Shown here: piece by piece, positions 1-52,501 of the stretch | How positions within the stretch are numbered: the first letter of the stretch is position 1 | How the letters are laid out: every line of letters begins with the position of its first letter | Assembly (NCBI GenBank): GCA_022768545.1 | Contig: JALELV010000063.1 | Span: forward strand, 1-52,501 | From: Oscillospiraceae bacterium | GTDB lineage: Bacteria > Bacillota > Clostridia > Oscillospirales > Ruminococcaceae | Direction: 5' to 3' | DNA: 52,501 bases | The notes under the pieces: generated by a model | Databases searched by the model: none | Told to the model about the DNA's origin: nothing | Seen by the model: only the letters and a program-made list of their open reading frames with translations | Translations under genes and position numbers: made by a program

Positions 1-124
1 ACTTATTGTACCTTATCATTACATCGGAATAATCAATAGTGTTTGTGATGGCACTATCAGAACAGCCAGCTATGCACGGGCATAACAGTATGATAATTGC
101 TATGATTGATCCTATTTTTTTCAT
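1..124 (-). CDS. Partial lipoprotein, N-terminus only
   Basis: The gene starts at 124 with ATG, about 12 bases after a perfect TAGGAGG ribosome site, and runs off the left edge, so only about 41 residues are visible. The product begins with lysines, then a hydrophobic stretch ending in IAGC, a lipobox, so it is a predicted lipoprotein anchored on the outer face of the membrane. It lies 16 bases downstream of the small gene at 141-542 on the same strand and is probably co-transcribed with it. Base composition is AT-rich, unlike the rest of the window. The function cannot be told from the visible part. Confidence 0.7.
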   Translation of the reverse strand, partial: MKKIGSIIAIIILLCPCIAGCSDSAITNTIDYSDVMIRYNK

Positions 125-140
125 AAGTTTATATTTCCTC

Positions 141-542
141 CTAAATATAATCACTTTTTTTGCACAGCAAATAGATAATGTTACCAATTCCTGCTGTTGT
201 GAAAAACAATAAGATATGAATCCATGCATTTGTGTTGTTCCAGCTGAAGGTTGTTTTATGATAGATTTTATTCTTAATTGCACGCTTGGGATTTTTGATA
301 TATCCTATGCCTTTCTTGCCATAAAAAGGGTTTGTTGCTTTTTTGATTTTTCTTTTAAGTTTTCCTGTCGCTCTAGCTTTAAAAGATTTCTTTAAACTAG
401 GAGTTCGCAGCCCAATCTTCACGATATCACCTTCAATAAAAAGTTCGCAGCAGCTGCAAACGAGAAACGTGGGCTCCCACTTGCGCCATACAGCTTCACC
501 AATTCTTTGGAGAAAACCAAAATAGGAGATAGTTTTTACCAA
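141..542 (-). CDS. Hypothetical protein with C-terminal membrane segment
   Basis: The 133-residue product is not recognised. It has an early CSCC cysteine cluster (about residues 29-32), a strongly basic middle (KLKRKIKKATNPFYGKKG) and one hydrophobic segment near the C-terminus (about residues 106-126). The start is TTG, forced by an in-frame stop just upstream; no strong ribosome site is visible, which lowers confidence. It is AT-rich, like the adjoining lipoprotein gene and unlike everything to its right. The two genes probably form a small operon from the promoter at 598-626. It may belong to a mobile or recently acquired segment. Confidence 0.5.
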   Translation of the reverse strand: MVKTISYFGFLQRIGEAVWRKWEPTFLVCSCCELFIEGDIVKIGLRTPSLKKSFKARATGKLKRKIKKATNPFYGKKGIGYIKNPKRAIKNKIYHKTTFSWNNTNAWIHILLFFTTAGIGNIIYLLCKKSDYI

Positions 543-597
543 AAGATAAAAATACTTTCTTCATAAAGAATTGAATATAAACTTGTGTGACAAGATT

Positions 598-626
598 ATT
601 GTAGCAGGAATAAATATGTGTTGCAA
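598..626 (-). promoter_or_regulatory. Putative sigma-A promoter for the AT-rich pair
   Basis: On the minus strand TTGCAA and TACAAT are separated by 17 bases. It points at the gene starting at 542, leaving a leader of about 50 bases. Confidence 0.4.
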
Positions 627-642
627 ATATTTTAGAAAAATA

Positions 643-780
643 ATGAGTCCTAAATTGACGCATGTAGAAGGGCTGATCCTCGGTATCGGGGTAAAAATGT
701 TTTCCATCGCCGGGCCGGTCATCGTCTACGGCACCATCGCCAGCGTGGTGTACGGGGTGCTGTTTCTTCTCTTTGCCTGA
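643..780 (+). pseudogene. 3' remnant of a membrane-protein gene
   Basis: From about 660 the sequence changes abruptly from AT-rich to GC-rich and encodes about 40 residues (VEGLILGIGVKMFSIAGPVI onward) that read like the last transmembrane helices of a transporter, ending in TGA at 780. The preceding in-frame codons are AT-rich and unlike coding sequence, and no ribosome site precedes the ATG at 643. I read it as a gene tail cut off by the AT-rich segment. The parent family is not recognisable. A short independent membrane peptide starting at 643 is possible but less likely. Confidence 0.45.
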
Positions 781-862
781 CCGGAGAAGGACCGCGCCTG
801 GCCCTCTCCGCGGGTGGAGGGAAAGGGAGGGGCCCCGCCGCCCCGCCAAAAAAGACAAAACA

Positions 863-906
863 AAAAGCCCCGGGGGCCGCTCTTTTAAGCGGCCCCCGGG
901 GCTTTT
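863..906 (-). terminator. Intrinsic terminator at the end of the eut operon
   Basis: An 18-bp perfect stem (AAAAGCCCCGGGGGCCGC and its complement) with an 8-base loop lies 20 bases beyond the eutP stop. A-rich on one side and T-rich on the other, it can also stop transcription arriving from the left. Confidence 0.9.
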
Positions 907-925
907 ATCGGTATGCGGTAAAATA

Positions 926-1366
926 TCAGCGGGAAAGGTAGTCGAGCAGCAGGGCTGTCTCGTCGGGGCCGCTGCCGCCCAGCCCCACGCGAAAAACATG
1001 CTCCGCCCCGGCCAGGCGCAGCAGCGTTTCCGCCTGGTCGATCTGCCGGGCGGAGGCGGCGAGGTCCGTTTTGGTGACCACCCCGACAAGAGGGCGGCCG
1101 AACATGGCCCCCATGCCGGGGGAAAAGCTGCACTGCCCGTCGGTACAGGCCTGCAGGATGAGCACGGCGTCGGTCTCCACGGCGGAGACGATAAGCGCCT
1201 TGTAAAAGCCCTTGCGCTCCATGTACTCCCCCGGGGTGTCCAGGATGCTCCCGCCCACCACCTCCACGGCCTGGGTCTTTTTATAGGAGATCTGCAGCCC
1301 GCACAGCCGCTGGCTGAGGGTGGTCTTGCCGCAGCCGCTCTTGCCTATCATCATGACCTTTTTCAC
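926..1366 (-). CDS. eutP: EutP, P-loop NTPase of ethanolamine utilisation
   Basis: This is a 146-residue Ras-like P-loop protein of the EutP/PduV family. The Walker A motif GKSGCGKTT is at residues 8-16, a switch-like DTPGE at 43-47 and the base-specificity motif TKTD at 98-101. Related enterobacterial EutP proteins have been linked to acetate-kinase-like activity or to microcompartment positioning; which applies here is not known. It is the last gene of the minus-strand eut operon, 12 bases after eutS and just before a strong terminator. In other Firmicutes eutP usually opens the locus, so its terminal position here is a rearrangement. Confidence 0.9.
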   Translation of the reverse strand: MKKVMMIGKSGCGKTTLSQRLCGLQISYKKTQAVEVVGGSILDTPGEYMERKGFYKALIVSAVETDAVLILQACTDGQCSFSPGMGAMFGRPLVGVVTKTDLAASARQIDQAETLLRLAGAEHVFRVGLGGSGPDETALLLDYLSR

Positions 1367-1378
1367 AGCGGTTCCCCC

Positions 1379-1741
1379 TCAGCTTTTGGTGAGCACTGTG
1401 GGGGTAAAGTGCAGCACATTTTCCAGCACATCCAGCACGTCCCGCAGGGCAGCTTCCACGCTGGAGACGTCGCCGCAGATGACCACCGAGCCGCTGAAGC
1501 GGTCCACAAAGACGATCTCCACCTGGGCGGCCTTGGTGGCCACGTCGGCGGCGATGATCGCCCCTTCACTGGGGGTGATGGTGAGGATGCCCAAAGCGCC
1601 CCGGCGCTCGCTGATGACGCCGAGCTTCTGGTACAGGTCCTCGTTGGGGTTGGCGATGAGATGGGCCAGAGTGACCTGCTTGCCGGGGACAAATTCCTGA
1701 ATAATCCGCTGTTTTTCCTGCGATGGGCCAAACAAAACCAT
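1379..1741 (-). CDS. eutS: EutS, microcompartment shell protein
   Basis: The 120-residue single BMC-domain protein matches EutS, the circularly permuted hexamer that tiles part of the ethanolamine microcompartment facet. The permuted layout is visible: an N-terminal strand region ([20 protein letters not shown]) precedes the BMC core with [20 protein letters not shown]. Length agrees with EutS/PduU (about 110-120). It lies between the PduT-like gene and eutP with short gaps, so it is co-transcribed. One of six different shell proteins encoded here. Confidence 0.93.
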
Positions 1742-1774
1742 CCCTCCTTTGCGTTTTGGATAGGCCGGGGGCCG

Positions 1775-2323
1775 TTACAGCAGCGCCTCGAAGATCTCCG
1801 GGCGGGGGTTGGGGATGACCACACTGGTGACCACCAGTCCTTTTTCGCTGCCGGTGGCCACGCCGCAGCGGACCGACTCCGCCACCGCGGCCACCTCTCC
1901 GGTGAGCACCACAAAGGATTTTCCGCCGATGCCGGTGCCCAGACGCACATCCATCAGGGTGACCTCGGCGGCCTTGACCGCCGCATCCGCCGCGTAGACC
2001 GCCGCCGTGATGCTGAAAAACTCCATGACGCCTACGGCGTTTACCTCCCCTGGGGCGGTGGCCAGGTTGATGGCCTGGATCACCTGGGGATGTACCCGGG
2101 GGATGACCACCGAGTCGATGGCGTGGTGCCCCGCCGCGGCTTCGCCGGCCTGCAGGGAGGCGGTCACGGCGGCTACCTCCCCGGTGAAGAGCACGGTATA
2201 CTTGCCGGGACAGGTGGCTTTTGCAAACAAAAGCTCCACCTCCGCGGCTTTCAGGATGGCGTCCGCCGCCTCCACGCCTTTGGCAATGCTGTTGAGCTCT
2301 AAAAATCCGATGGTCTCCATCAT
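1775..2323 (-). CDS. PduT-like tandem BMC shell protein
   Basis: The 182-residue product carries two BMC domains (about residues 4-90 and 97-182), each with the typical IGFLEL / VGVMEF start. Such proteins form pseudohexameric trimers. Cys38 in the motif TCPGK corresponds to the cysteine that in Salmonella PduT holds a [4Fe-4S] cluster at the trimer pore, so a pore cluster is likely here. The start ATG overlaps the TGA of the PduS-like gene, which implies translational coupling with its expected electron partner. A PduT-type protein is usual in propanediol compartments and less so in eut loci. Two adjacent ATGs leave the exact start open by one codon. Confidence 0.9.
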   Translation of the reverse strand: MMETIGFLELNSIAKGVEAADAILKAAEVELLFAKATCPGKYTVLFTGEVAAVTASLQAGEAAAGHHAIDSVVIPRVHPQVIQAINLATAPGEVNAVGVMEFFSITAAVYAADAAVKAAEVTLMDVRLGTGIGGKSFVVLTGEVAAVAESVRCGVATGSEKGLVVTSVVIPNPRPEIFEALL

Positions 2324-3699
2324 TTGGCGTCACCCTCCTGTGCTTCTATGACGATCGCGTCCTGTACCGCAGTCACCACGCCGCCGATGGAGGCGTGGAG
2401 GTTGGCGCCCAGCTTGCCTTCCGGGCAGCGGGCGACCAGCTGGCCCGCCGACACCCGGTCTCCGGGGGAGACCACGGGCTCCGAGGGGGCGCCGATGTGC
2501 TGGCGGAGGCTGAGGGACACCCGGGACGGGGCGTCCTCGATCAGGTCGTCGATGGTGTAATCGTAATACCGCAGTACCCCGGCGCGGGAGGCGGCCCGCC
2601 GGGTGGGAGCCTTCCGCTCCTCCCGGCCCTCCCGGGGGGAGAAGGTCTCCCCGCTTTTGGGGTAGCGCACCCCCGCCCGGCTCAGCAGGCCCTTGAGGAT
2701 GCCGTTGACACGGCGGGGCTGCAGGCCCATGGGGCAGGCGTAAAGCTCGCAGATGCCGCACTGGCAGCACAGGGCAGCCCCCTGGATGTCCGGATCCTCC
2801 AGCATGGCGGCGAAGTCGGTGCTCATGGCCATTTTCCGCATGATCTTATGGGGCTGCAGGGGGTGCCCCAGCAGGTAGCGGGGGCAGAGCTCCGTGCAGT
2901 GGCTGCACTGAATGCAGGAGGAGCGGGCGCGGTTGGCCATGTGCTCCAGCGAGATCCCGCTGTGCCGGGCCAGAAAGCTGTCCTCCGGCAGGACGATAAG
3001 CCCGGAGGTGGTTTTGGTCACATAAGAGGCAAGGGCCTTTTCCCGGGCCATGGGGATGCCCATCATGGGGCCGCCGTTTATGACCAGGTAATCCCCCCCA
3101 CAGAGGGGGCCTCCGGCCAGCTCCAGACAGCGGGAGACCGGGGTGCCCACCGGCACCTTCAGGATGACGGGGTGCGCCACCTCGCCGGTGACGGTGAGGT
3201 ATTTATACAGGAAGGGCTTGCCCTCCATGGCGTCGAACACGGCGTTTACGGTGGCCACATTGCTCACCACGCACCCTACGTCCAGGGGGATGCCCGCCGG
3301 GGGCACCACCCGCCCGGTGACCTCGCAGACCAGGGTCTGCTCGTCCCCCGCCGGGTAGAAGCTTCCCATCCGGTGCAGCTCCACCGGGGAAGAGAGGCGG
3401 CGGATGGCCGCGGTGAGGGAGGCGATCTCCTCCCGGTAGTTTTCCTTAAGGGCGATGACGCAGCGGGCGGCGCCGGTCTCCTTCATCAGGGCGCCGGCGG
3501 CGGTGACGATCTCCTCCGCCCGGTGGCGCATGAGGTAGCGGTCGGTGCGCAGCAGAGGCTCGCATTCCGCTCCGTTGAGGAGGATGGTGTCGAAGGCCCC
3601 TTTGTATTTGGCGTGGGTGGGGAACCCGGCCCCGCCGCAGCCCACGACGCCCGCGGCGAAGATCTGGTCGGTCAGGCTTTCATATTTCAAAGAGGTCAC
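2320..3699 (-). CDS. PduS/RnfC-like flavo-iron-sulfur protein
   Basis: The 459-residue protein resembles PduS and the RnfC/Nqo1 family: an N-terminal glycine-rich NADH/FMN region with GVVGCGGAGFPTH (residues 17-29), an SLBB-like middle, two [4Fe-4S] ferredoxin motifs (C262/265/268/272 and C311/314/317/322) and a C-terminal barrel-sandwich-like region. PduS reduces cob(III)alamin for the adenosyltransferase and docks on PduT. Here it sits between eutN and the PduT-like gene and shares the operon with eutT, so it probably supplies cob(I)alamin for EutT, passes electrons through the shell, or both. It overlaps both neighbours by 4 bases. Function is inferred from family and context. Confidence 0.85.
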   Translation of the reverse strand: MTSLKYESLTDQIFAAGVVGCGGAGFPTHAKYKGAFDTILLNGAECEPLLRTDRYLMRHRAEEIVTAAGALMKETGAARCVIALKENYREEIASLTAAIRRLSSPVELHRMGSFYPAGDEQTLVCEVTGRVVPPAGIPLDVGCVVSNVATVNAVFDAMEGKPFLYKYLTVTGEVAHPVILKVPVGTPVSRCLELAGGPLCGGDYLVINGGPMMGIPMAREKALASYVTKTTSGLIVLPEDSFLARHSGISLEHMANRARSSCIQCSHCTELCPRYLLGHPLQPHKIMRKMAMSTDFAAMLEDPDIQGAALCCQCGICELYACPMGLQPRRVNGILKGLLSRAGVRYPKSGETFSPREGREERKAPTRRAASRAGVLRYYDYTIDDLIEDAPSRVSLSLRQHIGAPSEPVVSPGDRVSAGQLVARCPEGKLGANLHASIGGVVTAVQDAIVIEAQEGDAK

Positions 3700-3989
3700 C
3701 TGCTTTTCTTCTGCTGGGCAGCTTCCCGGTCCACTTCGAGGGAATCGATGATGCCGACGATGGCGCAGTCCACCGGGCGGTCGTCGGAGCCCACCGCCCG
3801 CCGGGCGGTGCTGCCGGTGACCACCAGCACCCGTTCCCCGATGCCGGCGCCCACGGAGTCGGCCGCCACAAAGGTGCTGCCGTTTTTCTCATTGGTCTCC
3901 ACTTCCCGCACCACCATCAGCTTGAGGCCGTTTAAAGCCTCCTCCTTTTTGGTGGCCCAGACGTGGCCCACCACTTTGCATATCATCAT
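3696..3989 (-). CDS. eutN: EutN, pentameric vertex protein
   Basis: This is a 97-residue EutN/CcmL-family protein; pentamers of this family cap the vertices of microcompartments. The start MMICKVVGHVWATKK is typical. GGGAGGA eight bases before the ATG at 3989 decides the start; an in-frame ATG nine codons upstream would put the ribosome site inside the gene. The VGAGIGERVLVVTGS and VDCAIVGIIDS segments are characteristic. The C-terminus overlaps the PduS-like gene by 4 bases. Confidence 0.93.
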   Translation of the reverse strand: MMICKVVGHVWATKKEEALNGLKLMVVREVETNEKNGSTFVAADSVGAGIGERVLVVTGSTARRAVGSDDRPVDCAIVGIIDSLEVDREAAQQKKSR

Positions 3990-4037
3990 AGTTGTTTCCT
4001 CCTCCCGGGACGGCAAAACTGCAATATTTTATAGAAA

Positions 4038-4688
4038 TTATACGATGCGTATTTCAATTCCGGCGTGAAGAAACACATCCCGGGCCGACGGAGTGAGCAC
4101 CGTGCCTTTTTTGACAAGGAGGATCGGCTCTGTGCTCTTTTCCGCCAGGGCGTGGGCCATGGCCTCGGTGATCACGCCGTCGGGGAGATCGGCCCCCGGG
4201 GCAAACTTCCGGCCCTCCCCGGTGGAGGCGGTGCCGCCGTCCAGCAGGAGGACACCGAAATGCTGCAGGGCGCGGACGTGCCCCTCCAGCAGCTGGTAAA
4301 AGCCGGGGGACATCCGGGCCTTCTTTTTACGCCACGCCAGGGCGGACTGGGCAAGGTACACCGGCACCCCTTCCATCAGAGCGGCGATGACGGCGCAGGG
4401 TACCGGGCGGGTATCCCGGCCCTGGGCGATGTCTGAAAGCTCGGTGAGGGAAAGGCTGGTGAGGAACACCGCCTCAAACCCGGTGATGGATTCCGGGCCG
4501 GTATAGCTCTCCATGCCCAGAAAGCGGTACTTTTTCCGCACCGGTGCGGGCAGGGCGTCCGGGCTCCCCGCCGCCAGCGCCTTCGGCAGGCCGGAGGGGT
4601 CCGACGCCGGGGCGTCCGGCTCACCCAAAATGCGGCAGACCTCCCGGGTCACCAGCTCGATGAGTTGTTCACGGTTTGGCTGTGCCAT
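4038..4688 (-). CDS. Ethanolamine-locus protein of the eut_hyp family
   Basis: The 216-residue product resembles the TIGR02536-type family found only in eut loci of Gram-positive bacteria; its biochemical role is unknown. Its core has a flavoprotein-like pattern (FLGMESYTGPESITGFEAVF, then alternating strands and helices). The first 20 residues (NREQLIELVTREVCRILG) form an amphipathic helix followed by a Pro/Ala/Ser-rich linker, the usual build of an encapsulation peptide, so it is probably cargo of the compartment lumen. It lies between pduL and eutN in the operon. Confidence 0.8.
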   Translation of the reverse strand: MAQPNREQLIELVTREVCRILGEPDAPASDPSGLPKALAAGSPDALPAPVRKKYRFLGMESYTGPESITGFEAVFLTSLSLTELSDIAQGRDTRPVPCAVIAALMEGVPVYLAQSALAWRKKKARMSPGFYQLLEGHVRALQHFGVLLLDGGTASTGEGRKFAPGADLPDGVITEAMAHALAEKSTEPILLVKKGTVLTPSARDVFLHAGIEIRIV

Positions 4689-4732
4689 GGAAAAAAGGCC
4701 CCCTCTTTCTCTTGGCCCGCAGGCCGAAATTT

Positions 4733-5374
4733 TTACTCTGCAAGGCGCCCCCGGGTGTTTTTGCCCAGGAGGCAGGCATTTGCCTCGTCAAAATCGATGT
4801 GCATGGCAAGGGCAAAGCTCTCCTTCACCCGCACCACCACGTCGCCGAAGATGACGGGGCGCTCACCCTCCACCTCCACCTTTACGTGCTGCCCGTCGTG
4901 CACGCCGAAGTTTGCGGCGTCAGCGGGGGTCATGTGGATGTGGGCCCTGGCCGCGATGGCACAGCCCCTGGCCTCGATCATGCCGCAGGGGCCCACCAGG
5001 TAGAGGTCCGCCGCGCCGGTGAGATCCCCCGAGAGGTTCACCGGGGCGGAGAGCCCTAAGGTGCGGCAGTCGGTGACCGAGAGCTCGGCCTGGATGGCGG
5101 CGCGCTCCGGCCCCAGCACGGCTACTCCGGCGATCTCCCCCTTGGGGGTGACCACGCGGACCCGCTGGTCACTTAAAAACTCGCCGGGCTGGGAGAGCTC
5201 CCGCCTGCAGGTGAGCTTTGCCCCGGGCCCGAACAGGGCCTCCACGGCCTGGGAGGTCAGGTGGACATGCCGGGCGGAGGCCTCCACCGGGAAGCTGCCG
5301 CAGGGCCCGCAGCCGGTATCCGGCAGCCCCGCCAGCACCTGCTCGACGATCTTGCGGATCTCGGATTCATTCAT
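4733..5374 (-). CDS. pduL: PduL-type phosphotransacetylase
   Basis: The 213-residue product is a PduL-family phosphotransacylase, converting acetyl-CoA and phosphate to acetyl phosphate and recycling CoA inside the compartment; in Firmicutes eut loci it is often named eutD. Zinc-site histidines are seen as ARHVHLT (H36, H38), RAHIHMT (H145, H147) and H192. Residues 3-16 (ESEIRKIVEQVLAG) look like an N-terminal encapsulation helix. The ATG at 5374 overlaps the eutT stop (ATGA) and follows GGGGGAG, which decides the start over a longer reading. Confidence 0.93.
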   Translation of the reverse strand: MNESEIRKIVEQVLAGLPDTGCGPCGSFPVEASARHVHLTSQAVEALFGPGAKLTCRRELSQPGEFLSDQRVRVVTPKGEIAGVAVLGPERAAIQAELSVTDCRTLGLSAPVNLSGDLTGAADLYLVGPCGMIEARGCAIAARAHIHMTPADAANFGVHDGQHVKVEVEGERPVIFGDVVVRVKESFALAMHIDFDEANACLLGKNTRGRLAE

Positions 5375-6135
5375 CTCTCCTGCTCCCCCCTTTGATACCA
5401 GCCGGATACCACCCGGCAAAACAGAATATAGACCCCGCTGGAAAGGCGGTTGAGCTGCCGGATGATGTCCTCCCGGCTGGTTCCGCCGGGGGCGGAAAAG
5501 GCCTCCGCCGCCGAGAGCTCTGCCTCCCGGACACGGGTGCGCAGCCGGTTTAAAGAGATCGCCGGCTCCCCCATGGAGCAGTCCGGAACAGGGTGGTCGA
5601 TGCCGAAATGTTCCCGCACATGGTGGGAGACCTGCCGCAGCTCGGCCTGAGAGAGGCCAAACAGCGGGCGCTCCTCCAGAGGCTGCTCCTTTACCTCCGC
5701 CGCCAGGATATCCCGGACACGCTGCAGAACCTCCTGCAGGTCCCGGCAGAGGGCGGGGTACCCCTCCCGCAGGGCGATGAGCTGGGCCGCCAAAAGGTCC
5801 GCCTCCAGGCTGTCCAGCTTTCCGCGCAGGGCGATGCGGGGATGGGTCTTGGGCACCAGCAGGTTGCCCCGTAGATGGGTCATATCCTCCGGCTTTTCCC
5901 GGTAACCCGCCCCGGTGGCCGCGTCCACATAGGTGCGCTCCCCCCGGTCCGGGATGGGGGTGCGGGTCATGGAGGCGGCGGGCTTCTGCGGCCCCTCCAC
6001 CACCAGCTCGATCTTCCGGTCCCGCAGGAACTCCTTTGCCAGCGGGGTGACAAAGGTGTCGGCGGAGACGGTATAGGAGGCGGTGCCCTTGGGCAGGATG
6101 GCCGCCCGCAGGGTCGCCTCAGTCAAAATTTTCAT
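5371..6135 (-). CDS. eutT: EutT, corrinoid adenosyltransferase
   Basis: The 254-residue product makes adenosylcobalamin from ATP and cob(I)alamin for ethanolamine ammonia-lyase. Family landmarks are TEATLRAAIL at the start, the HPRIALRGKLDSLEADLLAA segment and the closing LNRLSSGVYILF. The cysteine metal site of enterobacterial EutT (CCxxC) is absent: between residues 70 and 95 there are no cysteines at all. This agrees with the metal-independent EutT class described from Listeria and other Firmicutes. It lies between eutM and pduL. Confidence 0.92.
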   Translation of the reverse strand: MKILTEATLRAAILPKGTASYTVSADTFVTPLAKEFLRDRKIELVVEGPQKPAASMTRTPIPDRGERTYVDAATGAGYREKPEDMTHLRGNLLVPKTHPRIALRGKLDSLEADLLAAQLIALREGYPALCRDLQEVLQRVRDILAAEVKEQPLEERPLFGLSQAELRQVSHHVREHFGIDHPVPDCSMGEPAISLNRLRTRVREAELSAAEAFSAPGGTSREDIIRQLNRLSSGVYILFCRVVSGWYQRGEQER

Positions 6136-6170
6136 GGCGTCATGTCACCTCCGCATTTTTTGGGCGGAGC

Positions 6171-6467
6171 TCACTTGTCGCTGGTCTTGAGGGTGGGCAG
6201 GATAAATTCCACTTCGTTGTGGGGGCGGGGAATGACGTGGACGGAGACCAGCTCTCCCACCTTGGAGGCGGCCGCGGCGCCCGCGTCGGTGGCGGCTTTG
6301 ACGGCGCCTACATCGCCGCGGACCATGACGGTGACAAGGCCGCCGCCCACATGCACCTTGCCGATAAGGCTGACGTTGGCCGCCTTGACCATGGCATCGG
6401 CGGCCTCGATGGAGCCCACGAGACCTTTCGTTTCGATCATACCCAGAGCCTGCAGAGTTTCTGCCAT
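6171..6467 (-). CDS. eutM: EutM, major hexameric shell protein, copy 2
   Basis: A 98-residue single BMC-domain protein ([20 protein letters not shown] at the start, IPRPHNEVE near the end), the main facet hexamer of the ethanolamine compartment. It is identical in every residue to the upstream copy at 6504-6800; the genes differ at six of 297 bases, all silent, with stop TGA here and TAA there. The 17 bases before the ATG, including the AGGAGG ribosome site, are also the same. A recent tandem duplication or ongoing gene conversion explains this. Confidence 0.96.
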
Positions 6468-6503
6468 AATAAATTCCTCCTAAAATACAATATGTAATAC
6501 TTT

Positions 6504-6800
6504 TTACTTGTCGCTGGTTTTGAGAGTGGGCAGGATAAATTCCACTTCGTTGTGGGGGCGGGGAATGACGTGGACGGAGACCAGCTCTCCCACCTTAGAG
6601 GCGGCCGCGGCGCCCGCGTCGGTGGCGGCTTTGACGGCGCCTACATCGCCGCGGACCATGACGGTGACAAGGCCGCCGCCCACGTGCACCTTGCCGATGA
6701 GGCTGACGTTGGCCGCCTTGACCATGGCATCGGCGGCCTCGATGGAGCCCACGAGACCTTTCGTTTCGATCATACCCAGAGCCTGCAGAGTTTCTGCCAT
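6504..6800 (-). CDS. eutM: EutM, major hexameric shell protein, copy 1
   Basis: The first of two tandem eutM genes, transcribed just after eutE. Sequence and likely role are the same as for the copy at 6171-6467. The 67-base gap before it carries a small CCGC-TTCA-GCGG hairpin followed by a T-rich run on the coding strand, which might act in RNA processing or as a weak attenuator, and a TAGGAGG ribosome site. Confidence 0.96.
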
Positions 6801-6867
6801 AATAAATTCCTCCTATTTAAGCTGCAAATATAAAACATATTCCAAAAACATACCGCTGAAGCGGGAG

Positions 6868-8361
6868 TCAGGCCCCGCCCAGCCGGGCGATGACCGCCCG
6901 GGTGATGGCCTCGATATCCTCCCGCGTAAAGGGGGTGGGAGAGGTGGGCGCACAGGCGGGGCGGGAGGGCGTGGGTTTTGCGGCGGGGACAGTCCCGCGC
7001 AGGTCCTCCAGTTCCCGGACGCCCCAGGCCACCCGGCGGATGTTGATGAGGTTTAAGGGGGTGATGTTGTCGCTGGTGGCGCTTCCGCCCACGGCGCCGC
7101 AGCCCAGGGTGAGGGCGGGGGCCAGGTTGGTGGTGGCGCCCACGCCGCCCAGGGCGCCGGGGGTGTTCACCAGCAGGCGGGAGACGGGCTTTTTCAGGGC
7201 AAACTCCCGGATGACGTCCATATTCTGGGAGTGGATGGTCATGGTGTGCCCCGCGCCCTCGTTCTGCAGAATGGCGATGGAGCGCTCACAGGCGCTCTCC
7301 CAGCCGTCCTCCACATAGAAGGCCAGCACCGGGCAGAGCTTCTCCCGGGAATAGGGGTTCTGCCGGGAAACTTCCGTCTGCCGGGAGACCAGTACCCGGG
7401 TGCCCGCCGGAATGGAGATGCCTGCCATGTCGGCGATGACCTGGGCGGTCTTCCCCACGATCTTGGGGTTCATGGTACCGTTTGCCCGCAGCAGAAAGCC
7501 GGAGAGCTTTTTGGACTGCTCGTCGGTGAGGAAATACCCGCCCTGGCGGAGCACCTCATCTTCCACCTGCTTTGCAATGCAGCGCTCGGTGACAATGGAC
7601 TGCTCCGAGGCGCAGATGGTGCCGTTATCAAAGGTCTTGCTGTCGAAAATGCGTTTGACGGCCAGAGGGATATCCGCCGTGCGCTCGATGAAGGAGGGGC
7701 CGTTGCCCGGCCCTACCCCGATGGCGGGGTTGCCGGAGCTGTAGGCCGCCCGCACCATGGCCTCTCCGCCGGTGGCGAGGATAACGCCGATATCCCGGTG
7801 GGTGAGCAGGGCGTTGGTGGCCTCCATGGTGGTCAGGCTGATGCACCCCACGGCGCCGTCCGGGGCGCCGGCCCGGCGGGCCGCCTCCTGGATGATCTTC
7901 ACCGTTTCCACGATGCACTTTTTGGCGCCGGGGTGGGGGCTGATGACGATGGAATTGCCCGCCTTGAGGGAGATGATGGATTTGTACATGGCGGTGGAGG
8001 TGGGGTTCGTGGAGGGGATCAGGGCCGCCACCACCCCCATGGGCACGCCGATCTCCATCAGGCCTTTTTCCCGGTCTTCACAGAGGATGCCAGCGGTTTT
8101 CATGTCTTTGACAGAATCCCAGGTAATGGCGCTGCCCAGCAGGTTCTTTAGGGTCTTGTCCTGCCATCGCCCGAAGCCGGTTTCCTCCTCGGCCATTTTG
8201 GCCAGGGGCTCGGCGTGGGCGGCGCAGTCGGCGGCGATGGCGGCGCAGATGTCGTCCAGCTGCCGCTGGCTGAAGGCGGCCAGCTGTTTCTGGGCCGCCT
8301 TGGCCCGGGCGATGAGATCCCGCACCTCCTGAATGGACTGCAGGTCCCGGTCAAGGGTCAT
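6868..8361 (-). CDS. eutE: EutE, CoA-acylating acetaldehyde dehydrogenase
   Basis: The 497-residue aldehyde dehydrogenase oxidises acetaldehyde to acetyl-CoA with NAD+ in the compartment lumen. The catalytic cysteine is C250 in TFDNGTICASEQ; GVGPGNGPSFIE lies just before it. Unlike enterobacterial EutE, the protein starts almost directly with the catalytic domain. It instead ends with a Pro/Thr/Ser-rich linker (about 460-477) and an amphipathic helix, FTREDIEAITRAVIARLGG, resembling an encapsulation peptide moved to the C-terminus. AAAGGAG precedes the ATG. The gene lies between eutL and eutM. Confidence 0.95.
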   Translation of the reverse strand: MTLDRDLQSIQEVRDLIARAKAAQKQLAAFSQRQLDDICAAIAADCAAHAEPLAKMAEEETGFGRWQDKTLKNLLGSAITWDSVKDMKTAGILCEDREKGLMEIGVPMGVVAALIPSTNPTSTAMYKSIISLKAGNSIVISPHPGAKKCIVETVKIIQEAARRAGAPDGAVGCISLTTMEATNALLTHRDIGVILATGGEAMVRAAYSSGNPAIGVGPGNGPSFIERTADIPLAVKRIFDSKTFDNGTICASEQSIVTERCIAKQVEDEVLRQGGYFLTDEQSKKLSGFLLRANGTMNPKIVGKTAQVIADMAGISIPAGTRVLVSRQTEVSRQNPYSREKLCPVLAFYVEDGWESACERSIAILQNEGAGHTMTIHSQNMDVIREFALKKPVSRLLVNTPGALGGVGATTNLAPALTLGCGAVGGSATSDNITPLNLINIRRVAWGVRELEDLRGTVPAAKPTPSRPACAPTSPTPFTREDIEAITRAVIARLGGA

Positions 8362-8417
8362 AGAGCTTCACTCCTTTTGGGGCCGGATGGGCCCGAAAAT
8401 ATCGAAAAGACAAAAGA

Positions 8418-9071
8418 TCAAAACCCCAGGGGGTTTTCGGCGATCTCGCAGACGGTGTTGGCAAAGGCCTCGCAGGCGGCCCGGCAGGCGGCCTGTTCCC
8501 CGGTGAGGAGGCCCCCGGCAAAGTTTGTCTCGGTGGGCGGCCCATAGTAGAGATCCAGGTTGACAGCGGCCGCTTTGAGCGCCGCGTCCAGGCCCAGAGT
8601 GGCCTCCAGGGGCGGGGCGATGAGATAGGCCATGGCCGTGCCCTCTGGCACCCCCGCCTGGGCGGAGAGGTAGGAGCCGGTGCGGGAGATGCAGTGGGCA
8701 AAGTAGACGACAGAACCACTGTCATCGGCGCTGTAGAAGCAGGCGTCATTCTCCGCGTAGCTGACGGCGGCCTGCAGGCCGCTGCGCACCTCCTCCGGGT
8801 CCGGCCCGCAGAGGATGCCGATAAATTCGCCCGCCAGGCGGGTGCTCGCGTTGGAGGAGCCGGCGTACATGCTCCTGGCGTAGGCCACCCGCACATCGGC
8901 CTTTTTGGTGGCCTCGTCCAAAGCGGCGTAGGAGACATCGTCACAGTCGGTGGTGATGACGCCCAGGCTGCGGTATTCCGGTGGGATGGAGAGGGCGGTG
9001 AGCAGCATCGGGTCCGCGTTGGGGATCATTCTGACGCTCAGTACCCGGGTCCGGATAGGGTCATGCTTCAA
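8418..9071 (-). CDS. eutL: EutL, tandem BMC shell trimer
   Basis: A 217-residue tandem-BMC protein whose trimers form gated pores in the shell. YRSLGVITTDCDDVSYAALD and SRTGSYLSAQAG are characteristic, and NPLGF ends the protein much as NPIQ does in E. coli EutL (219 residues). The start is taken as TTG at 9071, because GGGGG precedes it by about 9 bases and the resulting length and N-terminus match the family; the next ATG would remove 14 residues. Only 17 bases separate it from eutC. Confidence 0.92.
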   Translation of the reverse strand: MKHDPIRTRVLSVRMIPNADPMLLTALSIPPEYRSLGVITTDCDDVSYAALDEATKKADVRVAYARSMYAGSSNASTRLAGEFIGILCGPDPEEVRSGLQAAVSYAENDACFYSADDSGSVVYFAHCISRTGSYLSAQAGVPEGTAMAYLIAPPLEATLGLDAALKAAAVNLDLYYGPPTETNFAGGLLTGEQAACRAACEAFANTVCEIAENPLGF

Positions 9072-9088
9072 GATGAGCCGCCCCCTTT

Positions 9089-9982
9089 CTATTTTTTCAG
9101 GTCCACGCCGCTGGCGCGGGCCTTGAGGATCGTCTCGATGAGGTCGGCGATATAGGCGCCTGCCTCCACGGCGGGGATGCCGTCCTTGTGGATGTTGGAG
9201 ACCACGGTGCGCCGGGCCTCCGGCATACCCACACGGGCCTCGTAGGAGATGTAGGCACTCAGGCTCTCGGCGGTGGCAAGGCCCGGACGCTCCCCGATGA
9301 GGCTGCACACCACGGTGGCGCCCAGCACCTCGGCGACGCGGTCCTGCGCCGCCACACGGCCGTTTTTTACAAAAAACGGGGTGCCCGCCGAAATGCCCTT
9401 GGCCTTGAGGCCGTCCATCAGCACGGGGAGCAGGTCCGGCACATTGGCGCCGACGGCGGTGGAGGAGAGCCCGTCGCAGACAAGAATCTGCACCTGGGGG
9501 TTTTTCTGGCAGCGGGAGCGGATCGTCTCCAGCGCCTCCTCAGAAAAATCCCGCCCCAGGTCGGGCCGGGTGACAAATTCGTTTTTATCGGCGCACTGGG
9601 TGGACACGGAGAACAGCCCCAGGGACTCCATGAGCTTTTCGTCCACGTCCAGAAAGACGGCGTCCCGGGCGGCGGCGTGGTCCGCCCGCAGGGTGAGCAT
9701 GGTTTTGGTGTTGAGCCTGGGGCCCGCCCTGCCCACGCCGATGCGGGCGGGGGTGCGCCCCTTCATACGCATCAGGGCGTCGCGGTCCGTCGGGTGAGCG
9801 AGCAGCGGGACGGCCTTCTGCTCCGGGGAGGTGATGTCCTCCAGCCCGGCGGAACCCTGTTCCGCCCCGGGCACAGGCGCGTGGGAAGCAGCGGAGGGGG
9901 CGGGCGCCGCCGGGGCGGCCCCGGGGGTGATCTGGCTGACCACCTGGCTTACGATCTGGTCGATCAGGCTTTGGCTGAGCAC
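9089..9982 (-). CDS. eutC: EutC, ethanolamine ammonia-lyase small subunit
   Basis: The 297-residue small subunit pairs with EutB in the B12-dependent lyase that splits ethanolamine to acetaldehyde and ammonia. The start is GTG at 9982, two bases after the eutB stop and six bases after GGAGGGG; a longer reading from an upstream ATG lies within eutB. Residues 1-18 (LSQSLIDQIVSQVVSQI) are an amphipathic encapsulation helix, followed by a Pro/Ala-rich linker to about residue 45 and the catalytic domain (MKGRTPARIGVGRAGPR onward). Confidence 0.95.
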   Translation of the reverse strand: MLSQSLIDQIVSQVVSQITPGAAPAAPAPSAASHAPVPGAEQGSAGLEDITSPEQKAVPLLAHPTDRDALMRMKGRTPARIGVGRAGPRLNTKTMLTLRADHAAARDAVFLDVDEKLMESLGLFSVSTQCADKNEFVTRPDLGRDFSEEALETIRSRCQKNPQVQILVCDGLSSTAVGANVPDLLPVLMDGLKAKGISAGTPFFVKNGRVAAQDRVAEVLGATVVCSLIGERPGLATAESLSAYISYEARVGMPEARRTVVSNIHKDGIPAVEAGAYIADLIETILKARASGVDLKK

Positions 9983-9984
9983 GT

Positions 9985-11361
9985 TTATCCCCTCCCCTTT
10001 CCGGTAAAGATCGTCGGGTCTCCGGCCCGGGCGGTCAGCTTTCCGTTTTCGGTAATGCCCATCCGCTCCAGCCACTGGTCAAACTCCCGAATGGGGCGCA
10101 GGCCCAGAATCTCCCGGATGGTGCAGGCGTCGTGATAGGAATTGGTCTGGTAGTTGAGCATGATATCGTCGCTGGTGGGCACGCCGATGACGTAGTTGAC
10201 CCCCGCGGCGCCCAGCAGAACCGCCAGATTTTCCACGTCGTTCTGGTCGGCCATCATGTGGTTGGTGTAGCAGCAGTCGCACCCCATGGGAATACCCGAG
10301 AGCTTGCCCATAAAGTGGTCCTCCAGCCCGGCCCGGATGACCTGCCGGCTGTCGTAGAGGTACTCCGGCCCGATAAAGCCCACCACGGTGTTCACCATAA
10401 AGGGGTCGAAGCAGCGGGCGTAGGCGTAGCAGCGGGCCTCCATAGTCACCTGGTCTGCGCCGTAGTGGGCGCCGGAGGAGAGCTCGCTGCCCTGTCCGGT
10501 CTCGAAGTAGAACAGGTTGGGGCCGGCGGCGGTTCCGCGGCGGCGCAGCAGCTCCCGGGCCTCCAAAATGGTATCGGTGCCGAAGCCGAAGGCGCGGTTG
10601 CCCTTTTCGCTGCCCGCGATGGACTGAAAGATCATATCGCAGGGTGCGCCGTTTTTTACCGCCTCTATCTGGGTGGTGATGTGCCCCAGCACGCAGATCT
10701 GGGTGGGGATCTCAAACTGGTTTTTGATCTCATCGAAGCGCTTGAGCACCTCCGCCAGGCCGGCAGCGGTATCGCCGGAGGGATTGAGCCCGATCAGGGC
10801 GTCGCCGCAGCCGTAGGAGAGGCCCTCGAACAGGGAGGCGGTGATGCCCTCCACGTTGTCGGTGGTGTGGTTGGGCTGCAGGCGGGTGGCAAAGGTGCCG
10901 CGCAGGCCGATGGTGGTGTTGCAGGTGGCGGAGACCCGCACCTTGTTCGCGGCGTAGATCAGGTCCAGGTTGGACATGAGCTTGGCCACCGCGGCCACCA
11001 TCTCCGCCGTGAGGCCCTTGGAGACGCGGCGGATATCCGCCTCCGTGGTGCGGTAGTCGAGCAGCCACTCCCGCAGCTCAGCCACCGTCCAGCCGCGGAT
11101 CTTTCCGTAAATGGTCTCGTTGAGGCCGTCCTGGTTGAGGCGGGTGACGTCGTCCTCCTCGTAGGGCACTACGGGGTTTTCCCGCAGCTCGGAGAGCAGC
11201 ATGTTGGAGAGGACTTCCTTGGCGGCGACACGCTCCATGTCGGAGGCGGCGGCCACCCCCGCCAAAACGTCGCCGGATTTTTGCTCATTTGCCTTGGCGA
11301 GCACCTCCTTCACCGTGCCGAAGGAGTAGACCTGCCCGGCAAGCAGGGTGCGAAAACTCAT
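9985..11361 (-). CDS. eutB: EutB, ethanolamine ammonia-lyase large subunit
   Basis: The 458-residue catalytic subunit of adenosylcobalamin-dependent ethanolamine ammonia-lyase. It matches the family over its full length (about 453 residues), with ANKVRVSATCNTTIGLRGTF, FETGQGSELSSGAH and GIPMGCDCCYTNHM, regions that line the substrate and cobalamin site. GGGAGGG precedes the ATG. It lies between eutA (reactivase) and eutC, the usual order. Confidence 0.97.
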   Translation of the reverse strand: MSFRTLLAGQVYSFGTVKEVLAKANEQKSGDVLAGVAAASDMERVAAKEVLSNMLLSELRENPVVPYEEDDVTRLNQDGLNETIYGKIRGWTVAELREWLLDYRTTEADIRRVSKGLTAEMVAAVAKLMSNLDLIYAANKVRVSATCNTTIGLRGTFATRLQPNHTTDNVEGITASLFEGLSYGCGDALIGLNPSGDTAAGLAEVLKRFDEIKNQFEIPTQICVLGHITTQIEAVKNGAPCDMIFQSIAGSEKGNRAFGFGTDTILEARELLRRRGTAAGPNLFYFETGQGSELSSGAHYGADQVTMEARCYAYARCFDPFMVNTVVGFIGPEYLYDSRQVIRAGLEDHFMGKLSGIPMGCDCCYTNHMMADQNDVENLAVLLGAAGVNYVIGVPTSDDIMLNYQTNSYHDACTIREILGLRPIREFDQWLERMGITENGKLTARAGDPTIFTGKGRG

Positions 11362-11409
11362 GATGGGTTCCCTCCCGAAAAAATAGTAAAAAGGCGGGCC
11401 CTTCCGGGC

Positions 11410-12843
11410 TCAGCCGAAGATCAAAGTTTTAACGACCACCGGGATGACCAGGCCGCCCATCAGCGGCCTGCCGAGGTCGAGAAAATCCCCCTGCTCCACC
11501 CGGATGGAATCCACCGCGATGACCGGCCGGGACGGGGGAAGCAAGCCCTTTAAGGTCTGCCCCAGGGCCTTGGCCATGTCGCTGTGTACCACCAGGATGA
11601 GCGGGAGCCCGGGGGCGAGGGCGGCGTCCAGCGCCGGGCCCGCGGCCCCGGCCAGGGCGCGGAGCTCCCCGTAGGAAGGGCTCTTCTTCCCCTCCATGGC
11701 AAGCACCATCCGGTCGCTGTCGCTCTGGGAGAGAAACCAGCGCACTTTCTTCTCCAGAAAGGCCCGGTCCCCCGAAAAACAGCGCTGCTGTTCCTCGGCG
11801 GAGAGCCTGAGCACGGGGATGTTTTTTAAGGGGAACAGCCCCTCGTCGTAGGCGATGGTGCTGCCGGAGATGGAGGTGGTGTAGGTGCCCGCCCCCACCA
11901 CGGTGGCGCGGATGGTCTCCCGGGCGGGGATGACGTGAAAGGCGGAAAACAGCCTTCCCCGGCGGATAGCGTCCCCCAAGAGGACACCGATATCCCCAAA
12001 GGCCAGCGCGTCCTGCCCGCTGCGGTAGATGCAGTCCGCCACGCCGCCGGAAAAGCACACCGCCCGGATGGGACGGGGCGGGGCAAAGCGGGCGCTGCCC
12101 GGGGTCTCCACCTCCCGCAGGAGGGGGGACGGCTCCGAGAGGCCCAGCATCTCCTCCAATAGCTGCGCCATGGCGGCGCAGAGCGCTTTCAGGGTGTCCG
12201 GGCCCGCCCGCTGCCCGGTTTCCAGGGGAAGGTGGTAAAAGCGGGCGATCTTTTGGGCGCTCCCGCTCAAGTAGGTCACCGTCCAGTCCGGTGCCAGGCG
12301 CACCTGCCGCCCGCCGATATCCACGCAGCCCCGGGCCGCCACCTCCCCATCGCAGAACAGGGCCACGTTGGTAGTGCCGCCGCCGATGTCGAGGTTCACG
12401 GTGGCTTCGCCGGTCTCCTCGGAGTACCGGGCGGCGCCGCTGCCCTTTCCGGCGATGGCGGATTCCAGGTCCGGCCCGGCGGTGGAAACGACGAAATCCC
12501 CGGCAAAGTCGCTGAGCTTTTCCAGCACCAGGGCGGCGTTTTCCTTCCGGGCGGATTCCCCCGTGATGATGACGGCGCCGGTGCCGGTGTCTGCCGGGGT
12601 GACGCCGGCGGCGGCAAACTCCCCTGCCACGATCTCCCGGACGGCGTCGCCGTCGATAAGTGACTGGTCGATCAGCGGAGTGAGGTGGACAGGGCTTTTG
12701 TAGACGACCTCCTTTTCCACGATGGACACCCGGGGAACGGAAAAGTAGCCCGCGGTGTTTTCCATGGTGAGACGGCTGAAAATGACCTGGGTGGTGGAGG
12801 TGCCGATGTCGATGCCCACGCTGAGAACACAGTTTGAGCTCAT
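11410..12843 (-). CDS. eutA: EutA, ammonia-lyase reactivating factor
   Basis: The 477-residue product is an actin/Hsp70-fold ATPase that swaps damaged cobalamin out of EutBC. The phosphate-binding motifs are GIDIGTSTTQ (residues 10-19) and NLDIGGGTTN. The start at 12843 follows GGGGGAGGG; an apparently open upstream extension is only the leader. It is the first gene after the promoter at 13033-13061 and its expression should depend on antitermination in that leader. Confidence 0.95.
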   Translation of the reverse strand: MSSNCVLSVGIDIGTSTTQVIFSRLTMENTAGYFSVPRVSIVEKEVVYKSPVHLTPLIDQSLIDGDAVREIVAGEFAAAGVTPADTGTGAVIITGESARKENAALVLEKLSDFAGDFVVSTAGPDLESAIAGKGSGAARYSEETGEATVNLDIGGGTTNVALFCDGEVAARGCVDIGGRQVRLAPDWTVTYLSGSAQKIARFYHLPLETGQRAGPDTLKALCAAMAQLLEEMLGLSEPSPLLREVETPGSARFAPPRPIRAVCFSGGVADCIYRSGQDALAFGDIGVLLGDAIRRGRLFSAFHVIPARETIRATVVGAGTYTTSISGSTIAYDEGLFPLKNIPVLRLSAEEQQRCFSGDRAFLEKKVRWFLSQSDSDRMVLAMEGKKSPSYGELRALAGAAGPALDAALAPGLPLILVVHSDMAKALGQTLKGLLPPSRPVIAVDSIRVEQGDFLDLGRPLMGGLVIPVVVKTLIFG

Positions 12844-12884
12844 GGACCCTCCCCCCTTTTTTGCCGTGAGTTTTGATAAAAAAC

Positions 12885-12960
12885 AAAAAAGACCTAAAAC
12901 AGCAAAAGCATCCTTGCTGTTTTGGCCTTTTCGCCTGTCGGCGCACCCTGTTGTGCGCCG
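12885..12960 (-). promoter_or_regulatory. EutV-type dual-hairpin attenuator in the eutA leader
   Basis: On the minus-strand RNA a first hairpin has an 8-bp perfect stem (CGGCGCAC/GTGCGCCG, 12939-12960) and the hexaloop AACAGG. About 20 bases later a small hairpin AGC-AAGGAT-GCT (12907-12918) has A at loop position 1 and G at position 4, as in ANTAR targets. It overlaps the 5' arm and loop of a terminator: AAAACAGCAA/TTGCTGTTTT (12896-12923) followed by TTTTTT. This is the known layout for EutV control: binding both small hairpins blocks the terminator. The first loop has G at position 5 instead of 4, so it is not a perfect match. Confidence 0.8.
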
Positions 12961-13032
12961 CGCCTGTTCCTTTTTTAAAAGCGCCGGGAAGCCCCGGAGC
13001 AGAGACAGGGAGAAACCCCTGACACTACTTTT

Positions 13033-13061
13033 ATCATAGCACACTCAGCGCCTGAAGTCAA
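13033..13061 (-). promoter_or_regulatory. Sigma-A promoter of the eutA operon
   Basis: TTGACT and TATGAT with a 17-base spacer on the minus strand; the element overlaps the last codons of eutW. It predicts a leader of about 180 bases carrying the attenuator before eutA. Confidence 0.8.
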
Positions 13062-14109
13062 ACGAGGCCCGCGTCCCGCTCCCGTCGGAGGAGATGTGCA
13101 GCGTGCCCCCCAGCTTTTCCTTTACCGTGAGGGTGACAATGGAGAGCCCCAGGCTCTCCGGGCTGTGGGAGACGGGGTCAAAACCCGCTCCGCTGTCCTC
13201 CACCGTCACGGTGGAAAAGAGCGCCCCGGGGTGCAGCTGCACCCGGATGAGACCGGGTTCCCCCTCCCGAAAACCGTGCTCCAGGGCGTTGGAGAGCAGC
13301 TCGCTTACCACCAAAGCGATGGAGGTGGCTTTGTCCGGCTCCACCGCCATGTCCTCCCCCTCCAGCAAAATCTCCACCGGGCGGCTGTCCCGGAAGAGGG
13401 ACTGAATGCCCCGGAGGACCTTTTCCAGCAGCGGCAGCAGCGCCACGGAGGCTGGGTCATCGGAGCGGGTGAGCAGGTCGTGGATGGCGGCGATGCTCTG
13501 CACCCGGGCGGTGTTTTCCCGGAAGGCCCGGCGCACCTCCTCGTTTTGGGTGCGGCGCGCCTGCAGGTTCAGGATGCTGGCCACCATCTGCAGGTTGTTT
13601 TTCACCCGGTGGTGCACTTCCCGCATGGCGGCGTCCGTCTCCGCAAGGGGCCGGGCGGGGGAAAGCTCCTCCCGCTCCCGGGCAAGCTCCCGGTACTTTT
13701 TCTCGCGGCTCAAGTCCCGGGTGACGTCCCGTTCCAGGATAAGCACCGCCAGGACCTGTCCGCCCTCCCCTTTCACCGGTACCACATCCTGCCGGACGGT
13801 GCGGTTTTCCTGGGTGACAGCTTTCAGGTCCCGCACCGGCATCCCCTCTTCCGCGGCGCGGTAGACGGCGGGCTCGTTTTCCCGGCGGGCGGGGCGGCCC
13901 ACCACCCTTTCCCGGTAGGAGGAGCTTTCCAGCCCCGGCCCCGCCTGGGCGGCCACCCAGGCCATGCCGTCCGGGTCAAAAAGGTCGATGAACACGTCGG
14001 CGGCGCAGAGCTCTGCCGTGAGGGGAAGGTCCTCCTCCAGCCGTTCCAGCCGGGCGGTCTCCTCCCCGGAAAGGGCCCCGTGCAGGGCGCATACCTCCCG
14101 CAGTGTCAC
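13045..14109 (-). CDS. eutW: EutW, ethanolamine sensor histidine kinase
   Basis: The 354-residue soluble kinase has an N-terminal GAF/PAS-like sensor region (about 1-130), a HisKA_2 dimerisation region with HHRVKNNLQ (phosphate-accepting His167) and a C-terminal ATPase domain (SELLSNALEH, VEDSGAGFDP). No membrane segments are seen, so it senses a cytosolic signal, by family ethanolamine. It starts with GTG overlapping the eutV stop (GTGA), so the pair is translationally coupled. It phosphorylates EutV. Confidence 0.92.
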   Translation of the reverse strand: MTLREVCALHGALSGEETARLERLEEDLPLTAELCAADVFIDLFDPDGMAWVAAQAGPGLESSSYRERVVGRPARRENEPAVYRAAEEGMPVRDLKAVTQENRTVRQDVVPVKGEGGQVLAVLILERDVTRDLSREKKYRELAREREELSPARPLAETDAAMREVHHRVKNNLQMVASILNLQARRTQNEEVRRAFRENTARVQSIAAIHDLLTRSDDPASVALLPLLEKVLRGIQSLFRDSRPVEILLEGEDMAVEPDKATSIALVVSELLSNALEHGFREGEPGLIRVQLHPGALFSTVTVEDSGAGFDPVSHSPESLGLSIVTLTVKEKLGGTLHISSDGSGTRASFDFRR

Positions 14110-14834
14110 AGGGCCTCCCTCCCTTCCAGGATCTCCCGGGCAGCCTGCTCCAGGTCCAGGCCCTTTTTCCGGGCCAGAGCCTGCACCGCCTGATAGGCGG
14201 CGGGTTCCGACATGCCCCGGCGCTCCATCAGCAGGGTTTTGGCGCGGTTGACAAGCTCCCGCCGGGAGCTCTTTTCCACCACGGCCCGCGCCAGATACAC
14301 AAGGGAGCAGCGCTTGTCCATGGCCATGTGTTGCAGCTGGGCCAGGGCCTGTGCCTCCCCGATCCCCTTCTCCGCCGCCAGAATGGCCTTAGCGCGGTCG
14401 ATGAGGTCCCGGTCCTTCAGGCGGCGGCGGGCCTCGGCGGTCTCCTGCCGGGCCTGGGCCAGGCGCCTGGACTGAGCCAGGGCAACTTCGATGGTGGGCA
14501 GCAGGAGCCGCTCCTCAATGGGCTTTACCAGGTATCCCGTGACCCCCACTGCCCCGGCCCGGTCGATGAGCTCCCGGTCCGCGAAGGCGGTGACCACCAC
14601 CACACAACCCGCCAGATCCTCCTCCACAATGGTCTGGGCGGCGCCCAGACCCTCAAAAACGGGCATGGAGAGATCCATCAGAACCACGTCGGGGCGGCGG
14701 GCGCGGCAGAGCTCCACCGCGTCGAACCCGTCCGCGGCGCTGCCCAGCACCTCGAAGCCCAGCTCCTCCAGCATCTGGGAAAGATCCATGCGGATGATCG
14801 GTTCGTCATCCGCCACTATGGCTGTCCGGCTCAT
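14106..14834 (-). CDS. eutV: EutV, response regulator with two ANTAR domains
   Basis: The 242-residue antiterminator has a receiver domain (residues 1-118, Asp54 in VLMDLSMP, Lys104), a coiled linker and an ANTAR RNA-binding domain at about 139-189 (DLIDRAKAILAAEKGIGEA) that aligns to the whole output domain of ordinary EutV proteins (about 190 residues). A second ANTAR-like repeat follows at 192-238 (ELVNRAKTLLMERRGMSE). The two repeats align without gaps over 46 positions. Phosphorylated EutV normally dimerises so that each ANTAR binds one of two RNA hairpins; here one chain could bind both. The target should be the leader at 12885-12960. Confidence 0.93.
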   Translation of the reverse strand: MSRTAIVADDEPIIRMDLSQMLEELGFEVLGSAADGFDAVELCRARRPDVVLMDLSMPVFEGLGAAQTIVEEDLAGCVVVVTAFADRELIDRAGAVGVTGYLVKPIEERLLLPTIEVALAQSRRLAQARQETAEARRRLKDRDLIDRAKAILAAEKGIGEAQALAQLQHMAMDKRCSLVYLARAVVEKSSRRELVNRAKTLLMERRGMSEPAAYQAVQALARKKGLDLEQAAREILEGREAL

Positions 14835-14864
14835 AACCCGCCCTCTTTCCTGAGGTTTTTTAAA

Positions 14865-14894
14865 AGTATACCACGGCTCCGAAGGCCCTGTAAA
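14865..14894 (-). promoter_or_regulatory. Sigma-A promoter of eutVW
   Basis: TTTACA and TATACT separated by 18 bases on the minus strand, about 30 bases from the eutV ATG; a GGAAAGAGG ribosome site lies between. The short leader leaves no room for a riboswitch. Confidence 0.7.
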
Positions 14895-15000
14895 GAAAAA
14901 GCAGGGTCTGCCGCGGGGAGAAAAAGACGGTTTCTGCCGGGAAAAAGCGAACCGTTTAGATATTTAGCATAAAATATTTTTGGTTTTATTAAAAAAATTA

Positions 15001-15030
15001 TTGAAATTACCGCACAGTTTGATATATACT
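15001..15030 (+). promoter_or_regulatory. Sigma-A promoter of the PyrE-like gene
   Basis: TTGAAA and TATACT with an 18-base spacer, preceded by AT-rich sequence that could serve as an UP element. It is divergent from the eutVW promoter. Confidence 0.7.
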
Positions 15031-15035
15031 AAAAA

Positions 15036-15070
15036 AAAGGTCTTTTTAGGGGAATCCCTTTTGGACCTTT
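15036..15070 (+). promoter_or_regulatory. Nested leader hairpin before the PyrE-like gene
   Basis: AAAGGTC (15036-15042) pairs with GACCTTT (15064-15070); inside, AGGG-GAAT-CCCT (15048-15059) forms a second hairpin. It begins at the predicted transcript start and ends just before the GGAGG ribosome site. It may protect the 5' end or control translation; the ligand, if any, is unknown. Confidence 0.5.
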
Positions 15071-15085
15071 GAATGGAGGAAGCGT

Positions 15086-15724
15086 ATGGAACGCAAAACC
15101 ATCAAAATTCACTCTCCGAACTGTAATGTGGATCTGAAAGTGATCCCGGGACACTTTGCTACCAACCACTCTCACATCAACTACTACATCGACATGACCA
15201 CCCTGAAGACGCGCCAGAGCGAGGCCGAGGCCATTGCCAAGAGCCTGGTGAGCAAGTACATGTCGAATACGATCATCGACACCATCGTCTGCCTGGACGG
15301 CACCCAGGTGGTGGGGGCGTTTTTAGCCAAGGAGCTGGGCCGCGCGGGTTTTATGTCCATCAATGCCCACCAGACCATCTATGTGGTGACGCCGGAATAT
15401 AACTCCAACAGCCAGATGATCTTCCGGGACAATATCCAGCCCATGATCACCGGCAAAAACGTGCTGCTGCTGATGGCCTCCGTTACCACGGGCCTCACCA
15501 TCGGCAAGAGCGTGGAGGCGATCCAGTACTACGGCGGCCATTTGGCGGGGATCTCGGCTATCTTCAGCGCGCTTTACGCGGTGGATGGCTACGCCGTCAA
15601 CTCGGTGTTTACCCTGGCGGATCTTCCCGATTACCAAACCTTTAAATACCAGGACTGCCCCCACTGCAAACGAGGGGAGAAGATCGACGCCCTGGTCAAC
15701 AGCTTTGGGTACTCCCGGCTGTAA
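15086..15724 (+). CDS. Orotate phosphoribosyltransferase-like protein
   Basis: The 212-residue product has the type I phosphoribosyltransferase fold pattern. The segment NVLLLMASVTTGLTIGKSVEAI (from residue 125) aligns to the PRPP loop VLLVDDVxTTGxT, but the two acidic residues are replaced by Met130-Ala131. The C-terminal tail carries CPHCKRG, a zinc-finger-like knuckle not found in ordinary PyrE. It is a single-gene unit with its own promoter, leader hairpin and terminator and is not in a pyr cluster. Substrate binding without catalysis, or a different base as substrate, is possible; do not assume orotate as the substrate. Confidence 0.75.
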   Translation: MERKTIKIHSPNCNVDLKVIPGHFATNHSHINYYIDMTTLKTRQSEAEAIAKSLVSKYMSNTIIDTIVCLDGTQVVGAFLAKELGRAGFMSINAHQTIYVVTPEYNSNSQMIFRDNIQPMITGKNVLLLMASVTTGLTIGKSVEAIQYYGGHLAGISAIFSALYAVDGYAVNSVFTLADLPDYQTFKYQDCPHCKRGEKIDALVNSFGYSRL

Positions 15725-15767
15725 ATCTTTTTTCGACATACCTGTTTTTCAGTTCTCCCAATACTGT

Positions 15768-15815
15768 AAAAGCCGCAGGGCGCGGGCATTTTTTGCCGGC
15801 GCCCTGTGGCTTTTT
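15768..15815 (+). terminator. Intrinsic terminator after the PyrE-like gene
   Basis: A 15-bp stem (AAAGCCGCAGGGCGC with GCGCCCTGTGGCTTT, one wobble pair) with further pairing in the loop is followed by TTTTT. Confidence 0.85.
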
Positions 15816-15829
15816 GGATGAAGATGTAC

Positions 15830-15890
15830 TATAATAAAACAAATTGCCGTGATAATGGAAAAGGCTCTTGTCGAAATGTAAACGTTTACC
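15830..15890 (+). promoter_or_regulatory. -10 box and cre/LacI-type operator
   Basis: A perfect TATAAT (15830-15835) without a clear -35 box is followed by TGTAAACGTTTACC (15877-15890). This matches the catabolite-response (cre) consensus in all but its last base and is the kind of palindrome bound by CcpA/LacI-family regulators. Its place downstream of the start site suggests repression by roadblock. The context ATGTACTATAATAAA recurs at the promoter-like site near 33430-33445. Confidence 0.5.
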
Positions 15891-15908
15891 AACGAAAGGA
15901 TGAAAGCT

Positions 15909-17256
15909 ATGCAGCAGCAGATCGGCGCCTGGTACGGGAAATACAGCGAAGAGGTGACAGCCCTCTCCCGGGAACTGTGGGAGTACCGGGAGGCGTCCCT
16001 GACGGAGTTTAAGACCTGCAGGGCCGCTGCCCGGTTTATGGAGAGCAGGGCTTTGCGGTAAAGCAGGTGCAGGCGCAAAACCTCGGCGGGGAGCCCAACA
16101 CCGTGGTGGCGCGGTGGGGCGAGGGAAAACCGGTCATCGGCTTTTTGGGGGAATTGGACGCCCTGCCGGGCCTGGGACAGGAGGCGGTGCCCTGCCGGGC
16201 GCCGCTGGACGGCCCCGGACACGGCTGCGGGCACAACTTGATGGGGGCGGGCACCGCGGCGGCGGCCTGCGCCCTTAAGGCCGCCATGGAGGAAGAGGGG
16301 CTTTCGGGGACGGTGGTCTACATCGGCTGCCCCGCGGAGGAGACGCTGCAGGGGAAGGTATACCTGGCGCGGGACGGCTATTTCGACGGGATGGATCTCG
16401 CTTTGGTGTGGCACCCCGGCGCCGCGGATATGAACTTCGGGGAGATGGAAATGAACGCCATGACCAGCATCCTCTATAAGTTTTACGGTACCACCGCCCA
16501 CGGGGCCCACCCCTGGGAGGGGCGCAGCGCCCTGGACGCCGCGGAGCTCACCAGTGTGGGAAGCCAGTACCTGCGGGAGCATATGACCGACAAGTGCCGC
16601 ATCCACCACGTCTACCACGCGGCGGGCGAGCAGCCCAACATCGTACCGGATTTCGCCTCCATCTACTTCTACATCCGCTCTCAGGACGACTACAACGAGG
16701 AGCTGGTGCGCAGGATGAATCTGATCGCCCAGGGGGCCGCCACCATGACCGAGACCCGTCTGGAGATGGAGATGAAAACCTCCTGCCACGGGTATTTCTG
16801 CAACCACACCCTGGCCAAATATACCTACGAGGCGGCACTGAAGATCCCCCCTCTCACCTATGAAAAGGAGGACTTCGATTTTGCCCGCGAGCTCTACCGC
16901 AGCGTCACGGGAAAGGACTGCCCGGACCCGGAGAACGTGATCCCCACAGCGCCCAAGAAGCCGGACGGCGTGGTGCAGTACTGCTTTGGAAGTACCGATG
17001 TGGGAGAAGCCTCCTACGTGCTGCCCACCATTCAGATGTACGACTGCGGCCAGGTGCGGGATATGCCCTCCCACCACTGGAGCATCACCGCCGGGTCCGG
17101 TACGGCGATAGGACAGAAGGCGATGCTGTACGCCGGAAAATTTTGGCGTAGACAGGTTACGACGCCCTGAAGGACCCCAGGATCATCGAGGAGAGCTGGG
17201 CGGAGTTCCGGGAGAAATTCGGTACAGATAAGCCCTATGTCTGCCGGCTGAAATAA
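15909..17256 (+). pseudogene. AbgB-like M20 amidohydrolase with frameshifts
   Basis: The reading starts with ATG at 15909 after AAAGGA and stops at TAA near 16060. The missing continuation (GFAVKQVQAQNLGGEPN onward) resumes in another frame at about 16048, as if one G was lost from a G run. It runs to a TGA at 17168-17170, and a second shift near 17135-17155 restores the expected tail, GYDALKDPRIIEESWAEF to VCRLK, ending at TAA 17256. The main frame shows M20 metallopeptidase features (GELDALPG, GHGCGHNLMG, HPGAADMNF, STDVGEASYVLP) like AbgB, which cleaves p-aminobenzoyl-glutamate. Either the gene is decaying or the sequence has two indel errors; an intact protein would be about 448 residues. 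Confidence 0.8.
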
Positions 17257-17277
17257 GCCCGGCGGCGGGCGGAACAG

Positions 17278-17316
17278 AAAAAGGCTCTTTGGCCCGCGGG
17301 CCAAAGAGCCTTTTGG
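17278..17316. terminator. Bidirectional terminator
   Basis: GGCTCTTTGGCCC and its complement form a perfect stem flanked by A-runs and T-runs. It serves the amidohydrolase gene on the plus strand and the MATE gene on the minus strand. Confidence 0.9.
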
Positions 17317-17344
17317 TTTTGACAGACCGGGCGGACACCGGCTT

Positions 17345-18724
17345 TCAGCCTTCGCCCGAAGAGGAGGAACGGGCGGCGCAGCGGCGCAGCCAGCCTCCGT
17401 GCAGGTAGTAGACGATGAACAGCGCGGCGGTGATGAACCAGGTGATGGGGTAGCTGAGCAGCAGGGTGGAGAGCTCCCGCCGCAGGGGAAAGGCAAAGAG
17501 GATCCAGAGGATGCGCAGCACGCAGGCGCCGCCGCAGGTCATCAGCATGGGAGCCAGGGCGTCCCCTGCCCCCCGCACCGTACCGGAGAGGATCTCCACA
17601 AAAACAAAGAGGAAATAAAAGGGAACGGTGTAAAATACCATGTGGGCGCCGATGGACGTGACCTGGGCATCATCGGTAAAGATGCGGAAGAGCGGCTCCC
17701 GGAAGAGACAGACAAGCAGGCTCACCGCAAAGGCGGTGCCCAAAGACATACCCAGGCATACCCGGACGCTCCGGCGCATCCGGTCAAACAGCCCGGCCCC
17801 GAAGTTCTGCCCCGCAAAGGTGGTGATGGCGATGCCATAGGCCCCCAGGATCATCCAGAAAAAGCTGTCCACCTTTCCAAAGGCAGTCCAGGCGGCGATG
17901 GTGTCGGTGCCGAAGGAGTTGATGCAGGACTGGATCATGATGTTGGAGATGGCGTACATGTTGGACTGGATACCGGCGGGAAAGCCCACCCGCACGATCT
18001 CCCGAAGGGCGGTGGGATGAAAGCGGACCTCACTCCAGGAAAGATGGCAGACCGCGCGGTCCCGCATGAGGGAGAGGACCGCCAGAACGGCGCTGATGAC
18101 CTGGGAGACGGTGGTGGCCACCGCCACACCCAAAACGCCCAGCTCCAGCCCCACCACCAGCACAAGATCCAAAACAATATTGGCAAGGCAGGCGACGATC
18201 AAAAAATACAGCGGGCGCCTGGTATCTCCAATGGCCCGGAGCACGGCAGCCCCCACATTGTACAGAAAGGAAGCGGGCATGCCTAAAAAATAGATCTGCA
18301 GATAGGTCCGGGCATCTCCGATGATGTCAGCGGGAGTTCCCATGGCGCGCAGGGCCATGGGGGAGAAAAGAACGCCGAGCACCGTCATGGCAGCCCCTCC
18401 CGCCAGGGCCAGAGCCACAGAGCAGTGAACCGTTCGGCCTACCTCCCCGTACCGCTGAGCGCCGTAGTGCTGTGCCACCGCAACGGTGACGCCGGAGGAG
18501 AGCCCCACAAAAAGATTGATAAAAAGGTTGAGGATGGTGCCTGTGGTACCGCCCACGGCTGCCAGAGCCTCTTTGCCCACAAAGCGCCCGACGATCACGG
18601 CGTCAGCCGTGTTGTAGAGCTGCTGAAAGAAGGTGCCCAGCAGAATGGGAAAGAAGAGGGTCAGCAGCTGTTTCCAGATAGCCCCCTGAAGGATCTCGTT
18701 GCCCGTGTCGGTTCCAGTCTGCAT
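17345..18724 (-). CDS. MATE-family efflux transporter
   Basis: The 459-residue integral membrane protein has about twelve hydrophobic helices in two halves and MATE signatures near the start (FFPILLGTFFQQLYNTADAV, GRFVGKEALAAVGG) and in the second half (AIAWT-like IAAWTAFGKVDSFFW, GQNFGAG). Such proteins export cationic drugs or metabolites using Na+ or H+ gradients; the substrate here is unknown. It is a single-gene unit: its own promoter lies at 18779-18807 and AGGAG sits ten bases before the ATG. Confidence 0.92.
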   Translation of the reverse strand: MQTGTDTGNEILQGAIWKQLLTLFFPILLGTFFQQLYNTADAVIVGRFVGKEALAAVGGTTGTILNLFINLFVGLSSGVTVAVAQHYGAQRYGEVGRTVHCSVALALAGGAAMTVLGVLFSPMALRAMGTPADIIGDARTYLQIYFLGMPASFLYNVGAAVLRAIGDTRRPLYFLIVACLANIVLDLVLVVGLELGVLGVAVATTVSQVISAVLAVLSLMRDRAVCHLSWSEVRFHPTALREIVRVGFPAGIQSNMYAISNIMIQSCINSFGTDTIAAWTAFGKVDSFFWMILGAYGIAITTFAGQNFGAGLFDRMRRSVRVCLGMSLGTAFAVSLLVCLFREPLFRIFTDDAQVTSIGAHMVFYTVPFYFLFVFVEILSGTVRGAGDALAPMLMTCGGACVLRILWILFAFPLRRELSTLLLSYPITWFITAALFIVYYLHGGWLRRCAARSSSSGEG

Positions 18725-18778
18725 ATCGATAACGCTCCTTTGCCCCGTGGCCGGCCGGCCCTGTATAAAACGAAGAAT

Positions 18779-18807
18779 ATTTTATGCCGCGCGGGGGCCA
18801 AAGTCAA
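18779..18807 (-). promoter_or_regulatory. Sigma-A promoter of the MATE gene
   Basis: TTGACT and TAAAAT with a 17-base spacer on the minus strand, just downstream of the luxS terminator. Confidence 0.75.
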
Positions 18808-18858
18808 GCGCCGGGAGAAAAACAGCCCAAAGGGCAGACAAAGAGCACCGGGGGGATG

Positions 18859-18920
18859 AAAAAGGCCGCGCCGGCAGAGAGGGAGCTCATACCCCTCTGG
18901 CCGGCACGGCCTTTTTTATT
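18859..18920 (-). terminator. Terminator after luxS
   Basis: A long stem (CCGTGCCGGCCAGAG pairing with CTCTGCCGGCGCGG, minor mismatches) closed by GGCC arms is followed by a T-run on the minus strand; it separates luxS from the MATE promoter. Confidence 0.8.
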
Positions 18921-18942
18921 TACTCCCCCAAGGGACGCGCTT

Positions 18943-19413
18943 TTATTTGCCGTATTCGTAGCGGAGCATCTCCGGCGTCCAGCCCTTCAGGACGTCCGCC
19001 ATATCCCTGGCATAGGTGTGGGCCGCGGCGAGGTCGTGGTTGAGATAGTTGCCGCACTCGCGGGAATACTGGGCCCCGGGGATAGGCCCTTCAAAGGAGG
19101 CGATGAAATCCATGGATTCCCGCACCAGGCCGATGACCTGTGCCGGGGTGAGGCTGTCCCGCACCAGGAAGTAAAAGCCGGTGCGGCAGCCCATGGGCCC
19201 CACGTACACCACCTGGTCGGAAAAGGGCGTGTTGCGCACATAGGTGGCAAAGAGGTGCTCAAAGGTGTGGATGCCCGCGTTGTCCAGGTAGATCCCCGCG
19301 TTGGGGATGGTCATGCGCAGGTCGTAGGTCACCACATCCCCGTCGATGCGGGAGGTGTAGAGTCCCTTTTTCAGAGTGTCGTGGTCGATGCAGAAGCTGG
19401 CGATCTGTTTCAT
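18943..19413 (-). CDS. luxS: LuxS, S-ribosylhomocysteine lyase
   Basis: The 156-residue metalloenzyme splits S-ribosylhomocysteine to homocysteine and the autoinducer-2 precursor DPD, so it serves methyl-cycle recycling and possibly signalling. Metal ligands are His49 and His53 in HTFEHLFAT and Cys120 in RECGNY; Glu52 is the catalytic base and Cys76 in GCRTGFY the catalytic cysteine. AAGGAG precedes the ATG. It lies 39 bases after nagZ without a separate visible promoter, so the two are probably co-transcribed. Confidence 0.97.
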   Translation of the reverse strand: MKQIASFCIDHDTLKKGLYTSRIDGDVVTYDLRMTIPNAGIYLDNAGIHTFEHLFATYVRNTPFSDQVVYVGPMGCRTGFYFLVRDSLTPAQVIGLVRESMDFIASFEGPIPGAQYSRECGNYLNHDLAAAHTYARDMADVLKGWTPEMLRYEYGK

Positions 19414-19452
19414 GCGGTTTCTCCTTTCGGCCGCAAGACCGGGGGCCCCGGT

Positions 19453-20634
19453 CTACGGCAGCAGATATTCTTTTTTGAGGGCAAGGACGCGGAGAAAGCT
19501 CTCTTCCACCCGGCTGCGGGGCAGGCTGCCGTTTTCTAACGCAGCCTCCAAAGCGGCGAGAGCCTGGCGGGCATTTTCCGCCCCGTGACCCACCAGCACC
19601 ATATCCGCCCCGGCGGATATGGCTTTTACCGCCGCCTCACCGGGGGAGTACCGGCCGGAGACGGCCCCCATGGTGATGTCGTCGGTGATGATGGCGCCGT
19701 CGTAGGAAAGCTCCTTCCGCAGCAGGCCCTGCAGTATGGCAGAGGAAAGGGTGGCGGGTTCCTCCACGTCCAGCTGGGGCAGCAGGATATGGGCGGTCAT
19801 CAGCATGGGGATCCCCTCCTCTGCCGCCCGGGCAAAGGGGATAAGCTCGGTCTGCCAGAGCTCTTCCGGGCTTTTGTCCACCACGGGGAGCTCTGTATGG
19901 GAATCTGTCGCGGTGTCACCATGGCCGGGAAAGTGTTTCCCCGCGGCGATGACCCCCTCTGACCGCAGCCCCGCCGCCATGGCAAGGCCCATCCGGGCCG
20001 CTTCGTCGGGGTTTGAGGAGAAGGAACGGCTCCCGATCACAGGGTTTTGAGGGTTGGAATCCACATCCAGGACAGGCGCAAAGTCGAGGTTCAGCCCCAG
20101 CGCCCCCATAGACCGTCCGACGGCGGCTCCGTGGTCAAAGGCCTTCTGCGGGTCTTTGCTTTCCCCGATGCTTCGGGCCGAAGGGGAGCGCCCCACGAGG
20201 GAGGGCAGCCGGGAGACCTTTCCTCCCTCCTCATCCACGGCGAGGAAAAGCGGCAGCGGCAGGGAAACGCTCTGCAGAGCCTGAACGGCTGCCCTCCCGG
20301 CCTCGTCGTCCGGAAGGTTTTTGGCATAAAAGATCACACCGGATGGGGAGAGCTCTTCCGCCAAAGCGGGGAGGTCGTCCTCCGGTTCAAAGCCGATGAT
20401 CATCAGCTGGCCCAGCAGTTCCCGGTCGGTGAGGGTGCTCAGCAAAGGCTCCTCCGGCTGGGGAGAGCCCGGGGAGGAAGACGAGGAGGAAGACGCTTCC
20501 GGCGCCGCGGTACCGCCCTGGGAGGAGGGCTCCGCCACGGAGGCGGCGGAGACGGGGGTTACCTCCTCCCCCGCCCCGCACCCCGTCAAAAGCAGAACAA
20601 AGACAAGGAGAAGGGCAAAAAAGCGGCGCATCAC
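19453..20634 (-). CDS. nagZ: NagZ-like beta-N-acetylhexosaminidase lipoprotein
   Basis: A 393-residue GH3 glycosidase that removes N-acetylglucosamine from muropeptides. The signal peptide ends with LLTGC (lipidated Cys19), followed by a Ser-rich linker to about residue 60, so the enzyme is tethered on the outer face of the membrane as in Bacillus. KHFPGHGDT at 233-241 holds the His/Asp dyad typical of NagZ, and ITDDITMGA supplies the nucleophile at about Asp318. The start may be GTG at 20634 or the adjacent ATG; both follow AGGAG. A role in wall turnover is inferred. Confidence 0.93.
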   Translation of the reverse strand: MMRRFFALLLVFVLLLTGCGAGEEVTPVSAASVAEPSSQGGTAAPEASSSSSSSPGSPQPEEPLLSTLTDRELLGQLMIIGFEPEDDLPALAEELSPSGVIFYAKNLPDDEAGRAAVQALQSVSLPLPLFLAVDEEGGKVSRLPSLVGRSPSARSIGESKDPQKAFDHGAAVGRSMGALGLNLDFAPVLDVDSNPQNPVIGSRSFSSNPDEAARMGLAMAAGLRSEGVIAAGKHFPGHGDTATDSHTELPVVDKSPEELWQTELIPFARAAEEGIPMLMTAHILLPQLDVEEPATLSSAILQGLLRKELSYDGAIITDDITMGAVSGRYSPGEAAVKAISAGADMVLVGHGAENARQALAALEAALENGSLPRSRVEESFLRVLALKKEYLLP

Positions 20635-20640
20635 GAAAGG

Positions 20641-20971
20641 CTCCTTTTATAATTTCAAATTTCCCGATCAAAGGCAGAAACGGTCAGCAAAGCTCCGCCG
20701 GGGCGGCTTTTCCCGGAACAAAATAATCCTTAAAGATACCGCTGAAGCCGGCGGCCCTGCCCGGCCAAAGAAGGCCTCTTCCGGGCTGCTCAGACAGACA
20801 AGGGAGGGATGCTGAGCGGCACTGCTCATCCTGCCGCTGATAACCGGCCTGTACCGATAGATTTGACCTTCCGCGTTCCAGGCGCCGACGCTCATTTCAC
20901 AGCAGGTCTTTATGCCGCCTTCAAAAGCGTCGGCTGCACCCTGGGCGGATGAGGGCTTCTGCCGTGTTTTT
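20641..20971. other. Intergenic stretch downstream of aspS, possible structured RNA
   Basis: About 330 bases without a convincing gene. On the minus strand CCAGG.GC.GCCGACGC (about 20924-20945) can pair with GCGTCGGCGCCTGG 35 bases later, GCGGCA pairs with TGCCGC across ten bases, and GGCC-TTCTTT-GGCC forms another hairpin. A frame starting MSVGAWNAEGQIYRY (about 75 residues) lacks a ribosome site. In Bacillus subtilis the 6S RNA gene bsrA sits beside aspS, which makes a non-coding RNA worth testing; I could not confirm 6S features. Confidence 0.3.
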
Positions 20972-21007
20972 AAAAAGGCGGGGCGCCGCCGAAGGCCGCG
21001 CCCCGCC
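20972..21007 (-). terminator. Terminator after aspS
   Basis: GGCGGGGCG pairs with CGCCCCGCC around a loop with further GC pairs, followed by TTTTT on the minus strand. Confidence 0.85.
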
Positions 21008-21013
21008 GGGGGA

Positions 21014-22804
21014 TCATTCTTTTTCCGGGAGCACCACGGCGACGGAAAGATCCCGCAGGCTCTTCTCGTCCACCGGGGAGGGGCAGCCGGACATGAGTTC
21101 GCTGGCATTCTGTACCTTGGGGAAGGCGATGACCTCCCGCAGGCTCTCGGCTCCGGTCATGGTCATGGCCAGGCGGTCCAGCCCGATGCCCGCGCCTCCG
21201 TGGGGCGGGGCGCCGTAGTGGTAGGCGTCCACCAGGAAGCCGAACTTCGCCTCGATCTCCTCGTCAGTGAGGCCTAGGGCCTGGAACATCTTCTCCTGCA
21301 GCTTGTAGTCGCTGATGCGGATGGAGCCGGAGCAGAGCTCCACGCCGTTGAGCACCAGGTCGTAGGCTTTGGCGCGGACAGAGGCGGGGTCGGTATCCAG
21401 ATACTCCAGACATTCCTCCAAAGGCATAGTGAAGGGATGGTGCATGGCCACCCATTCCCCGGTCTCCTCATCCTGCTCGAAGAACGGGAACTCCACGATC
21501 CAGAGGAAGTTGAATTTGTCCTTGTCGATGAGCTCCAGGCGGCGGCCCAGGGTATTTCTCAAAGCGCCCAGTACCGGCAGGGTGACTTTGTTTTTATCGG
21601 CCACGATGAGGGCGACGTCACCCTGGGCAAGGCCCAGCCGCCCGGAGATGGCGTCCATCTCCTCCGGCTTCATGAACTTGCCGAAGGAGCAGGCGGGCGT
21701 CTCCTCCACCCAGCGGATGAAGGCGAGGCCTTTGGCCCCGATGCCTTTGGCCTCTTCGGTGAGCTTGTCGATCTCCTTGCGGGTGAGAACGGAAGCAGCT
21801 CCCTTGGCCACGATGGCGCGGACGGAGCCGCCGCCGGCCACTGCCCCGGAAAAGACGCCGAAGCCGCAGTCCTTCACCAGGTCGGAGAGGTCGGTGATCT
21901 CCATGCCGAAACGGGTGTCGGGCTTATCACTGCCGTAGCGTTCCATGGCCTCCCGGTAGGTGAGGCGGGTGATGGGGGTGGCGATATCCCGGCCCAGCAC
22001 CTCCTGGAACAGGCGGTGGACATAGCCCTCCAGCATCTCCAGGATATCGTCCACGTCCACAAAGGACATCTCCAGGTCCACCTGAGTGAACTCCGGCTGG
22101 CGGTCGGCGCGCAGGTCCTCATCCCGGAAGCAGCGGGCCAGCTGGATGTAGCGGTCGAAGCCGGAGAGCATGAGCAGCTGCTTATAGATCTGGGGGGACT
22201 GGGGCAGAGCGTAGAAGCTGCCGGGGTGTACCCGGGAGGGCACCAGGTAGTCCCGGGCGCCCTCGGGGGTGGATTTCATCATCATCGGGGTCTCGATCTC
22301 CAAAAACCCGTTCTCGTAAAAATAACTGCGGGTCACCTGGGCGATCTTGTGCCGCAGCATGATGTTCTGCTGCAGGGTGCGGCGGCGCAGGTCCAGATAC
22401 CGGTACTTGAGCCGGAGCTCCTCCTTGACATTTGTCTTGTCGGTGATCTCAAAGGGAGGGGTCTGGGCCTGGGAGAGGATCCTCAGCTCCACGGCGAAGA
22501 TCTCGATATCGCCATTTTTCATCTCGGCGTTTATCGATTCACGCTTTCTCACCACGCCGCGGGCCATGAGGACATACTCGCTCCGGGCGCCCGCCGCCTT
22601 CTCAAAAACGGCGCGGTCGGTGGAGTCGTCAAAGGCCAGCTGCACCACGCCGGTGCGGTCCCGCAGGTCGATAAAGATCAGGTTGCCCAGGTCCCGGGCC
22701 TTCTGCACCCAGCCGGCCACCACGACCTCCTTGCAAATGTCCTCGGCGGTCACTTCGCCGCAGTAATGGGTGCGTCTGAGACCCTTCATGCTGTCTGCCA
22801 TCAT
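21014..22804 (-). CDS. aspS: Aspartyl-tRNA synthetase
   Basis: The 596-residue class II synthetase charges tRNA-Asp. It has the N-terminal anticodon-binding OB domain (VAGWVQKARDLGNLIFIDLRD), the bacterial GAD insertion domain in the middle and motif 3 near the end (GGAGIGLDRLAM). The start is ATG at 22804, seven bases after AGGAAG; the open frame further upstream lies in the hisS-aspS junction. It is transcribed after hisS with a 49-base gap and should share its T-box control. Confidence 0.96.
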   Translation of the reverse strand: MMADSMKGLRRTHYCGEVTAEDICKEVVVAGWVQKARDLGNLIFIDLRDRTGVVQLAFDDSTDRAVFEKAAGARSEYVLMARGVVRKRESINAEMKNGDIEIFAVELRILSQAQTPPFEITDKTNVKEELRLKYRYLDLRRRTLQQNIMLRHKIAQVTRSYFYENGFLEIETPMMMKSTPEGARDYLVPSRVHPGSFYALPQSPQIYKQLLMLSGFDRYIQLARCFRDEDLRADRQPEFTQVDLEMSFVDVDDILEMLEGYVHRLFQEVLGRDIATPITRLTYREAMERYGSDKPDTRFGMEITDLSDLVKDCGFGVFSGAVAGGGSVRAIVAKGAASVLTRKEIDKLTEEAKGIGAKGLAFIRWVEETPACSFGKFMKPEEMDAISGRLGLAQGDVALIVADKNKVTLPVLGALRNTLGRRLELIDKDKFNFLWIVEFPFFEQDEETGEWVAMHHPFTMPLEECLEYLDTDPASVRAKAYDLVLNGVELCSGSIRISDYKLQEKMFQALGLTDEEIEAKFGFLVDAYHYGAPPHGGAGIGLDRLAMTMTGAESLREVIAFPKVQNASELMSGCPSPVDEKSLRDLSVAVVLPEKE

Positions 22805-22853
22805 ATCAGTTCTTCCTTTCCCGGGAAATACCCGGATCTGTATCGTGATAAAA

Positions 22854-24179
22854 TCAGAGCTCCATGCCCTCCACGGCCTCGGTGAGCTCCGCAAAGCCGG
22901 TGTGGTAGAGGTAGCTCATCAGGCTGTCGTCGTCGCTGTCGTCCAGGCTGAGCTTTACCTGCGCGGTGTCGCCGGTGAGCATGTTCTTTACCTTGATGAC
23001 GCCGGAGGCAAGCTCATTGTCGCCGATGACGGCGCTGTACTGGGCCCGCAGCTTGTCGGCGTATTTCATCTGGGCCTTTACCGAACGGCCCATCAGGTCG
23101 CACTCGGCCCGGAACCCCTCGGCCCGCAGGCCGGATACCAGAGACGCCGCACAGACCGCCGCCTCATCTCCCATGCTGCCCAGATAGATCTTGCAGGGAA
23201 CGGGCTCCGGGAAGGGGCTGCCGGAATGTTCCATCACCAGAAGAAGCCGCTCCAGCCCCATGGCAAAGCCGATACCGGTCATTTTGGGGCCGCCCAGCTG
23301 CTCGATGAGGCCGTCGTAGCGCCCGCCGCCGCAGACGGTGCCCTGGGCGCCGATGTTGCCGGAGACAAACTCAAAGACAGTTTTGGTGTAATAATCGAGC
23401 CCCCGGACGATGGTGGGGTTGACGGTATAGGCCACGCCCATGGCGGTGAGGCGGCGCTTGAGCTCCTCAAAATGGGAGGAACAATCCTCACAGAGAAAAT
23501 CCAGCACGGTGGGAGCGCCTTTGGCGATCTCCCTGCAGATGGGGCTCTTGCAGTCCAGAAGCCGCATGGGGTTTTTCTCCAGCCGGTCTTTGCAGGTGTC
23601 GCAGAGCTCCTCCCGGTGGGCGCCGAAGTGAGCCCGCAGGGCTTCGTGGTATTTGGCCCGGCAGACAGGGCAGCCGATGGAGTTTATCTCCAGCGAGATC
23701 TCCTTGAGCTCCAGGCGCTTAAAGATCTCGTTTACCATGGCGATGACCTCGGCGTCGGCGGCGGGGGAGTCGGCCCCCAGCATCTCGCAGCCAAACTGAT
23801 GGAACTCCCGCAGGCGGCCCGCCTGGGGCTTTTCGTAGCGGAAGCAGGAGATCAGGTAGGAAAGCTTGACCGGCAGGGCCTCGGTGAGGAGCCCGTGCTC
23901 AATGGCGCTGCGCATCACGCCGGCGGTGCCCTCCGGGCGCAGGGTGATGGAGCGGTCCCCTTTATCCCGGAAGGTATACATTTCCTTCTGCACCACGTCG
24001 GTGGTGTCCCCTACCGAGCGGTTGAACAGCTCGGTGTGTTCAAAGGTGGGGAACCGGATCTCCCGGAAGCCGAACAGCTCAGCGGTCTCCCGGGTCACCC
24101 GTTCCACATGCTGCCATTTCCCGGTCTCGCCGGGCAGAATATCCTGTGTGCCGCGGGGGCCTTTTGTCAAAATTGCCAT
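22854..24179 (-). CDS. hisS: Histidyl-tRNA synthetase
   Basis: The 441-residue class II synthetase shows PRGTQDILPGE at the start, TLRPEGTAGVMR (motif 2 region), the histidine-binding GLDYYTKTVFEF and motif 3 GIGFAMGLERLL. A cysteine-rich CDTCKDR...CKSPIC segment in the insertion, also seen in other clostridial enzymes, may bind metal. The ATG at 24179 has AAAGGA at proper distance; an ATG three codons upstream would lie directly on the ribosome site. It sits behind a T-box leader and before aspS. Confidence 0.96.
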   Translation of the reverse strand: MAILTKGPRGTQDILPGETGKWQHVERVTRETAELFGFREIRFPTFEHTELFNRSVGDTTDVVQKEMYTFRDKGDRSITLRPEGTAGVMRSAIEHGLLTEALPVKLSYLISCFRYEKPQAGRLREFHQFGCEMLGADSPAADAEVIAMVNEIFKRLELKEISLEINSIGCPVCRAKYHEALRAHFGAHREELCDTCKDRLEKNPMRLLDCKSPICREIAKGAPTVLDFLCEDCSSHFEELKRRLTAMGVAYTVNPTIVRGLDYYTKTVFEFVSGNIGAQGTVCGGGRYDGLIEQLGGPKMTGIGFAMGLERLLLVMEHSGSPFPEPVPCKIYLGSMGDEAAVCAASLVSGLRAEGFRAECDLMGRSVKAQMKYADKLRAQYSAVIGDNELASGVIKVKNMLTGDTAQVKLSLDDSDDDSLMSYLYHTGFAELTEAVEGMEL

Positions 24180-24248
24180 GGGATCCATCCTTTCTTTTTT
24201 GCTTTGCCGGATTTATCCTGGGGGCCTGCCCCAAAAGGATTTGGCGGA

Positions 24249-24535
24249 AAATATAAAAATAAATGCTCCAATCCCGTAAAAAGGGACGGAGCATTTCCGT
24301 GGTGCCACCCTTGTTGGGCGCACACCGTACGCCCCGCTCGAAAGCCGGGATAACGTCCGGCCGGGACGGAAGCCGCTACTGCAACTTTCACGGCTTCGGC
24401 TGGCAAGGTGTCCTCCCCGGCGGGGAAATACGGATGGGCGGGCTCTCAGCCCGTGTCCCGCCCTCTCTGGTTCCTTCTCCTCCGGGGATCTCCTGCTGTC
24501 GGGGCGGTACGCCCCTTCGCCTTTTTAAATATCAG
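24249..24535 (-). promoter_or_regulatory. T-box leader of hisS-aspS
   Basis: On the minus strand the antiterminator bulge TGGCACC (24301-24307, in GGGTGGCACCACGG) is followed by a terminator with arms AAATGCTCC...GGAGCATTT (24261-24296) and a T-rich run. Upstream lies a GC-rich stem I region, with GGGGCG-TAC-CGCCCC near the 5' end. A CAC triplet on the minus strand (24408-24410, in GAGGACACC) is a candidate histidine specifier. Uncharged tRNA-His pairing should prevent termination. The exact promoter is not clear. Confidence 0.9.
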
Positions 24536-24555
24536 AATACAAAAGTGCCGGTCGG

Positions 24556-24960
24556 TCAGCGCTTGGGGTTGACGATGTTGCGCCAATCCAGGTCGCCCCG
24601 CTCCAGGGCGTGAATGAGAGCTTCCGCCGTGGCGATGTTGGTGGCCACGGGGATGTTGTGGACGTCGCAGAGACGCAGCAGCTGGGCGTTGTCGGTCTCC
24701 GAGGGGTTCATGGTAAGGGGGTCGCGGAAAAACAGGAGCAGGTCCACCTCGTTGCAGGCCACCCGGGCAGCGATCTGCTGGTCTCCCCCCTGGGATCCGC
24801 TGAGAAAACGGGTCAGCTCCAGACCGGTGGCCTCGGCTACCAGCTTGCTGGTGGTGCCCGTTCCGCACAGGTTGTGATGGCTCAGAATGCCGCAGTAGGC
24901 AATACAGAACTGCACCATCAACTCTTTTTTGGAATCATGCGCGGTGATCGCGATGTTCAT
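24556..24960 (-). CDS. mgsA: Methylglyoxal synthase
   Basis: The 134-residue product converts dihydroxyacetone phosphate to methylglyoxal and phosphate, a bypass of lower glycolysis when phosphate is low. ITAHDSKK at the start, [23 protein letters not shown] and FFRDPLT are family hallmarks, including the catalytic aspartates. TAGGAGG precedes the ATG at 24960, so longer upstream readings are excluded. It follows the MinD-like gene by 22 bases; a minD-mgsA linkage also occurs in other Firmicutes. Confidence 0.96.
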
Positions 24961-24982
24961 ATTGGCCGCCCTCCTAAAAATA

Positions 24983-25720
24983 TTATTGAACCGAAAGCTC
25001 CACGTATTCACCGCCCAGACGCCGGGCGACGTTGCGGCAGGCCGCCGCCGCGGGCAGGCCCTCCCCCGGGGCCGCCCCGCGGGCCAGGCACCCAGCCGCG
25101 TCGGGATCTTCCGGAATGACTCCGAGCAGAGGTTCCCCCACCTGGTCGATGACAAAATCCAGGTCGGGAACAGTTTTTAAGCGCCCCATGCTCTGCCTGC
25201 CCACCCGGTTGATCAAAAGCCGTTGGCGGGTAAGCCCTTTTTCATCCAGATAGTCGGAAACCACCCTGGCGTCCCGAACACAGATCCGGTCCGGGGTGAC
25301 AACCAGAAGGGCAGAATCCGCCGCCCGGGCCGCCGCGTCAAAAGCGGCACCGAACCCGGCGGGAGTTTCGGCGATAAGATAGTCGTAAACGGTGGAAAGC
25401 CCGCGGCAGACCTTTGCAAAGCCTTCGGCGGTATAGGGCATGTCCGGCCGCAGGGGGGCCAGGATCAGGTGGAGGTTGGAGTGCGCGGTGCGGGTAATGG
25501 CCTGCACCGGGCGGCACCGCCCGTACAGGATATCGGAGAGGTCGTAGACCGCCCGGTCTGAAACTCCCAGCATAATATCCAGGCTGCGAAGGCCGCTGTC
25601 CATCTCCAAAAGAAGGACCTTTTTGCCCAGGGAAGCAAGAGCCAGACCCAGCATGACGGAAAGGGAAGACTTTCCCACGCCGCCTTTCCCCGATGTGACA
25701 ATCAAAACCTGTGCGCTCAT
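24983..25720 (-). CDS. MinD-like ParA-family ATPase
   Basis: The 245-residue ATPase has the deviant Walker [11 protein letters not shown] (residues 10-19) and an [14 protein letters not shown] segment like the DxDxGLRNLD of MinD, the membrane ATPase that places the division septum. The C-terminus ([13 protein letters not shown]) lacks the basic amphipathic membrane-targeting helix of classical MinD, and no minC or minE is nearby. It lies between the PBP2 gene and mgsA, a place held by minD in related bacteria. The role in septum placement is therefore inferred. Confidence 0.8.
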
Positions 25721-25785
25721 ACCTGATTCCTTTAACTTTTATCGAAATACAAACAGGGGCATTCTTTTTCAGTACCCCATACAGC

Positions 25786-25813
25786 AGTTTACCACAAAAA
25801 GCAACAAAATCAA
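25786..25813 (-). promoter_or_regulatory. Putative promoter of minD-like and mgsA
   Basis: TTGATT and TAAACT with a 16-base spacer on the minus strand, in an AT-rich 154-base gap after the PBP2 gene. Confidence 0.45.
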
Positions 25814-25874
25814 AGCATTTTAAACAAAAAACTTTATTTTCCGCAAAAAGGGGAAGCAGCTCCGGCTGTGACCC

Positions 25875-27899
25875 CTACGGCAGCAGCGTTCCGGGGGACT
25901 GGGGCGCCTGGACTTCCTGCTTGTGGAAAAAATACTGGTCAAAGATGGCCTTGGCCACCGGAGCGCCGGTATAGCCGTGCCAGCCTTTTTCTATCACCAC
26001 CGCCACGGCGATCTCCGGGTCATCGGAGGGGGCGTAGCAGATGTAGGTGGAGTTGGGAAACTGGTGGGTCTCGGGAGTTCCGGTTTTGGAGGCTACGTCA
26101 ATGGGGTAGTTTGCAAACACAAAGCCGGAGGTACCGGCCATGCCGTCCCGGCCGGAGGCCCACCGCATACCGGTGCGCACCGCCTGCACCGCGTCTTCGG
26201 TCAGGTGCATATCCACCACTGCCTCGGGTTTTGTTTCCTCGATCACCCGGTCCATCCCGTAGGTGTTGATGCTTTTGACCAGATGGGAGCTCATCCGGAC
26301 GCCGCCGTTTGCCAGGGTGGCGGCGTAGGTAGCCATCTGCAGGGGGGTAAAGCCGTTGTCGCTCTGACCGATGGCGGCCTGCACCACGTTGCCGGGATGC
26401 CACTCCTGGCCGTGGGACTCGCTGTATTCCGGGCTGGCCAGATGGCCCAGGCTTTCCGGAAGCTCGATTCCGGTGGGCTGCCCCAAACCGAACATGGTGC
26501 TGTACTCGTTGATGGTGTCGATGCCCAGCCGGCGCCCCAGGTCGTAGAAAAAGATGTTGCAGGAGACTCTGAGGGCGTTGGAAACGTTGTAGCCGGGGTG
26601 GTACCCCAGGCACTTGGGCTGGTAATCATCCCAGTAGGTGTAGATGCCCAAACAATCGTAAGTAGTGGAGGGGGTGATGAGCCCTTCCATGAGCCCCGCA
26701 GTGGCGACGGAGGGCTTGTAGATGGAGCCTGCGGCGTAGACGCCGTCCAGGGCGCGGTTAAACAGGGGGTTGCGTTCGTCCGCCGCCAAAGTGTCGTAAT
26801 CCTGCCGGTAGGTCTCCAGATCATACCCCGGCCAGGTGGCGCAGGCCAGGATCTCCCCGGTCTTGTTGTTGATGGCTACAGCGGCACCGGCGCAGGCCTC
26901 CTTGCCCTCCCCTTCCGGCGCGGTGGCGTTGAGGTAAAGGATTTCTGCCTCCAGAGCCTGCTGGGCGACCAGCTGCAGCTCCTTGTCGATGGTGAGCACG
27001 ATGGTGCTGCCCGGAATAGGAGCCACGGTCTCGGTCACCTCTATGACATCCCCGGCGGAGTTGAGGGTGATCTGCCGTTTGCCGTTTTTACCGCGCAGCT
27101 CGCTTTCAAAGGCCTTCTCAATGCCGCTTTTCCCGATGACGTCGTCCAGGGCGTATTCGTTTTTGTCCAGCAGCGTGTACTCCTCGGCGTAGATGGGCCC
27201 CACCTGTCCGATCAGGTGGGGGGCGGCCTCCCCGCTGACATAGCGCCGGATGGCGCTCTCTGAGATATCCATGCCCGGCAGGGTAAAGGAGTTTTCCTCC
27301 AGCTTCATGACGGTGGAGACCGAAACGTTTTCCGAAAAAGTGTAGGGGATGGTGATGGAAAAACCCCGGCGGTCCATCTCGTACCGGATGGCCATCAGGG
27401 TGCGCTGCTGCTCGGGAGGGTATTCCTCCAGCTTGTAGCGGCTGATGAGCCAGCCCATCACGTCCTCCACCGAGGCGTAGGAGTTGACCTCTAAAAAGCT
27501 CTTGAGACGGGCGATATCGCTCTCCCGTTCCTCCAAAAAGGCGTAGGGGGCGCTTTTGGTGATGGGGAGATTGTCGATCCATCCCTCCCCCGAGGCGGAG
27601 AGCATCTCAGTGAGGCGGAGAATGATCTCGTTTTCCCGCCCACGGGGAAGAAAGGCGCGGTCCAGCACCACGTTGAAGCCGGATTCGTTGGCCGACAGGG
27701 GCCGGCCATAGCGGTCTACGATCTCCCCCCGGGCGGCCTTGACGGTCTGTTCCCGGGTGATTCCCTTGTCGGCCATGGCGCTGTACTCGTCGGCCTCCAC
27801 GATCTGCATTTTGATGAGCTTCAAGGTAAAAAGGCAGAGCACCGCCGCCACGGTACAGGCCAGAATGACGACCCGGCGAAAAGTCGCGCTGTTTTTCAA
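25875..27899 (-). CDS. mrdA: Penicillin-binding protein 2 (MrdA-type)
   Basis: A class B penicillin-binding transpeptidase that cross-links lateral-wall peptidoglycan with RodA. One N-terminal membrane helix (VVILACTVAAVLCLF) precedes the dimerisation domain and the transpeptidase domain with SxxK as SIYK, SCN and KTGT. I choose TTG at 27899, giving 674 residues and MKNSATFRR, because AAAGGCGGGG precedes it; the ATG at 27950 would lie almost at the predicted transcript start. Neighbours are minD-like and mgsA, but mreBCD are not adjacent. Confidence 0.92.
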   Translation of the reverse strand: MKNSATFRRVVILACTVAAVLCLFTLKLIKMQIVEADEYSAMADKGITREQTVKAARGEIVDRYGRPLSANESGFNVVLDRAFLPRGRENEIILRLTEMLSASGEGWIDNLPITKSAPYAFLEERESDIARLKSFLEVNSYASVEDVMGWLISRYKLEEYPPEQQRTLMAIRYEMDRRGFSITIPYTFSENVSVSTVMKLEENSFTLPGMDISESAIRRYVSGEAAPHLIGQVGPIYAEEYTLLDKNEYALDDVIGKSGIEKAFESELRGKNGKRQITLNSAGDVIEVTETVAPIPGSTIVLTIDKELQLVAQQALEAEILYLNATAPEGEGKEACAGAAVAINNKTGEILACATWPGYDLETYRQDYDTLAADERNPLFNRALDGVYAAGSIYKPSVATAGLMEGLITPSTTYDCLGIYTYWDDYQPKCLGYHPGYNVSNALRVSCNIFFYDLGRRLGIDTINEYSTMFGLGQPTGIELPESLGHLASPEYSESHGQEWHPGNVVQAAIGQSDNGFTPLQMATYAATLANGGVRMSSHLVKSINTYGMDRVIEETKPEAVVDMHLTEDAVQAVRTGMRWASGRDGMAGTSGFVFANYPIDVASKTGTPETHQFPNSTYICYAPSDDPEIAVAVVIEKGWHGYTGAPVAKAIFDQYFFHKQEVQAPQSPGTLLP

Positions 27900-27959
27900 T
27901 CGGTACCCCGCCTTTCTCAGAAGATCCTCCGGCGCCCGCCGCACCGGCATGTCACATTT

Positions 27960-27988
27960 ATTATAGCGCCGGAGGCCGTGCTTCTCAA
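27960..27988 (-). promoter_or_regulatory. Sigma-A promoter of the PBP2 gene
   Basis: TTGAGA and a perfect TATAAT with a 17-base spacer on the minus strand. Its position argues for the TTG start at 27899. Confidence 0.8.
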
Positions 27989-28029
27989 CAGCGGCGGAAA
28001 AAATTCATATTTTCCAGCGCCCCCTGGAG

Positions 28030-28055
28030 AAAAAAGAAGGCCCCGAAGGGCCTTC
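28030..28055 (-). terminator. Terminator after the Pro-rich membrane protein gene
   Basis: GAAGGCCC pairs with GGGCCTTC around a four-base loop, followed by TTTTTT on the minus strand. Confidence 0.85.
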
Positions 28056-28079
28056 CCGGCGGCTGTTGTTCCAAACGGG

Positions 28080-28802
28080 TCACCGGCCAAACGGAGGGTC
28101 CTGCGGGCCGGGGCCCTGAGGAGGAACGGATGGGCCGGGCTCCGGAGGCTGGCCGTAAGGGGGCTGGCCATAAGGGGGCTGGCCGCCGTTTTGATAATAG
28201 GGTGCGTACTGGGGCGGCATACCGTAAGGGCCGGCCTGAGGCTGCCAGCAGAGGGATAGGGGCCGGTTGTTGCGGATGGAGAAGATGAGGAACGGGGCGA
28301 CCAGGGAGATCACCAGGGAGAGCACGGTGTACAAAACCGCGTTCTGGGGGCAGTAATCCAGATACAGGCGGTAGAGGGAGATGCCGTAAAACACCGTGTA
28401 GGCAACAGAGCAGGCCAGCAGAAGAAGATAGGCGATCAGGAAGCCGCCCAGCAGGCCATAGGAAGAGGGCGCGTTTTCTTCCAGAACAGAGAACAAAAAG
28501 CCGAAATAGAATATCATGAAAAAGGCAAGGCCTCCCACAGTGCCCAGGCCCAGGAACAGCAGCCAGTGGCGCAGATGGGTGGTCTTTCCGCGGGTACGCA
28601 GGTTGATGTCGTCGGCCACGGCACCCTGGGCGTAGTAGTTGGCCACCGGTACCCAGGCCATCCAGGGGTTTGGTATCCCGCGGTTTTGAAGGATGCGGTA
28701 GAGGCCGAGGGAGGAGAACACATAGGGCACCGCTCCGACCGCAAGGCCGACCAGCCCCCCGATGAGGGCGGCGACCAGTGAGATATTGCTGGCATATGAC
28801 AT
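28080..28802 (-). CDS. Membrane protein with Pro/Gly/Tyr-rich tail
   Basis: The 240-residue product is not a named family member I recognise. It has about four to five hydrophobic segments in the first 190 residues, with a cytosolic-looking NRGIPNPWMAWVPVANYY motif between helices that recurs in small multi-helix proteins of Firmicutes. It ends in a low-complexity tail (residues 195-240) with PPYGQPPYGQPP repeats. AAAGGAG precedes the ATG. It is 14 bases downstream of the GH13 gene and shares its transcript. The tail suggests protein contacts or phase behaviour, but this is speculation. Confidence 0.75.
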   Translation of the reverse strand: MSYASNISLVAALIGGLVGLAVGAVPYVFSSLGLYRILQNRGIPNPWMAWVPVANYYAQGAVADDINLRTRGKTTHLRHWLLFLGLGTVGGLAFFMIFYFGFLFSVLEENAPSSYGLLGGFLIAYLLLLACSVAYTVFYGISLYRLYLDYCPQNAVLYTVLSLVISLVAPFLIFSIRNNRPLSLCWQPQAGPYGMPPQYAPYYQNGGQPPYGQPPYGQPPEPGPSVPPQGPGPQDPPFGR

Positions 28803-28816
28803 AAGAACGCTCCTTT

Positions 28817-30676
28817 CTATTGGGCTGCATCCATCTGCAGCGATGCGGCAAAGATACCGGAGGAGGGAAGCTTTCCCTCCCCGGAAAGGCTGCCGAGCCA
28901 GACCTTTTCCACGGGGCCGGGCAGCAGAAGTGCCTCGGGCTCCGCGCCCCGGTTGACCGCGATGAACAGGGCTTTCCCCCCACCCTGCCGGACGAAGGAG
29001 AACACACGGGAAGAAACCTGGACAGCGGTAAAAGATCCATCCTTTAAAACCGGGTTTTGAGCCCGGATGTTACCGAGAGCGCGGAAAAATTCCAGCAGTT
29101 CCGCGTCCTCGTGGCCCCAGGGATAGGGGCAGCGGTTGAAAGGGTCCCGGTAGCCGGAGAGGCCAGCCTCATCGCCGTAGTACAGGCAGGGCACCCCGGG
29201 CAGGAAGTAGAGCAGCCCATAGGCGAGCTTTAAAAGCTCCCGGCCCCGGCGGTATATGTCTAAAGGGAGAAAGTGGTGGGAAGCCTGAAAGGCGCGGTCC
29301 CGGCCGTTCAGAGGCTCCGCCGCCAGCGCCGTGACAGCCCGTTCCACATCGTGGGTGGAGAGGCTGTTCATCAGGCAGGAGACCGCCCCAGGGGGGTAGT
29401 GCTCCAAAATGGAGAGCACCGTGCGGTACAGGCCGTCTCCGTCCCCGTCCCGCACAAAGCCGAGTACCGCGTCCCGGAAGGGGTAGTTCATCACCGCATC
29501 CAGCTGGCCGCCCAGCAGGTAGCGGCGGCGCGCGCCGTAGGCCACCTTGTTGGAGGCGTCCTCCCATACCTCCCCGATGAGGAGCTTGTCGGAGCCGCGG
29601 CTCTTGACACAGCGGGCCAGGGCGTCCAGAAATTCATCGGGAAGCTCATCCGCCACATCCAGGCGGAACCCGTCGGCCCCCCGGTCCATCCAAAAGCGCA
29701 GGACGCCGTTCTCCCCGCAGATGAATTCCAGAAAAGAGGGTTCGGTCTCCTTTACGTTGGGCAGTGTGTCGAAGTTCCACCAGCAGGAGTAGCTGTCGGG
29801 GTAGCGGAAAAAATCGTACCAGGGAAAATAAGGGCTCTCCACAGAATCGCAGGCCCCGGGGCCGGGGTAGCGGCCCTCCCGGTTAAAATAGACGCTGTCG
29901 CTGCCAGTGTGGGAAAAGACACCGTCCAGCACCACCCGGATGCCCCGGCGGTGGGCCTCCCGGCAGAGCTCGGTAAAATCCTCCTCCGTGCCCAGCAGAG
30001 GGTCTACCTTTTTGTAATCCGCCGTGTTGTAGCGGTGGTTGGAGTGGGCCTCAAAAATGGGGTTCAGGTACAGGCAGGTGACCCCGAGGCTCTCAAGATA
30101 TCCAAGCTTTTCTGTAATGCCCCGCAGGTCTCCCCCGTAATAGTCGGAGTTGGTGATCTTTCCCTGGGCATTGGGCTCGTAGTCCGGAAGGCCCCCCCAC
30201 TCCCCATGGAAGGTGCGGTCTGCAGGCACCCCTTCCTTGGGTGCGCCGGAACGGTAAAAACGGTCGGGAAAGATCTGGTAATAAAGACCCCCTGCTATGG
30301 GAGGGGCGGCCCCGAAGGGGGTGTCATACACCGTGAGCTGCCACAGTTCCCCAAACGGGTCCCCATCGGAGGAGCGGGTATCCGGCCCCCGCCGGATGGG
30401 GAAAGGCTTGCCGTCCTGTTCGGCTTCGAAGCTGTAGAAGAAGAGCCCCGGCTCTTCGAAGGTATAGCGTGCGGTATAGCGGTTGCAGGAGGGCTCGGCC
30501 CCCTCAAAGGCCATGGGCACGGTGAGGGACTGGGTCCACTGGTCCGACAGGCAGAGGATCAGCCGGGGGCTGGAGAACCCGCCTGTTTTGGGGAGCCGGA
30601 GGGTGAAGAGGTTTTCCTCCCCCACCCGGGCGGCCCCAAAGGGGGTTTTATCGGCGGCGGAATCATAGATCGCCAT
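28817..30676 (-). CDS. GH13 alpha-glucosidase / neopullulanase-like
   Basis: The 619-residue glycoside hydrolase has an N-terminal beta-sandwich (1-120) and a GH13 TIM barrel. Conserved regions are DGVFSHTG (251-258), GFRLDVADE with nucleophile Asp340, LIGEVWE with acid/base Glu369 and NSLSTHDVER. No signal peptide is seen, so it acts in the cytosol, probably on maltodextrins or glycogen branches. It follows glycogen phosphorylase, with an intrinsic terminator between them that should set the ratio of the two. Confidence 0.9.
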   Translation of the reverse strand: MAIYDSAADKTPFGAARVGEENLFTLRLPKTGGFSSPRLILCLSDQWTQSLTVPMAFEGAEPSCNRYTARYTFEEPGLFFYSFEAEQDGKPFPIRRGPDTRSSDGDPFGELWQLTVYDTPFGAAPPIAGGLYYQIFPDRFYRSGAPKEGVPADRTFHGEWGGLPDYEPNAQGKITNSDYYGGDLRGITEKLGYLESLGVTCLYLNPIFEAHSNHRYNTADYKKVDPLLGTEEDFTELCREAHRRGIRVVLDGVFSHTGSDSVYFNREGRYPGPGACDSVESPYFPWYDFFRYPDSYSCWWNFDTLPNVKETEPSFLEFICGENGVLRFWMDRGADGFRLDVADELPDEFLDALARCVKSRGSDKLLIGEVWEDASNKVAYGARRRYLLGGQLDAVMNYPFRDAVLGFVRDGDGDGLYRTVLSILEHYPPGAVSCLMNSLSTHDVERAVTALAAEPLNGRDRAFQASHHFLPLDIYRRGRELLKLAYGLLYFLPGVPCLYYGDEAGLSGYRDPFNRCPYPWGHEDAELLEFFRALGNIRAQNPVLKDGSFTAVQVSSRVFSFVRQGGGKALFIAVNRGAEPEALLLPGPVEKVWLGSLSGEGKLPSSGIFAASLQMDAAQ

Positions 30677-30708
30677 GAGATCACACCTTTATCTTTATTG
30701 AGATAGGA

Positions 30709-30745
30709 TAAAAGCTCCCGGCCCGCCCTGGGGCGGGCCGGGAGC
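30709..30745 (-). terminator. Terminator between glgP and the GH13 gene
   Basis: GCTCCCGGCCCGCC pairs with its perfect complement around a short loop and is followed by TTTTATCC on the minus strand. No promoter is obvious before the GH13 gene, so read-through is likely. Confidence 0.8.
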
Positions 30746-30770
30746 ACCGGGGGCCTGGCCCGGAGAGAGA

Positions 30771-33164
30771 TCAGAGCTCCCAGATATTCCGGGCATACTC
30801 CCGCACCGAGCGGTCGGCGCAGAAATATCCCGATTCCGCCACGTTTTTGAGAGACATCCGCTGCCACGCGGTGGAGTCGGCATAGAGCCGCTGTACCTTC
30901 TGCTGAGCGGCACGGTAGCTTTCAAAATCCGCCAGGACCATGAACGGATCCCGCTTGAGCAGGGACTCGGTGATATCGGGGAAGCTGTTTCCGGCGATGC
31001 CGATGTTCATGGCGGCAATGGCCTTTTTGATGACAGGGTCGTTCTCACACCAGTCGAAGGGGTTGTAGCCCTTTTTGCGAAGGGCGTCCACCTCCTCGGT
31101 GGACATGCCGAAGAGGACCATGTTTTCCCGGCCCACAGCGTCGCAGATCTCCACGTTGGCGCCGTCATAGGTGCCCAGGGTGACGGCACCGGAGAGCATC
31201 AGCTTCATGTTGCCGGTGCCGGAGGCCTCGGTGCCCGCCAGAGAGATTTGCTCCGACACCTCGGAGGCCGGCATCAGCAGCTCGGAGGCGGTGACGGAGT
31301 AGTTTTCCAGGTAGACGATCCGCAGCACGTCCCGCACGGCGGGGTCGGCCTCAATCATCTCCTGCAGGGAGCAGATAAACTTGATGATCTGCTTGGCGAG
31401 GTAATAGCCGGGGGCGGCCTTGGCCCCGAAAATAAAGGTGCGGGGGGCAATATCCGCGCCGGGGTTTTCCTTCAGGTACTGGTAGAGGGAGAGGATGTGA
31501 AGGGCATTCAGATGCTGGCGTTTATACTCGTGCAGCCGCTTGACCTGTACGTCAAAGATGGAATCGGTGTTGAGGACGATGCCGTAGCGTTTTTTCACCG
31601 CGGCGGCCAGGGTCTCCTTATTGGCCTTTTTGATCCGGGCCATCCGCTCCAGCACAGAGCTGTCGTCCAGATAGCGGTTGAGCTCGCTCAGGCGGGACAT
31701 ATCCCGCATAAAGCCGTCGCCGATGCAGTCCCGGATGAGGCCGGTGAGGCCGGGGTTCGACTGGGCCAGCCAGCGCCGGGAGGCGATGCCGTTGGTGACA
31801 TTTGTAAATTTATCGGGGGTGACGGTGTAAAAATCGTGGAACGTCTCATCTTTGATGATCTCGGAATGGAGCTTGGAGACGCCGTTTACCTTGTGGGAGC
31901 CCATGACCGAGAGGTTTGCCATGCGCACGGTGCGGTTTAGGACGATGGACATGCGGGAGATCTTATCCTGGCCGGCGTGGTAGCGGTTTTCCAGCTCCCA
32001 GCAGAAACGGCGGTTGATCTCGCAGACAATCTGGTGTACCCGGGGCAGCAGGGCCTTGAACAGGTCCTCGTTCCACATCTCCAGCGCCTCGGGCATGACG
32101 GTATGGTTGGTGTAGGAGAACACGCGGGAGGTGATGTTCCAGGCTTTTTCCCAGTCGTAGCCGCAGTCATCCAGCAGAATACGCATGAGCTCCGGAATGG
32201 CGAGGGCGGGGTGGGTGTCGTTTAGGTGGATGGCCACCTTGTCGGGCAGATTGTCCAGGGTGCCGTAGGTGGACATGTGGGAATTCACGATATCCCCCAC
32301 CGAGGCAGCCACCAGAAAATACTGCTGGCGCAGGCGCAGGGCCTTTCCCTCGTTGTGGTTGTCGTTGGGGTAGAGCACCTTGCTGATGACCTCCGCCATG
32401 GAGTTCTGCCCTAGGGCGCCTACATAGTCGCCGCGGTTGAAGGATTCCATGTCGATGCCGGGGCTGACAGCCTTCCACAGGCGCAGGCGGCTCACCCCCT
32501 GGGAGGCGTAGCCGGAGACGAGCATATCGCAGGGCACCGCCTTGACGGTAGTATAGTTTTTGTAGTTGATGTGATGATAGCCCCAGTCCCAGAACTCCTC
32601 CACCTCGCCGCCGAAATGGACGTCCACCGCCATCTCCGCGTTGGGGATCAGCCACACGTCACCGCCGGGCAGCCAGTAGTCGGGCAGCTCGGTCTGCCAG
32701 CCGCCGATGATCTTCTGCTTGAAGATGCCGTACTCGTAGCAGATGGAATAACCCATGGCGGGGTAATCCTGGGTGGCCAGGCCGTCCATAAAGCAGGCGG
32801 CCAGCCTTCCAAGCCCGCCGTTGCCCAGGCCGGGGTCCGGCTCCAGCTCGTAGAGCTGCTCGATGTTTACGCCCCAGTCGGCCAGAGCCTCGGTGAACAT
32901 GCCGACGATCTCCAGATTGTACAGGCTGTTTTTGAGGGAACGCCCCAGCAAAAACTCCATGCAGAGGTAGTACACCTGCTTGTTGCCGTGGGAATGGGTA
33001 TAGGCCATAAATTTCTTTTGCTTTTCATTTAAAATCTCTTTAACCAGAAGGGCGGACGCCTTATAGAACTGCTCATTGGAGGCGTGCCCCGGGTCAGTGG
33101 AAAACTGGCTCTGCAGATAGCCTGCGATGCCTTCTTTCAGTTCCGCTTTGCTGAAACCTGTCAT
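30771..33164 (-). CDS. glgP: Glycogen/maltodextrin phosphorylase
   Basis: The 797-residue GT35 enzyme releases glucose-1-phosphate from alpha-1,4-glucans. The family core is present: GLGNGGLGRLAACFMD near residue 120, HLNDTHPALAIPELMR, and the pyridoxal phosphate site EASGTGNMKLMLSG. AGGAG precedes the ATG at 33164; the open frame beyond it is the leader. It has its own strong promoter at 33324-33352. With the GH13 enzyme it forms a storage-glucan breakdown unit. Confidence 0.95.
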   Translation of the reverse strand: MTGFSKAELKEGIAGYLQSQFSTDPGHASNEQFYKASALLVKEILNEKQKKFMAYTHSHGNKQVYYLCMEFLLGRSLKNSLYNLEIVGMFTEALADWGVNIEQLYELEPDPGLGNGGLGRLAACFMDGLATQDYPAMGYSICYEYGIFKQKIIGGWQTELPDYWLPGGDVWLIPNAEMAVDVHFGGEVEEFWDWGYHHINYKNYTTVKAVPCDMLVSGYASQGVSRLRLWKAVSPGIDMESFNRGDYVGALGQNSMAEVISKVLYPNDNHNEGKALRLRQQYFLVAASVGDIVNSHMSTYGTLDNLPDKVAIHLNDTHPALAIPELMRILLDDCGYDWEKAWNITSRVFSYTNHTVMPEALEMWNEDLFKALLPRVHQIVCEINRRFCWELENRYHAGQDKISRMSIVLNRTVRMANLSVMGSHKVNGVSKLHSEIIKDETFHDFYTVTPDKFTNVTNGIASRRWLAQSNPGLTGLIRDCIGDGFMRDMSRLSELNRYLDDSSVLERMARIKKANKETLAAAVKKRYGIVLNTDSIFDVQVKRLHEYKRQHLNALHILSLYQYLKENPGADIAPRTFIFGAKAAPGYYLAKQIIKFICSLQEMIEADPAVRDVLRIVYLENYSVTASELLMPASEVSEQISLAGTEASGTGNMKLMLSGAVTLGTYDGANVEICDAVGRENMVLFGMSTEEVDALRKKGYNPFDWCENDPVIKKAIAAMNIGIAGNSFPDITESLLKRDPFMVLADFESYRAAQQKVQRLYADSTAWQRMSLKNVAESGYFCADRSVREYARNIWEL

Positions 33165-33323
33165 GGGTAAAAGCTCCTTTCCGCTGCCGCAGAGGGCAGG
33201 GCCCGCCCGGGAGCGGGCCGGCAAATAAAATAAAAGACCCAAAGGCGGCGGGCCGTGAAGGCGCATCTGCAGGGGCCCCAAGCCGCATGCTTTCCGGATC
33301 GAGGAAGAAAAGTGATCAGTTTT

Positions 33324-33352
33324 ATTATATACTGGGCCAGGGGCAAATACAA
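33324..33352 (-). promoter_or_regulatory. Sigma-A promoter of glgP
   Basis: TTGTAT and TATAAT with a 17-base spacer on the minus strand; it predicts a leader of about 150 bases. The plus strand of the same gap carries TATAAT at 33436-33441, a likely -10 box for zapA with only a T-run as -35. Confidence 0.75.
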
Positions 33353-33500
33353 TAAAAACCCGGTAAAGAGAAGTGTTTTGGCAAATTCCTGAAAAATGCG
33401 CCTCTTTTCCGCTTTTTTCTTTTGAGAAAATGTACTATAATAAAGTGACTGCAATATCGGTCGACCGCTCTGCGGAGGACGGCCGGGAATGGAGAAAGTT

Positions 33501-33848
33501 ATGGTGAATCGTGTAAAAATCGAGATCTGCGGCTCCCGCTACAACATCGCCAGCCAGGAGCCGGAGGAGTATGTACTGGAGCTGGGGAGCCAGCTCAACA
33601 ACCAGATCAAGGAACTGGTGGCCGCCAACGCTTCCCTTTCGGTCAACGACGCCCTGGTACTGTGCGCCCTGAGCTATCTGGACTCCTATAAAAAAGCGGA
33701 GGCCAACGCGGACCACATGCGCAACCAGCTGACGGAGTACCTGGAGGATGCCGCCCGCGCCCGCATTGAGGTGGACGAGGCCCGCCGGGAGGTGGAACGC
33801 CTCAACCGCACGGTGGACATGCTGCAGAACGGCCGGGATCAGGCATGA
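33501..33848 (+). CDS. zapA: ZapA, FtsZ-ring stabiliser
   Basis: The 115-residue product matches ZapA, a dimeric protein that bundles FtsZ filaments at mid-cell. It has the N-terminal beta region (NRVKIEICGSRYNIAS), a core helix (LNNQIKELVAANASLSVNDA) and a long C-terminal coiled coil. The ATG at 33501 is preceded by GGAGAAAG; the upstream ATG at 33489 has no ribosome site. Its stop overlaps the next gene (ATGA). Confidence 0.9.
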   Translation: MVNRVKIEICGSRYNIASQEPEEYVLELGSQLNNQIKELVAANASLSVNDALVLCALSYLDSYKKAEANADHMRNQLTEYLEDAARARIEVDEARREVERLNRTVDMLQNGRDQA

Positions 33849-35899
33849 AGCGCAGGATCGAAATTTTAGCCCCCGCCGGCGGGCGGGAGCAGCTTGCCGC
33901 TGCGGCGGCCTGCGGGGCAGACGCGGTGTACTTGGGGGCAGGCGCCTTCAACGCACGCCGCAGCGCGGATAACTTTGACGGCGCCGCTCTGCGGGAGGCG
34001 GTGCGGTTTTGCCACGCCCGGGGGATGCAGGTGCACCTGACCCTCAACACCCTGATCTTGGAGCGGGAGATGCCCGCGGCGATGAAGCTTGCCGGTGAAG
34101 CCTGCGAGGCGGGGGTGGACGCGTTTATTATTCAGGACCCCGGCCTTGCCCGCCTGATCCGCCGGGCGGCCCCCTCCATGCCGCTCCACGGCTCCACCCA
34201 GATGTCCATCCACAACCTGGAGGGTGCGAAAGCGCTGGAACAGATGGGCTTTTCCCGGGTGGTGCTGGCCCGGGAGATGAGCCGGGAGGAGATCGCCCGG
34301 GTGGTGCAGGGCACCTCTTTGGAGACGGAGGTGTTTGTCCACGGGGCACTGTGTATGTGTGTCTCCGGCCAGTGCTATATGAGCTCGGTCATCGGGGAGC
34401 GCTCCGGCAACCGGGGGCTCTGCGCCCAGCCCTGTCGGCTGCCCTTTTCCGTGCGGGAGCCGGGCCGCTGCGGGCTCTCCCTGAAGGATCTGAGCCTCAT
34501 CGGGTACCTGCGGGAGATGGAGGAAATGGGCGTCACCTCCGCCAAGATCGAGGGGCGGATGAAGCGGCCGGAATATGTGGCCGCCGCTGTCACCGCCTGT
34601 CGCCGTGCCCGGGAGGGCCTGCCGGTGGATACCGATACCCTGCAGGCGGTGTTCTCCCGCTCCGGCTTTACCGACGGCTATTACACGGGCCGTCTGGGGC
34701 GGGAGATGTTCGGCGTGCGCCGGAAAGAGGACGTGACCGCTGCGGCCGGAGCTCTGAAGGAGCTTCAGAGGCTCTACGCGAAGGAGGCGCCGCGGGTACC
34801 GCTGAAGGCACGGCTTTGGATGGCGGAAGGGGAACCGGTTACCCTTGTTCTGCAGGACCCGGAGGGCCGGGAGGGCAGGGCCCAGGCGGAAGCCCCGGAG
34901 AGGGCCCTCGCCCGCCCCACCACGGAGGAGGGCGCGCTGCAGAGCCTCTCCAAGCTGGGGGGCACGCCCTATTATATCGGGGAAGCCCGGCTTGAGATCG
35001 GTAACGGCCTGATGGTTCCGGTCTCCCGCCTTAACCTGCTGCGCCGGGAAGCGGTGGAACAGCTCACCCGTCTGCGGGAGGAGACCCGACCGGTGCCCTT
35101 TTCAGCGCCAGAGAGCTACCATCATCCGAAGCTTCTGCTGCTGCGGTATCCCCTGCTGCGGGGGCGTTTTGCCTGTGCGGAACAGGTCCCGGCGAAGGCG
35201 TGGGACGAGCTGGAACGGGTGATCCTGCCGGTCTCGGAGGCGCTGAAGCTTCCGGCAGGGACCTTCGCGCCGGAAAAGCTCTGCGTGGAGCTGCCCCGCC
35301 TGATGTTTGACCCGGAGGAGATCCGTCCCCTGTTAAAGGAGGCGGCCGCCCGGGGGATCACCCATGCCGCGGCCGGAAACCTGGGCGGGGTGATGCTGGC
35401 CCGGGAGGAGGGCTTTGCGGTCTCGGGAGATTTCGGCCTGGGGGCGGCCAACAGCTTTTCCCTGGAGGCCCTGCGGGACCTGGGGGCGGAGGACGTCACC
35501 CTCTCCTTTGAAGCAAACCTCCAGAACGCGGCGGCCCTGGGGGATGTGCTCCCCTGTGGCATCCTGGCCTATGGGCATCTGCCCTTGATGCTGGTGCGCA
35601 ACTGCCCCTCCAGGGCGGAGACCGGCTGCCGGGGCTGCGAGGGGGTCTCGCGGCTCACCGACCGCCGGGGCAGCAGCTTCTATGTAACCTGCGGCGGCGC
35701 CCGGAAGTGCGCCGAGGTGCTCAACCACCTTCCGCTCTATCTGGCGGACCGGCTGAATGAGCTCGGCGGGTTTTCCTTCCTCACCCTGTATTTTACGGTG
35801 GAGGACCGGAAGACCTGCGAAGAGATTTTACGGGAGTACCGGGAGGGCGGCCGGCGGGACAATATCACCCGCGGGCTCTATTACCGGACGCTGAAGTAA
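33845..35899 (+). CDS. U32-family peptidase-like RNA hydroxylase
   Basis: The 684-residue protein has an N-terminal U32 domain (EILAPAGGREQLAAAAACGADAV) with the cysteine set CMCVSGQCYMSS...GLCAQPC, thought to hold an iron-sulfur cluster, and a long C-terminal part like DUF3656. This build resembles E. coli RlhA, needed for hydroxylation of 23S rRNA C2501; others in the family act on tRNA or are called collagenase-like peptidases. It is translationally coupled to zapA, as in many Clostridia. RNA modification is more likely than proteolysis, by homology only. Confidence 0.88.
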   Translation: MKRRIEILAPAGGREQLAAAAACGADAVYLGAGAFNARRSADNFDGAALREAVRFCHARGMQVHLTLNTLILEREMPAAMKLAGEACEAGVDAFIIQDPGLARLIRRAAPSMPLHGSTQMSIHNLEGAKALEQMGFSRVVLAREMSREEIARVVQGTSLETEVFVHGALCMCVSGQCYMSSVIGERSGNRGLCAQPCRLPFSVREPGRCGLSLKDLSLIGYLREMEEMGVTSAKIEGRMKRPEYVAAAVTACRRAREGLPVDTDTLQAVFSRSGFTDGYYTGRLGREMFGVRRKEDVTAAAGALKELQRLYAKEAPRVPLKARLWMAEGEPVTLVLQDPEGREGRAQAEAPERALARPTTEEGALQSLSKLGGTPYYIGEARLEIGNGLMVPVSRLNLLRREAVEQLTRLREETRPVPFSAPESYHHPKLLLLRYPLLRGRFACAEQVPAKAWDELERVILPVSEALKLPAGTFAPEKLCVELPRLMFDPEEIRPLLKEAAARGITHAAAGNLGGVMLAREEGFAVSGDFGLGAANSFSLEALRDLGAEDVTLSFEANLQNAAALGDVLPCGILAYGHLPLMLVRNCPSRAETGCRGCEGVSRLTDRRGSSFYVTCGGARKCAEVLNHLPLYLADRLNELGGFSFLTLYFTVEDRKTCEEILREYREGGRRDNITRGLYYRTLK

Positions 35900-36055
35900 A
35901 AAACAGCGTTTTGCGCTATTTTTTATGCGCATCCGCCCGCTGTGTGGGCGGGCGCCCGAAATTACAGGGCCGTGGGCCGGGAGGGCTCACACGGCCGTTT
36001 TTATAACTTAGGGCTGTAAAAAAACATCCCCGCCTGTCTGCGGGGAGGGGAGGAC
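35900..36055 (+). terminator. Terminators and hairpins between U32 and dut
   Basis: Three inverted repeats follow each other: AGCG-TTTT-GCGCT with a T6 run (about 35904-35922), CCGCCC...GGGCGG (about 35933-35952), and GGCCGTG...CACGGCC with TTTTTAT (about 35968-36005). A fourth, CCCCGC-CTGTCT-GCGGGG (36028-36045), lies directly before the dut ribosome site GGGGAGGA and could affect translation. Confidence 0.65.
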
Positions 36056-36059
36056 TGTT

Positions 36060-36497
36060 ATGCTTTTACAGATCAAACGGCTGCGCCCGGGGGCGGCGCT
36101 GCCCCGGACGGCCACGGCCGGCAGCGCGGGGTATGACCTTACCGCCTGTACCGAGCAGCCGGTGGAGATCCCGCCCGGGGAGACCCGGAGCATTCCCACC
36201 GGTATCGCCATTGCCCTGCCCTCCCCGGAATGGGGGGCTTTCATCTTTGCCCGCAGCGGCCTGGGGGTGAAAAAGGGTATCGTCCCCGGAAACTGCGTGG
36301 GGGTCATCGATTCCGACTACCGGGGGGAAATTTTAGTGGGCCTTCACAACCATTCCCGGGAGCCCTACACAGTGCTGCCTGGGGACCGTATTGCCCAGAT
36401 GGTGCTGCTGCCGGTGGGGCGCTTTGATATAGAGGAGCGGGAGGAGCTTGACGGCACCGCCCGCGGCGAGGGGGGCTTCGGCTCCACCAGCCGGTGA
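36060..36497 (+). CDS. dut: dUTP pyrophosphatase
   Basis: The 145-residue trimeric dUTPase hydrolyses dUTP to dUMP and keeps uracil out of DNA. All five motifs are seen: AGYDLTA, ARSGLGVKKG, GVIDSDYRGEI, GDRIAQMVL and the C-terminal GEGGFGSTSR. GGGGAGGA precedes the ATG. It opens a dut-DUF4321-maf group. Confidence 0.96.
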   Translation: MLLQIKRLRPGAALPRTATAGSAGYDLTACTEQPVEIPPGETRSIPTGIAIALPSPEWGAFIFARSGLGVKKGIVPGNCVGVIDSDYRGEILVGLHNHSREPYTVLPGDRIAQMVLLPVGRFDIEEREELDGTARGEGGFGSTSR

Positions 36498-36531
36498 ATT
36501 TTTAGTAAACCGCGAAAGGCTGATACGACCC

Positions 36532-36795
36532 ATGAAACGCAATTTTATTCTGCTGTTTATGCTGCTGGCGGGGGTGATCTTCGGGGCGCTGCTGGCCTCC
36601 ATCACCGCCGATATCCCCTTTCTCTCCTGGCTTTCCTTCGGAGATTCCGTGGGGATCGCCACGGGAGATCCGATGATCCTGGACCTCTCGGTGCTGAAGC
36701 TTGCCTTCGGCTTTGAACTGAAGGTGAATATCGCCCAGATCATTTGCGTGATCCTCTCGATTTTTGCCTACAAAAGCCTGATCCAGCGGCTGTGA
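36532..36795 (+). CDS. DUF4321 small membrane protein
   Basis: An 87-residue product with two hydrophobic helices (FILLFMLLAGVIFGALLAS and IAQIICVILSIFAY), matching the DUF4321 pattern of Clostridia that is usually found before maf. Function unknown; it may belong to the cell-shape/septum set because maf and mre genes are frequent neighbours. Only a weak GAAAGG precedes the ATG, so translation may depend on dut. Confidence 0.8.
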   Translation: MKRNFILLFMLLAGVIFGALLASITADIPFLSWLSFGDSVGIATGDPMILDLSVLKLAFGFELKVNIAQIICVILSIFAYKSLIQRL

Positions 36796-36812
36796 GAGGG
36801 GAGGAAAAGGAG

Positions 36813-37385
36813 ATGAAAAGGGAAAAACCGGTTTTGGCCTCCGGCTCTCCCCGCCGAAGGGAGCTGTTTGCGCTGCTGTACCCGGAGTTTGACGTGATGG
36901 TGCCCGACGCGGACGAGACGCTTCCGGCGGGGCTGCCCGCCGGAGAGGCGCCGGAGCTGCTGGCCCGCCGAAAAGCCCGGGCTGTTCTGGCCTGTGCGCC
37001 GGGGAGGCTGATCGTTGCCGCGGATACCCTGGTGGCGGTGGACGGCACGGCTCTGGGCAAGCCCAAAAGCCGGGAGGAGGCCTGCGCCATGCTCCACCGG
37101 CTCTCCGGGCGGACGCACCAGGTGTATACTGGGGTGTGTGTCCTCCGGGGGGAAAAATGCCTTTCCTTTACCCAGTGCACCCAGGTCACCTTTTATCCTC
37201 TTTCGGAGGAGGAGATCCGCCGCTATGCGGATACCGGGGAGCCCATGGACAAGGCGGGAGCGTACGGGATCCAGGGCAGGGGCGCCCTGCTGGCGGAAAA
37301 GATAGATGGAGATTATTTTAATGTGGTGGGCCTGCCGGTGGCACGGCTGGCCCGGGCTTTGAGCGATATGGCCGCGGAGGGCTGA
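36813..37385 (+). CDS. maf: Maf-family nucleotide pyrophosphatase
   Basis: The 190-residue product matches Maf (YhdE type), which hydrolyses dTTP, UTP and modified nucleotides and has been linked to septum inhibition. SGSPRRRELF, AADTLVAVDG, LGKPKS and EPMDKAGAYGIQG are the active-site segments. AAAAGGAG lies next to the ATG at 36813; upstream open frame overlaps the DUF4321 gene. Together with dut it keeps the nucleotide pool clean. Confidence 0.95.
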   Translation: MKREKPVLASGSPRRRELFALLYPEFDVMVPDADETLPAGLPAGEAPELLARRKARAVLACAPGRLIVAADTLVAVDGTALGKPKSREEACAMLHRLSGRTHQVYTGVCVLRGEKCLSFTQCTQVTFYPLSEEEIRRYADTGEPMDKAGAYGIQGRGALLAEKIDGDYFNVVGLPVARLARALSDMAAEG

Positions 37386-37404
37386 GCCCTGCCGGCGGGC
37401 ATTG

Positions 37405-37441
37405 GCCTGTTCTGCTTTTGAAAAGCGGAACGGGCTTTTTT
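37405..37441 (+). terminator. Terminator after maf
   Basis: GCCTGTTCTGCTTTT pairs with AAAAGCGGAACGGGC (two wobble pairs), followed by TTTTTT. Confidence 0.85.
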
Positions 37442-37557
37442 GATTGCTGGGGCACCGCTGAAAAAACGTCTGAATTCCTGTTTTTTTGCTCCCAGTGGGC
37501 TTTTTCTGTGGGATATACAGAAATAAGCCCTTTTACAAAATGTTCACAGATATTCCA

Positions 37558-37615
37558 TTGACAATTATAGTTTTGCGACATAATATTTAACCTCGGAAAC
37601 TAATTGTTTTGCAGA
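37558..37615 (+). promoter_or_regulatory. Promoter and likely MarR operator
   Basis: TTGACA (37558) and TAATAT (37581) with a 17-base spacer form a near-consensus promoter. AAAC-TAATT-GTTT lies around the start site at about 37597-37609, and a related ATAGTTTTGC occurs in the spacer (ATTGTTTTGC downstream). These are plausible binding sites for the MarR protein encoded next. Confidence 0.65.
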
Positions 37616-37691
37616 AGCTGAAAACGTCGGCCGGGGTCATTCGTTTTATCATGGGATGAAGAGCAGACGGCCGGAAAGGAGCGGGAGAGGT

Positions 37692-38156
37692 TTGAACCCA
37701 GCAACCAGAGAACTGATGCGGTCCCTTCAGATTTTTCAGAAAAAAATCAGCAGGATCCAGGTGTCGGAAGAGCTCACGCCGATGGAATTCGGAGCCATGA
37801 GCATCATCGACCAGAAAAGCCGGGAGGCCGGCGGAAAAAGAGTAAAAGTATCGGACATCAGCGACGGGTGCAGGACATCCAAGCCGATGATGTCCAAAAT
37901 TTTGGGAGAGCTGGAAAGACAGGGCTATATCCAAAGAGAGGAAAGCGAGGAGGACCGCCGGGTGGCCTGCATCACGCTTACCGGCGCGGGGGAAGAAACC
38001 CTGCGGCGGGCCACCGGAGAGTACGACCGGTTCACCGACTGGATCCTGGAACGGCTGGGAGAGGAAAACGCCCGCGTCCTCAAGGGGCTGGTGGACCGGT
38101 TTTCCGAGATCCTTGCCGGACAAGAGGAGTGCCCCTGGCGGGAGGAAAAACAATGA
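37692..38156 (+). CDS. MarR-family regulator
   Basis: About 154 residues with the winged helix-turn-helix of MarR (VSDISDGCRTSKPMMSKILGELERQGYIQREESEEDRR, the last part being the wing). It probably represses itself and the efflux pair downstream until a toxic ligand binds. The start is uncertain: TTG at 37692 has AAGGAG-rich sequence before it, while ATG at 37656 has none. The 64 bases to the next gene contain no terminator. Confidence 0.9.
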   Translation: MNPATRELMRSLQIFQKKISRIQVSEELTPMEFGAMSIIDQKSREAGGKRVKVSDISDGCRTSKPMMSKILGELERQGYIQREESEEDRRVACITLTGAGEETLRRATGEYDRFTDWILERLGEENARVLKGLVDRFSEILAGQEECPWREEKQ

Positions 38157-38220
38157 CCGGCAGGATCCCTGCAGGTTTACATACAAATAAAACACAGACC
38201 ATAATTGGGAGGGATTTGCT

Positions 38221-39624
38221 TTGAGAGACAAAAAAAGAAACTGGAAAAAAGCTGCGGCGGCGGGAATGTCGCTGTTTCTGGTCTTCGGGGCGTCTGGCTG
38301 CGCCGGAGCCGGGGACATAGCCCCGGGGGAGGGGGAAAGCCAGCCGATCCCGGTGACGGTGGAGAAGGTGCAGAGGGGAACCCTGTCCTCCAGCGCCAGC
38401 TTTACGGGAAAAATTACCCCGGATCAGACGGTGAGCGTTTATCCCAAGGCCAGCGGAACGGTAAAGGCTGTCTATTTTTCCGTGGGCGACGAGGTGAAAA
38501 AGGGCGATCTTATCTTTGAGATCGACCCCGTGGACATCCAGCTGCAGGTGGACAGCGCCAAGGCGGCGCTGGACGCGGCTGTAGCGGGGGCGAACGCCGC
38601 AGCCGGAGGCCAGGACCTGGCTGTGATCCAAAACGATATGAGCGTCTGGAGCGCGAAACAGACCTATGACAAGGCAAAGGACGCCCTGGAGGCATTTGAG
38701 GATGCAAATCCCTCCAAATCCACCCTCAAGGCGAATGTGACCACGGCCCAGCAGGCCTACGATGCGGCAAAGGCGGCTTACGACGCCATCGAGGAGGAAG
38801 GCCCGGAGAAGGAGGCGGCCAAGGCCGATATGGAAGCTGCGGCCGGGGCGCTGACTGCGGCCAGAACGGCCCTTGCCACCTACAATTCCACCATCGACCA
38901 GCTGGAAAACGCCGCGGATCTGGCAAAGGACTCCCTGAACTTTGCCAGAGACAGCAAAGAAGTGAGCGAAGGAGAGATCCAGGACCACAAAGACGCCGCG
39001 CAGGACGCCCAGCTGCGCCAGGTGGAGATCGCTTACGAAAGCGCCCTGCGGCAGCTGGAGTACACCAAGGTGTACGCGCCGGTGGACGGCACGCTGGAAG
39101 CGGTGAACGTCAGCGAGAACAACATGGCGACAAGCCAGGGCCCTGCCTGTGTGATCTCCAGCTCCGGCACCATGACGGCGGAGATGAGCCTTCCCGCCGA
39201 GGTGGTGATGAACCTGTCGCCGCGGGACAGCCTGACGGTGGAGTGCGCGGGTGCCAGCTACAGTGCCGAGATCACCGAGATCGGCACCGCGGCAAACCAG
39301 GTGGGCCTTTACCCGGTAAAGGCGGCCATTTCCGGCGGCGGGGAGCTGCTCAGCGGGATGACGGCCAAGATCACCCTGGACACCGACCGGGCGGAAAATG
39401 CCATGATTTTGCCCATCGCCTGCCTGTACTACGACAACAACAAGCCCTATGTTTACGTGATGAAGGAGGGCGCCGCGGTCAAGACCTATCTGGAGACCGG
39501 GATCTCCGACAGCGAAAACGTGGTGATCCTTTCGGGGATCGGGGAGGGCGACCAGGTGATCTCTTCCTGGAACCCGGGGCTGATGGACGGAGCCGCTGTG
39601 ACCGAGGCGGAGATAGGAGAGTAA
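38221..39624 (+). CDS. RND efflux periplasmic-adaptor-type lipoprotein
   Basis: The 467-residue membrane fusion protein pairs with the RND pump downstream. A TTG start follows GGGAGG. The signal peptide ends with GASGC (lipobox), then come barrel-sandwich halves around a long Ala-rich coiled coil (about 110-275) and a beta-barrel. In a monoderm the protein would sit on the outer face of the membrane and connect the pump with the wall space. Only four bases separate it from the pump gene. Confidence 0.9.
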   Translation: MRDKKRNWKKAAAAGMSLFLVFGASGCAGAGDIAPGEGESQPIPVTVEKVQRGTLSSSASFTGKITPDQTVSVYPKASGTVKAVYFSVGDEVKKGDLIFEIDPVDIQLQVDSAKAALDAAVAGANAAAGGQDLAVIQNDMSVWSAKQTYDKAKDALEAFEDANPSKSTLKANVTTAQQAYDAAKAAYDAIEEEGPEKEAAKADMEAAAGALTAARTALATYNSTIDQLENAADLAKDSLNFARDSKEVSEGEIQDHKDAAQDAQLRQVEIAYESALRQLEYTKVYAPVDGTLEAVNVSENNMATSQGPACVISSSGTMTAEMSLPAEVVMNLSPRDSLTVECAGASYSAEITEIGTAANQVGLYPVKAAISGGGELLSGMTAKITLDTDRAENAMILPIACLYYDNNKPYVYVMKEGAAVKTYLETGISDSENVVILSGIGEGDQVISSWNPGLMDGAAVTEAEIGE

Positions 39625-39628
39625 GCCC

Positions 39629-42600
39629 ATGAATTTGACAAAACTGGTCATGAAACGCCCGGTGGCCGTCATCATCTGTATTATGGCGCTGCTGATCTTC
39701 GGGCTTTCCTCCGTTTTTACCATGCCTATGGAGCTGACACCGGCGATGGAGATGCCGGTGTCGCTGATCATGACCACCTACCCCGGCGCGGGCCCGGAGG
39801 AGGTGGACGAACAGGTCACCCAGGTCATTGAGGACGCGGTCTCCACCGTCAGCGGCCTGAAGGATATTCAGTCCCAATCCTCGGAAAATGTGTCCGTTGT
39901 GATGATGCAGTTTGAATACGGCACCAACATGGACCTCGTTCACAGCGACCTGAAGGAGAAGATCGACCTTTACAGATCTCAGCTGCCCGAGGATGCCTCA
40001 TCCCCCACCGTTATGGAGATCAGCATGGACATGATGCCGGCGATCACCTTTTCGGTGGAGGCCACCGGGGATGTGAACCTGCTCAACTATGTAAATGACA
40101 GCATCGTGCCGGAGTTTGAGCGCCTTTCCGGTGTGGCCTCTGTGTCGGTTTCCGGCGGAGAGCAGGACTATGTCCGCATTCTGCTGGACCCGGAGAAAAT
40201 GGAGCAGCACAAGCTTTCCATGGGCACCCTGAGCCAGCTGATCGCCACGGCGGATTTTTCCTACCCCGCGGGCAATGTGGACCGGGGAGATCAGGAGCTG
40301 ATCCTCCGCGGCGGTGTGAACTATGATACCATAGAGGCTCTGCGCAGCCTGCCCATCACCCTGGGCGGCGGCAGCATCATCCATCTTTCCGATGTGGCCA
40401 CAGTGGAAACCGCCGTGATGGACAGCGGCTCTGTCAGCCGCTACAACGGAAAGGAAAACGTGACGGTCTCGGTCTCCAAACGGCAGAGTGCCGGAACCCT
40501 CAACGTTACAAACGACGTGCTGGACACCATTGAAAAGCTCAACAGCCAAAACCTGGGCGTCCGCATGGACGTGATCTACAACAGCGGAGACGAGATCATC
40601 AGCGCCGTCAACAGCGTGGTGACGGCCATGGTCTCCGGCGCTGTGCTGGCCATGCTGGTGCTGTTTATATTCCTGGGAGACTGGCGGGCCTCGATCATCA
40701 TCGGTACTTCCATCCCGGTGTCCATCCTGCTTACACTGGTGGCCATGTCCTTCGCGGGGCTTACCATCAACCTGATGTCCCTGGGCGGCCTGCTGGTGGG
40801 CGTGGGCATGATGGTGGATAACTCCATCGTCGTGATCGAGAGCTGTTTCAAGATGCGCGACACGCAGAGGAGCTTCTGGGAATCCGCCCTGGAGGGCGCC
40901 AAGGTGGTCACGGCCTCCATCATCGCCTCTACCCTGACCTCTGTGGTGGTGTACCTGCCCATCAGCCTGCTTAAGGGGATGTCGGGCCAGATGTTCCGGC
41001 AGGTGGGCTTTACCATTATCTTTGCCCTGGTAGCTTCCCTGATCTCGGCTCTTACCCTGGTGCCGCTGCTGTTCATCAAGCTGCACCCGGTGGAGAAGAA
41101 GGAGACCCCGGTCTCCCGGGCCATGCGCTGGCTGGAGAAAAAGGCAGGCCGGGGAATGTCCCGGGCCTTCCGCCACAAAACGGCTGTCGTGCTGTCCTCT
41201 ATCCTGCTGCTGGTGGGCTCCTTCCTGGTGCTGCCGGTGGTGGGGTTTGAGCTAATCCCCAGCATGGACCAGGGGGCGTTCACCGTTTCGGTGGAGACCA
41301 AACCCGGCCTGCAGCTGGAGCGGGTGGATGAGATCCTGGTCAAGCTTGAGGAGATCATCACCGGCTACGACGACGTGGAACGCTATTCCGTCAGCTCCGG
41401 CGGAGGCGGCATGGGCATGTCCGGCGGAGGTGGCAGTGTCTCTGTCTACCTGAAGGGAGACCGCAAAATGTCCACCGATGAGATCGTGGACGAGATGCGG
41501 GAAAAGACAAAGGATTTCGTCAACTGCAAGGTGGAGGTGAGTTCCTCCGACATGATGAGCAGCCTCACGGGAGGCAGTTCCATTCAGGTAAACCTTCAGG
41601 GGGCGGACCTTGACGTTCTGCGGGACGCAGTTTCCGATGTGGAGACGGTGATGTGGAAAAATGATAAGATCATCACCGTTTCCTCCAGCCTCTCCGACGG
41701 CAGCCCCCAGGCGGAGGTGATCGTGGACCCGGTGCAGGCCGCGGCCTACGGGCTCACCCCCATCCAGGTGATGAGCACCCTATCCTCGGCGGTGCAGGGC
41801 TCCAAAGCCACCACCCTTCGGATGGAGGGTAAGAGCTACGATGTGCGCCTGGAATACCCGGAGGGAAGCTATGACAGCATTGCGGACCTGGACGGCATGA
41901 TGTTGACCGCCCCCACCGGAGCCCAGGTGGCGCTCAGCGAGATTTCCCACATCGAATATTCGAACAGCCCCCAGAGCCTGACCCGCCTCAACGGACAGTA
42001 TCTGGTGACGGTCACCGCCCAGGCCAAATCGGAGAGCTCGGCCAAGGCCTCCAATGAGATCATGCAGGCGGTGGGCCGTATGCAGCTGCCGGAGGGCGTC
42101 ACCCAGAGCATGGGCGGCAGCCTGGATGCCATGATAGAGGAGCTGACCGCCCTGGCCGGCGCACTGGCCACCGCGGTGTTGCTGGTGTTTATGGTCATGG
42201 CTGTTCAATTTGAATCCATGCGATTCTCCCTGGTGGTCATGTTCTCGGTGCCCTTTGCCTTTATCGGCTCGGCCCTGATGCTGCTGGTATCCGGTTCGGC
42301 CCTCAGCATGGTGTCCATGATGGGCATCATCATGCTGGTCGGCATCGTGGTGAACAACGGTATCCTGCTGATCGATACGGCTGGCCGACTTCAGGCGGAG
42401 GAAGGGCTCAGCCCGGAGGATTCCCTGGTGGCGGCGGGGCGTTCCCGCCTGCGGCCGATCCTTATGACGACCCTGACTACGGTGCTGGGGATGGTCCCCA
42501 TGGCGCTGGGGATCGGCAGCGGTACCGAGATGATGCAGTCCATGGCGCTGATCATCATCGGAGGGCTGATCACCTCCACTGTCCTGACCATTTTCCTGCT

Positions 42601-42724
42601 GCCCACCATCTACCTGCTGTTCCGCAAGAAGAACAAAGGGGAAAAGGAGCAGAAGAAACAAGCAAAACGCGAGAAAAAAGCCCTCAGGAAAGGGAAAACG
42701 GCCGAGGCGCCTGCCCAGCCGTAA
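39629..42724 (+). CDS. RND-family efflux pump
   Basis: The 1031-residue pump has twelve predicted helices in two repeats with large extracellular loops. MKRPVAVIICIMALLIFGLS at the start, the GLLVGVGMMVDNSIVVIE helix-4 motif and the matching GIIMLVGIVVNNGILLID in the second half are typical HAE1/AcrB-like signs; the Asp pair for proton relay is present in the first. A Gly/Ser-rich loop lies at about residue 590. It ends in a Lys/Glu-rich cytosolic tail. MarR control implies export of toxic compounds such as bile salts or drugs. Confidence 0.95.
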   Translation: MNLTKLVMKRPVAVIICIMALLIFGLSSVFTMPMELTPAMEMPVSLIMTTYPGAGPEEVDEQVTQVIEDAVSTVSGLKDIQSQSSENVSVVMMQFEYGTNMDLVHSDLKEKIDLYRSQLPEDASSPTVMEISMDMMPAITFSVEATGDVNLLNYVNDSIVPEFERLSGVASVSVSGGEQDYVRILLDPEKMEQHKLSMGTLSQLIATADFSYPAGNVDRGDQELILRGGVNYDTIEALRSLPITLGGGSIIHLSDVATVETAVMDSGSVSRYNGKENVTVSVSKRQSAGTLNVTNDVLDTIEKLNSQNLGVRMDVIYNSGDEIISAVNSVVTAMVSGAVLAMLVLFIFLGDWRASIIIGTSIPVSILLTLVAMSFAGLTINLMSLGGLLVGVGMMVDNSIVVIESCFKMRDTQRSFWESALEGAKVVTASIIASTLTSVVVYLPISLLKGMSGQMFRQVGFTIIFALVASLISALTLVPLLFIKLHPVEKKETPVSRAMRWLEKKAGRGMSRAFRHKTAVVLSSILLLVGSFLVLPVVGFELIPSMDQGAFTVSVETKPGLQLERVDEILVKLEEIITGYDDVERYSVSSGGGGMGMSGGGGSVSVYLKGDRKMSTDEIVDEMREKTKDFVNCKVEVSSSDMMSSLTGGSSIQVNLQGADLDVLRDAVSDVETVMWKNDKIITVSSSLSDGSPQAEVIVDPVQAAAYGLTPIQVMSTLSSAVQGSKATTLRMEGKSYDVRLEYPEGSYDSIADLDGMMLTAPTGAQVALSEISHIEYSNSPQSLTRLNGQYLVTVTAQAKSESSAKASNEIMQAVGRMQLPEGVTQSMGGSLDAMIEELTALAGALATAVLLVFMVMAVQFESMRFSLVVMFSVPFAFIGSALMLLVSGSALSMVSMMGIIMLVGIVVNNGILLIDTAGRLQAEEGLSPEDSLVAAGRSRLRPILMTTLTTVLGMVPMALGIGSGTEMMQSMALIIIGGLITSTVLTIFLLPTIYLLFRKKNKGEKEQKKQAKREKKALRKGKTAEAPAQP

Positions 42725-42736
42725 GTATTAAAAGAT

Positions 42737-42776
42737 AAAAGATCCCGGTCCAGCTCTTGCTGGACCGGGATCTTTT
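42737..42776. terminator. Bidirectional terminator
   Basis: An 18-bp perfect stem (AAAAGATCCCGGTCCAGC and complement) with the loop TCTT serves the RND operon and the minus-strand hydrogenase-sensor cluster. Confidence 0.92.
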
Positions 42777-42790
42777 ATTATAAGGACGGA

Positions 42791-42973
42791 TCACAGGGAG
42801 GCAAAGGTCCACAACAAATACAGAAGAAACACCACGGCAAAAACAGCTTCCGTCAGGATGCCGGACCAGTAGAGCCTTTTGTTTTGCCGGGAAGAGCCGA
42901 AAAACATCAGGCAGACCCCGGCCAAAAAGAGAACGCCGGAAACCCAGGGCAGTGCGCGAAACAAAGCGTCCAT
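42791..42973 (-). CDS. Small two-helix membrane protein
   Basis: A 60-residue product with two hydrophobic helices joined by SSRQNKRLY. The ATG at 42973 follows a good TTGGAGGT site, which excludes a longer start. It is the last gene of the sensor-hydrogenase cluster, 16 bases after the PHP gene. Not recognised; it could be a membrane anchor for a soluble partner in the cluster. Confidence 0.75.
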   Translation of the reverse strand: MDALFRALPWVSGVLFLAGVCLMFFGSSRQNKRLYWSGILTEAVFAVVFLLYLLWTFASL

Positions 42974-42989
42974 TTGACAGACCTCCAAT

Positions 42990-43697
42990 TTACAACAAGC
43001 CGGAAAGCCCCAGCCAGGCCAAAAAATCGTCACATTCCACCCAATGCTCTCCCCCGGAGATGTCCCAGAGATAATGGGCGTCGGAATCGTGCAGGATCTT
43101 CATCCCCTCCAGCAGGGGGTGCTCCCGCCGCAGCTGATTCAGATGGGATGGATCCGCCACCTCGCAGAGGGAAAAACCCCATTCCGGCGCGAAGTACCCC
43201 AGGTTTGAGAGCACGCTGGTGGAGCTTTTGTCCACATGAGCGGGAAAGGCGACGCCGCCGAAACCGGCGACCAGGGAATGCACCTCCTCGATGCTGATGG
43301 AGGTGGCATTGAGGAGCAGCAGGGGCTCCTCCCCGGTCTCTTCGTCCAGGGCATTTAAGATGATCTGGCGGCCAAAGATGTCGGGCCGGTTTTCTATGGG
43401 GGGGAGGCGGTCATGGACATAGGCATCAAAGGCCATGGCGGGCCCGAGGGCGGGGAAAAGGCAGACCACATGCACCTCCTCGGAGGTGGTGAGCTCCATG
43501 CCGGGCAGCGCCAGCAGGGGCTTGTCCCGGGCGGCCTCCAAAAAAGCGGGGCAGTTTTTGCAGGAGTTGTGGTCGGTGAGCGCTGCCGCCTGCAGGCCGT
43601 TCAGCACAGCCATATTGAGGATGTTGTTGGGGGTCATGTCCCCATCTCCGCAGGGGGAGAGGGCGGAGTGCAGGTGCAGGTCATAGCGGTACTTCAC
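42990..43697 (-). CDS. PHP-domain phosphoesterase
   Basis: The 235-residue product has an intact PHP metal site: DLHLHSALSPCGDGDM near the start, LTDHNS, GMELTTSEEVHVV, FPAHVDK and DSDAH near the end. Relatives cleave histidinol phosphate, nucleotides (3',5'-bisphosphates) or oligonucleotides; the substrate here is unknown. Its place in a hydrogenase-linked cluster is repeated in other Clostridia and suggests a nucleotide signal linked to redox state. Confidence 0.88.
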   Translation of the reverse strand: MKYRYDLHLHSALSPCGDGDMTPNNILNMAVLNGLQAAALTDHNSCKNCPAFLEAARDKPLLALPGMELTTSEEVHVVCLFPALGPAMAFDAYVHDRLPPIENRPDIFGRQIILNALDEETGEEPLLLLNATSISIEEVHSLVAGFGGVAFPAHVDKSSTSVLSNLGYFAPEWGFSLCEVADPSHLNQLRREHPLLEGMKILHDSDAHYLWDISGGEHWVECDDFLAWLGLSGLL

Positions 43698-43715
43698 AAC
43701 AGGGCCCCTTTCTGG

Positions 43716-44066
43716 TTATTCTGCCCGGGCGCAGAGCAGCTCATGCACAGAGAGCGCGGTTTCAAACACGGGCTTTTCCGAGGCCAGCACCGCCACATCC
43801 TGGGCCAGGGCCTTTTCCCGGGCGGCGGCATCCAGGGCGGAGCCCTCCGCCAGAATGATGCAGGCGCAATCCGCCAGCACGGCCACGGCCACGGCGTTGA
43901 CATTTCCCATGACCGTCACCCAGGCACAGTCCGCCGGAGCGCGGCCCATGACAAAGCTGAGCAGGTCGCAGCAGTAGGCGCGGGTCACTTCCCGCTCTAA
44001 GCTCTCCTTGCCGGAGAGAATGGAAAGCCCGAGTTCCCGGGCGAGGACGGCAGGGGTGATCTTCAT
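43716..44066 (-). CDS. DRTGG-domain protein 2
   Basis: A 116-residue protein of the DRTGG type (MKITPAVLARELGLSILSGK, then VTRAYCCDLLSFVMGRAP and ILAEGSALDAAA). DRTGG domains occur in HPr kinase and phosphotransacetylase-type proteins and are thought to bind ligands. AAAGGAGC precedes the ATG at 44066. It is one of two related DRTGG genes in this cluster (the other at 45929-46282). Confidence 0.82.
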   Translation of the reverse strand: MKITPAVLARELGLSILSGKESLEREVTRAYCCDLLSFVMGRAPADCAWVTVMGNVNAVAVAVLADCACIILAEGSALDAAAREKALAQDVAVLASEKPVFETALSVHELLCARAE

Positions 44067-44091
44067 AGGAAGAGCTCCTTTCAAAAGAGGA

Positions 44092-45411
44092 TCATTGGCT
44101 TGACCCGTCGAAGGGGTCTTTAAACTGCTTGGGGATATGGTGCTCCAGCTGGGCGATGGAATCGGCAAGGTTTTTCATGCGGTCCCGCAGGAGGAACACG
44201 CAGTCGTCCGGGGAGGCATAGCCCCGTACCACGTCCTCCGCCAGAGCCTTGCAGCTGGGGGCGCCGCAGGCGCCGCAGTCCAGGCCTTTAAAGACGGAGG
44301 CGATGGTCTCGATCTCCGAGAGCTTTTCCATGGCCACGGAGACGTCCTCGTCCAGCTGCAGCACCGGCTCATACTGAATGTCGGAATCAAATTTCGCGTA
44401 GCGGGGGATGGCGTCCCCCACCCGGTTGCAGGAGACCGGCAGATATTTGCGGATGCGCTTGAGCTTTGCCTTGGCGATATAGGGGTTTTCCACCGTGAGC
44501 ACGCCCCCCACGCAGCCGCCGGAGCAGGCGTTGAGCTCGACAAAATCCAGATCTCCCAGTTTTTCGTCCTCCAGGTCTTCCAATACCTTGATGACATTCT
44601 CGATGCCGTCGGCGGCCAAATACCGGTCGTTTAAAAGAGCGGCGGCCTCCCCGCCGCTGGAGCCCCAGCCCAGCCCCATCCGGCCGGCGGAGGCAAGCTC
44701 CTGCGGCTCGTCGATCTCCTTCATAAAGTGCAGCATGGGGGGGTAGACGTCGCGGATGGCCACCACGCCGTCGATGTAGCTTTTTTTGGTGCCCAGGGGC
44801 ATTTTTACCGCCGTCACCTTGGCGGGGCAGGGGGAGATGAAGATGGTGCCGATGGCTTCGGCGGGAAGGCCCGTCTTTTCCATGGCGGCCTTCTTGGCCA
44901 TGCGGGCCGCGATCTCCACCGGGGGAAGCAGCGGGAGGATGTTTTCGATCAGGTCAGGAAAACGCACCCGGATGAGCCGGGTAACGGTGGGACAGGCGGA
45001 GCTGATGACTGGACGGGTGAGCAGCCCCTCGCTCATGAGCTTACGGGTGGCGTCCGAGACGATCTCCGCCGCCCGGGCTACCTCAAAGACCTCATCGAAA
45101 CCCATGGCAAGCAGGGCGTTGAGAACAAGATCGGGGTCGTCCAGGTTGTTGAACTGCCCGTACAGCGCGGGCGCGGGGAGGGCGACCCGGTACTGGTAAT
45201 GGTCCATGATAGAGAGAGGGTCAAAGATCGGCTTTTTGGCGTGGTGGGGGCAGACACGGATGCATTCTCCGCAGTCGATGCATCGGTCGGAAAGAATCTT
45301 GGCCTTTCCGTTTCGCACCCGGATCGCCTCCGTGGGACACCGCTTGATGCAGTTGATGCAGCCGCGGCAGAGGTCGCGATCCAGAGTAACGGAATGAAAA
45401 AACTGACTCAT
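44092..45411 (-). CDS. Sensory-type [FeFe]-hydrogenase-like protein
   Basis: The 439-residue protein has two N-terminal [4Fe-4S] ferredoxin motifs (CRGCINCIKRCP, CIDCGECIRVCP), an H-cluster domain and a C-terminal Fe-S domain (CGACGAPSC...C). The three H-cluster motifs are altered: SSACPTV for TSCCPxW, so the proton-relay cysteine is Ala; SPCPAK for MPCxxK; and ACSGGCVGG. Such proteins (group C/HydS or HfsB-like) are thought to sense H2 or redox state instead of turning over quickly. The usual PAS domain is absent. The start is taken at ATG 45411 with a weak GGAG. Confidence 0.85.
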   Translation of the reverse strand: MSQFFHSVTLDRDLCRGCINCIKRCPTEAIRVRNGKAKILSDRCIDCGECIRVCPHHAKKPIFDPLSIMDHYQYRVALPAPALYGQFNNLDDPDLVLNALLAMGFDEVFEVARAAEIVSDATRKLMSEGLLTRPVISSACPTVTRLIRVRFPDLIENILPLLPPVEIAARMAKKAAMEKTGLPAEAIGTIFISPCPAKVTAVKMPLGTKKSYIDGVVAIRDVYPPMLHFMKEIDEPQELASAGRMGLGWGSSGGEAAALLNDRYLAADGIENVIKVLEDLEDEKLGDLDFVELNACSGGCVGGVLTVENPYIAKAKLKRIRKYLPVSCNRVGDAIPRYAKFDSDIQYEPVLQLDEDVSVAMEKLSEIETIASVFKGLDCGACGAPSCKALAEDVVRGYASPDDCVFLLRDRMKNLADSIAQLEHHIPKQFKDPFDGSSQ

Positions 45412-45503
45412 AGCAACAATACTCCATTCCGCCGCTGACAAAATAGGCGCGCTTAAAGGCGCAGGATCGGTCAGCAGGCTGTCGGCCGGATCCCCGGCAG
45501 GGA

Positions 45504-45929
45504 TCAGTGACAGAGGACGGTCATGCGCACAATGGTACCTTGGCCCAGAGTGCTCTCCACCGTCATGTCATCGGTATATTTTTTCATGTTGGGCAGGCCC
45601 ATACCGGCCCCGAAGCCCAGAGAGCGGACATCGTCCGGGGCTGTGGACCAGCCTTCCTGCATGGCAAGTTCGATGTTCTCGATGCCGGGGCCGTGGTCGG
45701 TCAGCACCATGCGGATCTCGTCCGGAGAGATGTCTACGTCGATGACGCCCCCGTGGGCGTGGATGACCATGTTGATCTCGCCCTCGTACATGGCAATGGC
45801 AACCTTGCGGATGGCTTCCGGGTGGATGCCGATTTTTTTGAGCGCCTTTTTGACGCTGCTGGAGGCCTCTCCCGCACGGGTAAAATCATCCCCCGGGACA
45901 ATATACTGAAAATGGATGGTTTGCGGCAT
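45504..45929 (-). CDS. RsbW-like ATP-binding protein
   Basis: A 141-residue single GHKL ATPase domain (AMYEGEINMVIHAHGG as N box, VLTDHGPGIENIELA as G1, GFGAGMGLPNMKK as G2), like anti-sigma kinases of the RsbW/SpoIIAB type. It has no histidine-phosphotransfer domain, so it would phosphorylate a partner on Ser/Thr or act as a switch. The ATG overlaps the stop of the DRTGG gene (TAATG). A GTG four codons upstream is possible. The partner is unknown; no anti-anti-sigma (STAS) gene is in the window. Confidence 0.85.
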   Translation of the reverse strand: MPQTIHFQYIVPGDDFTRAGEASSSVKKALKKIGIHPEAIRKVAIAMYEGEINMVIHAHGGVIDVDISPDEIRMVLTDHGPGIENIELAMQEGWSTAPDDVRSLGFGAGMGLPNMKKYTDDMTVESTLGQGTIVRMTVLCH

Positions 45930-46282
45930 TATATGGTACACCCGCCTTTCAAGCCATTTTCATAGAGGAGGCCGCAGGCGGTAAACATGCGGTATGGGGT
46001 GCTCAGCACGGCGATGCCCCGCTCCCGCGCGAGTTCCACGATGGAGGGGTCCGGACGCTTGCCGCGGACAAAGACGATGCAGACCATATCCATCATCTCG
46101 GCGGTGCGCACCACCTGGGGGTTTACCAGCCCGGTGAGCAGTACCGACTGGTCCTTGACAAAGGCGAGGACGTCGCTCATCATGTCGCTGCCGCAGGCAG
46201 TATGCACTTCATTTTGAAGCAGTTCCTCATCGGCATTTAAAACCGCTGCCTTTAAAATTGCCTGGATGTCTCTTACGGTCAT
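45929..46282 (-). CDS. DRTGG-domain protein 1
   Basis: A 117-residue product (MTVRDIQAILKAAVLNADEE, then CGSDMMSDVLAFVKDQSVLL and a typical VVRTAEMMDMVCIVFVRGK). Its layout matches the DRTGG protein at 43716-44066. AGAGGA precedes the ATG at 46282; an earlier start is not supported. It is the first gene of the minus-strand sensor cluster and is read from the promoter at 46359-46388. Confidence 0.85.
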   Translation of the reverse strand: MTVRDIQAILKAAVLNADEELLQNEVHTACGSDMMSDVLAFVKDQSVLLTGLVNPQVVRTAEMMDMVCIVFVRGKRPDPSIVELARERGIAVLSTPYRMFTACGLLYENGLKGGCTI

Positions 46283-46358
46283 AATTCTCAATCCTCTCTG
46301 GAAGGGCGTTTTCATCGTCTGAAAATCGCAGATGATATACGGAGAAATGCTTTTACCT

Positions 46359-46388
46359 ATTATAGCATCTGCCTTTCGGCCGCCGCAA
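46359..46388 (-). promoter_or_regulatory. Promoter of the sensory-hydrogenase cluster
   Basis: TTGCGG and TATAAT with an 18-base spacer on the minus strand; the leader is about 70 bases. Confidence 0.65.
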
Positions 46389-46457
46389 CAACGGGGAGAA
46401 AACTTTCGGGACGCTTTTGGTTTTCTGGCACCCCGCACGAGAAAGAGAGAAATGTTT

Positions 46458-46472
46458 TGTGCAATTTGCACA
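46458..46472. promoter_or_regulatory. Perfect palindrome between the two hydrogenase units
   Basis: TGTGCAA-T-TTGCACA is an exact 7-1-7 inverted repeat, about 70 bases upstream of the minus-strand promoter and 150 bases upstream of the plus-strand -10 box. A half site TTGCACA recurs in the plus leader at about 46690-46696. A dimeric regulator is likely; it is not a standard Rex site. Confidence 0.5.
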
Positions 46473-46591
46473 TCGCGGAAAAGAGCCTTTCCAAAGAAAG
46501 GAGATGGAATAGGAAATTTGCATAATAGCAGCCAAGGAAAAGGGCAAATTTTAAAATATTTTACATAAAATTAAAAACGCGACTCGAATGT

Positions 46592-46623
46592 TTGTAGCTT
46601 TTTTTCACAATTTCTGATATAAT
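46592..46623 (+). promoter_or_regulatory. Promoter region of hydCBA with Rex-like half site
   Basis: TATAAT at 46618-46623 is a good -10 box; no clear -35 exists at 17 bases, which suggests an activator. TTGTAGCTTTTTTTCACAA (46592-46610) just upstream has one perfect half (TTCACAA) of the Rex operator consensus, but the other half is poor. Confidence 0.45.
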
Positions 46624-46629
46624 TTTAAC

Positions 46630-46874
46630 CGATCTGAACCCGGCTGAAGGTGTGGATTTTTGGGCGGCGGGCCCTGCTGTTTGGAAGTTTTGCACAATAG
46701 GCCGTGAACAGGGCCTTTTTGCGGAGCATGTTTTTTGCCTGTTTGAAATATGGGAAATGGAAAAGCGGATGAGACACCGCCTGGCAAAGGGCATGTCCGG
46801 AAAGCGCAGAGGGAGAGGACTCTTTGCGGATTTGAAATTTTTTGCCGCATTGCGGCAGGATGGAGGTTCATCGA
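46630..46874 (+). promoter_or_regulatory. Long structured leader of hydCBA
   Basis: Between the -10 box and the first gene lie about 245 bases without a convincing gene. GGCCCTG (46670-46676) pairs with CAGGGCC (46709-46715), followed by TTTTT, like a terminator. GCCGC-ATT-GCGGC (about 46843-46855) forms a hairpin directly before the GGAGG site of the first gene. The two could give transcriptional and translational control. Confidence 0.45.
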
Positions 46875-47372
46875 ATGGCTAACACGATTTCGTCCGTGCC
46901 CTTTCAGGGCACGAAGGAACAGGAGCAGGAGCTGCTGGAAGTTGTGAAAAGGCACAAAGGCCAGCAGGGCGCCTTGATGCCCATCATGCAGGAAGCCCAA
47001 GAAATCTACGGTTATCTTCCCATCGAGGTGCAGAAGATCATCGCCCATGAGCTGGAGATTTCCCTGGAAGAGGTTTACGGCGTGGCTACTTTCTACTCTC
47101 AGTTCTCGCTCAACCCAAAAGGTCAGTACAAGATCTCCGTGTGTCTGGGTACCGCCTGCTATGTTAAAGGCTCCGGCGATATCTTTGACAAACTGCAGGA
47201 ATCCCTGAACATCAAGGGTGGGGAGTGCACCCCGGACGGAAAGTTTTCTCTGGAGGCCTGCCGCTGCATCGGCGCCTGCGGCCTGGCTCCTGTCCTCACG
47301 GTAAATGATGATGTATACGGGCGCCTGGTGCCCGAGGATGTCCCCGGTATCCTGGCCAAATATATGGACTGA
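46875..47372 (+). CDS. hydC: NuoE-like hydrogenase subunit (HydC type)
   Basis: A 165-residue thioredoxin-fold [2Fe-2S] protein. Ligands are in CLGTACYVKG and CRCIGACG. Trimeric bifurcating hydrogenases contain such a subunit, which passes electrons between NADH-side and ferredoxin-side chains. GGAGG precedes the ATG at 46875; an open frame further up is leader. First gene of the operon; four bases before the next gene. Confidence 0.92.
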   Translation: MANTISSVPFQGTKEQEQELLEVVKRHKGQQGALMPIMQEAQEIYGYLPIEVQKIIAHELEISLEEVYGVATFYSQFSLNPKGQYKISVCLGTACYVKGSGDIFDKLQESLNIKGGECTPDGKFSLEACRCIGACGLAPVLTVNDDVYGRLVPEDVPGILAKYMD

Positions 47373-47376
47373 AACC

Positions 47377-47928
47377 ATGCAGGAATTGTCGCTTAACATT
47401 TTGGATATCGCCCAGAACTCCGTACGCGCCGGCGCCGATGTGATCGAGATCTCCGTGGAGGAGGATCATGCGCTGGACCGCCTGATCATTCAGATCAAAG
47501 ACAACGGCTGCGGAATGACGGAGGAGCAGGCGGCCCATGTGACCGACCCGTTTTTTACCACCCGCACCACCCGGAAGGTGGGGCTGGGGGTGCCGTTCTT
47601 TAAGATGGCGGCGGAGATGACCGGCGGCGATTTCTCCATCCGCTCCCGGGTGGGGGAGGGCACCGTGGTGCGGGCCTCTTTTGGCCTTTCCCATATCGAC
47701 CGCATGCCGCTGGGAGATATGGCGGACACCATGTGCTGCCTCATTGGATGCAGCCCCGAGATCGACTTTGTGTACAGACACAGGGTGGACGGCCGGTCCT
47801 TTACGGTGGAGACCCGGCAATTCAGAGAAGTTTTGGAAGGAGTTCCCCTGAATACCCCCCAGGTGATGCAGTTTGTCCGGGAGTATATCGGGGATCAGCT
47901 CGAAAATATCAGTGGAGGAAAAGCATGA
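47377..47928 (+). CDS. GHKL ATPase domain protein of the hydrogenase operon
   Basis: The 183-residue product has a histidine-kinase-type ATPase domain (LNILDIAQNSVRAGADVIEI, DNGCGMTEEQ as G1, TTRKVGLGVPFFK as G2), but no sensor or phosphorylated-histidine domain. A less conserved C-terminal part follows (about 110-183). It has no good ribosome site and is probably coupled to hydC. Genes of this kind sit at the same place in many clostridial hyd operons; the role is unknown. It may work with the RsbW-like protein across the divergent promoter. Confidence 0.85.
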   Translation: MQELSLNILDIAQNSVRAGADVIEISVEEDHALDRLIIQIKDNGCGMTEEQAAHVTDPFFTTRTTRKVGLGVPFFKMAAEMTGGDFSIRSRVGEGTVVRASFGLSHIDRMPLGDMADTMCCLIGCSPEIDFVYRHRVDGRSFTVETRQFREVLEGVPLNTPQVMQFVREYIGDQLENISGGKA

Positions 47929-48296
47929 AAAGTTTAGCAGAGCTTCAGGCACTTCGTGATTCCATGAAGGGCAGGATCGGCGTGCGGGATGACGCCGAGG
48001 GCAACATCAGAGTAGTAGTGGGCATGGCCACCTGCGGTATCGCAGCCGGTGCGCGCCCTGTTTTGACCGAGTTTACCAAAGAAGTGGAAAAGAGAAATCT
48101 GCACAACATCACCATCGCCCAGACCGGCTGCATCGGTATTTGCCAGTATGAGCCTGTGGTGGAGGTGTACGCCCCTGGGCAGGAGAAAGTCACCTATGTG
48201 AAGATGACCCCTGAAAAAGTATCTAAAATCGTCAACGAGCACCTTGTAAACGGCAACCCTGTTCTGGAGTTTACAATCGGCGCCAACGCGAAGTAA
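47925..48296 (+). CDS. Thioredoxin-like [2Fe-2S] ferredoxin
   Basis: A 123-residue protein with VGMATCGIAAGARPV and QTGCIGICQYEP, which hold three or four of the cysteines of a thioredoxin-fold [2Fe-2S] protein (one expected cysteine is not obvious). The ATG overlaps the stop before it (ATGA). It resembles the N-terminal domain of the HydB-type protein that follows and may be an extra electron carrier to the complex. Confidence 0.85.
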   Translation: MKSLAELQALRDSMKGRIGVRDDAEGNIRVVVGMATCGIAAGARPVLTEFTKEVEKRNLHNITIAQTGCIGICQYEPVVEVYAPGQEKVTYVKMTPEKVSKIVNEHLVNGNPVLEFTIGANAK

Positions 48297-48309
48297 GGAG
48301 GAAGGCAAC

Positions 48310-50097
48310 ATGTATCGTTCCCATGTGCTGGTCTGTGGTGGTACAGGCTGTACTTCATCCGGCAGCGAGCGCATCGTCGCCGCGCTGGAGAAGGAGATCA
48401 AGGCCTCCAACCTGGAGGAAGAGGTCAAGGTGATCAAAACCGGATGCTTCGGTCTTTGCGCGCTGGGCCCCATCATGATCATTTACCCGGAAGGTGCGTT
48501 CTACTCCATGGTCAAGGAGGAGGACATCCCCGAGATCGTCTCTGAGCACCTGGTCAAGGGCCGTATCGTCACTCGTCTGCTGTATCAGGAGACGGTTCAC
48601 GAGGATACCATCAAATCCCTCAACCATACGCAGTTTTACGCAAAGCAGCACCGCGTTGCCCTGCGCAACTGCGGCGTCATCAACCCCGAAGACATCAACG
48701 AATATATCGGTGTGGACGGCTATATGGCCCTGGGTAAGGTGCTGACCGAGATGACCCCTGAGGACGTCATCAAAAGCATCAGCGATTCCGGCCTGCGCGG
48801 ACGCGGCGGCGGCGGCTTCCCCACCGGAAGAAAATGGAGTTTTGCCGCGGCGCAGCCCAAGGGACAGAAATATGTCTGCTGCAACGCCGATGAAGGCGAC
48901 CCCGGTGCGTTTATGGACCGTTCCGTTCTGGAGGGCGACCCCCACGTGGTCATCGAGGCTATGGCCATTGCCGGCTACGCCATCGGCGCCGACCAGGGTT
49001 ATATCTATGTGCGTGCGGAATACCCCATTGCGGTAAAGCGCCTGCAGATTGCCATCGACCAGGCCCGGGAAAACGGCCTGCTGGGCAAAAACATCCTCGG
49101 CACCGGCTTTAACTTCGACCTGGAGCTCCGTTTGGGAGCCGGCGCCTTTGTATGCGGCGAGGAGACCGCTCTGATGACCTCCATCGAGGGCAAGCGCGGT
49201 GAGCCCCGTCCCCGTCCCCCCTTCCCGGCGGTAAAGGGCCTGTTCGGCAAGCCCACCGTTCTGAACAATGTGGAAACCTACGCCAACATCCCCCAGATCA
49301 TCCTGAAGGGCGCCGACTGGTTCGCCTCCATGGGCACCGAGAAGAGCAAAGGCACCAAGGTGTTTGCTCTGGGCGGAAAGATCCACAACACCGGCCTGGT
49401 GGAGGTGCCCATGGGCACCACCCTGCGCGAGATCATCGAGGAGATCGGCGGCGGCATCCCCAACGGCAAAAAGTTTAAGGCCGCTCAGACCGGAGGCCCC
49501 TCCGGCGGCTGTATTCCCGCGGAGCACCTGGATATCCCGATCGACTACGACAACCTGATCTCCATCGGCTCCACGATGGGGTCCGGCGGTCTGATCGTCA
49601 TGGACGAGGACACCTGTATGGTGGATATCGCCAAGTTCTTCCTGGAATTTACCGTGGACGAGAGCTGTGGAAAGTGCACCCCCTGCCGCATCGGCACCAA
49701 GCGGCTCTACGAGCTGCTGGATAAGATTACCAAGGGCAAGGCGACCATGGAGGATCTGGACAAGATGGAGGAGCTGTGCTACCACATCAAGGCCAACTCC
49801 CTGTGCGGCCTGGGCCAGACGGCCCCCAACCCCGTTCTCTCCACCCTTCATTTCTTCCGGGATGAGTACATAGCCCATATCGTGGATAAGAAGTGCCCGG
49901 CCGGCGTCTGCAAGGCCCTGCTGAGCTATGTCATCGACGAGAATAAGTGCAAAGGCTGTACTCTGTGCGCCAAGGTCTGCCCCGCCGGTGCGATCGAGGG
50001 CAGCGTAAAGGTGGCCCACAAGATCGACACCAAAAAGTGCCTGAAGTGCGGCGCCTGTATTGAGAAATGCCGCTTCGGCGCTATCATGAAGAAATAA
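48310..50097 (+). CDS. hydB: NuoF-like flavoprotein hydrogenase subunit (HydB type)
   Basis: The 595-residue subunit has an N-terminal thioredoxin-like [2Fe-2S] domain (C9, C14, C46, C50), the FMN/NADH site GRGGGGFPTG (164-173), an SLBB domain, a [4Fe-4S] site CGKCTPCRIG and a C-terminal ferredoxin (CKGCTLCAKVCP, CLKCGACIEKC). In HydABC it carries the FMN where electrons bifurcate between NAD and ferredoxin. GGAGG precedes the ATG. Confidence 0.95.
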   Translation: MYRSHVLVCGGTGCTSSGSERIVAALEKEIKASNLEEEVKVIKTGCFGLCALGPIMIIYPEGAFYSMVKEEDIPEIVSEHLVKGRIVTRLLYQETVHEDTIKSLNHTQFYAKQHRVALRNCGVINPEDINEYIGVDGYMALGKVLTEMTPEDVIKSISDSGLRGRGGGGFPTGRKWSFAAAQPKGQKYVCCNADEGDPGAFMDRSVLEGDPHVVIEAMAIAGYAIGADQGYIYVRAEYPIAVKRLQIAIDQARENGLLGKNILGTGFNFDLELRLGAGAFVCGEETALMTSIEGKRGEPRPRPPFPAVKGLFGKPTVLNNVETYANIPQIILKGADWFASMGTEKSKGTKVFALGGKIHNTGLVEVPMGTTLREIIEEIGGGIPNGKKFKAAQTGGPSGGCIPAEHLDIPIDYDNLISIGSTMGSGGLIVMDEDTCMVDIAKFFLEFTVDESCGKCTPCRIGTKRLYELLDKITKGKATMEDLDKMEELCYHIKANSLCGLGQTAPNPVLSTLHFFRDEYIAHIVDKKCPAGVCKALLSYVIDENKCKGCTLCAKVCPAGAIEGSVKVAHKIDTKKCLKCGACIEKCRFGAIMKK

Positions 50098-50113
50098 GAA
50101 GGAGTGTACCTGA

Positions 50114-51859
50114 ATGGAAATGGTAAATCTTAAAATCAACGGTATGCCCATATCCGTCCCTCAGGGCACTACCATTCTGGAGGCGGCCCGCCAGATGGGG
50201 ATCGAGATCCCCACGCTGTGCTACCTCCGCGAGATCAATGAGATCGGCGCCTGCCGTATCTGCACCGTGGAGGTAAAGGGCATGCGCAACCTGGTTGCCG
50301 CCTGCGTTTACCCTGTGGCCGAGGGCATGGAGGTACTCACCAACTCCAAGAGAGTGTTTGCCGCCCGCAAAATGAACCTGGAGCTGATCCTCTCCACCCA
50401 CGAGAGAAAATGCCTGTCCTGTGTGCGCTCCGGCAACTGTGAGCTGCAGAAGCTGTGCAAGGATTTCCGCGTATACGACGAGACCGTTTACGACGGGGAG
50501 AACGAGCCCCACGAGCACGACGACTCCGCCGTGCACCTTGTCCGCGACAACGGCAAGTGCGTGCTGTGCCGCCGCTGCGTGGCCGCCTGCTCCAAATGGC
50601 AGCACGTGGGCGTTATCGGCCCCAACGGCCGCGGCTTCAAGACCCATATCGGCGCCGCCTTCGACCAGAACCTGGCCGACGTGGCCTGCGTTTCCTGCGG
50701 ACAGTGCATTGTGGTGTGCCCCACCGGTGCCCTCTCCGAAAAGGACAACACCAAGGATGTGTGGAGAGCGCTCAACGACCCCACCAAGCATGTGATCGTT
50801 CAGACCGCCCCCTCCATCCGTGCCACCCTGGGCGAGGCCTTCGGGATGCATATCGGCACCAATGTGGAGGGCAAGATGGTTGCCGCTCTGCGCCGGCTGG
50901 GCTTTGACGGCGTCTACGACACCGATTTTGCCGCCGACATGACCATTGTGGAAGAGGCCCATGAGCTGATGGAGCGCATCCAGAACGGCGGAAAGCTTCC
51001 GCTGATCACATCCTGTTCCCCCGGCTGGGTCAAATTCTGTGAGCACTACTACCCCGACTTTATTGAGAACCTCTCCAGCTGCAAATCTCCGCAGCAGATG
51101 TTTGGCGCCCTGGCCAAGACCTGGTATGCCGAGAAGATGGGGATCGACCCCAAGGACATCTTCGTGGTGGGCGTTATGCCCTGTACCGCCAAGAAGTTCG
51201 AGACCAAGCGTGACTATGAGTCTGCTTCCGGTTACCCCGATGTGGATGTGGCCATCACCACCCGTGAGCTGGCCCGCATGATCGACCGCGCGGGGATGTA
51301 CCTGCCGAAGCTCCCCGATGAGGAGTTTGACGCGCCTCTGGGCACTTCCACCGGCGCCGGCGTTATCTTCGGCGCCACCGGCGGCGTAATGGAAGCTGCC
51401 CTGCGTACAGCGGCGGAGTGGATCACCGGCGAATCCACCGATGCGGTTCCCGAGTTTAAGGAAGTGCGCGGTACCGCCGGCATCAAGGAAGCCACCTACA
51501 AAGTGGGCGGCCTGGAAGTGAAGGTGGCGGTTGCCTCCGGCCTTTCCAACGCCAAAATCCTGCTGGATTCCATCCGTTCCGGCGAGAAGAGCTACCACTT
51601 TGTGGAGATCATGGGCTGCCCCGGCGGCTGCATCAATGGCGGCGGACAGCCTGTCCAGCCCGCCGCGGTCCGCAACTTTATTGACCTGAAGGCCCGCCGT
51701 GCGGCTGCCCTGTACGCCGACGACGAGAACAAGCCCCTGCGGAAATCTCACGAGAACCCGGTGGTCAAACAGGTGTATGCCGAGTATCTGGGCGAGTTTG
51801 GCTCCCACAAGGCTCACGAGATCCTGCACACCAAGTATGTCAAGAGAGACGAATTCTGA
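50114..51859 (+). CDS. hydA: [FeFe] hydrogenase catalytic subunit (HydA type)
   Basis: The 581-residue enzyme makes or uses H2. In order: [2Fe-2S] domain (C36, C47, C50, C64), a His-Cys [4Fe-4S] motif (H96, C100, C103, C109), two [4Fe-4S] clusters (C149/152/155/159; C192/195/198/202), then the H-cluster domain with TSCSPGW (C301), MPCTAKK (C357) and GCPGGCINGGG (C502, C506), and a small-subunit-like tail. The usual TSCCPGW is TSCSPGW, Ser302 standing for the second cysteine. Maturases HydEFG are not in the window. Confidence 0.96.
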   Translation: MEMVNLKINGMPISVPQGTTILEAARQMGIEIPTLCYLREINEIGACRICTVEVKGMRNLVAACVYPVAEGMEVLTNSKRVFAARKMNLELILSTHERKCLSCVRSGNCELQKLCKDFRVYDETVYDGENEPHEHDDSAVHLVRDNGKCVLCRRCVAACSKWQHVGVIGPNGRGFKTHIGAAFDQNLADVACVSCGQCIVVCPTGALSEKDNTKDVWRALNDPTKHVIVQTAPSIRATLGEAFGMHIGTNVEGKMVAALRRLGFDGVYDTDFAADMTIVEEAHELMERIQNGGKLPLITSCSPGWVKFCEHYYPDFIENLSSCKSPQQMFGALAKTWYAEKMGIDPKDIFVVGVMPCTAKKFETKRDYESASGYPDVDVAITTRELARMIDRAGMYLPKLPDEEFDAPLGTSTGAGVIFGATGGVMEAALRTAAEWITGESTDAVPEFKEVRGTAGIKEATYKVGGLEVKVAVASGLSNAKILLDSIRSGEKSYHFVEIMGCPGGCINGGGQPVQPAAVRNFIDLKARRAAALYADDENKPLRKSHENPVVKQVYAEYLGEFGSHKAHEILHTKYVKRDEF

Positions 51860-51879
51860 TTTTCCCCATATTGCAGAGA

Positions 51880-51906
51880 GGGCGGGCCGAAGGGCCCGCC
51901 CTTTTT
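51880..51906 (+). terminator. Terminator of the hydrogenase operon
   Basis: GGGCGGGCC pairs with GGCCCGCCC around a short loop, followed by TTTTT, 20 bases after the hydA stop. Confidence 0.92.
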
Positions 51907-51917
51907 GCTGGGATCAT

Positions 51918-52501
51918 GTGCCGAAAGGGAGAAAAAAGAATAAAAAAAGAATCCAGGCCCTGGCCCTCAGCTTGCTGTGTGCAGCGGCCCTCTGCGCCTG
52001 CAGCCCAAAAGCACCGGCGAGCAGTGCGCCGTCCTCCGAGCCGGAGAGCAGCTCCTCTGAGCCGGAGTCAAAACCAGAGTCTGCCGAGGAAGAAAAAGAA
52101 GAATATCCGATCCTGGAGGATATCACAAAGGATGTGGCCCTTGCGGAAGCCTCTGACGAGGCCTTTCGCACCCAATACCCGGCCGAGGGCTGGACCTTTG
52201 ATAACAGCATATTGTTTGCTATTTACCAGGATGAAGATGTAAGCGGAGGAAGGGTGAATGTTAACGCCATTGTCTCTGAGCCCTGCGACGGAGAGCTGCC
52301 CTATGGCGAGATCAGCACGACAATCACCGACCGACTGCTGGATATGGCTATTGCCGAAGGCTTGATCACCGAGGAGATGGCGGAGCAGAGGGGCGGCCGG
52401 GAGGCGATGACATCGGGCCACTCCAGTGAACAGATCTCGATCTATGCCGTGTCGGGTGGGCATGTTGTGGCCTATACCGGGAACTATTACGGGGCGGACG
52501 G
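51918..52501 (+). CDS. Partial lipoprotein with uncertain start
   Basis: A frame open to the right edge encodes a signal peptide (KKRIQALALSLLCAAALCAC) with a lipobox-like end, a Ser/Glu/Pro-rich linker and a soluble domain (YPILEDITKDVALAEASDEA onward). Nothing identifies its function. No ATG is present: GTG at 51918 is the only upstream start, while AAAGGGAG and the spacing point to 51939-51941, where AAT stands in place of ATG, as if a G was lost. Probable signal-peptide protein; start unclear. Confidence 0.6.
   Translation, partial: MPKGRKKNKKRIQALALSLLCAAALCACSPKAPASSAPSSEPESSSSEPESKPESAEEEKEEYPILEDITKDVALAEASDEAFRTQYPAEGWTFDNSILFAIYQDEDVSGGRVNVNAIVSEPCDGELPYGEISTTITDRLLDMAIAEGLITEEMAEQRGGREAMTSGHSSEQISIYAVSGGHVVAYTGNYYGAD

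Follow-up and report, generated by a model that had tools for sequence, protein, structure and literature searches.

The closest described system is EutV of E. faecalis (PDB 6wsh, 6ww6; PMC8934654, PMC3369931), which, in the available portions of those papers, has one ANTAR domain, target loops with G at position 4 (G4) and a complete pocket of R142, K149, E160 and Y164. According to the accessible text of PMC8934654, Y164 stacks on loop G4 while R142, K149 and E160 bond with it, M172 serves as the plug of the loop, and the backbone is clamped by N173, R175 and R177. The same text reports that RNA binding is abolished by M172A and by N173A/R175A/R177A, and is brought down 60 and 55 fold by E160A and Y164A, respectively. 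On the RNA side, a change of loop G4 to A in either hairpin lowers induction in E. faecalis (accessible part of PMC3369931). The ANTAR targets described in the available sections of PMC3369931 and PMC8164766 have, like the leader studied here, two short hexaloop hairpins with a conserved A at position 1 (A1) and a short linker, but G4 where this leader has A (A4). In the 2012 search model for ANTAR targets the fourth loop base was retained as G, and A4 targets were therefore disfavoured by design (PMC3369931, as far as its accessible text goes). In actinobacterial targets A1 and G4 are over 50% conserved and more variation was allowed, so that loops lacking G4 are in themselves not without precedent (PMC8164766, available sections). 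ANTAR domains are marked by conserved alanines and an aromatic residue, and 17 ANTAR architectures are reported, among which a double-ANTAR entry may figure (PMC3369931, accessible part). The phrase 'two ANTAR domains' in the available text of PMC8934654 refers to the two chains of a dimer.

The present locus lies in a stretch of 52,501 nt that was analysed whole (hereafter the window; contig JALELV010000063.1 of assembly GCA_022768545.1, an Oscillospiraceae bacterium). Its EutV differs from that of E. faecalis in an extra ANTAR domain (ANTAR2) without plug and clamp, in Leu164 in the first domain (ANTAR1) and in the A4 loops of its leader; R142, K149, E160, Y164, M172 and R175 follow E. faecalis EutV numbering throughout. 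To our knowledge Rv1626 (PdtaR) of Mycobacterium tuberculosis is not known as a eut regulator, and AmiR, NasR and PAL have other sensor domains and one ANTAR domain each. Rv1626 (PDB 1s8n; match of 140.5 bits) likewise joins a receiver to an ANTAR domain, the nearest structure to ANTAR2 alone, but has one such domain against two in the window EutV. AmiR, NasR and PAL (PDB 1qo0, 4akk, 6hmj) share the ANTAR fold and are also matched by ANTAR2 alone.

Two ANTAR domains in the EutV of an ethanolamine operon

The gene, its domains and its neighbours are given below. The eut gene names downstream of eutV were assigned by Pfam and NCBIfam profiles, and the kinase is called EutW from its position beside eutV.

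14106..14834, minus strand: eutV-like gene, receiver + ANTAR1 + ANTAR2, 242 aa
Residues 6-114 of the eutV-like protein: receiver, PF00072, 84 bits (Pfam)
14277..14435, minus strand: ANTAR1, PF03861, residues 134-186, 56.8 bits, E 4.3e-15 (genome profile search)
14127..14267, minus strand: ANTAR2, PF03861, residues 190-236, 46.2 bits, E 9.1e-12 (genome profile search)
13045..14109, minus strand: eutW-like sensor kinase with GAF_PdtaS, HisKA_2 and HATPase_c
11410..12843, minus strand: eutA-like gene, ATG at 12843, first gene after the leader, PF06277, 562.5 bits
9985..11361, minus strand: eutB-like gene, PF06751, 696.6 bits
9089..10003, minus strand, start approximate: eutC-like gene, PF05985, 291.2 bits
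8418..9068, minus strand, start approximate: eutL-like shell gene, TIGR04502, 347.1 bits (cut-off 300)
6868..8361, minus strand: acylating acetaldehyde dehydrogenase, eutE-like, TIGR02518, 764.2 bits (cut-off 620.1)

The GTG start of the eutW-like gene overlaps the eutV stop codon. Since the kinase gene, eutA, eutB, eutC, eutL and the acetaldehyde dehydrogenase gene come after eutV in the same orientation, the protein is the EutV of an ethanolamine operon.

The window EutV, which aligns with E. faecalis EutV without gaps, is confirmed to carry two true ANTAR domains. Two separate stretches of the chain match PF03861 in Pfam, and the last 54 residues searched alone still score 47.2 bits. The original prediction, which gave no strand, had put the repeats at 139-189 and 192-238 and the end of an ordinary EutV at about 190 residues. 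Both statements held: the two matches are separate and significant (56.8 and 46.2 bits, against a curated cut-off of 27.3 bits applied to each repeat by itself) with closely similar boundaries, and among the best 80 of 517 loci in a scan of named genomes (23 double-ANTAR, 57 others) 56 of the 57 non-doubles were 184-199 aa long. The same prediction would have failed had the tail been an unrelated fold; instead, structure prediction gives the tail an ANTAR fold. The AlphaFold2 model of the whole chain has a mean pLDDT of 94, and in it one long helix joins ANTAR1 to ANTAR2, continuing to residue 206 and followed by helices at 210-224 and 228-237 in what is predicted to be a three-helix ANTAR fold. 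Modelled alone, ANTAR2 reaches a pLDDT of 91.6 and matches solved ANTAR proteins first; its top Foldseek matches are Rv1626, EutV, AmiR and NasR at a probability of 1.00 and a TM of 0.82-0.85 on the query, with weak E-values (best 7e-3). In the literature searched, by titles and abstract openings, neither a double-ANTAR protein nor an A4 target was found described, in agreement with the earlier statement that no such described EutV was known.

The leader RNA before eutA

A pair of hairpins, P1 and P2, is located between eutW and eutA and overlaps a terminator.

12940..12959, minus strand: P1 hairpin of the eutA leader, loop 12952-12947, GGCGCAC-AACAGG-GTGCGCC, with A4, G5 and G6
12924..12935, minus strand: P2 hairpin of the eutA leader, loop 12932-12927, GGC-GAAAAG-GCC, with A4 and G1
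12885..12927, minus strand: intrinsic terminator before eutA, a stem-loop followed by six T

The 5′ arm of the terminator takes in the 3′ arm of P2, and the leader RNA (12880-12965) has a minimum free energy of -41 kcal/mol (z -5.2). The E. faecalis-type combination of A1 and G4 in both loops is not seen in this leader (P1 AACAGG, P2 GAAAAG). A scan of both window strands gave one credible P1-P2 pair, that before eutA, and no four-hairpin target; a second, weaker match near 36100 on the minus strand was taken as chance. Rfam gave nothing at the gathering cut-off in the window, and a search of the leader stayed empty even with E-values up to 1 allowed. A P2 candidate within the terminator, AGC-AAGGAT-GCT, was rejected, as relatives show a conserved hexaloop hairpin just upstream.

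RNA-contact residues of the two domains

In the window protein, ANTAR1 keeps R142, K149, E160, M172 and R175 and has Leu for Y164, as does the neighbouring L036. ANTAR2 keeps the equivalents of R142, K149, E160 and Y164, with M172 replaced by Arg and R175 by Gly. A protein search with the window EutV gave 1937 relatives, and 120 listed among the matches, of 233-257 aa, were aligned with the query. Across these 121 rows ANTAR1 has M172, R175 and E160 throughout (121/121 each), Tyr at 164 in 109 and R142 in only 6. The ANTAR2 column of K149 is filled in 120 of the same 121 rows and holds lysine in 119; E160 is found in 109 (plus Asp in 10), Y or F at 164 in 111 and R142 in 93, while M172 occurs in 0/121 and R175 in 2/121. 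ANTAR2 equivalents of the conserved alanines are frequent in this alignment of relatives among the matches listed (A163 99%, A182 95%, A171 85%, A148 83%). An alignment restricted to the C-terminal part was nevertheless too variable to serve as a query against genomes. The receiver of the window protein has D54, T82 and K104, and D54 is kept in all 121 rows.

Because M172 and R175 are both absent, ANTAR2 is unlikely, judged by these residues, to hold a hexaloop in the usual ANTAR manner. Single-ANTAR EutVs without both residues had no hairpin pair before eutA in 14 of 14 loci (L099, L102, L104, L107, L113, L134-L138, L164, L198, L200, where the gap is only 109 nt, and L203); five more such proteins (L139, L166, L167, L168, L207), on stretches without eutA, stand outside this count. 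L201 and L202, which have lost R175 alone, keep a G4 pair, and this speaks against a simple rule.

Distribution and phylogeny of double-ANTAR EutVs

Among 119 genomes of the family searched with Pfam, 5 have a double-ANTAR protein, and all five genes adjoin eut genes. With E up to 1e-40, a double-ANTAR EutV was present in 11/396 genomes of the family, 4/295 of the order and 3/391 of the class, where the window's own genome is counted each time and the draws overlap. The double-ANTAR loci among the best 80 of 517 include Angelakisella massiliensis, [Clostridium] symbiosum and a Synergistaceae MAG. A match to the window EutW lies downstream on the same strand in all 80 of these best loci, and eutA or eutB is also visible on the fetched stretch in 16 of the 23 double-ANTAR ones.

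A tree of receiver and ANTAR1 was built from loci among the best 80 of 517. Its 81 rows comprise 24 double-ANTAR proteins, 13 single-ANTAR proteins termed near singles and 44 termed far singles (43 loci and E. faecalis EutV). The double-ANTAR proteins and near singles together form one side of a 100/99 branch, opposite the far singles. Within their side of the branch, the near singles fall among the double-ANTAR rows; a concatenated EutV-W-A-B tree (39 rows, quick method) places them likewise, as one group with a support of 27. The double-ANTAR EutVs form a clade, mostly of Clostridia, and the simplest history is a single gain of ANTAR2 followed by at least one loss. L075 (Fournierella massiliensis), whose eutV belongs to the double-ANTAR lineage and has an A4 hairpin pair close by, was left out of trees and groups because its reading frame is disturbed, with part of ANTAR1 seemingly missing. 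L169 (genome G012), of the same lineage, likewise has a disturbed frame and an ANTAR1 that seems partly missing. The Synergistaceae MAG (L041) carries its double-ANTAR eut operon inside the Clostridia clade, a placement that suggests horizontal transfer or a mis-binned contig.

The G4 pocket of ANTAR1 differs between these groups. For the same loci (from the best 80 of 517), R142 is present in 44/44 far singles, 0/13 near singles and 3/24 double-ANTAR proteins, and K149 in 44/44, 0/13 and 16/24, respectively; the near singles have S142 in 11/13 and Q149 in 12/13. In every clade row with a known leader the ANTAR1 pocket is broken, by loss of R142 and/or K149 or by Y164 to Leu. One double-ANTAR protein, L042, has a complete ANTAR1 pocket; its contig does not include the leader. 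For ANTAR2, dN/dS by a simple counting method was below 1 in 6/6 pairs (range 0.01 to 0.61); two of the six are loosely constrained (about 0.5 and 0.6), and the value exceeds that of the receiver in 3 of the 5 pairs for which both could be computed.

Loop sequences across relatives

The eutW-eutA gaps of these loci were scanned with a descriptor in which the fourth loop base could be any nucleotide. What it did prescribe was A1 in P1, A or G as the first loop base of P2, C-G closing pairs, a T-run, the linker and the stem lengths. L053 was represented by the sequence leading up to a distant eutA; L054 and L061 have no eutA match, and there the scan covered the part after eutW that had given a pair in an earlier scan. 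A pair was found in 59 of 73 stretches (19/20 double-ANTAR, 11/12 near, 29/41 far), the scan giving none in the double-ANTAR L038, the near single L072 and 12 of the 41 far singles. Scores of at least 14 were reached by 58/73 real stretches versus 1/1480 mononucleotide-shuffled ones.

Far singles have G4 in 29/29 P1 and 29/29 P2 loops. Double-ANTAR leaders have A4 in 18/19 P1 and 16/19 P2, and near singles in 8/11 P1 and 11/11 P2. The exceptions to A4 are G4 in P1 of L063, L052, L055 and L057, G4 in P2 of L037 and L118, and T4 in P2 of L050. A closer inspection of L050 indicates that the scanned pair (P1 AAAAGG, P2 ATGTCT) is probably mis-registered, AATAGG and AAAAGG fitting better by eye; it was counted as scanned and omitted from the covariation alignment. 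The same A4/G4 split was obtained without the closing-pair rule. Both hairpins covary. In an alignment of 18 double-ANTAR rows with 11 near ones, changes on both sides were seen in 7 of 9 pairs, and the covariation score was 0.544 versus 0.223 when shuffled; the percentage paired is not evidence here, because rows were picked for forming hairpins.

The same descriptor was applied to a later set of 39 further stretches from later genome searches, 10 of which are copies of earlier loci. The remaining 29 comprise 9 without eutA on the stretch, 11 without a pair and 9 with one. The two later double-ANTAR leaders (L157, L161) have A4 in both hairpins and P1 AACAGG, and the seven later far singles have G4 in 14/14 loops. 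Of the resulting 68 rows, 36 have a complete pocket (R142, K149, E160, Y or F164), and 36/36 of these show G4 in P1 and P2 alike. Where the pocket is broken, in the double-ANTAR clade and its single-domain descendants, A4 is found in 28/32 P1 and 29/32 P2. The pocket changed once on the tree (one independent pair), so that the A4 switch is a single evolutionary event and its link to the ANTAR1 residues is inseparable from shared descent. Moreover, as near singles carry A4 without ANTAR2, the second domain is not needed for A4.

The end of the P1 loop follows ANTAR2. G5 and a purine end the P1 loop in 21/21 double-ANTAR leaders, 0/11 near singles and 3/36 far singles, i.e. in 3/47 leaders without ANTAR2. 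The closest double-ANTAR relatives of the near singles (L045, L047, L051, L054, L058, L066) keep this ending. On the tree three supported independent pairs bear on the association, of which 2.9 on average agree and none disagree, a number too small to reach significance (p at least 0.25). P2 position 6 does not split by group, being a purine in 18/19 double-ANTAR, 11/11 near and 28/29 far leaders. An altered hairpin spacing in double-ANTAR leaders was considered and rejected; linkers are alike in the three groups (mean 7.9 nt in double-ANTAR versus 7.9 in far and 8.5 in near singles).

Proposed mechanism and alternatives

Our preferred reading, to which we give about even odds (roughly 0.5), is that the double-ANTAR EutV turns on the eut genes through the A4 double hairpin before eutA, with ANTAR1 clamping the RNA and ANTAR2 helping to hold the P1 guanine. 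By homology with E. faecalis EutV, EutW would phosphorylate D54, the phosphorylated protein would dimerise, and the ANTAR domains of the dimer would catch P1 and then P2, so that the terminator could not form. ANTAR1, changed to accept A4, would clamp both hairpins. ANTAR2, carried with it on one long predicted helix, may be an asymmetric helper at P1, its guanine pocket meeting the invariant P1 G5 and the following purine. Where ANTAR2 has been lost, in the near singles, the G5-purine end of P1 is gone and A4 is mostly retained. We keep an RNA role for ANTAR2 because the P1 loop sequences suggest one at P1. That the clade uses a changed protein-RNA recognition code, with A4 in place of G4, is likely from the joint pattern of residues and loops; the window ANTAR1, its pocket broken by Y164L alone with R142 and K149 present, counts against recoding. 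A stronger version, in which ANTAR1 reads A4 and the plugless, clampless ANTAR2 became a dedicated reader of P1 G5, giving an asymmetric two-part reader after duplication, is put forward tentatively.

The main rival keeps ANTAR2 off the RNA: packed against ANTAR1, it would serve dimerisation or autoinhibition, and ANTAR1 alone would read the recoded hairpins. We regard this as rather unlikely, although several points fit it: ANTAR2 has neither plug nor clamp, one helix joins both domains in the AlphaFold2 model, near singles that lost ANTAR2 mostly still have A4 leaders, and singles without M172 and R175 show no such leader (0/14). However, K149, E160 and Y/F164 of the guanine pocket are nearly always kept in ANTAR2, with R142 in 93/121 (relatives among the matches listed), and P1 loops shift with its presence (21/21 versus 3/47). 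The original prediction had suggested that one chain could grip both hairpins alone, with a changed need for phosphorylation, or a dimer four hairpins; in the form weighed here, both domains are full RNA binders and the need for phosphorylation is eased. Both domains do lie above the Pfam cut-off and the P1 loop end does track ANTAR2, but the idea of two like domains on one chain does not sit with an ANTAR2 that is without M172 in 121/121 and without R175 in 119/121 rows (relatives among the matches listed), changes of a kind that abolish binding in E. faecalis EutV (PMC8934654, accessible part). Nor does the four-hairpin dimer agree with a eutA leader that holds one P1-P2 pair at ordinary spacing, as do the other leaders, whose mean linker is ordinary. 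D54 is invariant. Two full binders therefore appear improbable.

Two further accounts concern the loops themselves. A4 could be the by-product of a relaxed reader, the ANTAR1 of the clade having lost its base-4 contacts and the base having drifted, and the variability of R142 and K149 in double-domain ANTAR1 and the few loops with G4 or T4 are in keeping with this. Yet the broken-pocket rows have A at position 4 in 57 of 64 loops and not a mixture, and the near singles share S142 (11/13) and Q149 (12/13), so this account seems unlikely. That the scan itself produced the loop pattern is very improbable. The descriptor did demand a T-run, C-G closing pairs and A1 in P1, rows in which no hairpins formed were dropped, and the L054 and L061 stretches were chosen from the site of a pair in an earlier scan; but position 4 was free, shuffles gave 1/1480, the split persists without the closing-pair rule, the hairpins covary and later loci agree.

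On the preferred reading, natural A4 leaders pair with matching reader changes and an extra ANTAR domain in mostly Clostridial EutVs. Searches that insist on G4 would miss such targets. The clade offers natural variants for testing how ANTAR domains choose RNA, why both P1 and P2 are needed, and what a second ANTAR domain contributes.

Additional loci

The genome of the window has a second ANTAR gene (L120, G000:C27:10190-10759), directly behind a glutamine synthetase gene, which encodes 189 aa with a receiver and one ANTAR domain; no dual hexaloop was found in 19.9 kb around it. In genome G980 (loci L189 and L195) a double-ANTAR EutV on C292 exists alongside an ordinary single-ANTAR one on C185, the latter with a G4 leader, so that cross-talk could be studied there in a natural setting. 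In the window, 6171-6467 and 6504-6800 on the minus strand are head-to-tail genes for the same 98-aa protein, with 300-nt DNA copies that are 98% identical; the protein presumably resembles a microcompartment shell protein.
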